Source: Solibacillus sp. R5-41
GTDB taxonomy: Bacteria; Bacillota; Bacilli; Bacillales_A; Planococcaceae
Assembly (NCBI RefSeq): GCF_002736105.1
Contig: NZ_CP024123.1
Coordinates: 1,356,001-1,420,000, forward strand
Length of the DNA stretch: 64,000 nt
Direction: 5' to 3'
Under the pieces are notes generated by a model that saw nothing but the letters and a program-made list of their open reading frames with translations, was not told where the DNA came from and did not search any database. The stretch's first letter is position 1. Each line of letters starts with the position of its first letter. The position numbers and the translations under genes are program-made. Of the stretch, positions 1 through 64,000 are shown in pieces.

Positions 1-48
1 AGAAACAAAATTCACTATAAATAATTATAAAAAAAGGAGATTTTCGCA

Positions 49-99
49 TTTACAAATCCTTAACAATTCGATTGAATGTAAATTTTGTTAAAGTTCAAA
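49..99 (+). promoter_or_regulatory. Possible PhoP-box-like repeat series
   Basis: Hexamers resembling the PhoP half-site recur with 11-12 base spacing: TTTACA at 49, TTAACA at 60, TTGAAT at 72, TTTTGT at 83 and TTCAAA at 94. Only the first two match the Bacillus consensus well. A Pho-regulon site would suit the phosphate transporter downstream. However, the best promoter for that transporter lies about 170 bases further on, so the site may serve a gene outside the window or be chance in AT-rich DNA. Confidence 0.2.
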
Positions 100-271
100 G
101 TCTATACGGTAATGGTCGTAATTTGTCGAAAACGTCATAAAATCGATTAATTGACGCGTTTTTTATTATAAATAAAAATGTTTAGTCGTTAATAAGTATT
201 AGAAACTGAACGGTTAGGGTATTCATTAGGTTACAGCAGTGTAAATTTTTTGTTAAGCGCATGAAAAGATA

Positions 272-301
272 TTGAAGAAAATGAAAAGTAGATGTTATGA
301 T
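272..301 (+). promoter_or_regulatory. SigA-type promoter for the DUF47-pit operon
   Basis: A TTGAAG -35 box (272-277) and a TATGAT -10 box (296-301) are separated by 18 bases, with a TG one base before the -10 (extended -10). It lies about 100 bases upstream of the first gene. Apart from this promoter and the weak PhoP-like series at 49-99, I see no gene in bases 1-399. Confidence 0.5.
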
Positions 302-399
302 AACTTAGGTTTTATCTTCGATCTGTAGAAAACATTTGCTGCGGTGAAAATAAAGAATCGGTATTATTAATCAAACAATTTTTTAGGAGGAAATCATCT

Positions 400-1020
400 A
401 TGTTTAGCTCAAGAAAACCAGATCCATTTTTCGAAGGATTATTAATTATAGCTAAAAATGTTCAACAAGGTGCAAACTATGCAAAGGAATCAACTATTTC
501 AAATGTTGCAGACCTAAAGCAAATTCAAATTAAGATGAAATCTTATGAAACAGCTGGAGATAAATTAATTCATGAACTAATTGTAAAATTAAATGAATCG
601 TTCATGACACCAATTGAGCGTGAAGATATTTTAGCACTTGCAATTAAACTAGATGACATTTTAGATGGAATTGAAAATACAATAGCGCATTTCGAAATGT
701 ATTCATTCACAGAAGTAAATGACTATATGCGTCAATTTGTTGATTATATTGCAAAAAGTTCAGATGAAGCAGTAAAAGCAATGGAATTATTAAATAAAAA
801 AGATTTACTTGGGATGCGCCAACATGCGATTTTAATAAAAGATTATGAACGTGAATGTGATGAAATTTTCCGTAAATCATTAACAGAGTTATTCCAAGTA
901 GAAAAAGATCCAATTCGATTAATTATGTTTAAAGACTTGTATGAGCAATTAGAGGACATTGCTGACCACTGTCAAAATGTAGCGAATACAATTGAATCAA
1001 TTATTATGCGTAATGCATAG
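400..1020 (+). CDS. DUF47 family PhoU-like protein, Pit accessory protein
   Basis: This 206-residue, mainly helical cytoplasmic protein belongs to the DUF47 (TIGR00153, PhoU-like) family. Members are nearly always encoded beside a Pit phosphate permease and probably modulate it. The family features seen are the N-terminal FFEGL stretch, long amphipathic helices with regularly spaced acidic residues, and the C-terminal DLYEQLEDIADHCQNVA helix typical of PhoU-like metal-binding bundles. The ATG at 400 follows AGGAGG at 385-390. The pit gene starts 17 bases after the stop, so the two are cotranscribed. The role as a Pit partner is inferred from family and context. Confidence 0.9.
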   Translation: MFSSRKPDPFFEGLLIIAKNVQQGANYAKESTISNVADLKQIQIKMKSYETAGDKLIHELIVKLNESFMTPIEREDILALAIKLDDILDGIENTIAHFEMYSFTEVNDYMRQFVDYIAKSSDEAVKAMELLNKKDLLGMRQHAILIKDYERECDEIFRKSLTELFQVEKDPIRLIMFKDLYEQLEDIADHCQNVANTIESIIMRNA

Positions 1021-1037
1021 GAATGAAGGAGTAAACT

Positions 1038-2054
1038 ATGGATACGTTATTAATTATTACCGTATTAGTTGTCATCTTTGCGTTAGCATTTGATTTTATT
1101 AACGGTTTCCACGATACTGCCAATGCGATTGCTACATCGGTATCGACACGTGCGTTAAAGCCGCGTCCTGCGATTTTGATGGCCGCAATAATGAACTTTG
1201 TTGGTGCAATTACGTTCGTTGGCGTAGCAAAAGCAGTCGCTTCTGGTATTGTTGACCCGTTCTCTTTAAATGCCTTTGAGGGAGATGTGACAGGGTCAGT
1301 CGTTATTTTAGCTGCTTTATGTTCAGCCATTACATGGAATTTATTAACTTGGTATTTTGGGATTCCGTCAAGTTCTTCTCATACGTTAATCGGTTCGATT
1401 GCGGGTGCAGCAGTAGCTTCTGCCGGTTTGGGTATATTAAATTACTCAGGTTTCTTTAAAATCTTACAAGCATTAATTATTTCGCCAATTTTGGCATTAT
1501 CACTTGGTTTTATTGTGATGAAAATTTTCAAATTTATTTTCCACCGTTCACCGCTTTATACAACAACGAAAGCGTTCCGATTAACTCAAATTGGTACAGC
1601 GGCGTTACAATCATTCACACATGGTACGAATGATGCGCAAAAAGCAATGGGGATTATTACAATGGCATTGATTGCTGCGAACTTGCAATCAACAGATGAG
1701 GTACAAGGCTGGGTTCGTTTCGCCTGTGCCCTAGCAATGGGGATTGGTACTTCGGTAGGTGGCTATAAAATCATCAAAACAGTTGGCGGTAAAATTATGA
1801 AAATCCGTCCTGTGAACGGTGTAGCAGCAGATTTAACTTCAGCCTCTATTATTTTTGGTGCAACGGTTATTGCTTTACCGGTATCCACGACACATGTTAT
1901 TTCTTCAGCTATTATGGGTGTAGGTGCAGCGCAACGCGTAAAAGGTGTAAAATGGGGTGTCGCACGTAAAATAGTAATCACGTGGTTCATTACATTACCG
2001 ATTTCTGCTTTGATGGCAGGGTTGTTTTACTTTTTATTAAATTTAATCTTTTAA
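1038..2054 (+). CDS. pit: PiT family inorganic phosphate transporter
   Basis: This 338-residue polytopic membrane protein is of the PiT type, a low-affinity metal-phosphate:proton symporter. The duplicated family signature is present in both halves: GFHDTANAIATSV near residue 20 and HGTNDAQKAMG near residue 195. Each lies in a membrane-embedded repeat. The SSSSHTLIGS and STTHVISSAIMG stretches are the other conserved loops. Length fits the bacterial subfamily. The ATG at 1038 follows a GAAGGAG site. The gene is the second of a two-gene operon with the DUF47 partner and is closed by a strong terminator. Confidence 0.95.
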   Translation: MDTLLIITVLVVIFALAFDFINGFHDTANAIATSVSTRALKPRPAILMAAIMNFVGAITFVGVAKAVASGIVDPFSLNAFEGDVTGSVVILAALCSAITWNLLTWYFGIPSSSSHTLIGSIAGAAVASAGLGILNYSGFFKILQALIISPILALSLGFIVMKIFKFIFHRSPLYTTTKAFRLTQIGTAALQSFTHGTNDAQKAMGIITMALIAANLQSTDEVQGWVRFACALAMGIGTSVGGYKIIKTVGGKIMKIRPVNGVAADLTSASIIFGATVIALPVSTTHVISSAIMGVGAAQRVKGVKWGVARKIVITWFITLPISALMAGLFYFLLNLIF

Positions 2055-2061
2055 TTAATAA

Positions 2062-2099
2062 AATGAGGTTGTCCGTGTGTAGGACAACCTCATTTTTTT
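2062..2099. terminator. Bidirectional intrinsic terminator between pit and protease gene
   Basis: A perfect 13-base stem (2062-2074 with 2082-2094) has a 7-base loop and T-runs on both sides. It sits between two convergent genes and can stop transcription from either. Confidence 0.9.
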
Positions 2100-2136
2100 G
2101 CCGTTTTTGCGGGGGGATCGATCAATTTCAAATGAG

Positions 2137-2952
2137 CTATGGTAGAAATGCCGAAAAATTTTCGTGTACGGATTCAATCGGAATAAATAAACCGACCTTC
2201 CCGTAAGGATCTCGTTTACCGGTAGCAAATACGACACCAATGACTTCACCTGCCTCATTAATGACAGGGCTGCCGCTATTTCCTTTATAAACAGGCGCGT
2301 CCATCATAATCACGTCTGTGTCGATTGAGGAAGCGACGGTATAGTCTAATAATTTGCCTTCATTGGCAATGCCGCTAAAATACAGTGGATTTCCGATGAA
2401 ATAAACATGCTCCTCTGCTTCAAATTGACTCGATTTCGCAAGCTTCAAATGTGGAAGTTCTTCCCCCTCTATTTTTAATAGTGCTAAATCAAATTGCTCG
2501 TAGGCATCTAAAACATTGGCCTCGTAAATTTGTCCATCAGGAAATGTGACACTAATCGTTAAAGCCTCATCAATTACATGTTCATTCGTTAATATATAAC
2601 CATCTGAGGAAATGGCAAAGCCCGTTCCTTTACTATCTTGTGTATTAATCGTTACAACGGCTTTTTTATATGTTTGAATTGTTTCTTGTCCAGACAAATG
2701 ACTGGAAACTCGTAAAAAATCAATCGCTGGAATGGAGTACATATTGAAGATAATCGCAAATGTATTAAAAACGAGTGAAAGGGCAATGAGCCAAACAATG
2801 ATCCGTACAATCGGTTTTTGCTTTTTTGGTTTTTGGTATGTTGAGTTTAATCGTTGTTCTCGTGCCTGTGCAAGTGCTTTTTCTTGTTCTTCTAACACGA
2901 GTTCTAAAAATTCCTCTTCTGTCAGTTCTTCTTGTTTTGGGTTTTCATTCAT
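2137..2952 (-). CDS. Membrane-anchored trypsin-like serine protease
   Basis: The protein has 271 residues from an ATG at 2952 preceded by GGAGGG. A longer reading frame to 3006 has no good ribosome site. An acidic, Glu-rich cytoplasmic N-terminus of about 45 residues is followed by one membrane segment (about 48-70) and an extracytoplasmic chymotrypsin-fold domain. The catalytic triad is visible: His in TNEHVID, Asp in FDLALLKI and Ser in GNSGSPV. No PDZ domain follows, so it is shorter than HtrA/DegP. The fold and catalytic residues indicate a protease of the HtrA/YyxA type without PDZ. The substrate is unknown. Confidence 0.85.
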   Translation of the reverse strand: MNENPKQEELTEEEFLELVLEEQEKALAQAREQRLNSTYQKPKKQKPIVRIIVWLIALSLVFNTFAIIFNMYSIPAIDFLRVSSHLSGQETIQTYKKAVVTINTQDSKGTGFAISSDGYILTNEHVIDEALTISVTFPDGQIYEANVLDAYEQFDLALLKIEGEELPHLKLAKSSQFEAEEHVYFIGNPLYFSGIANEGKLLDYTVASSIDTDVIMMDAPVYKGNSGSPVINEAGEVIGVVFATGKRDPYGKVGLFIPIESVHENFSAFLP

Positions 2953-3124
2953 CAAATTCCCTCCAGTTAGTACTAGTTTAGCAAATGTGTGATGAAATTG
3001 TGTCAAAAGATTTGTGAAACTTTTTTTGTGAAAAAAAGTATGTGAAAAAAATCTTATTACGATTTGAAAAATACTTCGTGCAATGAATCACAAATTCGAC
3101 AGTGTGAAACAAGGATTTTGAAAA

Positions 3125-3138
3125 TGATAGCACTTTCA
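3125..3138. promoter_or_regulatory. Weak cre-like site upstream of malic enzyme
   Basis: TGATAGCACTTTCA matches the catabolite-responsive consensus at its centre but has several arm mismatches. It is about 200 bases before the malic enzyme start. The rest of the 2953-3344 gap is AT-rich and shows no gene. Confidence 0.2.
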
Positions 3139-3344
3139 TTTATTATTCTAAAATAATAGATTGTGTATGTTTTAACAAACCATCCCGTTGATTTTAAAAT
3201 GTATGAATCGTTGGTGTTGTAGGGTTTATAGGGATATTTAGTGGTAAAAACTAAAAAAAGAATGTTATCGTTGACAAACAATGCGTAAACGAATAACATA
3301 CATAATTATAAAGAAAATACGAAAACTTGAAAGGGATGATTCAT

Positions 3345-4559
3345 ATGGATTTAATGAAAAAATCACTTGAAATGCACGAACATTTTGGAGGAAAGATGGA
3401 AATTCGTTCGAAAGTTCCCGTTGAAGATAAATATGACTTGAGCTTAGCTTACTCACCTGGAGTTGCGGCACCTTGCTTAGAAATTGAGAAAAATCCGTCA
3501 GCTGTGTATGACTATACGATAAAAGGCAATTTAGTAGCCGTTGTTACGGATGGAACAGCTGTATTAGGGCTAGGGGATATTGGACCTGAGGCAGCATTAC
3601 CGGTAATGGAGGGGAAGGCGTTATTACTAAAACGTTTTGCCAATGTTGATGCAGTACCAGTGTGCTTAGCAACGAAAGATGTAGATCAAATTGTGCAAAT
3701 AGTCAAGGCGATTTCACCTACATATGGTGGGATTAATTTAGAGGATATTTCTGCGCCACGTTGCTTTGAAATTGAGGACCGCTTACGTGCAGAATGCAAT
3801 ATTCCCGTGTTTCATGATGATCAACATGGTACTGCCATTGTAGTAGGGGCTGGGTTGATTAATGCGGTAAAACTTGTGAAGAAAAATGTGAAGGATATGA
3901 AGGTTGTTATTAATGGTGCGGGCGCGGCAGGCATTGCGATTTTACGTATATTAATCCAAATGGGTTATACAAATGTCATCATGTGTGATACAAAAGGCAT
4001 CATCTATGAAGGGCGCAAAGAGGGAATGAACCCGATAAAAGACCAAGTAGCAAACTTAACAAATCCGTATCAATTACGTGGTAGCTTAAGTGATGCATTA
4101 GTCGGAGCGGATGTATTTATCGGTGTATCTGTAGCTGATATTTTAACAGAGTCGAATATTCAATCGATGGCAGCTGATCCGATTATTTTTGCCCTAGCGA
4201 ACCCTAATCCAGAAGTAACACCAGAAAATGCGAAAAAATGGGGGGCCCGAATTATTGGAACAGGACGCTCGGATCATGCGAATCAAATCAATAATTTGTT
4301 AGCATTCCCAGGAATTTTCCGTGGTGCATTAGACGTTCGTGCGACAGATATAAATGAAACGATGAAGTTAGCCGCGGTAGAAGCGATTGCATCATTAGTA
4401 ACGGAAGAAGAACTCCACGAAGACTTTATTGTGCCAAGCTCAATGGATGAAAGAGTGGCTGGTGTCGTTGCAAAAGCAGTTGGTTCAGCTGCGATAGAAT
4501 CGGGTGTATCTGTTTTATTCCAACAGTCGGATGTAGTCAAACAAACTTTCGTAATTTAA
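3345..4559 (+). CDS. NAD(P)-dependent malic enzyme
   Basis: This 404-residue enzyme oxidatively decarboxylates malate to pyruvate in the cytoplasm, linking the TCA cycle with pyruvate metabolism. The malic enzyme N-terminal domain carries [12 protein letters not shown] and [18 protein letters not shown]. The catalytic metal region [14 protein letters not shown] and FHDDQHGTA follow, then the Rossmann motif GAGAAGIAI near residue 195. It resembles Bacillus YtsJ in length and motifs. I chose the ATG at 3345, nine bases after AAGGG; the frame is open back to a TTG at 3327. The gene stands alone, convergent with pepF. Cofactor preference cannot be read from the sequence. Confidence 0.92.
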
Positions 4560-4572
4560 GAAAAATAAAATA

Positions 4573-4610
4573 GCATTACACAACGTAAAATACGAAGTGT
4601 AATGCTTCTT
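4573..4610. terminator. Stem-loop between convergent malic enzyme and pepF
   Basis: A 9-base perfect stem (4573-4581 with 4597-4605) has a 15-base loop and a short T-rich tail. It is a weak intrinsic terminator by appearance, in the right place for both genes. Confidence 0.5.
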
Positions 4611-4615
4611 TGAAT

Positions 4616-6421
4616 TTATGAAAGAACCAATTCTTCCGTCAACTGCTCTAATTGTGTGATCATGTCACCGATAAATGCAATCGTGTCACGCAATGGCTTT
4701 TCCGTTGTAATATCCACACCAGCCATTTTTGCAAGCTCAATCGGTGATTTTGTTCCACCTGATTTTAGTACTTCAATCCAATCAGCCACTGCATTTTCAT
4801 CGCCATTTAAAATACGTTGCGACACTTGTGTAGAAATCGTTAAACCAGCTGAGTACGTATATGGATAGAGCCCCATATAGTAGTGCGGTTGGCGCATCCA
4901 AGTTAGCTCGGCACCTTCATTCACTTGAACCGAATCCCCCCAGAATTGCTCTAATACTTCACGCTTTAATTCGTTTAACTTTGGTGCATTCACATTTCCG
5001 CCTGCATCAATCACTTCATACACTTTGCGTTGGTATGCTGCCTCAAGTAAATGCGTAACAAAATTATGATAATAAGTACGACTAATAATTGTTGAAATGA
5101 CCCAGCGTTTAAAGCGAGGATCCGTAGAATTTTTTAATAAATGGTTCGCCATCAGCATTTCATTCATCGTTGAAGGTGCTTCGATGAAATATAAAGATGG
5201 GCGTGCGTTAAAAATATTTTGTGCTTCATTTGATAAATAGAAGTGACCGGCATGGCCAAGTTCATGAGCAAGTACAAACACTTCATTCATTCGACTCGTC
5301 CATGAAATTAAAATGTAAGGATGCACACCATAAGGACTTGAGCAAAAGGCACCCGTAGATTTCCCTGCATTTTGAGCAAAGTCAATCCAACGCTCATCAA
5401 ACGAACGATCCAGCATATTGCTATAATCCTCGCCCATGACAGCTAAGCCTTCCTTCATATATTGACGGGATTGTTCCACTGTAATTTTTGGCTCAAATGA
5501 CGGGTCTAAGGAAATCTTTAAATCCGCAAACGTCATTTGGTCAAGTTGATGTGTTTTTTGTAAAAGCTTTGCGTAACGGCGCATATGTGGAGCAAGCTCA
5601 TTCATAATTAAATCAATTTGACGGTCATATAGCGTACGATCGACTTCTTGAGACTGAAGTAATGAATCAAAAATCGTAGGAAAGCCGCGTAAATCTGATT
5701 TCGTTTTCTCCATTTTTAAATGGGTATTATATGTTTTGGCTGTTGTATGTTGATAATCACTTAATTTCTTGTAGAAAGCATCGAATGCAGCGCGACGTTT
5801 TGCTGTATCTGCTTCTAGCTCCCAGTCGCCCTCGAATGAATTATAGCTCAGTGGGAATTGATCACCGTTTACTTCGAAATGAGGGAAATTCATATCAACT
5901 AGCTTCGTCGTATTGTAAAGTTCATACGGAGCGCTAAACGATGCACCGAATGCTGCCAACGCTTTTTCAGCTTCTGGATGCAATTGATACGGCTTTTGAA
6001 TAAGTAGCTTTTCAATATAATTTGCAAAAGCAGGCTCTAATTCCTGTGCTTCTTTTAAAATAGCTTCATCTAATGCAAGTAAATCACTTTTTACGAATGA
6101 TAGCTTCGTTGCAATAGTAGCAGCAAGTTGCCCAACTTTTGCAGCGCGCATTTGATGGTCGGAGTTTGTTTGTTCTACGCTTAGTGAAAGGTTTGCGTAT
6201 GTCCCAATCTTCACTAATTTTTTGTTCATCATTTCATTTGTTGCGATGGCCTTCACGACACCGTGGGCATCCGTAATGTTACCTGTTAATTCAGTAACGG
6301 CTTGATCCACAAATGTTTCTACCTCATTAATTGCATCTTCAAAGGCTTGCTCACTGTTAAAAATATCCGCTAAATTCCAAGTTTCATCAATAGCTACTTC
6401 ATTACGTTGAATCATTGACAT
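4616..6421 (-). CDS. pepF: Oligoendopeptidase F (M3 family metallopeptidase)
   Basis: This 601-residue cytoplasmic zinc peptidase cuts short peptides and belongs to family M3B. The zinc motif HELGH is present in VLAHELGHAGHFYLS near residue 385. Downstream are the conserved EAPSTMNEM (third zinc ligand) and the C-terminal Y-x-G-L-Y-P-Y-T-Y-S-A-G substrate-binding region. Length is typical of PepF. The ATG at 6421 follows AGGAGGG by a normal spacing. The gene is monocistronic and convergent with malic enzyme. Confidence 0.95.
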   Translation of the reverse strand: MSMIQRNEVAIDETWNLADIFNSEQAFEDAINEVETFVDQAVTELTGNITDAHGVVKAIATNEMMNKKLVKIGTYANLSLSVEQTNSDHQMRAAKVGQLAATIATKLSFVKSDLLALDEAILKEAQELEPAFANYIEKLLIQKPYQLHPEAEKALAAFGASFSAPYELYNTTKLVDMNFPHFEVNGDQFPLSYNSFEGDWELEADTAKRRAAFDAFYKKLSDYQHTTAKTYNTHLKMEKTKSDLRGFPTIFDSLLQSQEVDRTLYDRQIDLIMNELAPHMRRYAKLLQKTHQLDQMTFADLKISLDPSFEPKITVEQSRQYMKEGLAVMGEDYSNMLDRSFDERWIDFAQNAGKSTGAFCSSPYGVHPYILISWTSRMNEVFVLAHELGHAGHFYLSNEAQNIFNARPSLYFIEAPSTMNEMLMANHLLKNSTDPRFKRWVISTIISRTYYHNFVTHLLEAAYQRKVYEVIDAGGNVNAPKLNELKREVLEQFWGDSVQVNEGAELTWMRQPHYYMGLYPYTYSAGLTISTQVSQRILNGDENAVADWIEVLKSGGTKSPIELAKMAGVDITTEKPLRDTIAFIGDMITQLEQLTEELVLS

Positions 6422-6606
6422 GTTTCATTCCCTCCTAATATTCCGATGTTCGAAGTAAATAATAACATATTTCTGAATATTTTGGAAGATAACATTTCTG
6501 AAAATTGGTAAATAGGGAAGTAGGTATGTATTCGCAAAATAATGTCCATAACTTGGGTATTATTTGGTAAGATAATAAGAAAAAACTGGATGAATAGGGT
6601 GATGTT

Positions 6607-7458
6607 GTGGAGAAAATCGAGAATTGTAGCCTTATATTAGAAGGTGGGACATTTCGTACGGTGTATACTGCAGGTGTTTTAGATGCCTTGATGAAAGAAG
6701 AAATATATATGCCTTATATCGCGGCAATTTCAGCAGGTGCGATTAATGCGGTATCCTATATGTCCAAACAGCCGGAGCGTACATTACGTGTTTTAACGAC
6801 GTATCGAAATGACCCTCGCTATATGGGTATTCGCAATATTATAAAGGAAAAAAGTATTTTTGGTTTAGACTTCGCTTATAATGTTGTGCCAAATGAACTG
6901 GAAATCTTCGACTGGAATGCTTATTATCACTATCCTGGTGAGGTGGAATTTGGAGTAACAAATGCGTACACTGGAAAAGTAGAGTATAAAGATGCTTTCC
7001 AAATGACAAAAAACTGCGATATTTTACAAGCAACTTGTGCGATTCCGGTTCTATTTCCTGAAATAAAAATCGGCAATGCCCCTTATTATGATGGAGGATT
7101 GGCCGATCCGATTCCGATTAATCGCGCTATTGAAAAAGGCTTCCACAAGCATTTAATTGTACTGACAAGGGAGCCGGGTTATATAAAGGAAGCTTCGAAA
7201 ACAAGTCAAATTACAATGCAACTATTCAAAAAGCGTTACCCAAGAATGGCTGCGGCATTGAATAACCGTGTAGATCGGTATAATGAAACATTAAATCAAA
7301 TTTCCGAAATCGAACAGCAGGGCAATGCCTTTATTTTCAAGCCGGAAAATGCATTGAGAAGCTTTGAAAGTAAAATTGACCAAATGAAAATGAATTATGA
7401 AATGGGTTATGAACAAGCGACGAAAAGAATGCATGAATTGAAGGGCTTTTTGGTTTAG
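6607..7458 (+). CDS. Patatin-like phospholipase
   Basis: This 283-residue patatin-fold lipid acyl hydrolase has a Ser-Asp dyad: the nucleophile elbow ISAGAIN (G/A-x-S-x-G type) near residue 42 and Asp in YYDGGLADPIPI near residue 160. The oxyanion stretch is EGGTFR rather than the usual GGGxxG, as in the bacterial YjjU/RssA-like branch. There is no signal peptide, so it is probably cytoplasmic. The GTG start at 6607 follows AGGGTGAT; no in-frame ATG lies close by. The physiological substrate is unknown. Confidence 0.85.
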   Translation: MEKIENCSLILEGGTFRTVYTAGVLDALMKEEIYMPYIAAISAGAINAVSYMSKQPERTLRVLTTYRNDPRYMGIRNIIKEKSIFGLDFAYNVVPNELEIFDWNAYYHYPGEVEFGVTNAYTGKVEYKDAFQMTKNCDILQATCAIPVLFPEIKIGNAPYYDGGLADPIPINRAIEKGFHKHLIVLTREPGYIKEASKTSQITMQLFKKRYPRMAAALNNRVDRYNETLNQISEIEQQGNAFIFKPENALRSFESKIDQMKMNYEMGYEQATKRMHELKGFLV

Positions 7459-7469
7459 GAGGCGTAGTT

Positions 7470-7547
7470 TTGGAAGACATTTTAAATAATGAATCATTTA
7501 TAGTAAGAACGCCAACTGGACCAATCTTACATGAGCGAAGGAAATAG
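7470..7547 (+). CDS. Possible 25-residue peptide downstream of the patatin gene
   Basis: A short frame starts with TTG at 7470 behind an AGGAGG that overlaps the end of the patatin gene. It ends just before a strong terminator. The product would be a charged 25-residue peptide ending HERRK. The strong ribosome site and position suggest translational coupling. No family is recognised, and it may equally be a remnant. Confidence 0.3.
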   Translation: MEDILNNESFIVRTPTGPILHERRK

Positions 7548-7558
7548 AATTCTAATGT

Positions 7559-7603
7559 AAAAGACTGTTCTTGAAGTAAAATTCTAGAACAGTCTTTTGT
7601 TTA
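7559..7603. terminator. Intrinsic terminator after patatin / signal peptidase genes
   Basis: A 13-base perfect stem (7559-7571 with 7586-7598) has a partly paired loop and T-rich ends on both sides. It separates convergent genes. Confidence 0.85.
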
Positions 7604-7618
7604 TATTTCTTAAACTAA

Positions 7619-8179
7619 TTATTTTACAATTCCAAAATGATCAAATGGATAAAATCGAATGTTCGCTTTACCAATTACTGTATCCATCGAAATTAACCCA
7701 ACTGCTGGATTTCGGCTATCATTACTAAACCGTCGATTATCACCTAACACGAATAAATAGCCATCAGGAATTGTTGAAACATTCGTTAACTCCTCAAGTG
7801 TAAAATCCTGTGTCAAAGTACCGTTATCAATTAATTGCTCTTTATAAGCGTTTAAATAAGGTTCGTCATAAGGGTTACCATTTATGTACAGCACATCATC
7901 TTTGTAAGCGATATGGTCACCAGGTAAGCCGATAATTCGTTTAATATAATCTTTCTCTTCCGTAGCTTTAAAAACAATGACATCAAAACGTTCTAAACCA
8001 GAGATTTGTTTGCCAATAATATTTACCACGACTCTATCCCCATCTTCATATGTAGGCATCATTGAAGCCCCACTTACAAGAGTTGGTGTGAAAATGAATG
8101 TCCGAATAGCTATGACAAAAACAACCGCGATAACAATAGCTTTTAACCATTCCATTAATTCACTTTTTTCTTTTTGCAA
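7619..8179 (-). CDS. lepB: Type I signal peptidase
   Basis: This 186-residue membrane protease removes signal peptides on the outer face of the membrane. One N-terminal membrane anchor (about 12-30) is followed by box B SGASMMPTYEDGDRVVVN, which holds the catalytic Ser. Next come the catalytic Lys in DYIKRIIGLPGD and the GDNR box, with the SRNPAVG stretch after it. Length and single anchor match the Bacillus SipS/SipT type. The start is TTG at 8179 behind GGAGGG. The gene stands alone. Confidence 0.95.
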   Translation of the reverse strand: MQKEKSELMEWLKAIVIAVVFVIAIRTFIFTPTLVSGASMMPTYEDGDRVVVNIIGKQISGLERFDVIVFKATEEKDYIKRIIGLPGDHIAYKDDVLYINGNPYDEPYLNAYKEQLIDNGTLTQDFTLEELTNVSTIPDGYLFVLGDNRRFSNDSRNPAVGLISMDTVIGKANIRFYPFDHFGIVK

Positions 8180-8230
8180 GGTTAATCCCTCCGTATCAGT
8201 CTGATTTTTTCAACAAGTAACAAAATTATG

Positions 8231-8977
8231 TTACTTGCAATACAATTTTAAAGCATTTGTATACATTATATTTTCAACAGCCTTTTCATCAAATAGATGC
8301 TGAATTAATTCAATATCCGTATCTTCAAAAGGTCTTTTCGCTCTTGTTGATGGCAAATCTGTGCCAAACATTAGTGCATTAGGATTTGTTTTATAGATGG
8401 ATTTTAGTGCGTTTTCCACATTTAGTTCCACGCGCCCAAAACCTGTTGCTTTAATGTGTACTCCTTTATCAACTAAATTTAACAAGTGTGGTAATCCTTC
8501 TTCAGACATACCTAAATGGTCAATTGAAATAGCAGGTAATTTTTCAATGATTGAGGAAATTTCAGGTAATTCTTTTGCATCAATATAAAGTTCACTATGC
8601 CACCCAACCAAATCATAAACTCTTCTTGCAAAGTAATCGAGCTTTGATAAATTTTCTGAGCCGCCACGTTTAATATTGAATCGTAATGCTCTCACCCCAT
8701 GTGTATGTAAGTTTAAAATTGCATCATCCGTCACTGTAAAGGGTAATTGAGTAACTCCATAAAATGTTGGACCCAGTTGTTTAAGTGCCTTCAATAAGTA
8801 TTCCTGGTCAAATCCTTGAAAAGACCCGGATACAATCGCTCCACCTAATATATTCAAGTGAGCCGTTTCCTGTTGATATTTTGAGACAATGTAGCTTGGT
8901 GGTGTATATCCTTGATTCTCGATTATTGGAAAAGCAAAATCAATAATATGAAAGTGCGCATCAAATATCTTCATCAT
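8231..8977 (-). CDS. Amidohydrolase family metal-dependent hydrolase (TIM barrel)
   Basis: This 248-residue protein is of the amidohydrolase-2 type. The metal-binding DAHFHIID is at the N-terminus, SIDHLGM is near residue 143 and the active-site Asp lies in FGTDLPSTR near residue 207. Family members hydrolyse or decarboxylate small cyclic or aromatic acids and lactones. The specific substrate cannot be told. Two ATG codons (8977 and 8974) follow GGAAGG. The gene stands alone, with a repeat-rich gap upstream. Confidence 0.8.
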   Translation of the reverse strand: MMKIFDAHFHIIDFAFPIIENQGYTPPSYIVSKYQQETAHLNILGGAIVSGSFQGFDQEYLLKALKQLGPTFYGVTQLPFTVTDDAILNLHTHGVRALRFNIKRGGSENLSKLDYFARRVYDLVGWHSELYIDAKELPEISSIIEKLPAISIDHLGMSEEGLPHLLNLVDKGVHIKATGFGRVELNVENALKSIYKTNPNALMFGTDLPSTRAKRPFEDTDIELIQHLFDEKAVENIMYTNALKLYCK

Positions 8978-9091
8978 TTTTCATCCTTCCTTTCCTTAAA
9001 TATATCAGATGAATGAAGCTTTATCGAAATAGAAGTTTTAAAAATCTGATTTCTCGAAATAAAAACACAAAATAAACATGCGACTGTATGA

Positions 9092-9223
9092 ATGCTGAGT
9101 TATGGTCAAAGGCTGTTAATTGTATGCATCTGTGGCGGGATAATTTTATCGTATTCAATTGTAGATGCTAAAGAAAGCGATATACATAACTTGTTAAAAA
9201 CAGAAGATTTTTTTGGTATATAA
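9092..9223 (+). CDS. Possible 43-residue membrane/secreted small protein
   Basis: An ATG frame of 43 codons encodes a hydrophobic segment (LLIVCICGGIILSYSIV) followed by a charged tail. It looks like a signal or anchor peptide, or the 5' fragment of a secreted protein. There is no convincing ribosome site, so it may be a decayed gene end. Confidence 0.2.
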   Translation: MLSYGQRLLIVCICGGIILSYSIVDAKESDIHNLLKTEDFFGI

Positions 9224-9275
9224 TGACAATTGAGGGGGATGCAATTATACTTAATTCAATAAAGAATAAGGAGAG

Positions 9276-9335
9276 ATGAATATGAAAAGCAAAACAGTTA
9301 CTTTAAACATCAAATCGGAGGGTATGTTGGATTAA
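9276..9335 (+). pseudogene. Possible gene start cut short next to a repeat element
   Basis: A 19-codon frame (MNMKSKTVTLNIKSEGMLD) has an excellent AAGGAGAG ribosome site but stops six bases before a palindromic repeat begins. The good initiation signal with an abrupt end suggests the 5' remnant of a gene interrupted by the repeat or by a deletion. The family is not recognised. Confidence 0.25.
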
Positions 9336-9340
9336 TTAAA

Positions 9341-9525
9341 CTTGCTTCAGCAGAAGTCTTCCACTTCTACAAGTGATGATGAATGAAAAATATGCAACTT
9401 AAAACAGTGAGGACTCAAACCCCGGCTGAAGCAAATTAATGCCCTGGCGGATGTCCAGATTTTTAAGGGGAGCTTTTCGAGCATGCTTGAAAAAATCTGG
9501 ACGCAATTACGCCGAGGCGTAATTA
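9341..9525 (+). repeat. Modular palindromic intergenic repeat, copy A
   Basis: Module 1 (9341-9434) is a fold-back closed by TTGCTTCAGC pairing with GCTGAAGCAA. It contains an AGAAGT/ACTTCT hairpin and an ACTCAAACCCC stretch. Module 2 (9446-9525) contains CCAGATTTTT paired with AAAAATCTGG around a palindrome centred on GCATGC. It ends with an ATTACGCC/GGCGTAAT hairpin. Related copies occur at 23412-23719, 33616-33701 and 48549-48629 (reversed). A module 1 fragment is at 29749-29806, and end-hairpin-only copies are at 11136 and 55265. Confidence 0.75.
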
Positions 9526-9593
9526 ATTTTTGTAAACCTATTTTCCGGTTTGGGCTTTCCAAGTGGAACTGCTAAAAATCGGAGGACAAAACA

Positions 9594-10778
9594 TTGAATA
9601 TCAAAAATATTTACTACTTTATAACTAGTTCACGAGCATTCATCATACAGATGGTGTTTACGCTGAACGCGATTTATTACGTATCTCAAGCTGGGCTAAA
9701 TCCATTACAGCTCGTCTTGATAGGGACGATTTTAGAACTATCCATTTTATTATTTGAAATGCCAACGGGGTTGGTGGCCGACTTTTTTGGAAGAAAGAAG
9801 TCATTAGTCATTGGAACGTTCATTATCGGGGCAGCTCATTTACTTGAAGGGAGCGTTCCAGAGTTTTGGTCAATTGCTGTCGGTTCGGCATTATGGGGGA
9901 TTGGTTGGACGTTTATTAGTGGTGCGGAGCAAGCGTGGGTCGCTGACGAACTGGAGAACAAAAAATTGGATCAGGTATTCCTAAAGGGGGCACAATACAG
10001 TTCCCTTGGTGCATTTTGCGGAATTATTGTCAGTGTACTCATTGCTACTGTTTTTTCTGTACAAATGACCATTTTGTTTGCTGGATCTTTATTAGTACTA
10101 TTAGCGATCATCACGCTAATGGTTATGCCGGAAACGAAATTTGTGACGATTTCCCGAGAGGGCAATTCTAGTATTAGACAGATAGTATTAGCCGTAAAGG
10201 GTGGCGTGTCACAAATAAAGGGAAATACAGTGTTATTTGCAATTGCGGCTATCACATTATTATGGGGGCTTGCTAGCGAAGGTTTTGACCGGTTATGGGG
10301 CGCCCATTTCATTGAAAGTTTCAGTCTAGCAGAGGAAGACTCCATATACTGGTTTGGAGCCTTTTATGCCATTGCATTTTTACTAAATATCGCAGTGCTG
10401 AAGGTTGTCGAGATTTATATGAAAGGTCGCTATGCAACGATTTTGTTGCTGATTAATAGTTTATTATCTTTAGCTATGCTGTTTTTTGCATTTACTGAAA
10501 ATTTTTTGATTGCGGTATTATTATATTGGGTAATTGCTACACTACGAAATATCAATTATCCAATAATGAGTGTGATGATAAACGAGCGATTGCAGTCACA
10601 AGGCAGGGCTACTGCACTTTCGATGTTCGGTCAGATAGACGCGCTAGGGCAGGTAGCTGGAGGTCCTCTTGTAGGAATCATTGCGCTTTATACCTCAATT
10701 AATGGAGGTATTGCTTTTTCAGCAATTTTGATTATCCCCACGTTGTACTTTTTATGGAAGATAAGAAAAGTAGCTTGA
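9594..10778 (+). CDS. MFS family transporter, drug-exporter type
   Basis: This 394-residue protein has about 12 membrane segments. It carries the MFS loop motif in LVADFFGRKKS after the second segment and a WGxGWTFISGAEQAWVADE stretch in the fourth to fifth. It resembles the DHA1/YxiO-like multidrug or tetracycline-exporter branch. The substrate is not readable. The start is TTG at 9594, seven bases after GGAGGA. It follows the repeat element directly and has its own terminator downstream. Confidence 0.8.
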   Translation: MNIKNIYYFITSSRAFIIQMVFTLNAIYYVSQAGLNPLQLVLIGTILELSILLFEMPTGLVADFFGRKKSLVIGTFIIGAAHLLEGSVPEFWSIAVGSALWGIGWTFISGAEQAWVADELENKKLDQVFLKGAQYSSLGAFCGIIVSVLIATVFSVQMTILFAGSLLVLLAIITLMVMPETKFVTISREGNSSIRQIVLAVKGGVSQIKGNTVLFAIAAITLLWGLASEGFDRLWGAHFIESFSLAEEDSIYWFGAFYAIAFLLNIAVLKVVEIYMKGRYATILLLINSLLSLAMLFFAFTENFLIAVLLYWVIATLRNINYPIMSVMINERLQSQGRATALSMFGQIDALGQVAGGPLVGIIALYTSINGGIAFSAILIIPTLYFLWKIRKVA

Positions 10779-10902
10779 GAAAGTAGGGGTTAAACTGGAA
10801 TAATAAAATTTGGATAAAATTATATGATAATTTTGATGATATGCTAGATGAAAATAGTTTTTGATGTAAGAATTCGATATAAAAATAACATAATAAATAA
10901 AA

Positions 10903-10942
10903 AAAGCGCAGTAATCCCTAATACTTGGGGTTACTGCGCTTT
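10903..10942. terminator. Terminator, duplicate of the bioB/kynB terminator
   Basis: A GC-rich 13-base stem (10906-10918 with 10927-10939) has flanking A and T runs. It closely resembles the terminator at 14954-14998, and in both places a kynB sequence lies on its right. This shows that the duplication includes the terminator. Confidence 0.8.
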
Positions 10943-10969
10943 GTCATCATTATTTCCGTTAAACAGTTG

Positions 10970-11123
10970 AGTTAAGGTACATGAATTTTAAGGTTAACTG
11001 TTCGTACGGGTGCTCCGTCTTGATAGAATGCCTGATGAGCAATGACTTCCTTACTGACTAATGGATTGACAGAAGGATTGTCAACACCGAATAACACGAC
11101 GTTTGTGTAATATCAATCCTCAT
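10970..11123 (-). pseudogene. kynB: Decayed kynB remnant
   Basis: On the minus strand this stretch aligns with the intact kynB at 15024-15647 in three blocks: the start region (11105-11123), the middle block with GVDNPSVD-coding sequence (about 11021-11100) and the 3' end (10970-11020). Two large internal deletions separate the blocks. The start codon survives but the ribosome site does not. The neighbouring terminator is duplicated too. The remainder of the 10779-11290 gap holds only the repeat hairpin and the bio promoter. Confidence 0.85.
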
Positions 11124-11135
11124 AGCGCAAGTCTA

Positions 11136-11166
11136 AACAATTACGCTTGGCGTAATTGTTTTTTTT
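11136..11166 (+). repeat. Repeat hairpin with T-run (terminator-like)
   Basis: An 11-base stem AACAATTACGC/GCGTAATTGTT with a 3-base loop is followed by at least six T. The same hairpin with the same GTCTAAAC-type flank occurs at 55265-55297. It matches the end hairpin of the modular repeat. It could stop readthrough into the bio operon. Confidence 0.7.
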
Positions 11167-11223
11167 AGATCATTTCTCTAAATGGGTTTTTATCGTTGGA
11201 TTACTCTCGAATACAAAATATCA

Positions 11224-11275
11224 TTTACAACATAAAAATAAATGTGTTAACATAAAAAACAATTAAGTTAACACA
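11224..11275 (+). promoter_or_regulatory. bio promoter with overlapping BirA operator
   Basis: The -35 TTTACA (11224-11229) and the extended -10 TG-T-TAACAT (11245-11253) are 18 bases apart. A perfect 9-base inverted repeat, TGTGTTAAC (11243-11251) and GTTAACACA (11267-11275) with a 15-base spacer, is the BirA box of Bacillales. It overlaps the -10 region, so biotinyl-AMP-bound BirA should block initiation when biotin is plentiful. Confidence 0.85.
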
Positions 11276-11290
11276 AAAGAGAGGGGGGCA

Positions 11291-11998
11291 ATGATGCAGC
11301 ACTTTTGGGTAGTTGGCACAGATACAGATGTCGGGAAAACATGTGTGACCACATTATTAATGCGTCAGTTACAATCACAAGGTATTCGTGTGACACCGTA
11401 CAAACCGGTTCAAACAGGGGAAGTATTTGAAAATGGACAAGCCTATTATTACGATTCAACAATGTATGAAACGTATTCTTTACAACCATTAGAACGAGCA
11501 AGTTTGAACGATTATTCATTTAAAGAGCCTGCTTCACCACATTTTGCAGCTCAACTAGAAGGGCAGCAAATTGATACGAAGCGCATTTTACAGCAAATTA
11601 ACCGATTACAACAAGTGGTTGATGTTTTAATTTGTGAAGGTGCCGGTGGGATTTTTGTTCCGCTTGATGCTAATGGAGAGATAACGTTGCTTGATGTAAT
11701 TATGGAAAGTCAGTTGCCTGTTGTGGTCGTAACGCGGACAAAGCTTGGGACAATTAATCACACCATGTTGACGTTAGAAGTATTACAGTCAAGAGGAATT
11801 GAAGTGCTAGGGATTGTCTTTAATGGCGATACAGGAAGTGCGATGGACCGTAATAATATTGAAACTATTTTACAGTATCATCCAAAACCATATGCAATAA
11901 TTCCACAGTATAAAGAATTTTCAAAAGTAATGGATCATTCTATTACAAACACATCATTATTTGGAAGGCTGTATCAACATGACACAAAAATTATCTGA
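11291..11998 (+). CDS. bioD: Dethiobiotin synthetase
   Basis: This 235-residue cytoplasmic enzyme closes the ureido ring of 7,8-diaminopelargonate with CO2 and ATP. The P-loop [10 protein letters not shown] is at residues 7-16, the substrate lysine lies in KPVQTG, and the third signature is [11 protein letters not shown] near residue 116. Two ATG codons (11291, 11294) follow GAGGGGGG. It is the first gene of the BirA-controlled operon and overlaps bioA by 20 bases. Confidence 0.95.
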
Positions 11999-13346
11999 CT
12001 GGCAAGAGAGAGATTTAAAGCATGTATGGCATCCATGCTCACAGATGAAGGATTATGAGCAGTTCCCGCCAATCGTCATTGAACGGGGGGAAGGTGTGTG
12101 GCTTTATGATGAGCATGGCAATCGATATTTAGATGCCGTATCTTCTTGGTGGGTAAATTTGTTTGGTCATGCCAATTCACGCTTAAGCCGAGCAATAAGT
12201 GAGCAAGCATTTCAGCTGGAACATACGATTTTTGCGAATTTCACACATGAGCCAGCTATACGAGTTGCCGAAAAATTAGTCGCTTTAACACCAGAGGGCT
12301 TAAACAAAGTCTTTTTTGCAGATAATGGTTCCTCGTCTATTGAAGTTGCATTGAAAATGAGCTTTCAATTTCATATGCAAAGTGGCAAGATAACGAAAAA
12401 ACGCTTTCTTGCATTAACGGATGCGTATCATGGAGAGACACTTGGGGCACTATCTGTCGGAGGAGTAGACTTATATAATGACGTGTATCAGCCGCTCTTA
12501 CTCGATACGGTACGTGCACAAGGACCGGATTGTTTCCGCTGTCCATTCAATGATCAGCCGGCAAGCTGTCAGGCACAATGTATTCGTTTTGTGGAAGAGG
12601 AATTATTTTTACATCATGAGGAAATTACTGCTGTTATTATTGAACCACTTATTCAGGCTGCAGCTGGGATGAAAATGTATCCACCGATTTATTTAGAGCG
12701 ACTAAGAGCTTTATGTACAAAATATGATGTGCATTTAATCGCAGATGAAATTGCGGTTGGATTTGGTCGAACGGGTACAATGTTTGCTTGTGAGCAAGCG
12801 AACATTTCGCCAGATTTTATGTGCCTCTCAAAAGGATTAACAGGTGGTTATTTACCGTTATCTGTCGTTTTAACAACAGATGCTATTTACGATGCCTTTT
12901 ATGATGACTACAACAAGATGAAGGCTTTTTTACATTCTCATAGCTATACAGGGAACACGCTTGCTTGTCGTGTGGCACTGGAAGTATTGACGATATTTGA
13001 AGAGGAAAATTATATCGAAATTGTACAACGTAAAGGTGAGTATATGAGAAAATTAGCGATTGAAGCATTTAGTGATCTTCCATATGTAGGGGAGTATCGT
13101 CAAATTGGTCTAGTCGGTGCGATTGAGCTAGTATCAAATCGGGACTCAAAAGAACCTTTGCCGAGTGAGGATCGTGTTGGCTATCAAATTTATAAAAAGG
13201 CGTTAACGAAAGGGTTACTCATTCGACCACTAGGGAATATTTTATATTTTATGCCACCGTATATTATTACAGATGAGGAAATGCGTTTCATGATTCAGAC
13301 GACAAAAGAAACAGTGGCGCATTTTTTTGCAGAGAGGGATGCATAA
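11979..13346 (+). CDS. bioA: 7,8-diaminopelargonate (DAPA) aminotransferase
   Basis: This 455-residue class III PLP aminotransferase makes 7,8-diaminopelargonate from 8-amino-7-oxononanoate. Substrate residues SWWVNLFGH lie near the N-terminus. The PLP pocket shows [27 protein letters not shown] and the Schiff-base Lys in [11 protein letters not shown] Cys-rich insert ([17 protein letters not shown]) is present. The Bacillus homologue BioK uses lysine rather than SAM as amino donor; which donor is used here cannot be told. I placed the start at the ATG at 11979, after GGAAGG and inside the end of bioD, because the upstream TTG frame lacks a site. Confidence 0.93.
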
Positions 13347-13349
13347 GGG

Positions 13350-13940
13350 ATGCAGCAACGACAAAAAACGTTATCACTCGTAATGGTTGCGATGTTTGCT
13401 GCTTTAACAGCAATTGGAGCATTTATTAAAGTCCCATTACCAGTCGTACCATTTACATTACAAATTGTTTTTGTTTTTTTAGCCGGGTGTTTACTTGGTA
13501 GTCGTAATGGCTTGCTAAGCCAACTTGTGTATATCGGTATCGGCTTAGTTGGGTTACCTGTATTTACACAAGGTGGAGGAATTACATATGTGATGCAGCC
13601 AACATTTGGTTTTTTAATTGGCTTTGCACTTGCTGCATTTGTCATCGGTTGGCTGCTTGAAAAAGTGGATGTTCCAACAAAATGGCATTTTATCTTTGTG
13701 AATATAGTTGGACTCCTACTTATTTATGCGATTGCTGTACCGTATTTATTTGTATCGTTGAACTTTTGGCTAGACGTGCAAACGAGTTGGTCACATGTAT
13801 TTCTAGTAGGGTTTTTAAATAGTATTCTTGCCGATTTTTGCTTAGCGATTGTATCGGCATTATTGGCTGAACGACTTTATAACGTATTTCGTTCGGCTAG
13901 AGCAATTGAAATAGTACAGATGAAAAAGGAGCATGCATAA
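13350..13940 (+). CDS. bioY: Biotin ECF transporter S component BioY
   Basis: This 196-residue integral membrane protein has about six hydrophobic segments. It shows the BioY-type features VPLPVVPFTLQ and the G-rich GLVGLPVFTQGGGITYVMQPTFGFLIGF. It binds biotin and, with a shared energising module, imports it. Its place inside the BirA operon supports biotin as substrate. The ATG at 13350 lies three bases after the bioA stop, and its stop codon overlaps the bioB start. Confidence 0.93.
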   Translation: MQQRQKTLSLVMVAMFAALTAIGAFIKVPLPVVPFTLQIVFVFLAGCLLGSRNGLLSQLVYIGIGLVGLPVFTQGGGITYVMQPTFGFLIGFALAAFVIGWLLEKVDVPTKWHFIFVNIVGLLLIYAIAVPYLFVSLNFWLDVQTSWSHVFLVGFLNSILADFCLAIVSALLAERLYNVFRSARAIEIVQMKKEHA

Positions 13941-14938
13941 TGAATTGGTCACAGTTGGCAGAAGAAGTTATTGAGGGGAAAGTTATTAGTAATGATGAGG
14001 CGCTATCGATTTTAAATAGCGATGATGATGAGTTATTAAAATTAATGGATGGTGCATTTACTATTCGTAAACATTATTACGGTAAAAAAGTAAAACTTAA
14101 TATGATTATGAATGCTAAAAGTGGTTATTGCCCAGAGGATTGTGGCTATTGTTCGCAATCTTCTAAATCTACTGCGCCGATAGATAAGTATCCATTTATT
14201 ACAAAGGATGAGATTTTAGAAGGGGCTAAACGTGCATTTGAAAATAAAATTGGAACGTACTGTATTGTTGCGAGTGGACGTGGCCCGACGCGTAAAGATG
14301 TAAATGTCGTGAGTGAAGCTGTGACGGAAATTAAAGAAAAATATGGTCTAAAGGTTTGTGCATGCTTAGGGCTATTAAAGGAAGAGCAAGCACAGCAATT
14401 AAAAGAAGCGGGGGTAGACCGTTACAATCATAATTTAAATACATCTGAGCGCCATCATTCGTATATTACGTCATCTCATACATATGAGGATCGTGTCAAT
14501 ACAGTGGAAACTGTGAAAAAACATGGTATTTCACCTTGTTCAGGTGCCATTATCGGGATGAAGGAAACGAAGGAAGACGTAGTAGAAATTGCACGTGCAC
14601 TTTATCAGTTAGATGCAGATTCAATTCCTGTCAATTTCCTAAATGCCATTGATGGGACAAAGCTGGAAGGTACGAAAGAACTAAACCCACGCTATTGTTT
14701 AAAAGTTTTAGCACTATTCCGTTATATTAACCCGACAAAGGAAATTCGTATTTCAGGTGGTCGTGAAATAAATCTTGGATCGCTACAACCACTTGGTATG
14801 TACGCAGCAAACAGTATTTTTGTGGGGGATTATTTAACAACTGAAGGGCAAGAGGCTAATAGCGATTACCGTATGCTGACAGATATCGGCTTTGAAATTG
14901 AGTTAACAGAAAAGCAAGAGGCAGCATTTTGCTCTTAA
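13940..14938 (+). CDS. bioB: Biotin synthase (radical SAM)
   Basis: This 332-residue iron-sulfur enzyme inserts sulfur into dethiobiotin. The radical-SAM CxxxCxxC motif is in CPEDCGYCSQS at about residues 67-77. The auxiliary-cluster region NHNLNTSERHH and the conserved SGGREINLG follow. The ATG overlaps the bioY stop (TAATG), with AAAAGGAG upstream. It is the last gene of the operon. No bioF, bioW or bioI lies in this window, so early pathway genes must be elsewhere or absent. Confidence 0.96.
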   Translation: MNWSQLAEEVIEGKVISNDEALSILNSDDDELLKLMDGAFTIRKHYYGKKVKLNMIMNAKSGYCPEDCGYCSQSSKSTAPIDKYPFITKDEILEGAKRAFENKIGTYCIVASGRGPTRKDVNVVSEAVTEIKEKYGLKVCACLGLLKEEQAQQLKEAGVDRYNHNLNTSERHHSYITSSHTYEDRVNTVETVKKHGISPCSGAIIGMKETKEDVVEIARALYQLDADSIPVNFLNAIDGTKLEGTKELNPRYCLKVLALFRYINPTKEIRISGGREINLGSLQPLGMYAANSIFVGDYLTTEGQEANSDYRMLTDIGFEIELTEKQEAAFCS

Positions 14939-14953
14939 CAACATAAGAAAAAT

Positions 14954-14998
14954 AGAAAAGCGCAGTATCCCTAAAAGTTGGGATTACTGTGCTTTTCT
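14954..14998. terminator. Bidirectional terminator of bioB and kynB
   Basis: A long stem (14954-14971 with 14980-14998, one bulge) is flanked by A and T runs. It stops both the plus-strand bio operon and the minus-strand kyn operon. Confidence 0.9.
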
Positions 14999-15023
14999 CC
15001 ATTATTTCCAATATATATTTGAG

Positions 15024-15647
15024 CTAAAGTGAATGTACTTTACGAATAACGGCTCGTACGGGTGCACCGTCTGCGCCTTCCACTTTTAATGGCAAGGCGA
15101 TCAAATCATAAAAACCTTGTTCAATCGTTTCAAGCACTAATCCTTCGACGATATGAATGCCAGCTTGATATAATGCATGATGTGCACTAACTTCCTTGCT
15201 GTCTAATGGATCGACGGAAGGATTGTCAACACCTACTAACACGACCCCTTTATCCTGTAAAAAAGGGGCGACATTCGGATGAATAACAGGAATTGTCGTT
15301 GGAAATTGTGAAGATATGGAATCAAGAGTTTTGATTAGAATTCGTTGAACCCCTTTAAAATCAATGGAACGAAACGTCTCGTGTGTAATTTCAGCAGTTC
15401 CTCTACAATCCATGACGAGGCATTTCCCAATAAACACATTAACATCGAGCTGATCCACCTTTTCTCCGTTATTATCAAAGTGGAAAGGGGCATCGGCATG
15501 CGTTCCTATATGCATCGAAGTCGTCATTTTTCCGATATTGACAGAACCTGTTTGCTCTTTTGTATAACCAACTTCGAAATGAAACTTTGTATCACCTGGC
15601 CAGTTTGGAATTCCAGCTTTTAAAGTTTGTGTAATATCAATCCACAT
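15024..15647 (-). CDS. kynB: Kynurenine formamidase (arylformamidase)
   Basis: This 207-residue metal-dependent cyclase-family enzyme hydrolyses N-formylkynurenine to kynurenine and formate. The family motif HxGTHxDxPxH is visible in MHIGTHADAPFHF near residues 45-57. A second conserved block is VGVDNPSVDPLDS. It is the last gene of the kyn operon and starts 12 bases after the transporter stop, behind GAGGTG. A decayed copy of this gene lies at 10970-11123. Confidence 0.94.
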   Translation of the reverse strand: MWIDITQTLKAGIPNWPGDTKFHFEVGYTKEQTGSVNIGKMTTSMHIGTHADAPFHFDNNGEKVDQLDVNVFIGKCLVMDCRGTAEITHETFRSIDFKGVQRILIKTLDSISSQFPTTIPVIHPNVAPFLQDKGVVLVGVDNPSVDPLDSKEVSAHHALYQAGIHIVEGLVLETIEQGFYDLIALPLKVEGADGAPVRAVIRKVHSL

Positions 15648-15659
15648 AACGCACCTCTA

Positions 15660-17006
15660 TTAATATTGGATTATTAAATAGCCAAGAACAATAATAATGA
15701 CTGTTGGCACAACGAATGTCATTAAGAAACGATACGTTTTATAAAACCCTTCGCCCATTTTACTGCCTTGTAAAAGCTCGTTTTTCACTAAATTTTTATC
15801 CATTACATGCATAATAAAGAATGCAATGAGCAAGTTTCCTATTGGTAAAATCACATTGGAAACAACGAAATCTGTCGCATCGAAAATGTTTCTTCCAAAG
15901 ATCGAAACATCGCCCAATGTACTATATGTTAGAGTAGAGGGAATCGATGCAATAAATACAATAACCCCAATTATTATAGTTAATTTCGCACGAGTAATTT
16001 TGAATTTTTCAACAGTCGCTGCAACAATAATTTCATACATACTAAACGATGAAGTTAACGTTGCAAATAAGAATAAAATTAAAAAGAGTGCTAAAAACAG
16101 CTCGCCAAATGGCATTTGAGAAAATGCGGCTGGTAATACCATAAATAGTAATGGTGGTCCTTCAGCTACTTCCATGTCAAATGCGAATACTACTGGGAAA
16201 ATTGCTAAACCAGCCAATAATGAAACGAAAATACTTAAGCCAACAACCGATCCAGCAGAGTAGGGTAAGCTCACATCTTTCTTTAAATAAGAACTATACG
16301 TAACTAGACAAGAAAATCCGACTGCTAATGCAAAGAATGATTGTCCTAATGCATATAAAATTGATTTTCCGGTAATATTTGTGAAATCAGGATATAAGAA
16401 AAATTTAATACCTTCCATAGCTCCATCTAACGTTACTGCTCGAATAACTAAAATGAAGAACATGATGAACAATAATGGCATCATAAATTTATTCGCTTTT
16501 TCAATTCCATTTTGAACACCAAGTGCAATTACGACAACGTTTGCAATAGTAAATAACGCTAAACCAACTAAAGCAATCCAAGGTGTTCCAGTAACTTGGC
16601 CAAAAAATGCACCAGGGTCTAATGATGGCTCAATGACATTTCCTACAACTGAAACGCCACTATATACAAAAATCCATCCACCTACAACACTGTAAAAAGA
16701 TAATAGTAAGAAACACCCAAGTATCCCTAATTTCCCAATCCAAGCCCACGCAGGCGTATTCGGTGATAAAAATCTGTACGCTGAGACTGCCTCTTTTTGT
16801 GAGCTTCGACCGATAATATACTCAGATAATAGCATCGGAAGTCCAATGAGTAGGGTTAACAGAACGAAAATTAAGAAGAATGCGCCACCACCGCTTTGAC
16901 CTGCTACGTAAGGCATTTTCCAAATTGCCCCTAATCCTATTGCAGCCCCAGCAGATGCTAAAATAAAGCCTGCCTTGCTTGACCATTGACCTTTGTTTTC
17001 TTTCAC
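15660..17006 (-). CDS. Sodium-dependent NSS family transporter, probably for tryptophan
   Basis: This 448-residue protein has about 11-12 membrane segments and belongs to the neurotransmitter:sodium symporter family. The first segment has the family stretch FILASAGAAIGLGAIWKMPY with unwound-helix glycines. GGAFFLIF and LPMLLSEYIIGR follow. Bacterial members transport amino acids (LeuT, TnaT). Its place between kynA and kynB makes tryptophan or kynurenine the likely substrate, by inference. The start is GTG at 17006 behind GGGGGA. Confidence 0.88.
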   Translation of the reverse strand: MKENKGQWSSKAGFILASAGAAIGLGAIWKMPYVAGQSGGGAFFLIFVLLTLLIGLPMLLSEYIIGRSSQKEAVSAYRFLSPNTPAWAWIGKLGILGCFLLLSFYSVVGGWIFVYSGVSVVGNVIEPSLDPGAFFGQVTGTPWIALVGLALFTIANVVVIALGVQNGIEKANKFMMPLLFIMFFILVIRAVTLDGAMEGIKFFLYPDFTNITGKSILYALGQSFFALAVGFSCLVTYSSYLKKDVSLPYSAGSVVGLSIFVSLLAGLAIFPVVFAFDMEVAEGPPLLFMVLPAAFSQMPFGELFLALFLILFLFATLTSSFSMYEIIVAATVEKFKITRAKLTIIIGVIVFIASIPSTLTYSTLGDVSIFGRNIFDATDFVVSNVILPIGNLLIAFFIMHVMDKNLVKNELLQGSKMGEGFYKTYRFLMTFVVPTVIIIVLGYLIIQY

Positions 17007-17024
17007 CCAAATTCCCCCGATTTT

Positions 17025-17882
17025 CTATAAAGTTGTTCGTAGATCCCATAATTCTGGGAAGAAACGATGATCTAACACTTGACGTAAGTAATTTACACCG
17101 GAAGAACCACCCGTACCGATTTTAAAGCCAATAATTCGTTCGACTGTTTTCATATGTTTGAATCGCCATGTTTGTAAAGAATCTTCAATATCAACTAATT
17201 TTTCAGCGAGTTGATATAAATCCCAATATTTATCCACATTTTTATAAACGGTATTCCAAGCGGCTGCAACCGATTCATCTCCATCATAAACCACACTAAA
17301 GTCACGGTTTAACAGTGCTTCATTTATCGGTAAACCAGCGCGCGCCAATGCTTGAATCGAAACATCATAAATACTCGGTGCTTTCGAAGCTTTCTGCAAC
17401 ATTTCTAAAATCTCTTGATCTTTTTCGTAGATTTTTAAAATATAAGGTGTTTTGTATCCTAAAGCAAATTCAATTAGTCGGTACTGATAACTTTGGAAAC
17501 CGGAAGCTTTTCCAAGTGAATCTCGGAATTGTAAATACTCGGCTGGTGTCATTGTCGCTAGTACGTCCCATGCTTGAATAATTTGAATTTGAATTTTTGA
17601 AACGCGTGCTAACATTTTAAAGGAGGGCTGTAATTCATTTCGTTGAATTGCTTCAATTGCACCTTGCATCTCGTGAATAATTAACTTCATCCATAATTCA
17701 CTTACTTGGTGAATAATAATGAATAACATTTCATCGTGATGATTTGACAGACGATTTTGGTTGGATAAAATGTGTTCTAAACTCAAATACTCGCCATACG
17801 TCATGTCATTTTTAAAATCCGTATGAATTCCTTTTTCTTGTTTCATTTTCTCCTCGAGTTCTGAAATGGAGCGTTTCGACAT
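17025..17882 (-). CDS. kynA: Tryptophan 2,3-dioxygenase
   Basis: This 285-residue heme enzyme opens the indole ring of tryptophan to give N-formylkynurenine. Family landmarks are [15 protein letters not shown], the heme-contact histidine in [17 protein letters not shown], and the C-terminal heme-ligand region [16 protein letters not shown] start at the second ATG (17882). AGGAGG is seven bases before it but only one base before the upstream ATG at 17888. It follows kynU, whose stop codon is part of this ribosome site. Confidence 0.94.
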
Positions 17883-17893
17883 ATTCATTCCTC

Positions 17894-19153
17894 CTAAGCG
17901 ATGATTTCACGTTCGTTTTGAAACTTTTTGTAAGTTTCATTTGTCATAATATCCTTCAAAATTTGAACGACTTTCCATACCTCTTCAAATGAGTTGTACA
18001 ATGCAACTGGTGCAAGTCGAATCCCATTTGGTGCTCTAAAATCAGGAACTACACCTGCTTCTTTTAGTGCTTTGCAAATACGTGCCGCTTCCTCATGTAC
18101 TAAAAATACATGACCTCCTCGTGTTTCATCGGTAGGGTTCCCTAATTGAAAAACATTCGGGAGCTCCTGTTGTAAGCAATCCATTATAAAGCCTGTTAAT
18201 TGCAATGATTTTTTCCGAATTGCTTCAATGCCAACTTCTTCAAAAATGGAGAGGGAGCCTTCAATTGGCGCTAAACTTAAAATATGTGGTGTCCCAATTT
18301 GATATGCACCTGCCGCATTTGCAGGAGAAAATTGTACGGCTAAGTCAAATTGTTTCGTTTTATCAGAACCAAACCAGCCAGCCAGCCCTGGCATCGATCC
18401 GAAATGTTTTTCATGTACGAACAAACCTGCAACAGAACCCGGCCCGCTGTTTAAATGTTTATAGTTGCACCAAAACGCAAAATCTACGCCCATGTCATGT
18501 AATTGATGTGGAATAGAGCCAATCGAGTGACATAAATCGAAGCCCACAACAATCCCACGTTCATGAGCCGCTTTCGTAATCGTAGCTATATCTAATACTT
18601 GACCACTACGGTATAAAACAGCCGGTAAAATGGCGACGGCTACATCGTCTGTCATAGCTTCTATGATTGCTTCTGTCGTAATCGTCTGACCGTCTTCACT
18701 TTTTACAAATCTCAAATGGTCAGCTGATAAGTTACGTATATGAATTTGACTAGAAATCGCATAAAGGTCGGAAGGAAAATTTAATTCATCAGCTAATATT
18801 TTATTTCGCTCAGCGTTTGGGTGAAAAAATGTTGCGAGTAGCTGATGTAAGTTTGTTGTTGTGGAGCCTGTTAAAATAACTTCCTCTTTTTTTGCCCCAA
18901 CTAATGGCGCACATTTTGCCCCTAAGTTTTCGGATAAAAAATACCAAGGATGTTCACCATTCGTCCAACCATCAATCCCAAATTGTTTCCACGAATTTAA
19001 TAGCGTCAATAAACTATTTTCCGCACGTTTTGATAACAATCCTAAAGAGTTCCCATCGAAGTAATAATGATTTTCATTTTTATAAAATTCTGTAGCGTAT
19101 TGTTTTAATACATCTTGACTATCTAGCAACCTCGCTTTTTCTAAACTTTCCAT
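17894..19153 (-). CDS. kynU: Kynureninase
   Basis: This 419-residue fold-type I PLP enzyme cleaves kynurenine to anthranilate and alanine. The PLP lysine lies in [14 protein letters not shown] near residue 230, preceded by [15 protein letters not shown] with the PLP Asp. [13 protein letters not shown] at the N-terminus and GLAGWFGS are also typical. The ATG at 19153 follows AAAGGGTGAT. It is the first gene of kynU-kynA-NSS-kynB, which turns imported tryptophan into anthranilate. Confidence 0.95.
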
Positions 19154-19190
19154 AAAATCACCCTTTTATCCATTTTTTTACTTCAATTTT

Positions 19191-19219
19191 ATCATAAGTT
19201 GCTAGATTGTGAATGTCAA
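19191..19219 (-). promoter_or_regulatory. SigA promoter of the kyn operon
   Basis: On the minus strand a perfect TTGACA (19214-19219) is 17 bases from TATGAT (19191-19196), about 35 bases before the kynU start. No operator is obvious. Confidence 0.75.
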
Positions 19220-19356
19220 CGAAAAGTCGGTGGAATGTTATTATTCAATAAGTAATTTTTACTAATATAATTTATCTATTGATAGCTTTAAATGACTAAA
19301 GTGGATGGATTATTCGCTTTAGAATTGTTATTTAAAAATAGTAATAGGTTGATTTG

Positions 19357-19587
19357 ATGGTTTTTGAATACTTGTTAGGAACGGCTTCAGGAGTGATGGG
19401 AGCGTACTATAAAAAATATGTAAATCCTATGCAATCTCTACCCTCTACTATCGTAGTTGAGCAAGGACATGAAATAAATAAAGATGGCAAAGTATATGTA
19501 CATCTACAGGAGGAATCCTCACAATTGAATATTTCAATATCAGGTACAGCAGTTTATGTAAAAGACATAGAGATTGAAATAGAATAG
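19357..19587 (+). CDS. Hypothetical protein, 76 residues
   Basis: A small protein starts with a short hydrophobic, Gly-rich helix (EYLLGTASGVMGAYY) and continues as a polar, probably beta-rich domain (IVVEQGHEI, VYVHLQEESSQLNISI). The ATG at 19357 has only a weak AGGTTGAT site. No family is recognised. It stands alone between the kyn promoter and a NUDIX gene. Confidence 0.45.
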   Translation: MVFEYLLGTASGVMGAYYKKYVNPMQSLPSTIVVEQGHEINKDGKVYVHLQEESSQLNISISGTAVYVKDIEIEIE

Positions 19588-19675
19588 ATTGTAATGGTTT
19601 TTAAATTTTTGTATTTTATAAAAAATTCGTGTGCAGTTAAATGGGGTGTTTTAACAAAAGGGGGAGGAGTTCGAA

Positions 19676-20083
19676 ATGGTAAGGCAGTTTTCTATTACGT
19701 CAGGTGCTGTCGTTGTAAATAGTCAAAATCAAATCCTACTAAAAAAAGATCCGAAAAGAGGGTGGGAATTGCCTGGTGGACTTGTAGAAACTAATGAAAC
19801 AATTAAAGAAACCGTAATTAGAGAGGTTAAAGAAGAAACTGGAATAAATATAGAGTTATTGAAATTCTGTGGTGTATCACAAGAAGTAGAAAAAGGTATT
19901 TGTAATATGTGGTGGATAGGGACTCCTATTAGTGGTGAATTTCAAACGGGTTTGGAAAGCTTAGAGGTAAGCTTTTTTGATATTGATGATGCTCTACAAT
20001 TAATCAAAAATGAAGATTTTAAACAAGAGCTATTACATTGTTTAAATGAAAAAGCGGAACCTTTTTTTATTTATTTTCAATAA
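19676..20083 (+). CDS. NUDIX hydrolase
   Basis: This 135-residue protein has a complete Nudix box: GG-x5-E at residues 35-42, then REVKEETG at about residues 52-59. It hydrolyses a nucleoside diphosphate linked to another moiety; the substrate is unknown. A strong GGGGGAGGAG precedes the ATG. It stands alone. Confidence 0.88.
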   Translation: MVRQFSITSGAVVVNSQNQILLKKDPKRGWELPGGLVETNETIKETVIREVKEETGINIELLKFCGVSQEVEKGICNMWWIGTPISGEFQTGLESLEVSFFDIDDALQLIKNEDFKQELLHCLNEKAEPFFIYFQ

Positions 20084-20268
20084 TCTTAACGTAAGAAGGC
20101 GCAACACATAAAATATGTTCTTGCGCTATACTCATGCTTATCACACATGTCGACTTATTTAGAATGAAAATGTCTATAATCGAAGTGGAAATGGCTATTA
20201 AATCATGCAATTTGTCTAAAAAATTATGTACCACAATATTCATGTTGAGCAGAGCGGAAAATTATTTA

Positions 20269-20424
20269 GGAACCCGCCGCTTCCCACGGTAGCGGCGCAA
20301 TAAATCCAGAAAGTTCCAGTAGGCCGAACATATATATATATAGGCTGGTTTTGCACAGAGCACACAGATGAGTCTTACCGATTTGTGCAACAAAACTGTG
20401 CGGCTCATGTGCTTAGCCAGCCTA
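20269..20424 (+). repeat. Structured intergenic element with two large hairpins
   Basis: The first part folds as GGAAC/GTTCC (20269-20273 with 20313-20317) enclosing CGCCGCT/AGCGGCG (20275-20281 with 20291-20297). The second folds as TAGGCTGG/CCAGCCTA (20341-20348 with 20417-20424) around a TTGCACA/TGTGCAA stem. The first hairpin resembles the one at 61375-61401 in layout and loop bases. No gene is seen in the 20084-20507 gap. A GGCGCAA-type hairpin at about 20099-20130 may end the NUDIX transcript. Confidence 0.5.
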
Positions 20425-20507
20425 ACAATTGTAAACGTTAATAGAATTCATAACAGAAAGCTTATATAAGCAGAAGGAATTCTTTAGTTCAAATTAATTA
20501 TATTAAT

Positions 20508-21884
20508 TTAATGTTCCTTTGTAATAGTAATATTCAACCAGCCAAATAAGATTGTAATGACCGGGCTAAGCAAGCAGAAAAATGCAAATGGTAAATAACT
20601 AAGAACATCGACTTGTAATACGGAAGAAATGAATAAACCGCAAACACCCCAAGGGACGAGTGGATTAATTACCGTACCTGCATCCTCAATAACTCGTGCT
20701 AAATTTTTCGGATGCATATTTAAACTTTTAAATTTTTCTTTGTACGTTTCACCTGTTAATAAAATCGATAAATATTGCTCACCAATTAAAAAGTTGATGG
20801 CAATGGCCGTAAATGCAGCGCCTGTAATCGCCTTACCTATACTTGTGAGCAATTGTTGAATCGAGGATAATAACGTTTGAATAATGCCTAATGAAAATAA
20901 TAGACCACCCATCGAAAGTGAAAGTACAATTAAAATGATCGTAAACAGCATACTATTCATCCCGCCACGCGTTAATAATGAATCAACCGCTTCTAAACCA
21001 GTATTTGCAACATAGCCGCTATATAAGATTGCGAAAAGTTCCTTTAATGGAATCGCATTGTGCACATAGGAAAGGGCTATTCCGCTTATTGTACTAATTG
21101 TTAATGTCATTAAACTCGGAATTTTAAACATTGTACAAATAACTAAAATAACGAGTGGAATAAGGGCGTACCAATGAACAAGATTTGTATTTAGTAATAC
21201 TGCTTTATATTGTGTGATTAATTGCTCATCAATGCTTGTGCTTTTCGGAGATAAAATCGCATAGCCAATGAGGGATAGGATGAATGCAGGAATCGTTGTG
21301 TACATCATATTTCGAATATGTGTAAACAAATCAATACCTGTAACAGTTGCCGCTAAATTCGTCGTATCCGAAAGTGGGGACATTTTATCGCCAAAAAATG
21401 CACCAGAAACGATGGCACCAGCTGTAATAACTAAAGAAGCATCCATCGCAGTAGCGACACCAAGCATGGCTACACCAACCGTCCCGACCGTTGTTAGGGA
21501 GCTCCCAATAGCTGTTCCAATTATGCTGGTAATAATGAATACACTGGCATAAAAGAAGCTCGCTGCAACAATGGAAAAACCGATATACAGTAATGTAGGG
21601 ATTGTACCTCCTATAATCCAGCTGCTTATTAGTAGCCCAATTAAAAGGAAAATATAAATTGCGCCGATTCCTGTTTTCGCAGAATTCACCATGCTTTCCT
21701 CTAACTGACTAAATGGGACTTTTTTGAACAGTCCATAAGTCATTAAAACAATAATAGAAAGAATAATTGGGATATGTGGAACACTTTCAAGCTTAATGAT
21801 TGAAAATGAAATAAGTCCTATAATGAAAATGGTTAATAAAATGGCTTCGAGAAAACTAATTTTTATCTGTCGTTGTTCAATCAT
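20508..21884 (-). CDS. nhaC: NhaC family Na+/H+ antiporter
   Basis: This 458-residue protein has about 11-12 membrane segments. It shows the NhaC-family features GAFFGDKMSPLSDTTNLAA near residue 170, GTAIGSSLTTVGTVG, and the C-terminal LIGEQYLSIL and DAGTVINPLVPWGVCG blocks. Members exchange sodium for protons, or malate with lactate (MleN branch), so the solute is uncertain. I start at the ATG at 21884 behind AAAGGAG rather than at 21947. The gene stands alone. Confidence 0.88.
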   Translation of the reverse strand: MIEQRQIKISFLEAILLTIFIIGLISFSIIKLESVPHIPIILSIIVLMTYGLFKKVPFSQLEESMVNSAKTGIGAIYIFLLIGLLISSWIIGGTIPTLLYIGFSIVAASFFYASVFIITSIIGTAIGSSLTTVGTVGVAMLGVATAMDASLVITAGAIVSGAFFGDKMSPLSDTTNLAATVTGIDLFTHIRNMMYTTIPAFILSLIGYAILSPKSTSIDEQLITQYKAVLLNTNLVHWYALIPLVILVICTMFKIPSLMTLTISTISGIALSYVHNAIPLKELFAILYSGYVANTGLEAVDSLLTRGGMNSMLFTIILIVLSLSMGGLLFSLGIIQTLLSSIQQLLTSIGKAITGAAFTAIAINFLIGEQYLSILLTGETYKEKFKSLNMHPKNLARVIEDAGTVINPLVPWGVCGLFISSVLQVDVLSYLPFAFFCLLSPVITILFGWLNITITKEH

Positions 21885-22030
21885 ATTCAAAAACTCCTTT
21901 TTGCTTTTACGCTTCGATGCGTTGAAGTACGAAAGTAATCCTAACATGAATTTTGTAAAAAGGGAAGGGGGGATATGAAAAAAGACATGACTTGTGCAAA
22001 AATTGCAGGAATCGAAGTTGTTTATTGCAC

Positions 22031-22066
22031 AAAAAAAGCCCTCTATGAATGATGCTCATAGAAGGC
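22031..22066 (-). terminator. Intrinsic terminator of the purC-like gene
   Basis: An 11-base stem with one mismatch (22038-22048 with 22056-22066) is followed, in the minus direction, by seven T. Confidence 0.85.
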
Positions 22067-22074
22067 TACTATTA

Positions 22075-22761
22075 TTAGTCAGCTAACATAATTTTTTCTA
22101 ACTGTAAAGGCTCGATATATGTATCACCTTTGAATGCGCGCATATTACCACCAGAAATTTCATCGATTAGAATAATTTCATTCGTTTTCGCATCACGGCC
22201 AAATTCAAGTTTAATATCGTATAAAGTTAATCCTTTTTTCCCAAGCTCAGCTGCAACGAACTTAGAAATTTCAATTGTACGCTCTTTTAAAATGGCATAC
22301 TCTTCATGTGTTAGTAAGTTTAACATTGCAAGTGCATCTTCAGAAATTGGAGGATCTAGTCGCTCATCATCTTTAATCGTTACTTCAACGAATGCGTCTA
22401 AATCTTGACCTTCGCTTACGTAAGCACCATAACGACGTAAAAATGAACCAACTGCTTTGAAGCGGCAAATCACTTCAAGACCTTTTCCGAATACAGTCGC
22501 AGGTTTTACTGTCATTGTCGCATCGTCAAAGTTTGTATCTACATAATGAGTAGGAACATTAAGTTCATTTAATTTAGAGTAAAAGAATGATGTTAAGCGT
22601 AAACCAGCAAGACCAGCACCATCAATTGTTAATCCAACTGTATTGGCACCTGGATCAAATACCCCATTTTCACCTGTTACATCATCTTTAAATTTCAATA
22701 AAAAATTTCCATCTTCTAACTTGAATACATTTTTCGTTTTACCAGTATACACTAATTCCAC
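22075..22761 (-). CDS. purC: SAICAR synthetase family protein, divergent PurC
   Basis: This 228-residue protein has the SAICAR synthetase fold: LVYTGKTKNVFKL at the N-terminus, GSFLRRYG near residue 105 and LIDEISGGNMRAF near the C-terminus. The usual signature is DE-x-S/T-P-D-x-x-R. Here Pro-Asp is replaced by Gly-Gly, and the gene stands alone rather than in a pur operon. It may be a second PurC or an enzyme with a related substrate. The start is GTG at 22761: the GGAGG site overlaps the upstream in-frame ATG at 22776 and sits eight bases from the GTG. Confidence 0.75.
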   Translation of the reverse strand: MELVYTGKTKNVFKLEDGNFLLKFKDDVTGENGVFDPGANTVGLTIDGAGLAGLRLTSFFYSKLNELNVPTHYVDTNFDDATMTVKPATVFGKGLEVICRFKAVGSFLRRYGAYVSEGQDLDAFVEVTIKDDERLDPPISEDALAMLNLLTHEEYAILKERTIEISKFVAAELGKKGLTLYDIKLEFGRDAKTNEIILIDEISGGNMRAFKGDTYIEPLQLEKIMLAD

Positions 22762-22907
22762 ATGAAAAACCTCCATTTCGATTACATTACGTATTATAAC
22801 ACGAATGTTTAATGGTTATAAATAAAAAAATGTTCGCATTTTAAAGAAAGACGTCTAACCTTAACACCTACAAAAGAAAGAAATTTCTCACTTCTCTTAA
22901 TCTTTGA

Positions 22908-22913
22908 TATAAT
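22908..22913 (+). promoter_or_regulatory. Extended -10 promoter of the uspA-like gene
   Basis: TG-A-TATAAT (22905-22913) lies about 25 bases before the start codon. No clear -35 is seen, consistent with an extended -10 promoter. Confidence 0.5.
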
Positions 22914-22938
22914 CATTATTAGAGAAGGAGTGGTTATA

Positions 22939-23361
22939 ATGGTTGAAACTTACAAAAATATTGTGGTTGCAGTAGATTTTTCAGAAAAAGCGAAAATTGC
23001 ATTTGAGCGCGGTATTCACCTCGCAAAATTAACGGGTGCGCAACTTCATTTAGTGTGTGTCATTGATACGCATTCATTTGGCTCGGTGGAAGCTTATGAT
23101 TTAAAGTACGCAAAAGAGTTAAAAGAAAAAGCAATCGTCCAACTAGAGCAATACAAAAATAAGGCCGCACAAGCAGGCATTGAAAATGTACAGCTTGTCG
23201 TGGAAGAAGGTTCGCCAAAAGTGATCTTAACTAGTTTAACTGAAGCCGATTTAATCATTGTTGGTGCAACGGGACTAAACCGTGCAGAACGATTCTTACT
23301 CGGATCCGTTTCTGAAAATGTAGTTCGCAGCTCAACATGTGACGTTCTTGTCGTGAGATAA
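22939..23361 (+). CDS. Universal stress protein, UspA family
   Basis: This 140-residue cytoplasmic protein has the Usp alpha/beta fold. NIVVAVDFSEKA begins strand 1, and the ATP-binding signature G-x2-G-x9-G-S is seen in GATGLNRAERFLLGSVSENV near residue 110. It ends in CDVLVVR. It is expected to bind nucleotide. I start at the ATG at 22939 behind AGAAGGAG. The gene has its own promoter and terminator. Confidence 0.92.
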   Translation: MVETYKNIVVAVDFSEKAKIAFERGIHLAKLTGAQLHLVCVIDTHSFGSVEAYDLKYAKELKEKAIVQLEQYKNKAAQAGIENVQLVVEEGSPKVILTSLTEADLIIVGATGLNRAERFLLGSVSENVVRSSTCDVLVVR

Positions 23362-23370
23362 TCAAAAAAT

Positions 23371-23409
23371 AAACCGCAAAAATCATGGAATTGATTTTTG
23401 TGGTTTTTT
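23371..23409 (+). terminator. Intrinsic terminator of the uspA-like gene
   Basis: A 15-base stem (23371-23385 with about 23392-23406) is followed by T residues, right after the stop codon. Confidence 0.85.
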
Positions 23410-23411
23410 AA

Positions 23412-23719
23412 CTTGCTTCAGCAAAAGTCCTCCACTTCTATAAGTAGCAAATGAATGCAAAATTTGCCCTTAATTTAGTGTGGGTTCAAACCCCAGCTGA
23501 ATAGGGGAATTCAGGCAAAAGGAAGGGAACAAAGGCTAAATCCGTCACGTCCTGTGACAACGCCTTTGTGATCAACGTCGTGTTGACCCGCGTCGTGCGG
23601 CAACGCCTGATTGACCAACATCATGTTGGCCCAAAGCCCCAGGCGTATGACACAGATTTTTAGAGGATTTTTTCGAGCAAGCTCGAAAAAATCTGGACAA
23701 GAGTTAGTCGAGGTTTAAT
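23412..23719 (+). repeat. Modular palindromic repeat, copy B, with hairpin array
   Basis: Module 1 (23412-23501) repeats the CTTGCTTCAGC start and has a GGGTTCAAACCCC hairpin like a tRNA T-arm. Bases 23531-23640 insert a string of short hairpins: GTCACGTCCTGTGAC, TCAACGTCGTGTTGA, CCGCGTCGTGCGG and CCAACATCATGTTGG. Module 2 (23640-23719) has CAGATTTTT/AAAAAATCTG around TTCGAGCAAGCTCGAA. No gene lies in this 360-base gap between uspA and gdhA. Confidence 0.75.
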
Positions 23720-23725
23720 TAATAA

Positions 23726-25090
23726 TTAATATACGCCTTCTACAAGCATACCGTTTGCAACTTTAATGAAGCCAGCAATATTTGAACCGGCTACTAAATT
23801 TCCTTCAAAGCCATGTTGTTTAGCGGCTTCAGAGCTTTCTTTGTAAATCGATTTCATAATCGAATGTAGCTTTTCGTCCACTTCCTGGAATGACCAATAC
23901 GTACGACTAGAGTTTTGAGCCATCTCTAATGCAGATACAGCAACACCACCCGCGTTAGCAGCTTTTGCAGGACCGAAGAATACGCCAGCATTTAAAAACT
24001 CATTAATTGCTTCTAAGTTAGATGGCATGTTAGCCCCCTCAGCAACAACACGTACACCATTTGCAATTAATGTGCGCGCTTGGTCCCCATCGATTTCGTT
24101 TTGTGTCGCACATGGTAGGGCGATATCACAAGGGATTGACCAAATGTTAGAGCAACCTTCTGTATATGTTGCATTTGGTCGTTCATTTACATATGCTTTA
24201 ATACGCTCACCGCGATTTTCTTTAATTTCTTTTACTAATTTTAGATCGATGCCTTCTGGATCATAAATATAGCCTGCTGAGTCTGAACATGCGACAACGT
24301 TTGCGCCAAAATGTTGTGCTTTTTCAATTGCATAAATAGCTACATTTCCAGAACCTGATACAACGACCTTTTTATTTAGGAAAGAATCTTTTTCTTCACG
24401 TAGCATTTCTTCTACAAAGTAAATTAAACCATAGCCAGTTGCCTCTGTACGGGCTAATGAACCACCGAAACCTGGTTTTTTACCAGTTAATACACCAGCT
24501 TCATAGGCACCGCGAATACGTTTATATTGTCCCCACATATAGCCAACTTCACGTGCTCCTACGCCAATATCACCTGCAGGAACATCGACATCTGGACCGA
24601 GATAGCGGTATAATTCAGTCATAAACGCTTGGCAAAAACGCATAATTTCTGCATCAGATTTACCTTTTGGATTAAAGTCTGAACCACCTTTACCACCACC
24701 GATTGCTTGGCCTGTTAGTGCATTTTTGAAAATTTGTTCAAAAGCTAAAAACTTCATAATCGATTCGTCGACAGTTGGATGGAAGCGAAGACCACCTTTA
24801 TATGGTCCGTTAACATTGTTGTATTGGACACGGTAACCACGGTTTACTTGAACTTTATTTTGGTCATCTTGCCAAGCAACGCGGAACGAAACGATGCGAT
24901 CGGGCTCAACTATGCGCTCTAATATGTTGTGCTCCATATATGCAGGATTATTTTCGAATACAGGTACTAATGATAAAAAGATTTCTTCCACCGCTTGTAA
25001 AAATTCAGGTTGGTGTGCGTTTTTCTTTTTTAATTTAGCAAATACATCATCGACATAGTGCTGTGCTTTATTTGTAACTACTGTGTTCAT
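23726..25090 (-). CDS. gdhA: NADP-specific glutamate dehydrogenase
   Basis: This 454-residue enzyme belongs to the hexameric, small-subunit NADP-type family and converts 2-oxoglutarate and ammonia to glutamate. The substrate motif GPYKGGLRFHPTV and the active-site GGGKGGSDFNPKGKS lie in the N-terminal half. The nucleotide domain has VVSGSGNVAIYA near residue 240. Length is typical. The ATG at 25090 follows AGGGGG. A perfect cre at 25194-25207 lies in the shared upstream region. Confidence 0.95.
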   Translation of the reverse strand: MNTVVTNKAQHYVDDVFAKLKKKNAHQPEFLQAVEEIFLSLVPVFENNPAYMEHNILERIVEPDRIVSFRVAWQDDQNKVQVNRGYRVQYNNVNGPYKGGLRFHPTVDESIMKFLAFEQIFKNALTGQAIGGGKGGSDFNPKGKSDAEIMRFCQAFMTELYRYLGPDVDVPAGDIGVGAREVGYMWGQYKRIRGAYEAGVLTGKKPGFGGSLARTEATGYGLIYFVEEMLREEKDSFLNKKVVVSGSGNVAIYAIEKAQHFGANVVACSDSAGYIYDPEGIDLKLVKEIKENRGERIKAYVNERPNATYTEGCSNIWSIPCDIALPCATQNEIDGDQARTLIANGVRVVAEGANMPSNLEAINEFLNAGVFFGPAKAANAGGVAVSALEMAQNSSRTYWSFQEVDEKLHSIMKSIYKESSEAAKQHGFEGNLVAGSNIAGFIKVANGMLVEGVY

Positions 25091-25193
25091 TTTGTAACCC
25101 CCTAATTTGTTGTTATTAATACATTAGTATGAATTATCTTGCAATTCAATATTATTTTCTGTGCTATTATTAATTAAAAGTGGAAAAGGTTTG

Positions 25194-25207
25194 TGAAAAC
25201 GTTTACA
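25194..25207. promoter_or_regulatory. Perfect cre (CcpA) site
   Basis: TGAAAACGTTTACA fits the catabolite-responsive consensus TGWAARCGYTWWCA at every position. It sits between divergent gdhA (start 25090) and the DUF188-dsdA genes (start 25256), about 100 and 50 bases from each start. It may repress either direction. Carbon control of D-serine degradation is the simpler reading. Confidence 0.65.
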
Positions 25208-25255
25208 AGTTAATATATCAATATAGTAAAATGGACGATTTTTTTGAAAGGGTGA

Positions 25256-25720
25256 ATGGTTATTATACAGTTATTAATTGATGCAGATGCCTGTCCGGTT
25301 GTTGATTTAGCGCTATTTGTTTCATCTCGTTATGAGATAAAACCCATCTTGTTCTGCGATACATCACATCGTATAGAAAGAGATAATGTTATAACAATTA
25401 TTGTAGACAAAGGACCTGATTCAGTAGATTTTAAGCTACTTAGCGTGTTAAAAAAGGGTGACATTGTCATAACGGGCGATTATGGTTTAGCTGCTATGTG
25501 TTTGGCAAAAGGTGGAAATGTACTCACTCATAACGGGAAAGAGCTGACGTCTGACAACATAGATCAACTGTTGGCATTTCGTTATGAAAGTGCGAAAATA
25601 AGACGTGCAGGTGGTCGCACAAAAGGACCAAAAAAACGGACTGAAGAAAATAATTTGGCTTTTGAAATGAATTTTCGACAAATTTGTGAACGTGCGATTT
25701 TTGAAAGGGAGGAACGTTAA
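25256..25720 (+). CDS. DUF188 (YaiI/YqxD) family protein, PIN-like
   Basis: This 154-residue protein has the family start DADACPVV and the conserved ITGDYGLAAMCLAKGG and RRAGGRTKGP blocks. The family has a PIN-domain-like fold with conserved acidic residues, suggesting nuclease activity that has not been proved. The ATG at 25256 has GAAAGGG only about four bases away, unusually close. The gene ends two bases before the dsdA start, so they are likely cotranscribed. Confidence 0.85.
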   Translation: MVIIQLLIDADACPVVDLALFVSSRYEIKPILFCDTSHRIERDNVITIIVDKGPDSVDFKLLSVLKKGDIVITGDYGLAAMCLAKGGNVLTHNGKELTSDNIDQLLAFRYESAKIRRAGGRTKGPKKRTEENNLAFEMNFRQICERAIFEREER

Positions 25721-25721
25721 A

Positions 25722-27050
25722 TTGAAACAACAATCAATCGATGTGAACGATTTAAAGAAACGCTATCCACTAATAGAAAACTTACAAAATGAACAATACG
25801 TGTTTTGGGTAAATCCGAAGAAAACTGCGGAAAAGCAAACATTCAAACAAGTTTCAATGGAAATGGTTCGGGATGCCGAACGAAGATTGCAACGCTTTTC
25901 TTCTTATATAAAAGAAGCATTTCCATTGACTAAATTTTCAAATGGCATCATTGAATCTGATGTAAAAGAAATTCCTTCGATGAAAAAATTAATTGAAGGT
26001 CGTCGTGGATTTGATATACCAGGGAAATTAATGCTGAAATGCGATCATTCGTTACCAATTGCAGGCTCCATTAAAGCGAGAGGTGGCATTTATGAAGTAT
26101 TAAGCCATGCAGAAAAACTAGCAATCCATGCAGGGATGATTACAGAGCAAGATGATTATGTGAAATTTAATAGTAAAGCATTTAAAGATTTCTTCAGTAA
26201 TTATAAAATTGCTGTTGGTTCTACGGGGAATTTAGGCTTGAGTATAGGTATTATAAGTGCACAATTAGGCTTTCAAGTAACTGTGCATATGTCGGAGGAA
26301 GCAAAGCAATGGAAAAAAGACCTATTACGTGAAAAAGGAGTAGTAGTCATTGAATATGCTGCGGATTATAGTGCAGCAGTGGCACAAGGACGACTTTTAG
26401 CTGAGCAAGATGCCAACTGTCATTTTATTGATGATGAAAATTCATTGGATTTATTTTTAGGTTATGCGGTTGCGGCGTTACGACTAGAACAACAATTACA
26501 AGGTTTGAAAATACAAGTCGATGAGGACCATCCTTTATTTGTTTATTTACCATGTGGAGTAGGTGGTGGTCCCGGGGGTGTCGCTTATGGAATCAAACAA
26601 ATCTACGGGGAGCATGTGCATATTTTCTTCGGAGAACCATTTGCTTCACCTTGTATGCTTCTAGGCATGATGACCGGTTTACATGATGAAATTAGCGTGC
26701 ATGATATCGGCTTAACCAATCAAACAGAGGCAGACGGATTGGCTGTTGGTAGACCGTCTAAATTTGCTGGTACAATAATGGAATCCATCATTAGTGGCTG
26801 CTATACCGTGGATGATAGTTTCCTTTATCGAAGCTTAAAGGGAATGTATGAGCAGGAAAACATTTTTATGGAGCCTTCTGCACATACAGGTGTTTATGGT
26901 CCAATTGAATTAATGATGCAAGGAATCGATTATTTACAACAAAATCAATTACAATTGAAGATGAATCAAGCAACGCACCTCATTTGGTCAACAGGTGGAG
27001 ACCTTGTACCAGAGGAACTACGTCAGCAATATTTGCAAACGGATATTTAG
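25722..27050 (+). CDS. dsdA: D-serine ammonia-lyase
   Basis: This 442-residue fold-type II PLP enzyme converts D-serine to pyruvate and ammonia. The PLP lysine is in PIAGSIKARGG near residue 115. The phosphate-binding Gly-rich loop is PCGVGGGPGGVAYG near residue 285, and GSTGNLGLSIG is also seen. I start at TTG 25722, nine bases after GGGAGG. This gives exactly the 442 residues usual for DsdA, whereas the longer frame overlaps the previous gene. Confidence 0.94.
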   Translation: MKQQSIDVNDLKKRYPLIENLQNEQYVFWVNPKKTAEKQTFKQVSMEMVRDAERRLQRFSSYIKEAFPLTKFSNGIIESDVKEIPSMKKLIEGRRGFDIPGKLMLKCDHSLPIAGSIKARGGIYEVLSHAEKLAIHAGMITEQDDYVKFNSKAFKDFFSNYKIAVGSTGNLGLSIGIISAQLGFQVTVHMSEEAKQWKKDLLREKGVVVIEYAADYSAAVAQGRLLAEQDANCHFIDDENSLDLFLGYAVAALRLEQQLQGLKIQVDEDHPLFVYLPCGVGGGPGGVAYGIKQIYGEHVHIFFGEPFASPCMLLGMMTGLHDEISVHDIGLTNQTEADGLAVGRPSKFAGTIMESIISGCYTVDDSFLYRSLKGMYEQENIFMEPSAHTGVYGPIELMMQGIDYLQQNQLQLKMNQATHLIWSTGGDLVPEELRQQYLQTDI

Positions 27051-27065
27051 AGAGGAAGTTTTATT

Positions 27066-27416
27066 TTGTTAATTGCTATTTTAGTTATTGGATTTATCGC
27101 AGTGGGCGTAATTGATTTAAAGCTGCGCAAAAAGTTTAACATCCCCAAAAATGAAAAGTTTTTAGACCAATATGTTGGTATTTGGCACTTTACTTTAGAA
27201 GCATTTTTATGTGTGCTTTTTATGATGTTTATGACGGTCAATTTATTTGAGCAAAAAGCGATATATGTATTATTATTTGCATTTATTATGTTCCTGTTTA
27301 CATTACGTGGTTTACTAGAGTATGTATTTAAGAGGAAAAATCGACGCCATATTTTATCCTTTACATATGCAGTTTTATGTGGCGTTTTTAGCGGTGCAGT
27401 TGCATTATTTTTATAA
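27066..27416 (+). CDS. DUF4181-like small membrane protein
   Basis: This 116-residue protein has four predicted membrane segments: one at the N-terminus, two in the middle and one at the C-terminus. A KNEKFLDQYVGIWHFTLEAFL stretch and an RGLLEYVFKRKNRR loop are typical of the Bacillus DUF4181 family of unknown function. The start is TTG at 27066 behind GAGAGGAAG. It follows dsdA by 15 bases and is closed by a terminator. Confidence 0.7.
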   Translation: MLIAILVIGFIAVGVIDLKLRKKFNIPKNEKFLDQYVGIWHFTLEAFLCVLFMMFMTVNLFEQKAIYVLLFAFIMFLFTLRGLLEYVFKRKNRRHILSFTYAVLCGVFSGAVALFL

Positions 27417-27459
27417 CAAAATAGGAAGCAATTGGGGCATAGTTAGAAATTCTACTTAA

Positions 27460-27493
27460 AAAGACACAACCCGGTCCATTGGGTTGTGTCTTT
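27460..27493. terminator. Bidirectional intrinsic terminator
   Basis: A perfect 13-base stem (27460-27472 with 27481-27493) has an 8-base loop. It lies between convergent genes, with A and T runs on the two sides. Confidence 0.9.
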
Positions 27494-27497
27494 CGTT

Positions 27498-28319
27498 TTA
27501 GTCTGCTTGAATTTCTTCTACGGTTGCTTCAACTTCAGCCCGAGACATTTTTTCACGTCCATCTTTCATTGCTTGAAGTGATTTATGGGCTAATGCAAGA
27601 GGGAGACGACAGAATAATATGATAGAACGCTTGTTTAACACCTTCATATAAGCGTCTGCTTTCGCTAAATTTTCCTCTGCATAGTGGAATAAATCATCAC
27701 GTGTCCAGTTGTCGGGTAAGAAGCTTACGCCTCGCTCATCTAAATCTTCTTGTTGATTTCGTAAAATATTGACCGCTTGAAGTCCACGTCCGTAGCCAAT
27801 TGCGAGCTCGCGGTCTGTTTTAATGCCGGCATTCCATTCCCATAGCTCGGATAGCATGACACCAACTAAGCCTGCCACATAGTATGTATACTCATCTAAA
27901 TCTTCGCGTGTATGGATTTGCCAGTTGGCTTTTGCCCATTTAGCCATACCAATAGCCATTTCGCTTGTCGCATCCATGACAATTTTTCGTGCGTCTGCTG
28001 GACAAATACTCAACCAATCACCTAAACGTGATGTTACTTCTGGCATAGGCTGCTCGCTCAGTGCTAAAGCTTGCGCATAGGCCACTTCATCAAATGGAGT
28101 AACTGCTAATAATTCACTCACTTTCATGAGGACGTCATGCTTAGTATCATTTGAAATTTCTTCGTGATCTTCAATTTCATCAATCGCACGCATAGATAAG
28201 TATGCCGCAGCTACTGTTAATTTTAATTCTTTCTGTAAAAATGTTATTGGAATATAAAAAGTTCGGCTCGTATCCTTTAAGACACGCATAGCCTCTTTTT
28301 GTAGTAATTTGTCGGACAT
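27498..28319 (-). CDS. Squalene/phytoene synthase family protein
   Basis: This 273-residue all-helical prenyl-transfer enzyme condenses two prenyl diphosphates head to head. The first Asp-rich region is RAIDEIEDHEE near residue 45, and the second region shows NILRNQQEDLDERG near residue 187, with YVAGLVGVMLSELW before it. No crt or hpn neighbours are present, so the product (C30 carotenoid, squalene or other) is open. The ATG at 28319 follows GGAGG. Confidence 0.82.
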   Translation of the reverse strand: MSDKLLQKEAMRVLKDTSRTFYIPITFLQKELKLTVAAAYLSMRAIDEIEDHEEISNDTKHDVLMKVSELLAVTPFDEVAYAQALALSEQPMPEVTSRLGDWLSICPADARKIVMDATSEMAIGMAKWAKANWQIHTREDLDEYTYYVAGLVGVMLSELWEWNAGIKTDRELAIGYGRGLQAVNILRNQQEDLDERGVSFLPDNWTRDDLFHYAEENLAKADAYMKVLNKRSIILFCRLPLALAHKSLQAMKDGREKMSRAEVEATVEEIQAD

Positions 28320-28441
28320 TGGAAAAATTCCTCCATTCTTAATTGCTTCCTATCTTATGGTATCGCAAAATTAGAAAAAGTAAAATCAATTGTCCTTTGT
28401 TTTCAAAAATTCCAATCGTTTTCATTGTTTTTAGTCTCTCA

Positions 28442-28533
28442 TTCGTTCAGCGAGTGTTTGACTCCCCTTGATCAAATAGATTAAAAAAATTCATCTCATT
28501 ATCTATTAAGATGGGAGTTTTCTACTGAACGAA
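28442..28533. other. Nested inverted repeats, possible structured RNA or regulatory site
   Basis: Three nested perfect stems are seen: TTCGTTCAG (28442-28450) with CTGAACGAA (28525-28533), ACTCCC (28461-28466) with GGGAGT (28513-28518), and AATAGAT (28475-28481) with ATCTATT (28501-28507). They lie in the divergent gap between the phytoene-synthase-like and exonuclease genes. I see no gene in the 28320-28673 gap. Confidence 0.4.
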
Positions 28534-28673
28534 GAAATATTTTTATGGTTTTCAAAGAAAGCTGCTTTATTCCTAACATTTCCGAGTCACAAGCTCTTTT
28601 TTACGATACAATAAGGGTATGTTTAAAACTGTGGGAAATATTGTATTGGAAAATAAGGAAATAAAAGTAGTGG

Positions 28674-29744
28674 GTGAAAATTTTGGGACGAGTACAAACG
28701 TATATTACATTGGATGTTGAGGCAGCCCTTATTCGAGGGAAGCAATACATAATTGAAATTGGCGCGGTTAAATGGTTGCCGGATGGTTCAACCGAAACAT
28801 TTACACAGCTAATTCAACCTTATAAATTTAAAAAATTGAATGCACATATTCAGCAATTGACGGGTATTACGACTGAGCAATTAGTTGATGCACCTAGTTT
28901 TAAAGAAGCCTTTTATAGGTTCAAGCGTTGGTGTAAAAATGACTATTTGATTTTAACTTTTGGAGAATTTGACCGCAAAGTGCTAGAAGAAGAATTAACT
29001 CGAAATTATATGAATAAAGAGTGTCTTTATCCAATGGTCGATTTCCAACAAAAATACATGATTGCAAATGCGATTAAGGAACAACCAAGCTTAGCTGGTT
29101 TAATGGCACAGCTTGGTTTAACCAATGAAACGCAGCACCGAGCATTAGCAGATGCTTGGAGTTTACTGCGAATTTTCCAGCAAGTGAATGGCGAAGTGCT
29201 TATACAGCAACAACAAACAAAGAACTTTCTATTATTATTAACAAATTTCCGTATGTTAGAAGAGACATATGAGCTCGTCATTTCCACAACGGATTGTTCG
29301 ATTGAGCACGGTCATATTCAAACACATCGTATGGAGACATATCGAGAGGAGCTTCCGTTTACGGTCTCCCATCAAGTGAGGACAAATGCAGATGGGGAAA
29401 AGGAAACTGTCGAGGTTATCAAAATTTCACCAAGTAACAATGCGAAAACGTTTTTGCAGGACATTTCTGAGTCTGTTCATGGTCGAATTTTAATTTCACG
29501 CTCACCACTGCGTTCCATTTCGAAAATATTAAAACTTCATCAAGTGACATTGCCAAAAACAGAGGTGATGACGCTAGTAAACTTATTGAAAAACGAGAAT
29601 TATGTGGCGAAGTTCAATTTAATAGACGAAACAACACATGCTTATGAGTCGAAAATTGTGCGTCTATTAAATAAATTTGAACAACCAATTATCGAAGAAT
29701 TTCATAAACGGGCTTTGCTAGAAGAAGTGATGGTAGAAGTTTAA
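28674..29744 (+). CDS. DEDD 3'-5' exonuclease domain protein
   Basis: This 356-residue protein has an N-terminal DnaQ-like exonuclease domain (about 1-185). The first acidic pair is in ITLDVEAA, the second Asp in FGEFDRK and the last motif is HRALADAW, a DEDDh pattern. The C-terminal half of about 170 residues is not recognised. It may act in RNA or DNA end trimming. The start is uncertain: GTG 28674 has AAGGAA rather far upstream, and TTG 28683 is an alternative. Confidence 0.75.
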   Translation: MKILGRVQTYITLDVEAALIRGKQYIIEIGAVKWLPDGSTETFTQLIQPYKFKKLNAHIQQLTGITTEQLVDAPSFKEAFYRFKRWCKNDYLILTFGEFDRKVLEEELTRNYMNKECLYPMVDFQQKYMIANAIKEQPSLAGLMAQLGLTNETQHRALADAWSLLRIFQQVNGEVLIQQQQTKNFLLLLTNFRMLEETYELVISTTDCSIEHGHIQTHRMETYREELPFTVSHQVRTNADGEKETVEVIKISPSNNAKTFLQDISESVHGRILISRSPLRSISKILKLHQVTLPKTEVMTLVNLLKNENYVAKFNLIDETTHAYESKIVRLLNKFEQPIIEEFHKRALLEEVMVEV

Positions 29745-29748
29745 TTTT

Positions 29749-29806
29749 CTTCGGCAGAAATCCTTCACTTTTATAAAGTGGGTAATGAATGCAAAATATC
29801 CATTTC
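29749..29806 (+). repeat. Partial copy of repeat module 1
   Basis: CTTCGGCAGAAAT followed by CCTTCACTTTTATAAAGTG and GTAATGAATGCAAAAT matches the first half of module 1 at 9341 and 23412. The closing arm is missing. It lies between the exonuclease gene and coaW. Confidence 0.6.
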
Positions 29807-29903
29807 ATTCAATGGATAGAACTTGCTCTTTATTGCTTTCAATGATTGAGTTATTATATGGAGGAAGGGTAATACTAGCTTGAAAGTATAAAGGAGAACT
29901 TTT

Positions 29904-30740
29904 ATGTCAACATGGATAGGGATCGATACGGGGGGTACGTTGACAAAGCTTGCTTATTTAGATGAAAACAAGGAGCTTAAACTAACTGTCTTTCCATCAA
30001 CTGATATGCATTTAGTGAAAGAATGGTTAGAACAACATCCTCATGTAGACGAAATCGGCTTAACGGGAGGGCGTACGGAGCAATTACGCGATGTCCTGTA
30101 TCCGATGAAGTCAATTGAATATATTGTAGAGTTTGAAGCAACTTTAAAAGGTGTACGTTATTTATTAGAACAAGAGGGGCAATCGATTCACCAAAGCATT
30201 ATTACAAATATCGGGACAGGGACTTCGGTGCATTATATGGATGGAAATTCACATGTCCGTGTAGGTGGTACAGGAATTGGTGGTGGTACATTAATAGGGC
30301 TATCAACAATTATGACTGGTATTACGGATTTTGGTGAAATTAAAAATCGGGCCTCAGATGGTAACAGAGCAGGTATTGATTTACTTGTAAAAGATATTTA
30401 TCAAGGGATGGATATGCCTATATCTGGTGATTTGACAGCGAGTAATTTTGGAAAAGTAGGCATTACGGATGAGCATAACTATGAGACAAGTGATATTCTT
30501 GCCACAGTTCAAGGGCTTGTCGGGGAAGTTATTACGACGTTAAGCATTCAACTTGCTGAGCATCACCAGGCAGAACATATTGTCTATATAGGATCTACCT
30601 TGACAGATAATGAGCAATTAAAAAAGGTGATTGAGCATTACACGATTTTGAAAAAACATAAGCCTGTATTTTTACAGGATTATGGCTATTGTGGCGCGGT
30701 CGGTGCACTCTTAAATGTGATGGAATATAGTAAAAGATAA
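29904..30740 (+). CDS. coaW: Type II pantothenate kinase
   Basis: This 278-residue enzyme phosphorylates pantothenate, the first step to coenzyme A. It belongs to the actin-like ATPase (Staphylococcus-type, CoA-insensitive) family. The phosphate-1 loop IGIDTGGTLTKLAY is at the N-terminus, the catalytic Glu lies in EFEATLKG, and NIGTGTSVH and GGTGIGGGTLIGL follow. The ATG follows AAAGGAG. The gene stands alone with a strong terminator. Confidence 0.93.
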   Translation: MSTWIGIDTGGTLTKLAYLDENKELKLTVFPSTDMHLVKEWLEQHPHVDEIGLTGGRTEQLRDVLYPMKSIEYIVEFEATLKGVRYLLEQEGQSIHQSIITNIGTGTSVHYMDGNSHVRVGGTGIGGGTLIGLSTIMTGITDFGEIKNRASDGNRAGIDLLVKDIYQGMDMPISGDLTASNFGKVGITDEHNYETSDILATVQGLVGEVITTLSIQLAEHHQAEHIVYIGSTLTDNEQLKKVIEHYTILKKHKPVFLQDYGYCGAVGALLNVMEYSKR

Positions 30741-30755
30741 GTAGTCTTGAATGTG

Positions 30756-30805
30756 AAAAAGCTGTCTCTAAGCACCTGATTAAAGGGCTTGGGACAGCTT
30801 TTTTT
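30756..30805 (+). terminator. Intrinsic terminator of coaW
   Basis: An AAAAAGCTGTC arm pairs with GACAGCTTTTT across a partly paired loop and runs into seven T. Confidence 0.85.
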
Positions 30806-30809
30806 ATGA

Positions 30810-31385
30810 TTAGGTCGTAGTTAATTCTGCTTCTGCCTCAACAGGAGCCATAATTGTAGCAAGGACACCATCGAGTTCGCTAATGATTTCGTATGGAAGC
30901 TTTGCAACAAGATCTGCTAGTGTAATTGTTTGTTCAATTTCAAGTGTCGTAATATCCACTTCAATTGAATCTGGAATTTCATTTGGTTTCACTTTAATTT
31001 GAGCTGTTGTTGTAGGCTGCATTAAAATACCGCCTACCTTAACGCCCGCAGCATTACCAACTAATGTAACCGGTACGTAAACTTCCAAAGGTGTGTCCAT
31101 ATTTATCGATTTGAAATCAACATGTGTAATAGTTCCTTTTCTTGCAGAGCGCTGTACTTCACTAATAACAGCATTGTAAGATTGGTTATTTACTTCTAAA
31201 GTAAATACGTTGTTTAGGCCGTTTGCTGCAATAAACTTAAAAATCGTTTTTGCATTGATGGCAATCGGTGTTGTTACGGTTTGATACCCGTATAACACGG
31301 CAGGAACCTTCCCATTATTTCGAACCTCGGCTAATAATGCGCGAGCTCCAAATTGTCTTTCTATTGCTTCTAACTTCAAATTCAT
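30810..31385 (-). CDS. rplY: 50S ribosomal protein L25/general stress protein Ctc
   Basis: This 191-residue protein is of the long (TL5/CTC) L25 type. The N-terminal 5S-rRNA-binding domain includes GKVPAVLYGY and the conserved VISEVQRSARKG and THVDF segments. A C-terminal beta domain of about 95 residues follows, ending in an acidic tail. It binds 5S rRNA in the large subunit. The ATG at 31385 follows GAGGAAG. I could not find a SigB promoter, which controls ctc in B. subtilis. Confidence 0.93.
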   Translation of the reverse strand: MNLKLEAIERQFGARALLAEVRNNGKVPAVLYGYQTVTTPIAINAKTIFKFIAANGLNNVFTLEVNNQSYNAVISEVQRSARKGTITHVDFKSINMDTPLEVYVPVTLVGNAAGVKVGGILMQPTTTAQIKVKPNEIPDSIEVDITTLEIEQTITLADLVAKLPYEIISELDGVLATIMAPVEAEAELTTT

Positions 31386-31746
31386 ACTTCCTCAATTCCC
31401 TTCGTTCTATTTTTCGGCAGACTGCTTCAGCAATCTAAATTCTCTTGAAACCTACAAATAAAAGAAAACAACCCTGAAATTACATTCAGAAAAAAGAAGT
31501 GATTGTTTTTGTTTTACGCAATTGAAAAGGCTATTACTCCCTTATTATAGTAAAATATAATTATAAAACAATTAAAATCTTCGTTATTTTTGAATTGAGT
31601 AGTTAATCACTACTAATTTAATGGTGATTTTTATACTTAAGGACTAGGTAAATTATAATTGTGTGAAATAAAACTTTTTATGATGCTTTCGGTCTAATGG
31701 TTTGGTGATGGGGATTGAAAAAAACCATCTAAATGTATTATTTTGA
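31386..31746. other. Intergenic stretch without a gene
   Basis: This AT-rich gap lies upstream of rplY. It contains a small AGACTGC/GCAATCT-type hairpin at about 31419-31436 and a CTGA/TCAG hairpin further upstream. I see no reading frame with a ribosome site. Confidence 0.4.
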
Positions 31747-31796
31747 AAAAACAACCCACCACCTGTTAGTGAAGTCTAACAGATAGTAGGTTGTTT
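31747..31796 (-). terminator. Intrinsic terminator of the RNase H-like gene
   Basis: ACAACC/GGTTGT and CTGTTAG/CTAACAG stems form one hairpin with small internal loops, followed in the minus direction by a T-run. Confidence 0.8.
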
Positions 31797-31817
31797 TCGA
31801 ATATGATGCATAAAAAA

Positions 31818-32213
31818 TCAATCATTTTTTGCCTTCTGAATTGCTTCTCGTGCTAGTGCATCGGCTGCTTTATTTTCTTTATCTGGAATCCATTTAATGA
31901 AAAATAAATCAAATTGCTTAATGAGTTGAAGCGCTTTTTCTAAGTAGGGTTTAAATTCTTCATTTTTTACATAAGCTTTATCAACCGAACTAACGACAAT
32001 TTTGGAATCGGATCGCATAGAAACAAAAGTAGTACCCGTTTTTTTTGCTTCTTCTAAACCACGTACAAGTGCAATGAACTCTGCTTGATGATTATTTGTT
32101 ATGCCGATTGGTTCACTAATTTTCTCAAGTATCCCTTCGCCTTTTAAAAAAATCCCAATTCCACTTGGTCCCGGATTTCCTGCGCTTGCGCCATCAATAT
32201 ATACTTCTAACAT
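31818..32213 (-). CDS. RNase HI-like protein (YpdQ type)
   Basis: This 131-residue RNase H-fold protein shows catalytic acidic residues in YIDGASAGNPG (first Asp), HQAEFIAL (Glu), MRSDSKIV (Asp) and KAADALARE (last Asp). It is the short form without an N-terminal hybrid-binding domain, like Bacillus YpdQ/YpeP. Activity on RNA-DNA hybrids is likely but not certain, as some members are weak. The ATG follows AGGAG. Confidence 0.85.
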   Translation of the reverse strand: MLEVYIDGASAGNPGPSGIGIFLKGEGILEKISEPIGITNNHQAEFIALVRGLEEAKKTGTTFVSMRSDSKIVVSSVDKAYVKNEEFKPYLEKALQLIKQFDLFFIKWIPDKENKAADALAREAIQKAKND

Positions 32214-32326
32214 CGTATCACTCCTGTTACAACATGGATTATATTCAGTATAGCAGAGGAAGAATAGTTGAAGAAAAGAAAAACTTCATTGTACAATGGG
32301 GAAACGTATGAAAAAGGAGGCCACCA

Positions 32327-32524
32327 ATGATTAAAAAAGTCGATATAATGAAGGATATGGATGAATTAACAGATACGTATTGTATGGAATGCTTTGTCAT
32401 TCGTGATCTAAGAAAAACAAGAGGGAAGCAAGACGCACACCGTTTTTGTATAGAATCCTGTTCGGTAGGAGAACAACTGCAATTTTTAGGGAATGAAATG
32501 ATGAAAATTTATGAAAAAAATTAA
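32327..32524 (+). CDS. Small zinc-finger protein, YpeQ-like
   Basis: This 65-residue protein has two cysteine pairs, CMEC near residue 20 and CIESC near residue 45, as in the DUF2602/YpeQ zinc-finger family. It is next to an RNase H-like gene, as in B. subtilis. A perfect AAAGGAGG lies before the ATG. Function is unknown. Confidence 0.75.
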   Translation: MIKKVDIMKDMDELTDTYCMECFVIRDLRKTRGKQDAHRFCIESCSVGEQLQFLGNEMMKIYEKN

Positions 32525-32539
32525 AAGCTGAACTTAATG

Positions 32540-32580
32540 AAATGAGACACATTCAAACAAGTAAATGTGTCCATTTTTTT
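32540..32580 (+). terminator. Intrinsic terminator of the YpeQ-like gene
   Basis: GACACATT/AATGTGTC is extended by partly paired A/T arms and ends in seven T. Confidence 0.85.
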
Positions 32581-32815
32581 ATGCCTTTTTACAATATAAC
32601 GTTAAGTTACACCTTAATTGGTTGATTATTCATAACGCATTTACCCATTAGTAAAGTAATGGTCTTGCGGTTAAGTGTTAATTAGCTTTTTGAAACATTT
32701 CACTTCACCGACAGTTCATACCCCTCCTCCTATGTATAATGATTAACTTTAAAAAAGTAAACAGATTTTTTGGGAATTTTAATTTGGAGAAAAGGTATAT
32801 AATGGAGGGATAGAA

Positions 32816-32929
32816 ATGATCATGCAGATAAAATTCCCATTCAAATGGTTAAGGAATCATCTTAAGAATTTAGGGGAATTCATGCAATGCGTCCACCAAT
32901 TTTTTGGAGGTGATAAGGGCAATAGGTAG
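32816..32929 (+). CDS. Small amphipathic peptide gene, 37 residues
   Basis: An ATG at 32816 follows GGAGGGA at ideal spacing and opens a 37-codon frame. The product is basic (about +4), and residues 9-30 form an amphipathic helix with hydrophobics recurring every 3-4 positions (W11, L12, L16, L19, F22, M23, V26, F29). No family is recognised. Membrane association or a toxin/modulin-like role is possible. The 32580-32815 gap before it holds no other gene. Confidence 0.5.
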   Translation: MIMQIKFPFKWLRNHLKNLGEFMQCVHQFFGGDKGNR

Positions 32930-33002
32930 TGTGTAATTTTAAGGAAATTATACCAACATTGTTTTGAAATATATAGTAAATATAAGGTGGAGGAATCAAA
33001 AT

Positions 33003-33485
33003 ATGTACAATCAAACACTCTGTTTTATAAAACGCACAGACGAGCTACTTATGATAAATCGTGAGAAATCGCCGAATATGGGGATGTGGAATGGTGTTGG
33101 AGGGAAGGCCGAACAAGGGGAGTCGGCTATACAATGCGCCATTCGGGAAATACTTGAAGAAACGGGCATACATGTACTTGCGGCAAACACGCACTATAAA
33201 GGCTCAGTTTCATGGATAGAAGAGCATCAAAAGACAGGAATGGACTTGTTTTTAATTGAAGTTGAAAAAAACTTTACCTATAACATACCGAAAAAAACCG
33301 CAGAAGGGATTTTAGATTGGAAAAAGGTTGAGTGGCTGATGGATTCACGTAACAGGGGGGTCAGTGAGATGTTGCAACAAATTTTACCGACTGTGTTAAA
33401 CGAAGCTTCTCCGGTCGAACATGTATATACATATGAAAATGGCGATTTAGTTCAATATGAGAAGCGGAAAATGGTACAGATTTAA
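33003..33485 (+). CDS. NUDIX hydrolase, MutT-like
   Basis: This 160-residue protein has the Nudix box GGKAEQGESAIQCAIREI-LEETG at about residues 36-58. The N-terminus (YNQTLCFIKRTDELLMINR) and the MWNGVGGK lead-in resemble 8-oxo-dGTP pyrophosphatases of Bacillales. I start at the ATG at 33003 behind GGTGGAGG; the frame extends to 32964 without a site. It stands alone. Confidence 0.88.
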   Translation: MYNQTLCFIKRTDELLMINREKSPNMGMWNGVGGKAEQGESAIQCAIREILEETGIHVLAANTHYKGSVSWIEEHQKTGMDLFLIEVEKNFTYNIPKKTAEGILDWKKVEWLMDSRNRGVSEMLQQILPTVLNEASPVEHVYTYENGDLVQYEKRKMVQI

Positions 33486-33570
33486 ATTGGCACGATTTAG
33501 CTAGATGAAACAAACGAACATACATTTCCAAAAGTATTGCATGTCTGGACTTATTATTGCTATGATATGA

Positions 33571-33615
33571 CTTCATCTTCAATCAATAGAAAAAGCCTAT
33601 TGATTGAAGATGAAG
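33571..33615. repeat. Perfect 18-base stem hairpin
   Basis: CTTCATCTTCAATCAATA (33571-33588) pairs perfectly with 33598-33615 across a 9-base loop. There is no T-run after it. It directly abuts modular repeat copy C. Confidence 0.8.
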
Positions 33616-33701
33616 CCTCCGGTGGATGTCACAGATTTTGAAGGGAGTGAATTGTGCAAGCACAATTCAAAATCTGGACGCAATTACGCCAAGGCGTAAT
33701 T
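33616..33701 (+). repeat. Modular palindromic repeat, copy C (module 2)
   Basis: The GGTGGATGTCACAGATTTT lead-in is followed by the palindrome TGAATTGTGCAAGCACAATTCA, AAATCTGGACGC and the end hairpin ATTACGCC/GGCGTAAT. The central palindrome differs in sequence from copies A and B but is still self-complementary. The repeat ends about 30 bases before the UvrA-like start. Confidence 0.75.
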
Positions 33702-33728
33702 CATTGCAAAGAAGAGAGGATGAATCAT

Positions 33729-35969
33729 TTGGACCAACAATGGATTGAATTAATCGGAGCACGTCAAAATAATTTAAAAAACATTTCACTACGTATTCCA
33801 AAGCAAAAAATTACCGTTTTTACGGGTGTATCGGGTTCAGGGAAATCATCAATAGTTTTTGATACAATTGCACAAGAAGCTGGTCGACAGCTAAACGAAA
33901 CATTTAGTAATTTTGTACGCTTATACTTACCGCGCTACCAGCAACCACAAATCGATAGTATTCATAATTTATCGCCTGCCGTAGTTGTCGGACAGGAACG
34001 CTTAGGAGGCAACGCTCGATCAACGGTAGGGACCATTTCAGATATTTCGCCACTTTTTAGAGTGCTGTATTCCCGTTTTGCTACGCCGTCTTTAGGGTAT
34101 GGAAATGCCTATTCTTTTAATGATCCACAAGGGATGTGCCCTGAATGTGAGGGTATTGGAAGCATGATGACATTAAATATTGCTGCTGCCATCGATCGTG
34201 AAAAATCGTTGCAACAAGGTGCTATTTTATTGCCGGGTTATGGAGTAGGTACTTATTACTGGAACCAATATGCACAAAGTGGCTTTTTTGATGTAGACAA
34301 GCCGTTAAAGGATTATAACGAGCAAGAATGGCATCAATTATTATATTCTGAGCCTCAAAAAGTACAAATTACACACAGTTCAAGTAATTTTCAAGCGACT
34401 TATGAAGGCATTGTTGTCCGTTTTCGACGTTCAAAATTACAAAAGCAGCAGGAAGCATCGGAACGCGAGAAAAAACAAAATGCACAATTTTTAATGACCG
34501 CAACATGTGAGGTGTGCTCTGGGACCCGTTATCGAGAGGAAGTATTGCATTCATTGATTCAACAGTATTCGATTCATGATTTAAGCGCGATGCAGTTGTC
34601 GCAATTAATTGAAGCGCTAAAGACATTTAAGCAACCTGAAATGCAATCCATTGTCTCTCGAATTTCTGAACGTGTACAAAGTTTAATTGACATCGGACTT
34701 GGCTATATGACGTTGAATCGTGAAACCGCTACATTATCGGGGGGTGAATCGCAGCGCGTCAAAATGGTGAAATATTTATCGAGTACACTAACGGGTATGC
34801 TATATATTTTTGATGAGCCGAGTACTGGTTTACATCCGAGAGATGTGTATCGATTAAATGATTTATTGCGTCAAATTAGAGATAAAGGAAATACGGTTTT
34901 AGTAGTGGAGCATGATCCAGATGTAATCGCGATTGCGGATTATATTGTAGATGTAGGACCTGGAGCAGGGGTTCATGGCGGAACGATTTTATTTAGTGGT
35001 CCGTACGAAGAATTTGCAAAAAGTGATTCTATTACCGCGAAAGCATTACACACACAAGCTCCTATGAATACAAAGCCGCGACCTGTGTCGACATTTATTG
35101 AAAGTAAGCCAAGTAGCTTATACAACCTAAAAAATGTAACTTTAAAAATACCTGAGCAAGTATTAACGGTTGTGACAGGGGTTGCAGGTTCTGGAAAAAG
35201 TACATTAGTCAATGAAGTATTCGCAAAGGAATACGATGAGGCGATTGTAATTGACCAAAGACCGATTCATACAAATGTACGTTCTAATGCAGTCACTTAT
35301 TTAGGGATGATGGATAAAATCCGCAAACTATTCGCAAAGGAAAATGGTGTAGATGTCGCTTTATTCAGTTATAACTCAAAAGGTGCTTGTGAAGAGTGTA
35401 AAGGAAATGGCGTTGTGACATTGAATTTATCCTTTATGGATGAAGTTGAAACAGTTTGTACAACTTGTCAAGGTCGACGCTATGCAGAGGAAGTACTTGC
35501 CTATACGTTTAATGGCAAAAATATTGTCGAAGTGCTAGAAATGGATGTAGAACAGGCTTTAGTTTTCTTTGAAGCGAAGGATTTAGTGAAAAAACTACAA
35601 ATTTTACAGCTAGTCGGATTATCCTATATGTCATTAGGACAGCCTTTATCAACCTTTTCAGGTGGAGAATGTCAACGTCTGAAATTGGCGAAGGAAATGA
35701 AGGCAGGGGGACAGCTGTACATTTTAGATGAGCCAACGACTGGATTACATTTGAAGGATGTATCAAAAATTGTGCATATGCTTCAGCAATTAGTTGAGCA
35801 AGGAAATACGGTTGTTGTTATTGAGCATCATACCGATGTCATGCGTCAAGCGGACTGGATCATTGATATTGGACCAGAAGGCGGTAGTGCGGGTGGTCAA
35901 ATCATCTTTGAAGGAACACCGGAGCAATTAAAAAATTGTAAAGAATCAATAACAGCGAACTACTTATAA
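33729..35969 (+). CDS. UvrA-like ABC excinuclease paralogue, short form
   Basis: This 746-residue tandem-ABC protein has two Walker A motifs, GVSGSGKSS and GVAGSGKST, and two ABC signatures, TLSGGESQR and TFSGGECQR. Zinc-module cysteine pairs are CPECEG, CEVCSG, CEECKG and CTTCQG. It is about 200 residues shorter than UvrA and lacks the UvrB-interaction insert, like the UvrA2/DrrC-type proteins linked to drug or damage tolerance. The start is TTG 33729, nine bases after GAGAGG; an upstream frame runs into the repeat and was rejected. Confidence 0.9.
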   Translation: MDQQWIELIGARQNNLKNISLRIPKQKITVFTGVSGSGKSSIVFDTIAQEAGRQLNETFSNFVRLYLPRYQQPQIDSIHNLSPAVVVGQERLGGNARSTVGTISDISPLFRVLYSRFATPSLGYGNAYSFNDPQGMCPECEGIGSMMTLNIAAAIDREKSLQQGAILLPGYGVGTYYWNQYAQSGFFDVDKPLKDYNEQEWHQLLYSEPQKVQITHSSSNFQATYEGIVVRFRRSKLQKQQEASEREKKQNAQFLMTATCEVCSGTRYREEVLHSLIQQYSIHDLSAMQLSQLIEALKTFKQPEMQSIVSRISERVQSLIDIGLGYMTLNRETATLSGGESQRVKMVKYLSSTLTGMLYIFDEPSTGLHPRDVYRLNDLLRQIRDKGNTVLVVEHDPDVIAIADYIVDVGPGAGVHGGTILFSGPYEEFAKSDSITAKALHTQAPMNTKPRPVSTFIESKPSSLYNLKNVTLKIPEQVLTVVTGVAGSGKSTLVNEVFAKEYDEAIVIDQRPIHTNVRSNAVTYLGMMDKIRKLFAKENGVDVALFSYNSKGACEECKGNGVVTLNLSFMDEVETVCTTCQGRRYAEEVLAYTFNGKNIVEVLEMDVEQALVFFEAKDLVKKLQILQLVGLSYMSLGQPLSTFSGGECQRLKLAKEMKAGGQLYILDEPTTGLHLKDVSKIVHMLQQLVEQGNTVVVIEHHTDVMRQADWIIDIGPEGGSAGGQIIFEGTPEQLKNCKESITANYL

Positions 35970-35990
35970 TTTTATCTATTTTTCGCGCAA

Positions 35991-36034
35991 AAAAGGACTT
36001 ACCTCACGCAATTATGCGCGAAGTAAGTCCTTTT
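35991..36034. terminator. Bidirectional intrinsic terminator
   Basis: AAAAGGACTTAC pairs with GTAAGTCCTTTT, with an additional inner TCACGCA/TGCGCGA-type stem. It lies between convergent genes. Confidence 0.9.
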
Positions 36035-36042
36035 CATTGTAA

Positions 36043-37050
36043 TTAAGATGCTTTCACTTGGAAGGCAAGAAGGTCTTGATAATATTTATTTAATGACGAA
36101 GCTGCAACGCCGAAGCTATCTGCAATTTCTTTCACTGTAAATTTCTTATCAATGTAATTTTGTTCTTGTGCAAAACGAATTGCACCTGCAGCAATCGCAC
36201 CTGCTTTACGGGCAGTTGGTTGTTGCTCTACTAAATAATCTTCAACCGTAACTAAGAGCTTGTCATTTTCAATAGAATGTTCTACTAAAAATGCTTTTAC
36301 TTGCTCTAATACATCTTGCTCGAATGGAGTAAATTCTTCACCCTCATAGCCATTTTCAACTAAACCTTCCCATAATAAAAGGTGGTTTTTTTGAGTGAAT
36401 TCTTCAATTGTTAGACCGCTGGCTTTGTACGAAGCGGTAAAGTCCTCAAATGAAATTGCATGTTCTTTATGGAAGAAAATTAATGTAGAAACGGCTAATA
36501 CATGATTTTCTTGTTTTGAACCATCTGGTAATAGGAATGAGAATACGCGCATCCCAATCGGAATTGGTTTCGGACTTTCGCGCTGAATCATGTAGGCTTG
36601 ATTATCTAACGCTGAAATGGCTGTAAAGTATTTGTCTTCAACAGATTCAACCGTTCCGATAAAGAAGATAGGCGTTGTCCAAGATTTTAGCAATTCAATT
36701 GTTGACGGACGAATTAATTTCTTTTCCATTCGTTTTAAGAAGCCTGTCCAAATGTCTGGACGCTTATGGAAGAAATATTCATCTAACGCAACTGCTTCAA
36801 CTAATTCTCGATGTAATTTTTTCTCTAATTTTGGAGCCCAAACTTTCACTAGTTCCATAAATTCTCGAATGTCTTTTCGCTCAGGGTAATTCGTATAGAA
36901 GGTTTGTAAAACATTTTCAATTTCCTCATTAAAAACTGTTAATGCTGTCGTTTGTTGTTTACCTTCACAACACTTTTTATATTTTTTACCGCTGCCACAT
37001 GGGCATGGATCGTTACGTCCAACCATAGTTACACTTCCTTTTTGACTCAT
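36043..37050 (-). CDS. SEC-C zinc-motif protein with C-terminal helix-turn-helix-like region
   Basis: This 335-residue protein begins with a SEC-C zinc motif (GRNDPCPCGSGKKYKKCC). The middle, about 220 residues, is not recognised. The end (ARKAGAIAAGAIRFAQ, then TVKEIADSFGVAASSLNKYYQDL) reads like a TFIIB/cyclin-type repeat with a helix-turn-helix, an inference by eye. Two starts are possible: ATG 37050 with AAGGAA, or ATG 37026 with AAGGAAG, which would begin at MVGRNDP. It stands alone. Confidence 0.75.
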   Translation of the reverse strand: MSQKGSVTMVGRNDPCPCGSGKKYKKCCEGKQQTTALTVFNEEIENVLQTFYTNYPERKDIREFMELVKVWAPKLEKKLHRELVEAVALDEYFFHKRPDIWTGFLKRMEKKLIRPSTIELLKSWTTPIFFIGTVESVEDKYFTAISALDNQAYMIQRESPKPIPIGMRVFSFLLPDGSKQENHVLAVSTLIFFHKEHAISFEDFTASYKASGLTIEEFTQKNHLLLWEGLVENGYEGEEFTPFEQDVLEQVKAFLVEHSIENDKLLVTVEDYLVEQQPTARKAGAIAAGAIRFAQEQNYIDKKFTVKEIADSFGVAASSLNKYYQDLLAFQVKAS

Positions 37051-37314
37051 ATTAATTCCTTGTTAAACTTGCAACAATACTCTTAATAATAACGTCAGAA
37101 TGATATTATGAAAACTAATTATCAATTTAGAAAAGTCTGATTTGTGATATATAATAGTATATGTACAATATTCAAATAATAGAATCGGAAATCTATAAAA
37201 AATTATTTTTTTAATAGATTCTCTCTTAAGATAGAGTAAAGGGCCGTAAAAGAAAAAACTGTTGCAAAAATCACTTATCATGACTTTTGCAACAGTTTAA
37301 TAGAAGGAAGTGAA

Positions 37315-38226
37315 TTAAATGGTATTTTCTGAAGGTACTGTTTCAGGAATCTTTTTCATTGCTACGAATTGTTCTAGCTGTGCAACAAAATTTCCGATTA
37401 ATATAAAGGCACCACCGATAAGTAATTGAGTCGTTAATGTTTCCCCTAAAAATATCAGCGCAAAGATTGCGGCAAAAATAGGTTCTAGTGAGAAAATTAA
37501 TCCCGTATGTGTAGGGGATGTATATTGTTGTACAACAGCCTGTGCAACAAAGCAAAACGCGGTACAAATAACACCTAACCCTAATATAGCAACCCAGCCT
37601 AATGTAGTAGATGGCAATTGCGGTGTTTCAAAAAATAATGTGAAAATCGCTCCAAAAACACCGGCGACACCTAGCTGATATACCCCGTATGAAATCGATT
37701 CAACACTTTTAGTAAATTTACTATTTAAGATTAAATAGATCGAATAACCTACTGCGGCAACCGCAACTAAAATGTCTCCAGTTTGGAATGTTAATGAATC
37801 TTTCATTGTTAACGTTGTAATACCAATCATCGTACATACAATTGCAAAGCTGACTGCACGAGAAGGTAAGCGTTTTTCGATAAAGCTTGAAAAAATCGGT
37901 ACAAGCACTACCGTTAAGCTTAAAATAAATCCTGCATTCGCAGCGGATGTTGTTTTTAATCCAAATAATGATAGTGCAAATACCGTAAATAGTAGGAACC
38001 CTTGTATAGATGCGTAAATGATTGTTTTTTTATTAATGCGCAACATCTTTGGTAAAAAGATTAGCCCTGCAATTATAAATGCAATTATGCATCGTAAAGC
38101 AACAACGTTATAGGCTTCTAATACGTCTAACCCCATGACCATAAATGTATACGAAAGCCCCCAAAACATTGTTACGATAATCATTAATAAATTTGCTTTT
38201 CCTTGTAAACTCAAAGATGTCACCAC
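37315..38226 (-). CDS. EamA/DMT family transporter
   Basis: This 303-residue protein has ten predicted membrane segments in two EamA repeats. The first begins LLMIIVTMFWGLSYTFMV. The second shows SLEPIFAAIFALIFLGE, the usual family motif. It probably exports a metabolite or amino acid. Two GTG codons (38226, 38223) follow GGAG. It is divergent from a LysR regulator, which probably controls it. Confidence 0.88.
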   Translation of the reverse strand: MVTSLSLQGKANLLMIIVTMFWGLSYTFMVMGLDVLEAYNVVALRCIIAFIIAGLIFLPKMLRINKKTIIYASIQGFLLFTVFALSLFGLKTTSAANAGFILSLTVVLVPIFSSFIEKRLPSRAVSFAIVCTMIGITTLTMKDSLTFQTGDILVAVAAVGYSIYLILNSKFTKSVESISYGVYQLGVAGVFGAIFTLFFETPQLPSTTLGWVAILGLGVICTAFCFVAQAVVQQYTSPTHTGLIFSLEPIFAAIFALIFLGETLTTQLLIGGAFILIGNFVAQLEQFVAMKKIPETVPSENTI

Positions 38227-38243
38227 ATTTCTCCAATATTACT

Positions 38244-38261
38244 TACTGTTATAATACAGTA
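38244..38261. promoter_or_regulatory. Palindrome in the EamA/lysR divergent region
   Basis: TACTGT-TATAAT-ACAGTA is an 18-base dyad with perfect 6-base arms that also contains a -10-like core. It is a candidate binding site for the neighbouring LysR-type regulator on the EamA promoter. Confidence 0.4.
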
Positions 38262-38353
38262 TATCGTCACCATTGTGATTAGTAAAACGAATGTTTATAA
38301 TGATTAGTATGAAAAAAATTCATATCAAATAACCGTTATTGGAGTGAATGAGA

Positions 38354-39226
38354 TTGAGCTTAGTTAAATACGAAATTTTAAATAAGGTAGGCGAAGTACA
38401 TAGTTTTACGAAGGCTGCTGAACTACTAGGGTTAACGCAGTCGGCAGTGAGTCATGCCATTTCCAGTATGGAAAAAGATTTTGGCTTTAATTTAATTCAT
38501 CGAAACCGAACAGGTGTCACATTAACGGAAGATGGCATTACAATGTTAATTGAGATGAGAAAAGTTTTATCCGCAGAGGAACTTTTAAGACAAGAGGCTG
38601 CCCATATTTTAGGTGTAGCGAAAGGGACTGTCCGAGTTGGTTTAATTTCCACAATTTCAACGCATTGGATGCCCAATATTATTCGTCTAATGGATCAGCA
38701 ATATCCTGGTATTAATATCGAGTTACGTGAAGGGGATTATTATGAAATCGAGCAGTGGTTACTAAATGGAGAAGTGGATTGTGGATTTCTAAATCGGACG
38801 AGCTCCAAACAATTTGACTTTATGCCTTTAAAGCGAGATCCATTACTTTGTATTGTGTCTTCAAAAAGCCCGCTATATGATAAAGAAGAAGTCGATTTAA
38901 ATGAAATCGAGGATATTCCATTCATCATGCCTTCTTATAAAGGAACAAATGATGTCATTGCGAATTTTGAAAAATATAATGTGCGACCAAATATTCGTTT
39001 TCATTTAACGGATGAAAAGGGAATTATATCAATGGTAGAGCATCATTTAGGCATTAGTATTTTACCGCAACTTGCTATGGCAGGCTTGATGAACAATGTG
39101 AGAACAATACCATTAAAGCAAGAAAGTTTCCGAACAATAGGACTTTCAACGAAGCAAAAATTATCACCCGCGGCCAAAAAATTTGTTGAAGTATTGAAGC
39201 AATGGCTAGCTAGTGTGAAAGAATAA
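38354..39226 (+). CDS. LysR family transcriptional regulator
   Basis: This 290-residue protein has an N-terminal winged HTH (SFTKAAELLGLTQSAVSHAISSMEKDFG at about 16-43) and a periplasmic-binding-like effector domain from about residue 88. I start at TTG 38354, nine bases after GGAG, which gives the usual MSLVKYE beginning; ATG 38348 is too close to the site. It lies divergent to the EamA transporter and upstream of a CoaB-like gene. Confidence 0.9.
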   Translation: MSLVKYEILNKVGEVHSFTKAAELLGLTQSAVSHAISSMEKDFGFNLIHRNRTGVTLTEDGITMLIEMRKVLSAEELLRQEAAHILGVAKGTVRVGLISTISTHWMPNIIRLMDQQYPGINIELREGDYYEIEQWLLNGEVDCGFLNRTSSKQFDFMPLKRDPLLCIVSSKSPLYDKEEVDLNEIEDIPFIMPSYKGTNDVIANFEKYNVRPNIRFHLTDEKGIISMVEHHLGISILPQLAMAGLMNNVRTIPLKQESFRTIGLSTKQKLSPAAKKFVEVLKQWLASVKE

Positions 39227-39249
39227 ATAAAAAGGAGTTGTTGAGTATT

Positions 39250-39918
39250 ATGCTAAAGGGAAAAACAGTTTTAATTACAAGTGGTGGAACGTTTGAAAAA
39301 TGGGATAATGTTCGTGGACATACAAACTTATCTAAAGGAACAATGGGGTGTTATTTAGCGGAGGCTGCCTACGAAAAAGGTGCACAAGTCATCTATATGC
39401 ATGGTTATTTTGCACAACTACCAGAAAATCACCGTGAGATGCATCTCGTACGTTTTGAAGGGATTGAGGATTTAGGCGATCAGTTAAAGACTATCGTGGA
39501 ACAGCAGCACGTGGATTACGTCATTATGGCGGTGGCAGGGTCGGATTGGCTTATTGATAAAGTATTTGATCAAGCAGGTAATGAATTAACTGAAAAAGGG
39601 AAAATGCCGTCAGATGAACCACCGATTATTCATTTTAAAAAGGCGCCAAAAATTTTAGCGGAAATTAAGAATTGGTCGCCAAAAACGACACTTATTGGTT
39701 TCAAATTAGAAGCGACAGAGGATGAAGCATTTTTAATCGAGCGCGCAAAACTACGAATGGATTCTGCACAGGCTGATTTTATGGTAGCAAATAGCTCAAA
39801 ATCATTATATGGTGGCATGGAACCCCATATCATTGTACATAAATCAGGTGAGATAATCCGTACAAATGGAAAACAACAAACTGCTCTCGCTTTAATCGAG
39901 CGAATTCTCACTCGCTAA
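39250..39918 (+). CDS. Stand-alone phosphopantothenate-cysteine ligase (CoaB-like)
   Basis: This 222-residue protein corresponds to the C-terminal half of Dfp/CoaBC. VLITSGGTFEKWDNVR, NLSKGTMGCYLAEAA, the Lys/Pro-rich DEPPIIHFKKAPKIL loop and LIGFKLE are recognisable. The family joins cysteine to phosphopantothenate in CoA synthesis. A monofunctional form is known in streptococci. Whether it is active here or a paralogue beside a normal CoaBC is open. I chose the ATG at 39250, 12 bases after AAAGGAG; TTG 39241 is an alternative. Confidence 0.8.
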   Translation: MLKGKTVLITSGGTFEKWDNVRGHTNLSKGTMGCYLAEAAYEKGAQVIYMHGYFAQLPENHREMHLVRFEGIEDLGDQLKTIVEQQHVDYVIMAVAGSDWLIDKVFDQAGNELTEKGKMPSDEPPIIHFKKAPKILAEIKNWSPKTTLIGFKLEATEDEAFLIERAKLRMDSAQADFMVANSSKSLYGGMEPHIIVHKSGEIIRTNGKQQTALALIERILTR

Positions 39919-40029
39919 TGATAAGACTCGCTATAGCCTCTTGTTATGGATTGAAATCGAATGATATAATTCGAATATTCTTTTAGTATGGTGTGAATTA
40001 ACAAAAGTAGCATTGAAGGAGTGTTTCAA

Positions 40030-40503
40030 GTGGCATTACTGGAAGTAAAAGCGTTTTTTAAACAACATGGCAAAGAGCAGTCGGTGTTAGAGTTTAATAG
40101 TAGTAGTGCAACCGTGCAAGAAGCGGCACTAGTTTTAAACGTTATTCCCGCAAGAATTGCCAAAACATTATCGTTCTATGGACAAGAAAACATGGCAATC
40201 TTAATTGTCGCGGCGGGGGATACTAAAATTGATAACGCCAAATTTAAGCAACAATTTGGAATGAAGGCCAAAATGCTGGATCCGGAATCAGTTGTCAATC
40301 AAACTGGTCATCGCATCGGCGGCGTTTGCCCATTTGCGCTTGCGAATGAACTGCCCATTTATTTAGATCATTCATTAAAACGATTTGCAACTGTATTTCC
40401 GGCATGTGGAAGTGCCAATTCAGCCATTGAACTTACTTGTGATGAATTACAGCAATATTCCAATGCGAATGGTTGGGTCGATGTTTGCAAGGACTGGCAA
40501 TAG
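40030..40503 (+). CDS. YbaK/ProX family aminoacyl-tRNA deacylase
   Basis: This 157-residue protein of the YbaK/INS domain family hydrolyses mischarged tRNAs such as Cys-tRNAPro or Ala-tRNAPro. It shows the active-site Lys in IAKTLSF near residue 46, a GDTKIDNAKFKQ stretch, and GGVCPFAL near residue 100, the usual G-G-x-x-P-F motif. GTG 40030 is eight bases after GAAGGAG. It stands alone. Confidence 0.88.
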   Translation: MALLEVKAFFKQHGKEQSVLEFNSSSATVQEAALVLNVIPARIAKTLSFYGQENMAILIVAAGDTKIDNAKFKQQFGMKAKMLDPESVVNQTGHRIGGVCPFALANELPIYLDHSLKRFATVFPACGSANSAIELTCDELQQYSNANGWVDVCKDWQ

Positions 40504-40562
40504 GTTAAGTGGAATTTTACAAATAATTAGAAAATCATCAAAGAAATTTGAAGGAGTTTACA

Positions 40563-40796
40563 ATGACATTAACAAAACAGCAAGCAATCCAAGCGTTAAA
40601 GAATAATCAATTTATCGGATTTACAACAATGAGTGGCAACGTCCTCATAAAAAAGGCAAATCGCACTGATTATAATATTTACATCTATGAGGAGGGAACA
40701 GAAGAACCTTCTCATTACATCGGTTCGATTACGAATGTAATGGCGACATTAAGTGATAAAAATAGTAAACAAGATTTCGTAGTCGTCGAAAAATAA
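40563..40796 (+). CDS. Hypothetical protein, 77 residues
   Basis: A small soluble protein is predicted: a short helix (TKQQAIQALKNNQ) and then beta strands (FIGFTTMSGNVLIKK, YNIYIYEEG). No family is recognised. I start at the ATG at 40563 behind GAAGGAG. It ends just before a terminator shared with the cold-shock gene. Confidence 0.65.
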   Translation: MTLTKQQAIQALKNNQFIGFTTMSGNVLIKKANRTDYNIYIYEEGTEEPSHYIGSITNVMATLSDKNSKQDFVVVEK

Positions 40797-40810
40797 GCTG
40801 GATTAATATA

Positions 40811-40852
40811 AAGCTGCAAACAGACGAACAATTTTGATGTTTGCAGCTTCTT
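40811..40852. terminator. Bidirectional intrinsic terminator
   Basis: A perfect 12-base stem (40811-40822 with 40838-40849) has a 15-base loop. It lies between convergent genes. Confidence 0.8.
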
Positions 40853-40856
40853 TAAT

Positions 40857-41057
40857 TTACTTTTTAATGACATTCGCAGCTTGTGGACCTCTATTTCCAT
40901 CAATCACATCGAATTCCACAGATTGTCCCTCAGCGAGCACACGGAATCCTTCTTCTTTTATTCCAGTGAAATGGACAAAAACATCATCACCATTTTCACA
41001 TTCTATAAATCCATATCCTTTTTCATTATCAAACCATTTTACAGTGCCTTGGTGCAT
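40857..41057 (-). CDS. Cold-shock protein, CspA family
   Basis: This 66-residue single cold-shock domain has the RNA-binding motifs KGYGFIE (RNP1) and DVFVHF (RNP2). It acts as an RNA chaperone and single-strand nucleic-acid binder. The ATG at 41057 follows GGAGGAG. The 5' leader is about 60 nucleotides. Confidence 0.95.
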
Positions 41058-41127
41058 TAGTGATCTCCTCCGATACTGTCAAATTTAGTTGGTAATTTTT
41101 TTGAAAAGTACAGAATATTACGAATAA

Positions 41128-41157
41128 AATATATCCTAGTTAAGGAACGTATGTCAA
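41128..41157 (-). promoter_or_regulatory. SigA promoter of the cold-shock gene
   Basis: On the minus strand TTGACA (41152-41157) is 18 bases from TATATT (41128-41133). Confidence 0.65.
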
Positions 41158-41248
41158 CAATTTGTCGAATAAGTCCAAATTTTTTATATATGTTTCCAAC
41201 TAAAACAGACTATAATAAAGACGACTATAATTGAAAGTAGGGTTTACA

Positions 41249-42928
41249 ATGACAACTACGATAACAAAACCTCTTACAGATTTGGATATTGCGAATAATG
41301 CAATAATGAAACCGATTACCGAAATTGCAGAAAATGCGGGAATACCTGTAGAATCTATCGAGCAATACGGACGTTATAAAGCAAAAATTGATGTGAATAA
41401 AATTTCTGGCCAAGCAAATGCCAAAGTCGTTTTAGTGACAGCGATTAGTCCAACACCAGCTGGGGAAGGTAAATCAACTGTTACCGTTGGATTAGCGGAT
41501 GCACTTAAGCAATTGGATCAACGTGTCATGATTGCGCTACGTGAACCTTCATTAGGTCCTGTCATGGGTGTAAAAGGTGGGGCAACAGGTGGAGGTTATG
41601 CACAAGTTCTCCCAATGGAGCAAATAAATTTACATTTTAATGGAGATTTCCACGCAATTACGACGGCAAATAATGCATTATCGGCATTTATCGACAATCA
41701 CCTTCATCAAGGGAATGCTTTAAATATCGACCCTCGCCGAATTACTTGGAAGCGTGTCGTTGATTTAAATGACCGTGCGTTACGTCATGTTACAGTGGGC
41801 TTAGGTGGTCCAATGCAGGGTGTACCACGTGAAGATGGATTTGATATTACGGTAGCGTCAGAAATTATGGCGATTTTCTGTTTAGCAACAAGTTTAACGG
41901 ATCTAAAAGCACGTCTTGCAAACATTGTCATTGGCTACACATATGATCGTCAGCCTGTCACTGTACGTGATTTGGGTGTTGAAGGTGCGCTTACATTAAT
42001 CTTAAAAGAAGCGATAAATCCAAATCTTGTGCAAACTATTGAAGGAACACCAGCATTAATCCATGGTGGTCCATTTGCAAATATTGCACACGGTTGTAAC
42101 TCTATTATTGCCACACAAACAGCCCGTAAACTGGCAGACATTGTCATTACTGAAGCTGGATTTGGATCGGATTTAGGTGCAGAGAAATTTATGCATATTA
42201 AAGCGCGTGAAGCAGGTTTTGCACCAAGTGCGGTAGTAATAGTTGCAACAATTCGTGCGTTAAAAATGCATGGTGGTGTTGCGAAAACAGCGTTAATTGA
42301 TGAAAACGTAGATGCGCTTCAACAAGGTATTTACAATCTTGCGCAGCACGTAAAAAATATTCGCAATTTTGGTGTTGAACCAGTTGTCGCTCTAAATCGT
42401 TTTATTTCAGATTCAGAAGCCGAAGTAAATACAGTTTTAAATTGGGCAAAACAAGAAGGCGTTCGTATCGCGCTTACAAATGTTTGGGAAGAAGGCGGAA
42501 AAGGTGGATTGGAACTGGCAAAGCAAGTGCTAGAAGTAATTGAAAATCCAAATAACTTCCATTATTTGTACGAAAACAATGAATCCGTTGAACAAAAACT
42601 GACGAAAATTGTACAACAAGTGTACGGTGGAAAAGGTGTTCAATTTACAGACGTAGCTAAAAAACAATTAGTGAGCATCGAAAATAACGGATGGGCGAAC
42701 TTGCCGATTTGTATGGCAAAAACGCAATATTCATTATCAGACCAACCAAGCTTACTTGGCAGACCGACTGACTTTACCGTTACAATCCGTGAGATTCTTC
42801 CGAAACTAGGAGCAGGTTTCCTAGTTTGCCTTACAGGCGATATTATGACGATGCCAGGCTTACCAAAGCAACCAGCAGCACTACGCATGGACGTAGCAGA
42901 AGATGGCAGCGCACTAGGCTTATTTTAA
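41249..42928 (+). CDS. fhs: Formate-tetrahydrofolate ligase
   Basis: This 559-residue cytoplasmic enzyme makes 10-formyl-THF from formate, THF and ATP. The P-loop-like [18 protein letters not shown] lies near residue 68, with [23 protein letters not shown] and [10 protein letters not shown] after it. The C-terminal [17 protein letters not shown] completes the family pattern. Length is standard. I start at the ATG at 41249 (GTAGGG upstream), since the longer frame adds only six residues. It stands alone. Confidence 0.95.
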
Positions 42929-42967
42929 GAAAAAGTTTGCTTGAAATAAACGAAACATAATAATACA

Positions 42968-43003
42968 AAAAATGCCATTTGATTATTTTCAAATGGCATT
43001 TTT
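42968..43003 (+). terminator. Intrinsic terminator of fhs
   Basis: A perfect 15-base stem (42968-42982 with 42989-43003) with a 6-base loop starts with A and ends with T runs. Confidence 0.9.
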
Positions 43004-43025
43004 GTATGGGGATAAATTTGAAGTA

Positions 43026-43223
43026 TTAAAAAATAATTTCAACTAAATTACTAACAATCATGATCGACACACTGCCTGCATAAATTGCGGCACCTAAAAT
43101 AATAGGTGATAAAAGAATAAGTGCTTTTTTTTCTTTGTCTTTTGCACTTTGAACGTTTGGATAAATTACTTTTATTTCTTGGTCTTGAGTACACTGAACG
43201 TTTGGATAAATTGCTTTCTCCAT
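43026..43223 (-). CDS. Small membrane protein with a duplicated IYPNVQ segment
   Basis: This 65-residue protein has a 15-residue tandem repeat in its N-terminal half (AIYPNVQCTQDQEIK, then VIYPNVQSAKDKEKK). A hydrophobic segment of about 30 residues (ALILLSPIILGAAIYAG and on) follows and ends the protein. It would be a single-span protein with a short repetitive polar head. Start ATG 43223 is behind AAGGGGTG. No family is recognised. The gap 43224-43475 holds no other gene. Confidence 0.55.
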   Translation of the reverse strand: MEKAIYPNVQCTQDQEIKVIYPNVQSAKDKEKKALILLSPIILGAAIYAGSVSIMIVSNLVEIIF

Positions 43224-43475
43224 AAAGAACACCCCTTAAAATTCTTTGTTTCGTATCGTTTTTACTATTATATAACGAATTCTTGTAATAAACAATAATA
43301 AAGTTCACAATATAGACAAAAAATCGAATTTTCTAATAAAAAGAAAAAATTTCCACTATCTTTAACAACCCCCCACTTGAATCCAAGTTTAAAAGGGAAT
43401 TTTTGAGCTAATATTCATTTCCATGTTAAAATAAAGTACGTAGCATAAGTATTGAAAGAAAAAAGGTGATTGCTG

Positions 43476-44108
43476 GTGAAGGAAATATTATTTACATGTG
43501 AATTACTAGTAAAAGAAATTTACGGGAAAATGGATGCAAGTCATGATTTCCAACATATAGAACGGGTTTATCAAAATGCTCAAGCTATATTGAAAACAGA
43601 GCCAGATGCAAATGAGACCATCGTTTTGCTAGCCGTATTATTACATGATGTGAGCGATTCAAAATATGCAGTTGATAAGTCCGAGGAAGAGCGAATTTTA
43701 AAACAACTAAATTTAACGGAGCAAGAAAACAAGCATATTCAAGCGGTAATCGCAGAGGTTTCATTTAATGGGGGCAATGAGTTACCTGCAACAAGTATCG
43801 AGGCAAAAATTGTGCGTGATGCGGATCGTTTGGATGCGATTGGAGCAGTAGGCATTGCACGTACTTTTGCATATGGTGGTGCAAAAGGGCGTTTGCTATA
43901 TGATGACGCGGAGGAAGCACGGGAGGCGATGTCATTAGAAGAATATCGCACGAAATCCACAGCAAGCGTGACCCATTTTTATGAAAAACTTTTATTATTG
44001 AAAGACTTGATGGTGACTGAAAAGGGTCAGGAAATGGCAGAGCGTCGCCATGCATTTATGGTACAATTTTTAGAACAGCTTAAACAAGAAAGAGACGGGA
44101 TTTCATGA
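43476..44108 (+). CDS. HD domain phosphohydrolase, YpgQ-like
   Basis: This 210-residue HD-superfamily protein shows metal ligands in SHDFQHIERV (His), LLHDVSDSK (His-Asp) and RDADRLDAIGAVG (Asp). The Bacillus homologue YpgQ has been described as a metal-dependent (d)NTP pyrophosphohydrolase, so a nucleotide substrate is likely. GTG 43476 follows AAGGTGAT. Its stop overlaps the ABC-F start (ATGA), and a YpgR-like gene follows, recalling the B. subtilis ypgQ-ypgR pair. Confidence 0.85.
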   Translation: MKEILFTCELLVKEIYGKMDASHDFQHIERVYQNAQAILKTEPDANETIVLLAVLLHDVSDSKYAVDKSEEERILKQLNLTEQENKHIQAVIAEVSFNGGNELPATSIEAKIVRDADRLDAIGAVGIARTFAYGGAKGRLLYDDAEEAREAMSLEEYRTKSTASVTHFYEKLLLLKDLMVTEKGQEMAERRHAFMVQFLEQLKQERDGIS

Positions 44109-45991
44109 GTCATTTAATCGTATCCAATTTAACAAAAACAGTAGGTGAAAAAACGCTATTTCAAAATATTGAATTTACGATATATGAAGGAGAGCGTGCA
44201 GGTTTAATCGGGATAAACGGAACAGGGAAATCAACGTTATTATCCATTTTATCAGGGATTCAAGATGCTGATACACTTGACATGGATCACCCGAATAAAT
44301 ATCGCATCGCCTATTTAGAACAAGATCCACAGTTTGCGACCAATACGACGGTTTTACAAGCCGTTTTCAGCGGGGATTCACCTATTTTACAGCTAAACCG
44401 GGCGTATGAAGAAGCTGTAACCGCTTTAGCAAATGATCCACAATCAGAAAAGCTTCAAAATGAATTGTTCCGTATACAGCAGCAAATGGATACAGAAAAT
44501 GCCTGGGATGTAAATGCATTAGCAAAACAATCATTAACAAAATTGGGAATGGACATGTTCGATAAAGATGTATCGGAGTTATCAGGTGGTCAACAGAAGC
44601 GTGTCGCTCTCGCAAAAGTGCTAATTGAACCAGCCGACCTTTATTTATTTGATGAGCCGACGAACCATTTAGATGTTACTTCCACGGAATGGCTACAAGA
44701 AATGGTATCGCGCTTAAAGGGTGCTGTTATTTTTATTACGCATGATCGTTATTTCTTAGATGAAACAGCGACACATATTTATGAACTTGCGGATAAAACA
44801 TTATATCGCCATACCGGTTCGTACGGGGACTATTTAGAAGCAAGAGCGATTCGTGAAGAGATGAATGCCGCGTCGCAAGCAAAACTACAAAATCGATACC
44901 GCTCTGAGTTAAAGTGGATTCGTCGTGGGGCAAAGGCAAGAACAACAAAACAAAAAGCAAGAATTCAACGCTTTGAAACGTTAGATGAATCGTTGGATCG
45001 TTCAGTAGATCAAACGGATTTAGAAATGGCTTTAGCAACAACGCGCCTAGGGAAAAAGGTACTTGAATCAGAAGGCATTTCTAAAGCGTATGGTGACCGA
45101 AAAATTATACAAGATTTTAGTTTCCTGTTACAACAAGGGGATCGGATCGGAATTATTGGTGCAAACGGCTACGGAAAATCGACATTACTCAATATGCTAG
45201 CAGGAGAAATTGAACCTGATCATGGAGAAGTAATCGTTGGTTCCACGGTGAAAAGACTGCATTTTAAGCAAGCTATACCTGCGATGAATGAAAATACACG
45301 TGTCATTGATTACATTCGCGAAGCCTCTAATGATATTACCGATGCGGATGGTGTACGATACTCTGCTTCACAAATGTTGGAACGCTTTTTATTCCCTTCT
45401 CAAGCACATGGTACCCAAATTAGTAAATTATCTGGTGGGGAAAGAAAGAGATTGCATTTATTGCGTTTATTAATGGAACAGCCGAATGTTTTACTATTGG
45501 ATGAGCCGACAAATGATTTAGATATTGAAACATTAGGTGTGCTAGAAGATTTTATTGAAAATTTCCCTGGTGTTGTCATTACAATTTCACATGACCGATT
45601 TTTCCTTGATCGTATCGCGAAAAAGCTTTGGATATTGGATGGGCTCGGCGGGGTGCAGGAAAGCCTCGATATATATACAGATTATTTGGCAAAAGCTATG
45701 GAACAACAACAGCAAGCAGCAAGAGAAAATAAAGTAGAAAAGTCTAAGCTAGAAAAGCCGAAATCAGAGAAGAAAAAATTATCATTTAAAGAGCAAAAAG
45801 AGTGGGAAACGATTTCTGATATGATTGCAAAAGTGGAAGAAAACATCATGCAAACAGAAGAAGGAATAACTACAGCGGGTTCAGATTTTACTAAATTACA
45901 GCAATTAACCGAGCAATTAGAGCAGTTCAATAGTGAATATGAACAATTAATTGAGCGTTGGAGTTATTTAGATGAGATTGTAAACGGATAA
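44105..45991 (+). CDS. ABC-F ATPase (Uup/YfmR type)
   Basis: This 628-residue soluble protein has two ABC domains and no membrane segments. The Walker A motifs are GINGTGKST and GANGYGKST, and the signatures are LSGGQQKR and LSGGERKR. An inter-domain linker of charged helices (about 240-310) carries the P-site interaction region. A Lys/Glu-rich C-terminal coiled coil (about 540-628) is typical of Uup/YfmR. Such proteins act on stalled ribosomes. It overlaps the HD gene by four bases and is followed 11 bases later by the YpgR-like gene. Confidence 0.9.
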   Translation: MSHLIVSNLTKTVGEKTLFQNIEFTIYEGERAGLIGINGTGKSTLLSILSGIQDADTLDMDHPNKYRIAYLEQDPQFATNTTVLQAVFSGDSPILQLNRAYEEAVTALANDPQSEKLQNELFRIQQQMDTENAWDVNALAKQSLTKLGMDMFDKDVSELSGGQQKRVALAKVLIEPADLYLFDEPTNHLDVTSTEWLQEMVSRLKGAVIFITHDRYFLDETATHIYELADKTLYRHTGSYGDYLEARAIREEMNAASQAKLQNRYRSELKWIRRGAKARTTKQKARIQRFETLDESLDRSVDQTDLEMALATTRLGKKVLESEGISKAYGDRKIIQDFSFLLQQGDRIGIIGANGYGKSTLLNMLAGEIEPDHGEVIVGSTVKRLHFKQAIPAMNENTRVIDYIREASNDITDADGVRYSASQMLERFLFPSQAHGTQISKLSGGERKRLHLLRLLMEQPNVLLLDEPTNDLDIETLGVLEDFIENFPGVVITISHDRFFLDRIAKKLWILDGLGGVQESLDIYTDYLAKAMEQQQQAARENKVEKSKLEKPKSEKKKLSFKEQKEWETISDMIAKVEENIMQTEEGITTAGSDFTKLQQLTEQLEQFNSEYEQLIERWSYLDEIVNG

Positions 45992-46002
45992 AGGAGATAC
46001 GT

Positions 46003-47124
46003 ATGAAAATTATACTAATTGAGCCGACACCTAGTCCAAATTCAATGAAAATTGTTATTGATCAAGAGTTACCTTTTGGTAAAAGTTTTAACTATTCGAA
46101 AGAAAATATTGGGCAAGCATCAAAGGAAATTCAAGCGATATTTGCAGTGGAAGGCGTAAAAGGTATTTATCATGTTGCAAACTTCATGGCTGTTGAACGA
46201 AATGCGAAATTCGCTTGGGAAACGATTTTAACGGGCATTCGCTCGGCATTAGGTGAAGAAACGCAAATTATTCAACAACAGCAATCAACGGATCATTTTG
46301 GTGAAGTCAATGTGCATGTACAAATGTATAAAACGGTTCCGTTACAAGTAAAAGCTTTTGATAGTGAGGGTGAAGTCCGTATTAGTGTAGGGCAACGCTT
46401 TTTAGAGGCATTTAAACAACTGCAATTGCGTGGATCGGACGAAAACTATATTTTTGAACGTAAATGGATGGACTTTGGTGTTCGTTATGGCGATAAAGCA
46501 CAAGTGGTAGAAGAGGTGTTACTAGAAGTAGAAGCACTTTATCCACAAGGGCGTTTAGACGAAATTATCGAAACAGCCAACGACATCGTTCGTACAGTTT
46601 CAGTTAGTCGCAAGGAAGTTTCGTTAGGACAATTCATGGAAATTAACGATTGGCAACAACGATTCCAATTATTAGATCAAATTCCAGATCCTGAGGTAAA
46701 GGACATTGCACTTTTAGAAGAAGCGTTAAAAGATGAACAAATGGCCATTCGCCGTCTCGCAACTGTTTACTTAGGAATGATTGAAGATGTGGCGGTTGTA
46801 CCGGCTTTAACAAAAGCTATAAAAGATAAAAGCGCGGCAGTTCGACGTACCGCAGGAGACTGCATGAGTGATTTAGGTTTACCAGAATTTGAACAAGCGA
46901 TGATTGAAGCCTTATCAGATAAAAATAAATTAGTTCGTTGGCGTGCAGCTATGTATCTATTTGAAACAGGAACAGAAGTAGCCATCGAAGCGTTAAAAAT
47001 CGCAAGTGAAGATAAAGAATTTGAAGTAAAATTACAAGCGAAAATGGCATTAGCAAGAATTGAACAAGGTGAAGAAGCTCAAGGTTCAGTATGGAAGCAA
47101 ATGACCGAACTAAGAAATCAATAA
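46003..47124 (+). CDS. Conserved virulence factor C-like protein (YpgR)
   Basis: This 373-residue protein has an N-terminal Nfu/NifU-N-like scaffold domain (TPSPNSMKIVID to about residue 90). A middle domain resembles the Staphylococcus CvfC family, and HEAT-like repeats span about 225-365 (AIRRLATVYLGMIED, AVRRTAGDCMSDLG, LVRWRAAMYLFETG). No catalytic residue is evident. It may act in Fe-S or protein assembly. An AAGGAGATA site precedes the ATG. It is the last gene of the HD-ABCF-YpgR operon. Confidence 0.85.
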   Translation: MKIILIEPTPSPNSMKIVIDQELPFGKSFNYSKENIGQASKEIQAIFAVEGVKGIYHVANFMAVERNAKFAWETILTGIRSALGEETQIIQQQQSTDHFGEVNVHVQMYKTVPLQVKAFDSEGEVRISVGQRFLEAFKQLQLRGSDENYIFERKWMDFGVRYGDKAQVVEEVLLEVEALYPQGRLDEIIETANDIVRTVSVSRKEVSLGQFMEINDWQQRFQLLDQIPDPEVKDIALLEEALKDEQMAIRRLATVYLGMIEDVAVVPALTKAIKDKSAAVRRTAGDCMSDLGLPEFEQAMIEALSDKNKLVRWRAAMYLFETGTEVAIEALKIASEDKEFEVKLQAKMALARIEQGEEAQGSVWKQMTELRNQ

Positions 47125-47132
47125 AATAGTTG

Positions 47133-47171
47133 AAAAATGACATTTTGATTATCCGTCGAAATGTCATTTTT
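47133..47171 (+). terminator. Intrinsic terminator of the YpgR-like gene
   Basis: A perfect 13-base A/T-flanked stem (47133-47145 with 47159-47171). Confidence 0.85.
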
Positions 47172-47273
47172 CTTTGTTAAGCTTCCTTTTTTCTATGTTA
47201 TGTCGATATTTCGCATACACTAAATTGGAAAAAGAGAGGGATTTAATTTATATTATAGGAGGGAGGGGAAGTA

Positions 47274-48479
47274 ATGGAATTAATTGATTTGATAGAAGAG
47301 GAAATTATTCTAAACTATGAGGTCGCTTTAAAAAATAAATCGTTAAAAAACTTTTTACTATTTTTTGAAAAAAACTGCCCGGAAGTGATGGGCGAAATTG
47401 AGAAAGACTATTATCTCCACTTTATTCAAGATATTTGGTCATTGCTTGAGCTTATCAAAAATAATCAATTCTTGTTTATGAACGAGGGAGGTACCTTAAA
47501 GGAAACAAGGCAATTTTTAATCGAAACAATTGCATATCACGAACAAATAATGAAAAATATTCCTTTTTTCAGCGTTTCGCCAATAAGAAATTTTATAGTG
47601 GCCTCTGTTATTGTGAAAAAAATAGATAAATGGTTTTACAATGAGGTTGATTTTTTTAGTCTAATTCAGACAGAATTTTCGGGAAATAACGGTACTGTTC
47701 ATAAACACGAACTAATAATTGAAGGATTTCGTCAAATTGAAAAACATTATTTACAACCATTTAATCATTTTCTTGAAAAAGCAATCATTCATACAATTGA
47801 ACAAATAACGGCTGCTGAAAAGCTTTTAGGAAATACATTTTGGTCGGAATTAAACCTACATGAAATCGATCAATTATTCCAAAGTCTAGATAGCAACCAT
47901 TTTTCTGAAGTCCTTTTCTTAAAGGAGAAAATGACTACAGCTGAATTCGTAACATTTCATAAAAAAACGGCGAATATTTCCGATTCCACATTCCTTTTTT
48001 GTGTTCAGCAAGATCAATCAATGCAAGCACTTGGCAATTTACAAATAAGTATAGCATTAACCTTATTAGAGCTATCAAAACAATGTAATCACGATTTTAT
48101 CTATTTACCTTTTGCACATAATCTTAATCAAGAAACAGTTATATTAAAGGGTGAGTTAGATATTCAGAAATATTTTGAGATGAATGAAGCGTTTATTGGG
48201 GGAGAAGGTGCGATACATTATAAAAAAGCAATAAATTTTGCTTTTACATTATTAAAACTTGAATTATCTAGTGCGTCGGGTAAAATCTATTTACTCTGCA
48301 ATGAACGGCTATTTGATTATTGCCCAGCAGAAGACTATTGGAAAGATGCCGTATTGAAATTTAAAAGTGAAAAAGATATTGAAATAACGGTCATATATAC
48401 AGGGAAAAAAGAACTTTTAGCACCTATTTGGTTTGCTGATCATGTGTTTACCCTAGACGAAAGTGTTGTACTTCACTAA
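47274..48479 (+). CDS. Unrecognised protein with a possible degenerate VWA-like domain
   Basis: This 401-residue soluble protein is not assigned with certainty. Residues 1-220 are helical and acidic. From about residue 235 the order resembles a von Willebrand A fold: FLFCVQQDQSMQ is in the place of the D-x-S-x-S metal site, AFIGGEGAIHYKKAI is in the place of the usual GGGTDF loop, and final strands are IYLLCNERL and IEITVIYTG. The third MIDAS Ser and the Thr are missing, so metal binding is doubtful. AGGAGGGAGG precedes the ATG. It stands alone. Confidence 0.6.
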   Translation: MELIDLIEEEIILNYEVALKNKSLKNFLLFFEKNCPEVMGEIEKDYYLHFIQDIWSLLELIKNNQFLFMNEGGTLKETRQFLIETIAYHEQIMKNIPFFSVSPIRNFIVASVIVKKIDKWFYNEVDFFSLIQTEFSGNNGTVHKHELIIEGFRQIEKHYLQPFNHFLEKAIIHTIEQITAAEKLLGNTFWSELNLHEIDQLFQSLDSNHFSEVLFLKEKMTTAEFVTFHKKTANISDSTFLFCVQQDQSMQALGNLQISIALTLLELSKQCNHDFIYLPFAHNLNQETVILKGELDIQKYFEMNEAFIGGEGAIHYKKAINFAFTLLKLELSSASGKIYLLCNERLFDYCPAEDYWKDAVLKFKSEKDIEITVIYTGKKELLAPIWFADHVFTLDESVVLH

Positions 48480-48496
48480 CCAGGAATCGCTTAATA

Positions 48497-48539
48497 GCCC
48501 TAAATAGTGGACGCTAAAAAAGCGCATACTATTTAGGGC
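48497..48539. repeat. Long hairpin after the VWA-like gene
   Basis: A 12-base perfect stem (48497-48508 with 48528-48539) encloses a CGCT/AGCG stem. No T-run follows, so it is a weak terminator or part of the adjoining repeat. Confidence 0.6.
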
Positions 48540-48548
48540 ATACTAATC

Positions 48549-48629
48549 AATTACGCCTCGGCTAACTTTTGTCCAAATTTTTTCGAACTAGTTCAATAAA
48601 CTCCTCTAAAAATCTATGACATCCTCCGG
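48549..48629 (-). repeat. Modular palindromic repeat, copy D (module 2, reversed)
   Basis: Read on the minus strand this is CCGGAGGATGTCATAGATTT, the palindrome TTGAACTAGTTCGAA, AATTTGGAC and GCCGAGGCGTAATT. It matches module 2 of copies A-C. Its centre is again a different palindrome. The first arm of the end hairpin is degraded. Confidence 0.7.
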
Positions 48630-48643
48630 GTCTTTAACTGGTA

Positions 48644-49531
48644 TTACGTTGAAGTTTCGACTTTCTTTACTGTTTGTTCGGGGATGTACACGGTGTAAAA
48701 GATGCTACCGAAAATTAATATGATGCCGATTGTTTGTAACAAAGTAGGGCGGAATGATAGCAAAATGGCATCTAATAAAATGGCAACGACCGGGTCAACA
48801 AAGACGAGTACCGAAACAAGCACGGTAGATAAATTACGAATGCTATCAAAAAATAAATAATAAACAAAGCCGGTATGAATAAAGCCTGTGCCTAAAATAT
48901 AGAGCCAGTTGCGCTCAGTTAAGCTTTCGAACGCCGAAAAATCACATAGTGGGAAAAGCATCAAAATCCCAACAGTTGTCTGAATAAATGTCAATGCATA
49001 CGAAGATAGCCCTTTAATTGTTTTACTTGTAAACATCGTCAACGCGTAAAAAATGGCGGAAAGTAGCGCCCATACAAAGCCTGAGTTTAAAAACTGCGAT
49101 GTGGAAGTAAAACTATCCAAACCAATGATTAATAGACTACCAAAAAAACAAATAACCGTTGCAAATATGGAACGAATGCTCATTTTTTCTGCTAATAACA
49201 TTGATCCAAGCATCAAGACAAAAATAGGGGCTAAATTATAAATGGAAATAGCCACCGAAATCGACATTACTTCAAAGGCTTTAAATAAAAATACCCAGTT
49301 TAATACGATAAAAACACCACAAAGGATTGTTTTTAATACTTCCGATTTTTTCCACACTTCTATTCGATGTCCACCTGTCAAAAACCAAAGAGTACCTAGA
49401 AAGAGCGATGCACAAATACAGCGGACAAATACGAGTTCAACAGCAGGTAATCCTGTTTGAGTTGTAAAAAATCCAATCGAACCAAATATCGCCATTGCAA
49501 TACTCAGTTTAATTATTGCACTTACATTCAT
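48644..49531 (-). CDS. EamA/DMT family transporter in the proline operon
   Basis: This 295-residue protein has ten predicted membrane segments in two EamA repeats (first LSIAMAIFGSIGFF; SIYNLAPIFVLMLGSMLLAE is the typical fourth-segment motif). It starts 38 bases after the proA stop on the same strand with no terminator between, so it is probably the third gene of the T-box-controlled proBA operon. Export of an amino acid is a reasonable but untested guess. The ribosome site is weak. Confidence 0.85.
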   Translation of the reverse strand: MNVSAIIKLSIAMAIFGSIGFFTTQTGLPAVELVFVRCICASLFLGTLWFLTGGHRIEVWKKSEVLKTILCGVFIVLNWVFLFKAFEVMSISVAISIYNLAPIFVLMLGSMLLAEKMSIRSIFATVICFFGSLLIIGLDSFTSTSQFLNSGFVWALLSAIFYALTMFTSKTIKGLSSYALTFIQTTVGILMLFPLCDFSAFESLTERNWLYILGTGFIHTGFVYYLFFDSIRNLSTVLVSVLVFVDPVVAILLDAILLSFRPTLLQTIGIILIFGSIFYTVYIPEQTVKKVETST

Positions 49532-49569
49532 TGACGAACGCTCACTTTCATAGAGATTTTCTATAAACT

Positions 49570-50835
49570 TTACTTTCTAATTTGCCCGTTACCCGTAATA
49601 AAGTATTTCGTTGATGTGAGTGCAGGTAATCCCATTGGACCGCGAGCATGCAATTTTTGAGTGGAAATGCCAATTTCAGCACCGTAGCCAAACTCAAAGC
49701 CATCTGTAAAGCGCGTCGATGCATTATGATATACGGCAGCCGCATCCACAGAGTTTAAAAATAGATTCGCATTTTGCAAGTCCTCAGTAAGGATGGCCTC
49801 TGAATGCTTTGTACCAAATCGATTAATATGATGAACCGCCTCAAAAACATTTTCAACAACTTTAACACTTAGTGTAAGTGCTAAAAACTCCTCCGCATAA
49901 TGCTCATCTGTTGCTTGTAACGCTTCGTTTAATACATTACATACATGCGCATCACCATAAATTTGAATACCAAGCCCCGATAAATAGTGCAGTAACTCTT
50001 TTCCGTGATGTGCAAAAAAGTCTTCGTGGATCAAAATACTTTCCGTCGTGTTGCAAACAGATGGTCGCTGTGTTTTCGCATTTTTTATAACGCCACGGGC
50101 CATATCAGGGTTGGCTGAATGGTCTAAGAAAATGTGACAGTTCCCAGCGCCGGTTTCTAGAACAGGAACACTCGCTTCTCGAACGACTAAGTCAATTAAA
50201 TTTTTTCCGCCACGAGGGATTAATACATCTAAGTATTCATTTAACGTAAATAATGTTTTGGCTGTTTCACGGCTCGTATCCTCAATTAATAACACCGCAT
50301 CTTCAGGGTAATTTACTTTTTTTAGTGCTCGGTGGATCGATGCAACTAACGCAATATTGGAGTACTTTGCAGACGAGCTCCCGCGTAATAATACAGCATT
50401 ACCAGTTTTTAATGAAAGGGTAGCAGCATCGATTGTTACATTCGGACGGGCCTCATAAATCATGCCAATCACACCGAGAGGCACACGCTTTTTGACGATT
50501 TGTAAGCCATTTTCCTTTTCGATTTTTTCTAATACTTCACCAACAGGATCTTGGAGCGCTACTAATTGACGAATGGCTTCACTCATCGCACGGATGCGTT
50601 TTTCATCGAGTAAAATTCGGTCTAAAACCGATTCGCTTAAATCAGCTTCTTTACCGTTTTGAATATCTTTTTGATTTTCTACCATAATAGTTTCGATGTC
50701 TTCAAGTAACTGGTCAGCAATGCTCAGTAATGCTTTATTCTTTTCAGCAGTCGTTTTCATATTCGTTTCAAAACTTGCAAATTTTGCGCGTTTCCCTTTT
50801 GCGATTACTTCGTTTTCATTCATTAATATCGACAT
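49570..50835 (-). CDS. proA: Glutamate-5-semialdehyde dehydrogenase (gamma-glutamyl phosphate reductase)
   Basis: This 421-residue NADPH enzyme performs the second step of proline synthesis. It has the aldehyde-dehydrogenase fold: [17 protein letters not shown] near residue 115, [13 protein letters not shown], and the catalytic Cys in [13 protein letters not shown] near residue 275. [21 protein letters not shown] ends the pattern. The ATG at 50835 follows AAGGAGG, 13 bases after proB. Confidence 0.96.
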
Positions 50836-50848
50836 TATAAAAGCCTCC

Positions 50849-51931
50849 TTAAATTTTCACCCATTGATTTCGATGAATGACTTCGATTGGTAAGTCAGCA
50901 AGCTCACTCGTTCGTTTGCCCATCGCTTGCTCCAATTCATTTGAAGAATATAATATTTCGCCTCTACCAATACAAGTGTGGCGGTCATATACTTCGACAA
51001 CATCTCCTTTTTCAAACTGTCCCTCAAATGCATAAATTCCAGCCGGTAGTAAGCTCTTACCACCATGTTGAAGCGCCTGTACGGCACCTTCATCAATAAA
51101 TAATTTGCCCATTACTTGTGTAAATGCAACCCATTGTTTATGACGAGGAATAGATTTTTCATTTCGAGTGAAATACGTCCCGTCGCCATTGTCATTAGAA
51201 ATCTCAAGTAATTTATTTGAACCTTCACCTGTTCCAATAAATACATCAACACCAGCACTCATCGCATGTTTGGCAGCGAATAATTTAGATTGCATCCCAC
51301 CCGTGCCAACTTTCGAGCCCGTTCCATCCGCAAAGCCGAGCATTTCATCGGTAACTTCTTCAATTGTATTTATTCGGACGGCATCTGCATTTGTTAATGG
51401 ATTTGCCGTGTACAGCCCATTTACGTCAGTTAATATAATGAGCTGATCGGCATGAACAAGTCCACTTACAAGGGCAGAGAGCATATCATTATCGCCAAAT
51501 GTGAGTTCTTCAACAGAAACCGTATCATTTTCATTAATAATCGGTAAAATGGAGCGTTCCATCAGTTCAGATAATGTAGCAGTAGCATTTTTATAACGCT
51601 TTTTATCGCTAAAGTCTGAACGTGTTAATAAAATTTGCGCTGGTGTTACTTGAAACTGTGCAAATCCATCGCTATATGCTTGAATTAATACACTTTGCCC
51701 AACAGCAGCAGCGGCTTGTTTTCCTTTGATTGTGACTGGTCGTGACGAATAGCCTAATTTACGAAATCCAGCGGCAACAGCGCCAGAAGATACTAAAATC
51801 ACTTCATGACCTGCGTCTTTAATCGTTGCAAGTGCCGCAATATGGTCGGCGATTTTATGTTGATCAATTTCACCTTTATTATTAGTTAAAGAGCTACTCC
51901 CAATTTTTACGACAATTCGTTTCTTTTCCAA
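50849..51931 (-). CDS. proB: Glutamate 5-kinase
   Basis: This 360-residue enzyme phosphorylates glutamate in the first step of proline synthesis. The amino-acid kinase domain has [27 protein letters not shown] and [16 protein letters not shown] domain of about 75 residues follows (KSLLPAGI onward). The start is TTG 51931, eight bases after GAGGAGG; the TTG at 51949 overlaps that site. The T-box leader upstream controls it. Confidence 0.95.
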
Positions 51932-52009
51932 TTTAATTATCCTCCTCAAATTAACTTCCCCAGAACTTATTTCACAGCATATAAAGGTGGAAGATTACTA
52001 CATAACGAA

Positions 52010-52260
52010 ATAAAAAAGCACTTTTCCCCCTAAAAAATAGGACGAAAAGTGCTTTTTCCGTGGTACCACCTAATTTGAATGCATTAAAAAAGCATTCCAC
52101 TTTGTCTCATAACGCTGAGTCGGCGCCTAGTTTTATAGGAGCATGTTCAAGTAGGTTCGATGGGTTTTGCTATGCGATTCTTTCAGCCAATGGAATCTGC
52201 TCTCTTACTAGCTAAGTGCCATTTACTAGTCTTCAATTTGCCTTTACATTTTCTAATAGC
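52010..52260 (-). promoter_or_regulatory. T-box riboswitch leader, proline-specific
   Basis: On the minus strand the conserved T-box AGGTGGTACCACGGA (complement of 52057-52071) precedes a terminator with a strong stem (about 52012-52026 with 52044-52057) and a T-run. Upstream are the AGAGAG and TTGGCTGAAAG landmarks of stem I. A GAA-CCT-A specifier loop follows, with CCT at 52153-52155, a proline codon. Uncharged tRNAPro should stabilise the antiterminator and switch on proBA. A TTGACA box lies at 52281-52286. Confidence 0.9.
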
Positions 52261-52534
52261 ATGAAGGATAGCCAGCTTTTTGTCAATATCCGAATAATAA
52301 AAATAATAGTACGTTTCATTTTAAGATGTGCGTACCACCGATTTAATAAATACAGAAATACAAATGGTACTATAAAAAGTGGTCAATTTGTCTATTTGGC
52401 TTGTTTTTAATGCTCAAATTGTCTGAATGGGGCTTTTTTATTGTGGAAATGCATTTTGATAAAAATAGGGATCTTCCATTACCTTTAGAGTACCTAGGAA
52501 TAATCAGTTGTGCACAGCTAAAAGGACAACGACA

Positions 52535-53026
52535 ATGCAGAGCTTTGAAACGGTATATGAAGAACATGAAAAGCTGATTAATCAAGTGATGTTTCATTTG
52601 AAAATCTATCGTAATTTCGATGAATTTTATCAGTTGGGCCGAATCGCGCTTTGGGAGGCCATGGTCAAATTTAATCCAGCTAAATCGTCATTTGAACCGT
52701 TTGCTTTTATGATGATTAAATTTAAGATGCTGAAAGAAATGTCTCAATTGAATCATATTTCTCAGTATGAAAGTGTATTGGACGAAACTCAATTTCAACT
52801 TACATTGGATGTACAGCATGCAACTAAAGATGAATTCAATGAAATAGAATGGCTATCGACCTTACCTAAAGAGGAAAAAATTTTACTGAAGCTCGTCTAT
52901 TTTGAGGACAAAACAAATCGCGACATTGCCAAACTTTTTGGTTGCACTGAGGAAGCAATTAAAAAGCGGAGGCAGCGCTTAATAAAAAAATTGCAAAGAA
53001 ATTTAACCTTTGAGAAGCGGGGGTGA
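52535..53026 (+). CDS. Sigma-70 family RNA polymerase sigma factor
   Basis: This 163-residue small sigma factor has region 2 (about 5-70, with QLGRIALWEAMVKFNPAKSSFEPFAFMMIKFKM) and region 4 with a helix-turn-helix (NRDIAKLFGCTEEAIKKRRQRLIKKL at about 130-155). It lacks regions 1 and 3, like ECF or ComX/SigH-type factors. No anti-sigma gene is beside it. I start at the ATG at 52535 behind AAAAGGAC. The target promoters are unknown. Confidence 0.8.
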   Translation: MQSFETVYEEHEKLINQVMFHLKIYRNFDEFYQLGRIALWEAMVKFNPAKSSFEPFAFMMIKFKMLKEMSQLNHISQYESVLDETQFQLTLDVQHATKDEFNEIEWLSTLPKEEKILLKLVYFEDKTNRDIAKLFGCTEEAIKKRRQRLIKKLQRNLTFEKRG

Positions 53027-53037
53027 TTGAAATAAGG

Positions 53038-53072
53038 AAAAGCGTATTCGTTTGTTCGATGGAATACGCTTT
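53038..53072. terminator. Bidirectional intrinsic terminator
   Basis: AAAGCGTATTC pairs with GAATACGCTTT around a 12-base loop between the convergent sigma-factor and membrane-protein genes. Confidence 0.8.
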
Positions 53073-53098
53073 CTATTTTCATACTTGTAGTGACTGTA

Positions 53099-53494
53099 TT
53101 ACTTATGCATCGTTTGAATAAATGCATCACGTTGTTCATCGGTTTGTTGAACGCTATTAACAAGCATGGCTCCAATGAGGTGAGATGACTTATCTTTTTC
53201 AACAATGAATTGTACATTTACAGGTTCAAGCTTTCCTTCTACTGTACATTTGCCCTTATATTCAACAACACGTTCAAACATTTTCGTTTCGAAATATTCC
53301 CATCCACCTTTTTCGCAAACTTTTGAAAAGGCCGCTTCCGTTGTTAATTGGCTATCACTCGTTAATGCTGAAGCTTTCATATAATCTATGTATTCATTGT
53401 CCGTAATCGTATCTTTTGGACCAAAAAAGTAAAAAAAGATCCCTAAAATCGCAATCGGGATAATCCAAAAAATAGTTCGCTTTTTTCTCTCCAT
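53099..53494 (-). CDS. Membrane-anchored hypothetical protein
   Basis: This 131-residue protein has a short basic N-terminus and one membrane segment (about 8-25), followed by a soluble extracytoplasmic domain of about 105 residues with two cysteines (VCEKGGWEYFETK, KGKCTVEGK). The domain resembles small secreted PepSY/YpmB-like folds only vaguely. The family is not recognised. The ATG follows AAGGGGG. Confidence 0.7.
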   Translation of the reverse strand: MERKKRTIFWIIPIAILGIFFYFFGPKDTITDNEYIDYMKASALTSDSQLTTEAAFSKVCEKGGWEYFETKMFERVVEYKGKCTVEGKLEPVNVQFIVEKDKSSHLIGAMLVNSVQQTDEQRDAFIQTMHK

Positions 53495-53633
53495 AAAAAA
53501 TCCCCCTTATTTGTAATGATAGTATAACATTCGGAATATTATATTTTCTACAAGATGGTAATATTTTCTCTAACAAACAGATTATTTCTTACATTATACA
53601 ATTATAAATTTTACGATTGTAATCTTGTATTTG

Positions 53634-53740
53634 TTTGAAAGGTTTGGAAAAACGATTATACAAAAGAGAATGATGGAGGAAGTATGTGAAAAGCACAATT
53701 AGTTGAAGGAAAGCCTTCATTAATGCGATATATCCTGTGT
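53634..53740 (+). repeat. Degenerate direct repeat left of the siderophore cluster
   Basis: GTTTGAAAGGTTTGGAAAAA, then an ATGGAGGAAGTATG start-like segment and AAAAGCACAATTAGTTGAAGG, resembles 60157-60270 on the other side of the cluster (roughly 70% by eye). Both look like promoter plus 5' end of the same lost gene. The frame here has a stop at codon 2. The rest of the 53495-53981 gap shows no gene. Confidence 0.5.
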
Positions 53741-53981
53741 AAATTTGATGTTAGGCCAGAATCTAAAAGAAGTGTTAAAAATGGTAATTATATACTAGTA
53801 ACACAATATGTTAGGGAGAAATTTTATCATTAAATTTGAAAATACTCTAATTAAATTAATCCTGAACAGATGAAGGTCATTTGCATATTGTCCTTGTAAT
53901 GATTATTTATATGGATTGCAAATTAGCTGTAGACTGAAAAAAGCCATTTAAAAATAAATTTAAAAAATTATAAAAAAAGTA

Positions 53982-54040
53982 ATTGAAAATCATTATCAAT
54001 TTAATTATACTTACAATCGACAATGAAAATCATTATCGAT
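53982..54040 (+). promoter_or_regulatory. Fur-controlled promoter of siderophore-binding protein 1
   Basis: TTGAAA (53983-53988) and TATACT (54006-54011) are 17 bases apart. Fur box 1 (ATTGAAAATCATTATCAAT, 53982-54000) covers the -35 and spacer. Fur box 2 (AATGAAAATCATTATCGAT, 54022-54040) covers the start-site region. Iron-loaded Fur should repress it. Confidence 0.85.
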
Positions 54041-54062
54041 AATATTTTTAGGAGATGAAAAA

Positions 54063-55034
54063 ATGAATAAAAAATTAAGTTTTTTATTATTTTCTATTAT
54101 TGCGACAATTGCAATATTAGCTGCTTGTGGTAATAAAGAAGAAAAAAAGGTAGATTCTGCAAGTGCAGAGAAAGAAACAACAACTTCTGAAACAAGAGTA
54201 ATTGAGCATGTTTTAGGTAAAACCGAAATTAAAGGCACACCTAAAAAAATCGTAACATTATATCAAGGCGCTACTGATACTCTTTTAGAATTTGGTGTAA
54301 AGCCAATTGGTGTAGTTGAATCTTGGGCTGAACAACCAATTTATGAATATTTAAAATCAGATTTAGAAGGTGTTACTATTGTAGGTTTGGAAACTCAACC
54401 AAACTTAGAGGAAATTGCAGCTTTAAAACCTGATTTAATAATCGCAACGCAAGTAAGACATGAGGAAATTTACGAGCAATTATCACAAATCGCACCAACA
54501 GTAGTAAATACTACTTTATACGACATTAAGGAAACTACAAATCTAATAGGGCAGGCAATTGGACAAGAAGATCAAGCCGAAAAATTAATATCTGATTGGG
54601 AATCTCGAGTTGCTGACTTTAAAGAAAAAATTGCAACGAATGAAAATTATCCATTAAGCGTAGCTGTTACAAATTACCGTGCAGATCATGCACGTATTTA
54701 TGTACAAGGATTCGCTGGTTCAATTCTTACAGAGCTTGGTTTTAAAGAGCCAAATAATCTACAAGGACAAAATTTAGAGATTGTGAAATTAAATGATAAA
54801 GAATCAATTTCACAAATGAATGCAGATGTAATTTTCCAGTTCATGGAGGACGACGCAGCTGTTAAAAATACTTATAAAGAATGGTCTGAACATCCACTTT
54901 ATTTAAATTTGGATGCGGTTAAAAATGAACAAGTATTTACAGTAAATGAAATTGTTTGGAACTTAGCAGGTGGTTTACAAGCGGCAAACTTAATGTTGGA
55001 TGAATTATATACGCATTTCAAACTTGAAAAATAA
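54063..55034 (+). CDS. Iron-siderophore ABC transporter substrate-binding lipoprotein, copy 1
   Basis: This 323-residue lipoprotein has a signal peptide with lipobox LAAC (Cys at about residue 22). A Thr/Ser-rich linker and a class III (FecB/BtuF-type) binding fold follow, with TLYQGATDTLLEFGVKPIGVVE, ALKPDLII and NEIVWNLAGG. It captures a ferric siderophore at the outer membrane face and hands it to the permease. B. subtilis YfiY (schizokinen/arthrobactin) is a plausible relative. AGGAGATG precedes the ATG. A nearly identical copy follows at 55470. Confidence 0.9.
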   Translation: MNKKLSFLLFSIIATIAILAACGNKEEKKVDSASAEKETTTSETRVIEHVLGKTEIKGTPKKIVTLYQGATDTLLEFGVKPIGVVESWAEQPIYEYLKSDLEGVTIVGLETQPNLEEIAALKPDLIIATQVRHEEIYEQLSQIAPTVVNTTLYDIKETTNLIGQAIGQEDQAEKLISDWESRVADFKEKIATNENYPLSVAVTNYRADHARIYVQGFAGSILTELGFKEPNNLQGQNLEIVKLNDKESISQMNADVIFQFMEDDAAVKNTYKEWSEHPLYLNLDAVKNEQVFTVNEIVWNLAGGLQAANLMLDELYTHFKLEK

Positions 55035-55042
55035 GTATTAAT

Positions 55043-55075
55043 AAAAATGGGGAATCGATCTGATTCTCCATTTTT
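55043..55075 (+). terminator. Intrinsic terminator after binding protein 1
   Basis: An AAAAATGG/CCATTTTT stem with an inner GAATC/GATTC stem ends in T. The equivalent hairpin follows copy 2. Confidence 0.8.
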
Positions 55076-55077
55076 CA

Positions 55078-55105
55078 ATTAAATAAGAGGTTATGGTATG
55101 TTTAC
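55078..55105 (+). pseudogene. Duplicated stub of the permease start
   Basis: TAAATAAGAGGTTATGGTATG matches bases 56487-56507, the ribosome site and start of the first permease gene, but is followed by unrelated sequence and an early stop. It marks the right boundary of the tandem duplication. The rest of 55105-55340 shows no gene apart from the hairpin at 55265. Confidence 0.7.
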
Positions 55106-55264
55106 GATTTACTAGATTAGGGTAGATAAAGTATGAATGATTGGAATCTGTCGTTCGTTGCACTTGTTTCGGCAAAACAGCGCATAAGCCTAGATCACGT
55201 ATCATAAGTAAGAAAAACGGATTATGGTCAACCAGATTGTCTAATAACAGAGGGCAAGTGTCTA

Positions 55265-55297
55265 AACAATTACGCTGAGGCGTAATTGTTTTTTTTT
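55265..55297 (+). repeat. Repeat hairpin with T-run (terminator-like)
   Basis: AACAATTACGC/GCGTAATTGTT with a 4-base loop and a T-run is the same unit as at 11136-11166, here between the two binding-protein copies. Confidence 0.75.
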
Positions 55298-55359
55298 AGT
55301 CAAGCACATATGTTAGCCAAGACTCTTTATAAAATTATGCTAAATTATAAAAAAAAGTA

Positions 55360-55449
55360 ATTGAAAATAATTATCAATTAAAATATAATTGCAAATGGCA
55401 ATGAAAATCATTATTAATAAAAATTTATGCGATGAAAATCATTATTAAT
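55360..55449 (+). promoter_or_regulatory. Fur-controlled promoter of siderophore-binding protein 2, three Fur boxes
   Basis: TTGAAA (55361-55366) and TATAAT (55384-55389) are 17 bases apart. Fur boxes lie at 55360-55378, 55400-55418 and 55431-55449. Boxes 2 and 3 are a 31-base tandem duplication. The -10 is a full consensus, better than in copy 1 (TATACT). Confidence 0.85.
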
Positions 55450-55469
55450 AAAAATCTAGGAGATGAAAA

Positions 55470-56441
55470 ATGAATAAAAAAATTAGTGTTTTACTATTTT
55501 CTATTATTGCAACAATTGCAATTTTAGCTGCTTGTGGTAATACAGAAGAAAAAAAAGTGAATTCTGCAAGTGCAGAAAAAGAAACAGCTACTTCTGAAAC
55601 AAGAGTAATTGAGCATGTTTTAGGTACAACAACAATCAAGGGCACACCTAAAAAAATTGTAACATTATATCAAGGTGCTACGGATACACTTTTAGAATTT
55701 GGTGTGAAGCCAATTGGTGTAGTTGAATCTTGGGCTGAACAACCAATTTATGAATATTTAAGATCAGATTTAGAAGGTGTTACTATTGTAGGTTTGGAAA
55801 CACAACCAAACTTAGAGGAAATTGCAGCTTTAAAACCGGATTTAATAATCGCATCGCAAGTAAGACATGAGGAAATTTACGGACAATTATCACAAATTGC
55901 ACCAACAGTAGTTAGTGCTTCTGTAGATGACATTTACGAAACGACAAGTCTAATAGGGCAAGCAATTGGACAAGAAGATCAAGCTGGAAAATTGTTATCA
56001 GATTGGGAAAGCCGAGTTGCTGACTTCAAAGAAAAAATTGCAACGAATGAAAATTATCCATTTAGCGTAGCTGTTACAAATTACCGTGCAGATCATGCAC
56101 GTATCTATGTACAAGGATTCGCTGGTTCAATTCTACAAGAGCTTGGTTTTAAAGAGCCAAAAAATTTACAAGGGCAAAATTTAGAGATTGTGAAATTAAA
56201 TGATAAAGAAACAATTTCACAAATGAATGCAGATATAATTTTCCAATTCATGGAGGACGATGCAGCTGTAAAAAAAACTTATAAAGAATGGTCTGAACAT
56301 CCACTGTATTTAAGTTTGGATGCGGTTAAAAATGAACAAGTATTTACAGTGAATGAAATTGTTTGGAACTTAGCAGGTGGTATACAAGCGGCAAACTTAA
56401 TGCTGGATGATTTATATACGCATTTCAAACTTGAAAAATAA
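55470..56441 (+). CDS. Iron-siderophore ABC transporter substrate-binding lipoprotein, copy 2
   Basis: This 323-residue lipoprotein is about 91% identical to copy 1 by eye (about 28 differences). It has the same lipobox LAAC and binding-fold motifs. Differences cluster in the linker and at residues about 149-160 (NTTLYDIKETTN in copy 1, SASVDDIYETTS here), which could alter the ligand pocket or reflect drift. It has its own Fur promoter and lies directly before the permease operon, so it is the native partner by position. Confidence 0.9.
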   Translation: MNKKISVLLFSIIATIAILAACGNTEEKKVNSASAEKETATSETRVIEHVLGTTTIKGTPKKIVTLYQGATDTLLEFGVKPIGVVESWAEQPIYEYLRSDLEGVTIVGLETQPNLEEIAALKPDLIIASQVRHEEIYGQLSQIAPTVVSASVDDIYETTSLIGQAIGQEDQAGKLLSDWESRVADFKEKIATNENYPFSVAVTNYRADHARIYVQGFAGSILQELGFKEPKNLQGQNLEIVKLNDKETISQMNADIIFQFMEDDAAVKKTYKEWSEHPLYLSLDAVKNEQVFTVNEIVWNLAGGIQAANLMLDDLYTHFKLEK

Positions 56442-56449
56442 ACATTAAT

Positions 56450-56483
56450 GAAAATGGGGGAATCGATTTGAGTCCCCATTTTT
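56450..56483 (+). terminator. Hairpin between binding protein 2 and permease genes
   Basis: AAAATGGGG/CCCCATTTTT with a T-run. Since no other promoter is evident before the permease, it probably acts as a partial terminator that keeps lipoprotein levels above permease levels. Confidence 0.7.
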
Positions 56484-56505
56484 CAGTTAAATAAGAGGTT
56501 ATGGT

Positions 56506-57510
56506 ATGTTACATTCTTTTAGTTCTAAAATCTTTGGAATCATCACACTTTTATTTCTCGTTGCACTTTTATTTTTTTGTAGCTTAGCAATGGGGCAAAC
56601 GTCCATTTCATTTTCGTTAGCTTTGGAAGTTTTGACACAATACAATCCAGAAAACCCGGACCATCTTATTATCGCAACTAGTCGATTAGCACGTGCAACG
56701 ATTGCACTTACTGTCGGAATTGCATTAGCGATTGCCGGAACATTAATTCAAACTTTAACAAGAAATCCACTTGCCTCCCCAGATTTACTAGGAATTAATG
56801 CTGGGGCAATATTTTTTATTGTTTTTGCTATAACTTGGTTAGATCTTCAATCAATGACTCAGTATATGTGGTTTGGTTTTCTAGGAGCGGCTATTGCAGG
56901 TTTGGGAGTGTTTTTTTTAAGTAGCCTAGGTCGTGACGGCTTAACACCGATTAAAGTTATTTTAGCGGGTACAGCTCTATCTGCCCTTTTTATATCATTT
57001 ACACAAGGGATGTTAGTCATTGATGAACAATCAATTCAAACGGTATTATTTTGGATTTCAGGTTCAATTGCTGGCAGAGATTTAAATATGCTGTTTGCTG
57101 TTCTTCCTTTTTTAGTTCCTGCGATAGTCATTAGTCTATTTATTGGGAAAGCAATGAATATTTTTGGTTCGGGGGATGATGTTGCGAAAAGTTTAGGTCA
57201 AAATGTGGGGTTATTAAAAATCTTAATGGGTGTATTAATAATTGTTTTAGCTGGAGGCTCTGTTGCGGTAGTCGGTTCTGTTGGATTTATTGGTTTAATT
57301 GTTCCGCATATTGCTAAAGGATTAGTTGGCACTGATTATCGATGGACACTACCTTTCAGTGCTTTATTAGGTGCGGCGTTATTAATCGGTGCTGATATAC
57401 TCGCTCGATTTTTAATTAGCCCAATGGAAGTCCCAATTGGGGTTATGACCGCATTTATTGGCGGACCATTCTTTATTTACTTAGCAAAAAAAGGGGTGTC
57501 TAAACAATGA
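56506..57510 (+). CDS. FecCD family siderophore ABC permease, subunit 1
   Basis: This 334-residue protein has about nine to ten membrane segments. The family features are RLARATIALTVGIALAIAGTLIQTLTRNPLASPDLLGINAGA in the first half and VGFIGLIVPHIAKGLVG in the second, the site that contacts the ATPase. It forms a heterodimer with the next gene product. The ATG at 56506 follows AAGAGG, and its stop overlaps the next start (ATGA). Confidence 0.92.
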   Translation: MLHSFSSKIFGIITLLFLVALLFFCSLAMGQTSISFSLALEVLTQYNPENPDHLIIATSRLARATIALTVGIALAIAGTLIQTLTRNPLASPDLLGINAGAIFFIVFAITWLDLQSMTQYMWFGFLGAAIAGLGVFFLSSLGRDGLTPIKVILAGTALSALFISFTQGMLVIDEQSIQTVLFWISGSIAGRDLNMLFAVLPFLVPAIVISLFIGKAMNIFGSGDDVAKSLGQNVGLLKILMGVLIIVLAGGSVAVVGSVGFIGLIVPHIAKGLVGTDYRWTLPFSALLGAALLIGADILARFLISPMEVPIGVMTAFIGGPFFIYLAKKGVSKQ

Positions 57511-58541
57511 AGTATTGGACATTTCGTATGTTAAAAGGAAAGGTTTCATTTCAAATTTCAAAAGGATGGATGCAAGTATTCAGTATTGGTACTTTATTAT
57601 TAATTGCATTTTTCGTATTAAGTTTATCAGCAGGTAGCAATTGGATTTCCCCTTCACAAGTATTTATGCAGCTTAGTAATATGACAGATGAGCATGCATT
57701 TGTTATCGAGACCCTACGATTACCTCGAACATTACTCGCTGTTCTAGTAGGTAGCGCATTAGGTATATCAGGACTGATATTACAAAGCATTGTGAGAAAT
57801 CCACTAGCGTCACCTGATATTATAGGCATTACAAGTGGTGCTTCATTTGGTGCTGTTCTTTTTATAAGTCTTGGCACTGGAGTCGTAAGTATGACTTTAT
57901 TACCTTTTGCAGCAATAAGTGGTGGTTTAATAACAGCTACTATCATTTACTTACTCTCTTGGAATAAAGGTGTTACACCTATCCGATTAGTTTTAATTGG
58001 TATAGGAATATCCGCCATATTAAAAGCAGGTGTCACATTTTTATTAGTTTTTAGTGATACATACATTGCTTCTAAAGCCTATATTTGGTTAACAGGAAGT
58101 TTATATGCGGCGACTTGGGATGAGGTTACTTCACTTTTCTGGTGGATAATGATTCCATTACCTATCTTAATAATTTTAGGGAGAAGTATGAATGTAACAG
58201 AACTCGGTGATGATGTTGCGATTAGTATGGGAATAAAATTACAATGGCAACGACTTGTTTTCCTGGGGTGCGCAGTTATTTTAGCAGCAAGCTCAGCTGC
58301 ATACGTTGGGGGAATTGAATTCGTGGGATTGATGGCGCCACATCTCGCGAGACGTTTAGTTGGAAGGTCATTTCTTGGTTTAATCCCGATAACAGGAATT
58401 ATTGGGGCTCTATTGGTCGTAATCGCAGATTTAATTGCACGAACAATGTTCCTTCCATTAGATATACCTGCTGGCGTATTTACTGCTGCAATCGGTGCAC
58501 CATTCTTTATTTATTTATTATATAGAAATCGAAATCGTTAG
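57507..58541 (+). CDS. FecCD family siderophore ABC permease, subunit 2
   Basis: This 344-residue protein has about nine to ten membrane segments after a basic 20-residue N-terminus. RLPRTLLAVLVGSALGISG, NPLASPDIIGITSGASFG and GLMAPHLARRLVG match the family. It pairs with subunit 1 to import ferric siderophore. Start and previous stop overlap by four bases, indicating coupling. Confidence 0.92.
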   Translation: MKYWTFRMLKGKVSFQISKGWMQVFSIGTLLLIAFFVLSLSAGSNWISPSQVFMQLSNMTDEHAFVIETLRLPRTLLAVLVGSALGISGLILQSIVRNPLASPDIIGITSGASFGAVLFISLGTGVVSMTLLPFAAISGGLITATIIYLLSWNKGVTPIRLVLIGIGISAILKAGVTFLLVFSDTYIASKAYIWLTGSLYAATWDEVTSLFWWIMIPLPILIILGRSMNVTELGDDVAISMGIKLQWQRLVFLGCAVILAASSAAYVGGIEFVGLMAPHLARRLVGRSFLGLIPITGIIGALLVVIADLIARTMFLPLDIPAGVFTAAIGAPFFIYLLYRNRNR

Positions 58542-58553
58542 GAGGATACTCAT

Positions 58554-59348
58554 ATGAATGGGATTCAAACAAAAAATTTAACATTACAATACGGGAATCA
58601 GCCAATTATTGAGAATCTCGATTTTGACATACCAATCGAAAAAATTACAGTACTTGTAGGTGCAAACGGTAGTGGGAAATCAACATTATTACGTTCGTTA
58701 GCACGCTTACTTAATCCAACATCTGGTGAAATTATTTTAGATACACATAAATTACAAGAAATATCGACAAGGCAGATCGCGAAAAAGCTTGCCATTCTAC
58801 CTCAAGGACCAGTTGCACCTGAAGGAATTACTGTACATCAGTTAGTAAAGCAAGGTCGTTATCCACACCAAAAATGGTTTCAGCAATGGTCAGAAGAAGA
58901 TGAGGAATTAGTTGAAAAGGCACTAATCGCTACACAATTACTCCCTTTAAAAGATCGGCATGTGGATGCTTTATCTGGTGGGCAACGTCAGCGAGCTTGG
59001 ATTGCAATGACATTGGCACAAGAAACACCGATTATTTTACTAGATGAGCCAACAACTTATCTAGATATGACACATCAAATTGAATTATTAGATTTTTTAT
59101 TCGACTTAAATCGTCAATACAAGCGAACGATTGTTATGGTATTACATGATTTAAACTTAGCGTGTCGTTATGCAGATAATTTAGTGGCTATTCATAATAA
59201 AAAAGTTGCTGTCCAAGGTACTCCAGAGGATATCGTTACATCTGAAATGGTAAAAAATATTTTTAATTTGGATGCACTTATTAATGCAGATCCCTATTTT
59301 GGAACTCCCCTATGTATTCCAAAAGGAAAAGGGCGCCGTGTCAAATGA
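58554..59348 (+). CDS. FecE/FhuC-type siderophore ABC transporter ATPase
   Basis: This 264-residue cytoplasmic ATPase has Walker A GANGSGKST, the Q-loop in AILPQGPVAPEG, signature LSGGQRQRAW, Walker B IILLDEPTTYLD and the H-loop in MVLHDLNLA. It energises the permease pair. AGGAGGATACTC precedes the ATG. Its stop overlaps the start of the reductase gene (ATGA). Confidence 0.94.
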   Translation: MNGIQTKNLTLQYGNQPIIENLDFDIPIEKITVLVGANGSGKSTLLRSLARLLNPTSGEIILDTHKLQEISTRQIAKKLAILPQGPVAPEGITVHQLVKQGRYPHQKWFQQWSEEDEELVEKALIATQLLPLKDRHVDALSGGQRQRAWIAMTLAQETPIILLDEPTTYLDMTHQIELLDFLFDLNRQYKRTIVMVLHDLNLACRYADNLVAIHNKKVAVQGTPEDIVTSEMVKNIFNLDALINADPYFGTPLCIPKGKGRRVK

Positions 59349-59986
59349 ATTTAGAGGCTTATGGTGTAAAGACTTCTGATTCTGTAATAGGAATACCACT
59401 GGCGTATTTGGAAGATAAAAAAATCCTTTTACCGATAATCAATCAATATGCACATTATTTAGAAACGGATTCATTAGTAATTGCAGGATCCTTATTTTTT
59501 AAACGCTATGCTGTATTAACAGCTGCTGCTGCACTTGATTATTTTGGTTTACAACAAAAAAAGGTAGATTGGTTAGGATATGCAACCTTTGATTCAACGC
59601 AATTTTTATTATTTGTTCGAGATGAAGTGAAAACCGAAATTGCTGTTTGTTGGGAAGAACAAATACTATCACGCCATTTGTTTCGATTAGTAGAAATTAT
59701 TTCTAAGGAATGTAAAATTAATAAAAATATTTTATGGGAAAATGTAGCGGTAAGATTAAACGCTGTACTCAAGCGAAATCAGACAAAGTATCCATTAAAT
59801 CATTTGGAATTTGTTCATAGTCGGATTACACAATTTTCCCCTCAATGGATTGAAAATATGGATAACCCAATTCAAAAATATTGTCACCTTATAGTTACAG
59901 AACGAAAAACTTGCTGTCGTTATTATCAATTAGATAAAAAAGAAGAGGGAATGGATTACTGCCTCGTTTGTCCTTTAAAGAAATGA
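59345..59986 (+). CDS. FhuF-like ferric-siderophore reductase
   Basis: This 213-residue cytoplasmic protein ends in CC-x10-C-x2-C (CCRYYQLDKKEEGMDYCLVC), the [2Fe-2S] ligand pattern of FhuF-type siderophore-iron reductases. The N-terminal region (SLVIAGSLFFKRYAVLTAAAALDYFG) matches the family helix. It should release iron from the imported siderophore. I start at ATG 59345, overlapping the ATPase stop; the longer frame runs inside the ATPase gene. Confidence 0.85.
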   Translation: MNLEAYGVKTSDSVIGIPLAYLEDKKILLPIINQYAHYLETDSLVIAGSLFFKRYAVLTAAAALDYFGLQQKKVDWLGYATFDSTQFLLFVRDEVKTEIAVCWEEQILSRHLFRLVEIISKECKINKNILWENVAVRLNAVLKRNQTKYPLNHLEFVHSRITQFSPQWIENMDNPIQKYCHLIVTERKTCCRYYQLDKKEEGMDYCLVCPLKK

Positions 59987-60015
59987 CGAATAGTTATTTC
60001 ATGCAGCAACATGTT

Positions 60016-60056
60016 AAAAATGAGCTCGGTATTTATACTGGGCTCATTTTTAATTT
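60016..60056 (+). terminator. Intrinsic terminator of the siderophore uptake operon
   Basis: AAAAATGAGC pairs with GCTCATTTTT, with weaker pairing inside, and is followed by a T-rich run. Confidence 0.85.
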
Positions 60057-60156
60057 TGCCTTCATCCGTTTCGTATGATTCGGAGCTATTATTACCGAAA
60101 AATCTTTTTCTCTTAAAGCGCTACGATTTGTATATTTTAGATTCATATGTTCGTAT

Positions 60157-60270
60157 TTATTTGGAAAGTTTGGAAAAATGTTTACACTAAATGATATGAA
60201 TGAAATAGGGAAAGTGTATGAGAAGAGCACAATTAATTGCTGAAAAGCCTCCACTAATAAGCGAGATTGG
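60157..60270 (+). repeat. Degenerate direct repeat right of the siderophore cluster
   Basis: TTGGAAAGTTTGGAAAAATG, an ATAGGGAAAGTGTATG start-like segment and an 18-codon frame (MRRAQLIAEKPPLISEIG) match 53634-53740. Together the two copies bracket the whole uptake cluster. It appears to be the 5' remnant of a gene. The rest of 60057-60463 holds only this repeat and terminators. Confidence 0.5.
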
Positions 60271-60328
60271 ATAAGTAGATAACAAAGTTACTTATTACAA
60301 CAGAAAACCGAATTAGGCAAATTGAAAA

Positions 60329-60361
60329 GGCATGAACCCGATATAATATCGAACTCATGCC
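60329..60361 (-). terminator. Intrinsic terminator of the MerR-like gene
   Basis: GGCATGA/TCATGCC with an inner CGAT/ATCG stem, followed in the minus direction by TTTTC, lies about 100 bases after the stop. Confidence 0.65.
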
Positions 60362-60463
60362 AAAAGCATTGCTTAATGAAATAACCGTGTCTAACTTTAA
60401 AGTGGCACTCCAAACTCCAAACTTGTCCTGTGAGTCTGCTCAACTTTTGATGAAACTTTTACG

Positions 60464-61114
60464 TTATTTAAACAACTTCCCAATCAAACCTTTCACTTGT
60501 TTTTCAGATTCAGGTAGGGGTGTAGCGTGGAGCTCTTGTTGCGCAACGTTAAGTTTATTTAATGCACTCATTATCGCACTGTTTTGCTGTTCGACTCGGT
60601 CGAGCTGGCGTTGCTGTACGGGGTAGCTTGGCTCATTTGCTTGGTCCAAAATGTGTTGCATCATGACGCCAAACTGTTGCTTTAACGTTTGGTTTTGCTC
60701 AATCAATAGCTCATTTTGTGTACGTTGCTCTTCGATTAAAGTTAATAGTTGTATGTTTTTTTGCTCGATGCCGTAAATGTGCGTCGCTAACAATTCCATT
60801 GAATTTGATAAATCTTCAAATTGTGACACTTGATATGATGTTGGAATAATATCGTGCTGTAAAATTTCCGCGGGCTCGAATTTTGGATCTGTTACTGTTT
60901 GTGCAGCTTCTTTTAATTTTAAGCCACGGTGTTTATTTAACGCTAAAAAAGCACGCAATATCATTAAATCTTCGTTAGAAAATTGACGATGCATACGGTT
61001 ATTGCGTCGAACTTCATATCCGTGCTCCTCTAGAATTGTTATGTAATGTTGTAGTGATGCTTTACTAATGCCGAGTTGTTCAGCAAATGCACCAGTCGCA
61101 TATAGTGCGGCCAT
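60464..61114 (-). CDS. MerR-type HTH protein with coiled coil, RacA-like layout
   Basis: This 216-residue protein has an N-terminal MerR-like winged helix (YATGAFAEQLGISKASLQHYITILEEHGY, then RQFSNEDLMILRAFLAL) within residues 1-75. A long coiled coil (about 95-190) with Gln/Glu-rich heptads and a short basic tail (KGLIGKLFK) follow. The arrangement is that of Bacillus RacA, the chromosome-anchoring protein, and of plasmid/phage MerR-coiled-coil proteins. Which of these it is cannot be decided. The ATG follows AAAGGAG. Confidence 0.75.
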   Translation of the reverse strand: MAALYATGAFAEQLGISKASLQHYITILEEHGYEVRRNNRMHRQFSNEDLMILRAFLALNKHRGLKLKEAAQTVTDPKFEPAEILQHDIIPTSYQVSQFEDLSNSMELLATHIYGIEQKNIQLLTLIEEQRTQNELLIEQNQTLKQQFGVMMQHILDQANEPSYPVQQRQLDRVEQQNSAIMSALNKLNVAQQELHATPLPESEKQVKGLIGKLFK

Positions 61115-61374
61115 AGTTCAAACTCCTTTAATGTCAAAAAAATAATATACTAATCAAAATTATACGCCTTAAGTAACGAAGCTGTGAAGTAAAAGTTTTT
61201 CAGTTATGACAATTCGGGTGGAAAGGGTGGAATATTGATTAGCCTTTTGAGTTGTTTAGCTTTAACACCTTAGAAGTGATATGCTTTCAAATGGATAGAC
61301 AGATTAAAAATTAGAACTTATATAAATCGAACATAAGAATCCCGCTTTATATTAAAATGTAAACCTCACCAGAA

Positions 61375-61502
61375 TACGTCGCCTTCCACTGCAGCGACGT
61401 ACCATATCCGGAACGCTTCAGAATCTAAACTCCCGCAATTGGAACACAGGCTAATGTCGCCACGTCCTGCGGCATTAGCCTGAGTGACCAACATCGTGTT
61501 GG
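61375..61502 (+). repeat. Hairpin-rich repeat mosaic
   Basis: Three hairpins are seen: TACGTCGC/GCGACGTA (61375-61382 with 61394-61401), CAGGCTAATG/CATTAGCCTG (61447-61456 with 61473-61482) around the CACGTCCTG loop, and CCAACATCGTGTTGG (61488-61502). The last two match units in the array at 23531-23640; the first resembles 20275-20297. The 61115-61574 gap has no gene. Confidence 0.65.
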
Positions 61503-61574
61503 CCTTGCCCTTATATAAAGCATACAGATACGTCGTACAAACATTTGCAAAAAAGCTGTGTTGTAGGAAGAAAT

Positions 61575-61784
61575 GTGATTAATGAGAATTACTTGGCTAA
61601 ATCTCAGCAACCTGATTCCGTCAAAATTGCACAAATTTTAATGAGGCTAGATGAAATCGATCGTCTCGCAACAGGAAATTTAAAATGTTTGAAAAGTGCT
61701 CCTGGAACGAAGATTTTAGCAAGTGGTATTTTAAAAAGTTCAAAGGAAAATAGTAGTAAATTATTTTATATTAAACTGAACTAA
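61575..61784 (+). CDS. Hypothetical small basic protein, 69 residues
   Basis: From GTG 61575, five bases after TAGGAAG, the frame encodes a small basic protein with a helix (SVKIAQILMRLDEIDRLATGNLK) and a strand-like end (KLFYIKLN). The stop codon lies inside the first arm of a perfect terminator. This suggests a transcribed gene. No family is recognised with confidence. Confidence 0.45.
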   Translation: MINENYLAKSQQPDSVKIAQILMRLDEIDRLATGNLKCLKSAPGTKILASGILKSSKENSSKLFYIKLN

Positions 61785-61803
61785 TTGGATTAGTTCAGTT
61801 TTT
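61773..61803 (+). terminator. Intrinsic terminator
   Basis: A perfect 12-13-base stem (61773-61785 with 61789-61801) with a 3-base loop and five T overlaps the stop codon of the small gene. Confidence 0.85.
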
Positions 61804-61865
61804 ACATACTAGTATATAAGGTTACTAAAAATATTTTTGAAGATATGATGAATATAATGGGGGGG

Positions 61866-62157
61866 ATAGCAATATTAGCCGAAAAGTCTTAACAAGCGAG
61901 AGCTTATGCAAAAGCGTCTTTCCTGATGGTGCAGTTATAACTTGGGGTATCGGCCATTTTGTAGAATTAAAGGAACCTAAAGATTATAACAAGGAATGGG
62001 AAAAATGGTCGCTAGGGTCACTACCAATTATCCCTCATAAATACGAAGATAAAGTTGTAACTAAAGTATAATAGCAGTTCAATGCTATAAAAAAAATTTT
62101 TAACGATCCGCATGTTTCAACAATCTATAATTGTTGCGATATTGACTTATTTCTATA
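61866..62157 (+). pseudogene. topB: Decayed DNA topoisomerase III fragment
   Basis: Translation in two frames gives pieces of the TopB N-terminus: AILAEKS then a stop then QARAYAKA, a frameshift, then AVITWGIGHFVELKEPKDYN and EWEKWSLGSLPIIPHKYEDK. Two stops come before QFNAIKKIFNDPHVSTIYN. These match the TOPRIM start and the linker region of TopB. Nothing of the rest of the gene remains. The family match is by recognition of the motif order. Confidence 0.8.
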
Positions 62158-62183
62158 AATATATATGTAAATAATTATATTTT

Positions 62184-62218
62184 TTAACCCTTTCGTTGAT
62201 ACGAAAGGGTTTTTTTAT
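62184..62218 (+). terminator. Intrinsic terminator after the topB remnant
   Basis: AACCCTTTCGT pairs with ACGAAAGGGTT around a 4-base loop, with a T-run after it. Confidence 0.85.
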
Positions 62219-62395
62219 ATTCGCACAATTGCACGGAATAAGATTATGGACTTATCTAAATTGTTATCGAAAGAAAGATGAAAACGAAGTAACGTCATAA
62301 AGTATCACACCAATACCTATGAACATTACATCAATAACATCGTACAAGCAATATAAGAAACGATGGCTTGTACTGCTATATAGGTCTTTAGACAG

Positions 62396-62463
62396 TTGAG
62401 CCATTTCCGTCTTTCTTGTAATATGTGATTATCAATGAAAATGATAATCATTATCATTGATAA
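62396..62463 (+). promoter_or_regulatory. Promoter with a strong double Fur dyad
   Basis: TTGAGC (62396-62401) is 17 bases from TAATAT (62419-62424). Downstream, AATGATAATCATTATCATT (62440-62458) is a near-perfect Fur box inside a larger dyad, TTATCAATG (62429-62437) with CATTGATAA (62455-62463), covering the expected start site. The 62219-62395 part shows no convincing gene. Confidence 0.7.
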
Positions 62464-62556
62464 CGCTTAGCTGTTAATCTACTTTAACCTTAAAAATTTT
62501 TAATTTTCTTTTATTTTCGAGTAAGGGAATCATTTGTCAGCAACACATTTAGTATT

Positions 62557-62587
62557 AGTCTTTCTAATTGGAAAGACTTATTTTTTA
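62557..62587 (+). terminator. Short terminator upstream of the siderophore synthetase
   Basis: AGTCTTTC (62557-62564) pairs with GAAAGACT (62571-62578), followed by TATTTTTT. It would end a transcript of roughly 155 bases begun at the promoter at 62396-62424. Confidence 0.6.
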
Positions 62588-62590
62588 ACA

Positions 62591-62615
62591 ACAAATGATA
62601 ATCATAATCATTTGT
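62591..62615 (+). promoter_or_regulatory. Fur box before the siderophore synthetase gene
   Basis: ACAAATGAT...ATCATTTGT is a perfect 9-base dyad with a 7-base centre that contains the 19-base Fur core at 62594-62612. It lies 34 bases before the gene start. A -35/-10 pair here is not clear. Confidence 0.75.
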
Positions 62616-62648
62616 TAGGGAAGGCTCTGTGAAAGGATGGTTAATTAA

Positions 62649-64000
62649 ATGCAACAGATTGCCAAACAGATTGCAGAAAATGCATCGTTTCAGGCGTTTA
62701 TGAATTGTTACATACGAGAAGTGAGTAGCGGACATTGGGTCAAAAAGGAGGAGTGGATAAAAGAACAGCGACTATCTATCCTGATTACAGAGGAACATAT
62801 GCTAGAGCTTGAATTGCCGATGCAAAACACCCGTTTTGCATTTGGTGTGGATTACAAATCTCTTGTTGGAAGACATATGTTTGGTGTCTCGTTGAAGTAT
62901 TGTACGAAACAAAAACAATGGCTTCTTGAAGATAAATTAACGATACTCATCACGCTCATTCAAGAACTACATTTTATGGCTAAGGCGGATGGATGTTCTG
63001 GACTTTCTTCTCATTTTGATGAACTCATTCTTCGCATAATTGAGAGCTATCAAACGATGGCAAATTATATTGAAAAGAGTTTGGAAAATAAGAAACAAAA
63101 TGGAGCTAACGATTCGTTTATTGAAGCTGAGCAGTCTCTCTTATTTGGACATTGGCTTCATCCGACACCTAAAAGCAGACAAGGGATGGCAAATTGGCAA
63201 CAAACTAGTTTTGCTCCAGAGCTACAAGGTTCTTTCCAACTTCACTATTTTCGTGTCGACCGTAAAATTGTGAAAGAGTCCTCAGTATTAGAAAAAAGTG
63301 CGAGTGAACTCATTTCTCAGTCTTTAAGAAAATCACAACCTGATTTTGTTATGTCAGAGAAGCATTGCCTCATTCCGATGCACCCGCTTCAAGCACAGTG
63401 GCTTTTACAGCAACAGTATGTAAAAAAAGCGCTTGCTGAAGGATTGATAAAATACGAAGGTGCACTTGGGGCATTTTATACAGCAACCTCTTCGATAAGA
63501 ACGGTATATAGCTCAAATGAAGAAATGATGTATAAGTTTTCAATTCCTGTTAAAATAACGAATTCATTAAGGGTAAATCGAACTCATGAACTAAAAGCCG
63601 GAATTGTTATGGCTCGGTTAATGAATAAGATTGATTTCTTACAGAACCATTCATCTTTTCGGATGATTGATGACCCAGCCTATATGACTGTAGAGATTCC
63701 AAATCAAACGGAATCAGGGTTTGAGGTTATTTTTCGCTCAAACGTATTTCCTGAAGGACATGATGAAGGAATCTGCATGATTGCTGCTCTTGTTCAAGAG
63801 CCTCTGCCAAAAGAAAAATCGAGACTGTGTCAGCTCATCATGAAAATCTCTCAATCAGAATTCCGCTCATTAGAAAGCGTAAGTTTAGATTGGTTTAAAG
63901 TCTATTGGAAATGTGCTATTGAATCATTATTAAGGTTATACGATGCGTATGGGATAGCTCTCGAAGCACATCAACAAAATAGTGTGTTAAACATTTCTTC
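62649..64000 (+). CDS. IucA/IucC family siderophore synthetase (NIS), partial at window edge
   Basis: The ATG at 62649, after AAAGGATGG, opens a frame of 450 codons without a stop up to the window end. The family blocks are GHWLHPTPKSRQG near residue 167, IPMHPLQAQWLL near residue 245, SSIRTV and KFSIPVKITNSLRVNR near residue 297, and EAHQQNSVL at the end (ATP and citrate sites). Such enzymes join citrate or similar acids with amines or amino alcohols to build carboxylate or hydroxamate siderophores. About 150 residues should lie beyond the edge. Fur control and the uptake genes nearby suggest one siderophore system. Confidence 0.9.
   Translation, partial: MQQIAKQIAENASFQAFMNCYIREVSSGHWVKKEEWIKEQRLSILITEEHMLELELPMQNTRFAFGVDYKSLVGRHMFGVSLKYCTKQKQWLLEDKLTILITLIQELHFMAKADGCSGLSSHFDELILRIIESYQTMANYIEKSLENKKQNGANDSFIEAEQSLLFGHWLHPTPKSRQGMANWQQTSFAPELQGSFQLHYFRVDRKIVKESSVLEKSASELISQSLRKSQPDFVMSEKHCLIPMHPLQAQWLLQQQYVKKALAEGLIKYEGALGAFYTATSSIRTVYSSNEEMMYKFSIPVKITNSLRVNRTHELKAGIVMARLMNKIDFLQNHSSFRMIDDPAYMTVEIPNQTESGFEVIFRSNVFPEGHDEGICMIAALVQEPLPKEKSRLCQLIMKISQSEFRSLESVSLDWFKVYWKCAIESLLRLYDAYGIALEAHQQNSVLNIS

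What the first reader, a model, noticed from the sequence alone, without database searches (positions are those of the whole stretch)
9341..9525. Modular palindromic repeat family whose central stem varies but stays paired
Module 2 occurs at 9446-9525, 23640-23719, 33616-33701 and reversed at 48549-48629. The outer parts are conserved (GGATGTC-CAGATTTT, ATCTGGAC, ATTACGCC/GGCGTAAT). The middle differs in every copy, yet each middle is self-complementary: TCGAGCATGCTTGA, TTCGAGCAAGCTCGAA, TGAATTGTGCAAGCACAATTCA, TTGAACTAGTTCGAA. Change with retained pairing in four independent copies argues for selection on a folded RNA or on a DNA palindrome used by a protein. This is not what decaying copies alone would give. 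I do not recognise a named family.
Basis: partly seen in the sequence, partly recalled or inferred. Interest (0 to 1): 0.72.

Follow-up and report, generated by a model that had tools for sequence, protein, structure and literature searches.

The report
Jumping hairpin repeats with exchangeable cores
The repeats are copies of a small piece of mobile DNA without genes that folds into hairpins, inserts after short T-rich signals such as TTTAA, swaps its inner hairpins between copies, and is present in well over a hundred copies in this genome while sitting at different places in the closest relative.

Summary
The repeats are real and far more than four: 131 places in the host genome match the 3' end, reversed control 0. 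The unit is larger than 'module 2': a mobile element of about 190 nt with a left hairpin, a purine bulge, an exchangeable central hairpin and a terminal hairpin. Pairing shows real covariation (148 both-side-change cells against 46 in shuffles, 0/500), but the four window copies are two central-stem classes plus decay, not four independent changes. It moves: at 24 of 24 host sites whose flanks could both be placed, the nearest relative lacks it. It inserts mostly 3' of TTTAA/TTTAT, without terminal inverted repeats or a consistent target duplication. Its left hairpin carries a segment complementary to that target, and flank and segment covary at two of three positions. Rfam's Bacillaceae-1 RNA (RF01690) is a cassette inside it and inside two other repeats. 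In sampled genomes it is nearly confined to one family. No constant partner was found: Y1 transposase is absent from 10 of 25 copy-rich genomes. Best reading: a guide-carrying, folded-strand, non-autonomous element resembling IS200/IS605 derivatives and BOX elements; mobilising enzyme unknown.

The parts
9341..9527 (+). Element copy 1, complete (left hairpin with inner hairpins, linker, outer stem, purine bulge, central stem TCGAGC/GCTTGA, terminal hairpin)
   Evidence: Row 1 of alignment A1; absent at the orthologous site of G011
9446..9525 (+).
   Evidence: part of the 3' module of model R1
23412..23723 (+). Element copy 2, with Bacillaceae-1 cassettes in place of the closing arm of the left hairpin; starts directly after the T-run of a hairpin that looks like an intrinsic terminator (read by eye)
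   Evidence: (insertion relative to G011)
23520..23586 (+). Rfam RF01690 Bacillaceae-1 RNA, 75.3 bits, inside copy 2
33577..33704 (+). Element copy 3, short left hairpin (CTTCAATCAAT/ATTGATTGAAG), central stem class AATTGTG/CACAATT
   Evidence: orthologous site in G011 unresolved
48546..48643 (-). Element copy 4, 5'-truncated (left arm not recognisable, closing AGTTAAAG arm kept), placed directly after a TAA stop codon (48644-48646)
   Evidence: absent at the orthologous site of G011
61435..61502 (+). Second Bacillaceae-1 RNA hit (51.5 bits), in a different repeat context

Best explanation
The repeats are copies of a non-autonomous mobile element, about 190 nt when complete and without large cassettes (127-272 nt among 24 copies compared with empty sites; 312 nt for window copy 2). 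SHOWN: conserved folded architecture with covariation; insertion mostly 3' of a pre-existing T-rich TTTAA/TTTAT-type site, often the TAA stop codon or a T-run; no terminal inverted repeats and no consistent target duplication; turnover of all resolved sites between two related genomes; inner hairpins exchangeable, including Bacillaceae-1 cassettes. INFERRED: the element moves as a folded single strand. The left hairpin is closed by the target itself: the 5' flank TTTAW pairs with a WTAAA-type segment just 3' of the hairpin, so the element carries its own guide for target choice. The terminal hairpin followed by GAT marks the 3' end. Any central palindrome or cassette that leaves the outer stems intact is tolerated, which is why the middle varies yet stays paired. 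Most likely chemistry: strand transfer of the IS200/IS605 (HUH) kind on single-stranded DNA, by an enzyme supplied in trans that is not a recognisable Y1 transposase in many hosts today.
For: Covariation. Empty sites: the element is missing in G011 at 24 of 24 sites with both flanks placed, of at most 100 host sites put in; in a 224-kb against 200-kb comparison 0 of 12 resolved copies (of 20) have a core at the orthologous place. In 15 of 20 scored junctions the AA/AT after the T-run scores as already present in the empty site. Boundaries: T at -1, -2, -3 in 63, 58 and 52 of 70 L1 copies, no clear preference further out; 3' end conserved through GAT (90, 95 and 90 of 100), next base T 59. Flank-guide association: at -1 p=3e-6 in 158 copies and p=1.5e-9 in the 146 whose hairpin arms truly match (131 of 131 T flanks have guide A; of 15 non-T flanks 6 are Watson-Crick matched by their guide: C/G in L006, L044, L160, L165, G/C in L167, A/T in L209); at -3 p=5e-4 and 1e-4. 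Cassettes; in one syntenic copy shared with Solibacillus palustris the host copy carries a Bacillaceae-1 cassette that the other lacks.
Against: No Y1_Tnp in the host and none in 10 of 25 copy-rich genomes; no reverse transcriptase in copy-rich G001 and G002. The guide lies 3' of the hairpin, not 5' of its foot as in IS200/IS605 (PMC6006769, passages). Flank -2 against guide shows no association (p=0.34, 0.14), and 9 of 15 non-T flanks at -1 do not pair with their guide (e.g. L013, L019, L073, L102). The target-dinucleotide test between subfamilies is only suggestive (L1: AA 8, AT 2, tie 5; L2: AT 4, AA 1; p=0.09), and in 5 of 20 junctions the dinucleotide did not score as pre-existing. Some of the 24 sites align poorly beside the junction (53674, 496776, 2809964). 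None of these tests corrects for relatedness of copies. No transcript or transposition data.
Confidence: 0.6

Rival explanations
1. RNA-mediated insertion: the transcribed folded RNA is reverse transcribed and inserted downstream of terminators and stop codons, as group IIC introns do (recalled).
For: Sense orientation behind stop codons (21 of 100 copies abut the TAA exactly, crude ORF calls) and T-runs (30 of 100 with TTTT at -1); strong RNA-like covariation.
Against: No RVT_1 in G001 and G002, which have 65 copies each; no group II intron RNA match in the window at Rfam gathering score; G.T and A.C mismatches in similar number.
Confidence: 0.15
2. A functional cis-acting RNA (3' UTR stabiliser, terminator or sRNA) kept by selection at each locus.
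For: Nearest upstream gene within 150 nt is on the same strand in 48 of 72 cases; Rfam lists the Bacillaceae-1 cassette as an sRNA gene; in the one syntenic shared copy the element is better conserved than its flanks.
Against: 24 of 24 resolved sites are not shared with the nearest relative; copies seem to decay without strand-specific protection of pairs (the terminal stem leans 27 to 18 towards G.T).
Confidence: 0.13
3. Palindrome maintenance without selection: one decaying element whose stems are re-perfected by template switching (quasipalindrome correction) or gene conversion between copies.
For: Apparent cassette replacement within an otherwise nearly identical syntenic copy fits conversion between copies; similar G.T and A.C counts.
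Against: Compensated changes sit in shared subfamily classes over many loci and several genera, and the left hairpin, whose arms are about 80 nt apart, covaries too.
Confidence: 0.12

Closest known systems
BOX elements of Streptococcus (PMC3049150, passages read)
   Same: Small composite repeats built of outer modules and exchangeable inner modules; one inner module (boxB) is shared by two different outer families in S. suis, as Bacillaceae-1 is shared here; suggested to be parasitic; predicted to fold as RNA.
   Different: BOX inner modules form tandem arrays; here inner parts are single hairpins or nested hairpin cassettes. No sequence comparison with BOX was made. A target-complementary segment is not mentioned in the passages I read.
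Non-autonomous derivatives of IS200/IS605, and REP sequences (PMC6006769, passages read; the name PATE for such derivatives is recalled)
   Same: Hairpins near both ends, no terminal inverted repeats, no consistent target duplication, short target 5' of the element, covariation between target flank and an internal segment.
   Different: Guide-like segment is 3' of the left hairpin, not a tetranucleotide 5' of its foot; no Y1 transposase in the host and in 10 of 25 copy-rich genomes.
Bacillaceae-1 RNA, Rfam RF01690 (Weinberg 2010, PMC2864571, only its line in Table 1 seen)
   Same: A 67-nt cassette inside copy 2 and inside many other copies is this family.
   Different: Modules 1 and 2 are not part of it; RF01690 is listed as an sRNA gene, whereas here it behaves as an exchangeable insert of at least three repeat families.
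bcr1 repeats of the Bacillus cereus group (named in PMC2267715, passages; details recalled)
   Same: Structured mobile repeat in Bacillales.
   Different: No sequence comparison was made; a target duplication is reported for bcr1 (recalled), none seen consistently here.

Membership tests
MITE of a DDE transposon | Terminal inverted repeats | tested here: not met
   Left end AACTTGATTCAGC and right end GGCGTAATTGAT are not inverted repeats of each other (alignment A1, by eye)
MITE of a DDE transposon | Target-site duplication | tested here: not met
   Junctions against empty sites show none consistently
IS200/IS605 derivative | Hairpins near both ends, insertion 3' of a short target, no duplication | tested here: met
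IS200/IS605 derivative | Target recognised by base pairing with an internal guide | tested here: inconclusive
   Covariation at -1 and -3, none at -2; subfamily test p=0.09
IS200/IS605 derivative | Guide 5' to the hairpin foot | tested here: not met
   Pairing segment lies 3' of the left hairpin; definition from PMC6006769
IS200/IS605 derivative or REP | Y1 HUH transposase (PF01797) in the host | tested here: not met
   None in G000; absent in 10 of 25 copy-rich genomes
REP/RAYT system | RAYT-type gene flanked by the repeats | tested here: not met
   20 loci with Y1 genes: left and right marks together only in L306; a few others show single weak marks
Bacillaceae-1 RNA | Match at Rfam gathering score | tested here: met
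   Only for the cassette at 23520-23586 (75.3 bits) and for 61435-61502; not for modules 1 or 2
Group II (IIC) intron derivative | Rfam group II intron match | tested here: not met
   No such match in the window at gathering score
BOX-like modular repeat | Constant outer modules with exchangeable inner modules | tested here: met
BOX element proper | Sequence homology to boxA/B/C | not tested
   No BOX sequence was compared

The most novel reading that the evidence does not exclude
A family-wide, gene-less mobile element that brings its own guide: a segment beside its left hairpin pairs with the 5' target (TTTAW), so that subfamilies with different guides enter different targets. It is moved by an enzyme class that is neither a recognisable Y1 transposase nor a reverse transcriptase, and it serves as a dock for interchangeable hairpin cassettes, one of which is the Rfam 'sRNA' Bacillaceae-1, shared with at least two unrelated repeats.
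Probability: 0.3. Interest if true: 0.78.

Novelty: new variant of a known kind. Interest (0 to 1): 0.6.

Why it matters
It explains a repeat that makes up well over a hundred insertions in single genomes of one family and that I found described in none of the papers I could search. It reinterprets an Rfam 'sRNA' as an insert of mobile repeats in this genome. It offers a sequence-testable case of target choice by base pairing inside a 190-nt element, and an open question that can be answered: which enzyme moves it.

Tried and rejected
Y1/RAYT partner: searched in the own genome, in 121 family genomes and in 25 selected genomes. Presence does not track copy number by eye; 20 Y1 loci were scanned for element marks, with one neighbouring copy (L306). 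Reverse transcriptase partner: genus search, not constant. Autonomous long version: looked for lone left, middle or right ends in the held loci; those I looked at were truncated or decayed, and the one long span read (L111) holds no mobility gene that I recognised. Strand test by G.T against A.C: no clear asymmetry. Replication-strand preference: 69 of 100 co-directional, but flanking genes are 170 of 222, so nothing is separable (crude ORF calls, origin assumed at position 1). Long insertions in L204 and L123 held other ORFs. Paper searches found no description of this repeat; the library holds open-licence PMC papers only.

A1 used 63 of 78 full-length candidates (left-end score at most 1). 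A3 left out one false row (L188) present in A2. In one search, 11 sites were resolved, 9 called empty and 2 of other length (1287743, 3078765) whose printed ends show no element; these two were outside the filter. One search scored 20 of the 24 sites (gap limit). One search's 158 copies include a few false left ends (seen); one search repeats the test without them. Of 99 Bacillaceae-1 hits over the cut-off (150 of 532 candidates scored, so a lower bound), 42 could be assessed for context: 29 near a known core, 7 more with another module, 6 without.

Full report
What is there. The four module-2 copies are present as described. A search of the host's 4.28-Mb chromosome with a 29-nt pattern of the 3' end, up to 3 mismatches, gives 131 places and none for the reversed pattern. 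A slightly shorter pattern gives 141 in the host, 159 in its nearest relative G011, 65 in each of two further congeners (G001, G002), and at least one in 44 of 121 genomes of the family. A covariance model of the 3' module finds it in 150 of 250 genomes drawn at order level; every listed genome is of the host's family. In a class-level draw it finds 6 of 151 genomes, two of them from one other family.

Anatomy. A full copy reads, 5' to 3': target-like TTT; AACTTGATTCAGC (subfamily L1) or ATCTTCATTCAGC (L2); inner hairpins; GCTGAATCAAGTT or GCTGAATGAAGAT; AAA; GCCTCCGGCGGATGTCA; CAGATTTT; a purine-rich bulge (GAAAGGAG); a central palindrome; AAAATCTG; GACGC; AATTACGCC-GA-GGCGTAATT; GAT. On 63 full-length copies my named structure of 49 pairs is formed in 91.7% of cells, with 148 both-side-change cells against 46.4 in shuffles (0/500) and at most 64 in slid controls. 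Pair 5/109 of the left hairpin changes A-U to U-A in 14 rows, pair 9/105 has both sides changed in 16, and central pair 161/173 changes C-G to U-A in 16. The shuffles do not correct for relatedness.

The middle. Of 163 standard-geometry copies 138 have a central stem of at least 6 bp, against 401 of 3260 shuffles. There are few stem classes, with variants inside each. By eye, window copies 1, 2 and 4 belong to one class and copy 3 to another. In some copies the middle is not a short palindrome but a Bacillaceae-1-like cassette (L019, L025, L029). In Sporosarcina other hairpin cassettes sit in loops, even inside one another (L137, L164). The middle is therefore an exchangeable insert that must leave the outer stems able to pair.

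It moves. The host and G011 are 82-92% identical in most aligned blocks. A 200-kb comparison lists ten length differences of the selected size; eight are this element, four in each genome. Of 20 cores in these stretches 12 could be resolved, and none has a core at the orthologous place. With more of G011 fetched, both flanks could be placed for 24 of at most 100 host sites, and the element is missing at all 24. At 539189 G011 holds Bacillaceae-1-like hairpins instead, at 1015058 perhaps a remnant, and a few sites align poorly. The other sites lie outside the fetched G011 sequence or had no placeable flanks.

Where it inserts. T is found at -1, -2 and -3 in 63, 58 and 52 of 70 L1 copies, with no clear preference further out. 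The 3' border is sharp after GAT. In 15 of 20 scored junctions the AA or AT after the T-run scores as already present in the empty site; clear cases are 442694, 532538, 348884, 344315, 493983 and 1279203. Of 100 host copies, 21 start exactly at the TAA stop of a gene on the same strand and 30 follow TTTT (gene calls are simple ORFs). Several follow terminator-like hairpins by eye, as window copy 2 does; this was not counted.

Guide. The three bases before the element and the three bases after the closing arm of the left hairpin are complementary in the common form (TTT/AAA). Over 158 copies the association of T with A is p=3e-6 at -1, p=0.34 at -2 and p=5e-4 at -3. After removing false hairpins (146 copies with at least 10 matching arm positions) it is p=1.5e-9, 0.14 and 1e-4. 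There, all 131 T flanks have guide A. Of 15 non-T flanks, 6 pair with their guide (C/G in L006, L044, L160, L165; G/C in L167; A/T in L209) and 9 do not. The two subfamilies differ at the next position too (AA against AT), and empty sites tend to carry the matching pair (L1: AA 8, AT 2; L2: AT 4, AA 1; 5 ties; p=0.09). I read this as target choice by pairing. The alternative, that the flank travels with the element, is made less likely by the empty sites that already hold the T-run, but it is not excluded at every site (at 6684 the bases before TAA differ from the empty site).

Bacillaceae-1 RNA. Rfam RF01690 lies in copy 2 and at 61435, and 103 times in the host, 99 over the cut-off (lower bound). 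Of 42 hits whose surroundings I held, 36 lie with another module of this element. Four others (L105, L106, L108, L255) sit in a second repeat family, and L109 and window 61435 in a third. In one syntenic copy shared with Solibacillus palustris, nearly identical in sequence, the host copy has the cassette in place of part of the left stem and the other does not. This is one case, at a locus of high identity (91.6%), possibly transferred.

What moves it. Y1 transposase was not found in the host, in G001 and G002, or in 10 of 25 copy-rich genomes, which include these three. Reverse transcriptase was not found in G001 and G002; the host and G011 have one distant match each. One of 20 Y1 loci has a copy beside the gene (L306). 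The mobilising enzyme is unknown.

Decay after insertion. Mismatched pairs are 45 G.T to 47 A.C in the outer stem and 27 to 18 in the terminal stem. A copy protected as an RNA should favour G.T on its own strand; the outer stem does not and the terminal stem leans slightly that way. I place the selection mainly on mobility of the source lineages, not on function of each copy.

Known or not. No paper of the searched library prints its sequence strings, and word searches gave no description. It works most like BOX elements in its modularity and like IS200/IS605 derivatives in its ends and target. It fails defining features of the latter (guide position, Y1 gene), so I file it as a new variant of a known kind.

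Noticed in passing
window 54059-56441: Two tandem 323-aa ORFs (54063-55034 and 55470-56441), 92% identical over 300 nt, each preceded by AT-rich repeats of the GAAAATCATTATCAAT type (Fur-box-like, recalled).
   Followed up: no
L105, L106, L108, L255 (G000 3219371, 3597907, 3683616, 1282092): A second interspersed repeat (GGAAGGCGACTCCTGCGGGAAC ... GCCCGCGGAAAGCGTCCGGACCGGAATGGAAATCAAC) that carries the Bacillaceae-1 cassette inside.
   Followed up: partly
L109 and window 61380-61560: A third repeat context around Bacillaceae-1 (GCGGCGTACCAAATCCGGAA-like), without modules of the described element.
   Followed up: partly
L066 (G000 3008305/3008314); also G074:C1:4159258/4159265 and G120:C63:51828/51835: Matches on both strands around one terminal palindrome, as if two elements stood back to back and shared the terminal hairpin.
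   Followed up: no
G011 at the site orthologous to G000 539189: Where the host has the element, G011 holds hairpins of Bacillaceae-1 type in the reverse orientation.
   Followed up: no
L115, L130, L215 (records titled Arthrobacter beigongshangensis REN13): Typical copies of this repeat in records labelled as an actinobacterium; the label or the assembly is probably wrong.
   Followed up: no
L306 (G122): One element copy ends right beside a RAYT-like Y1 gene, the only such case in 20 Y1 loci.
   Followed up: partly
window 37874-37902 and 55255-55291: Partial matches to the centre and to the terminal hairpin, perhaps decayed fragments.
   Followed up: no
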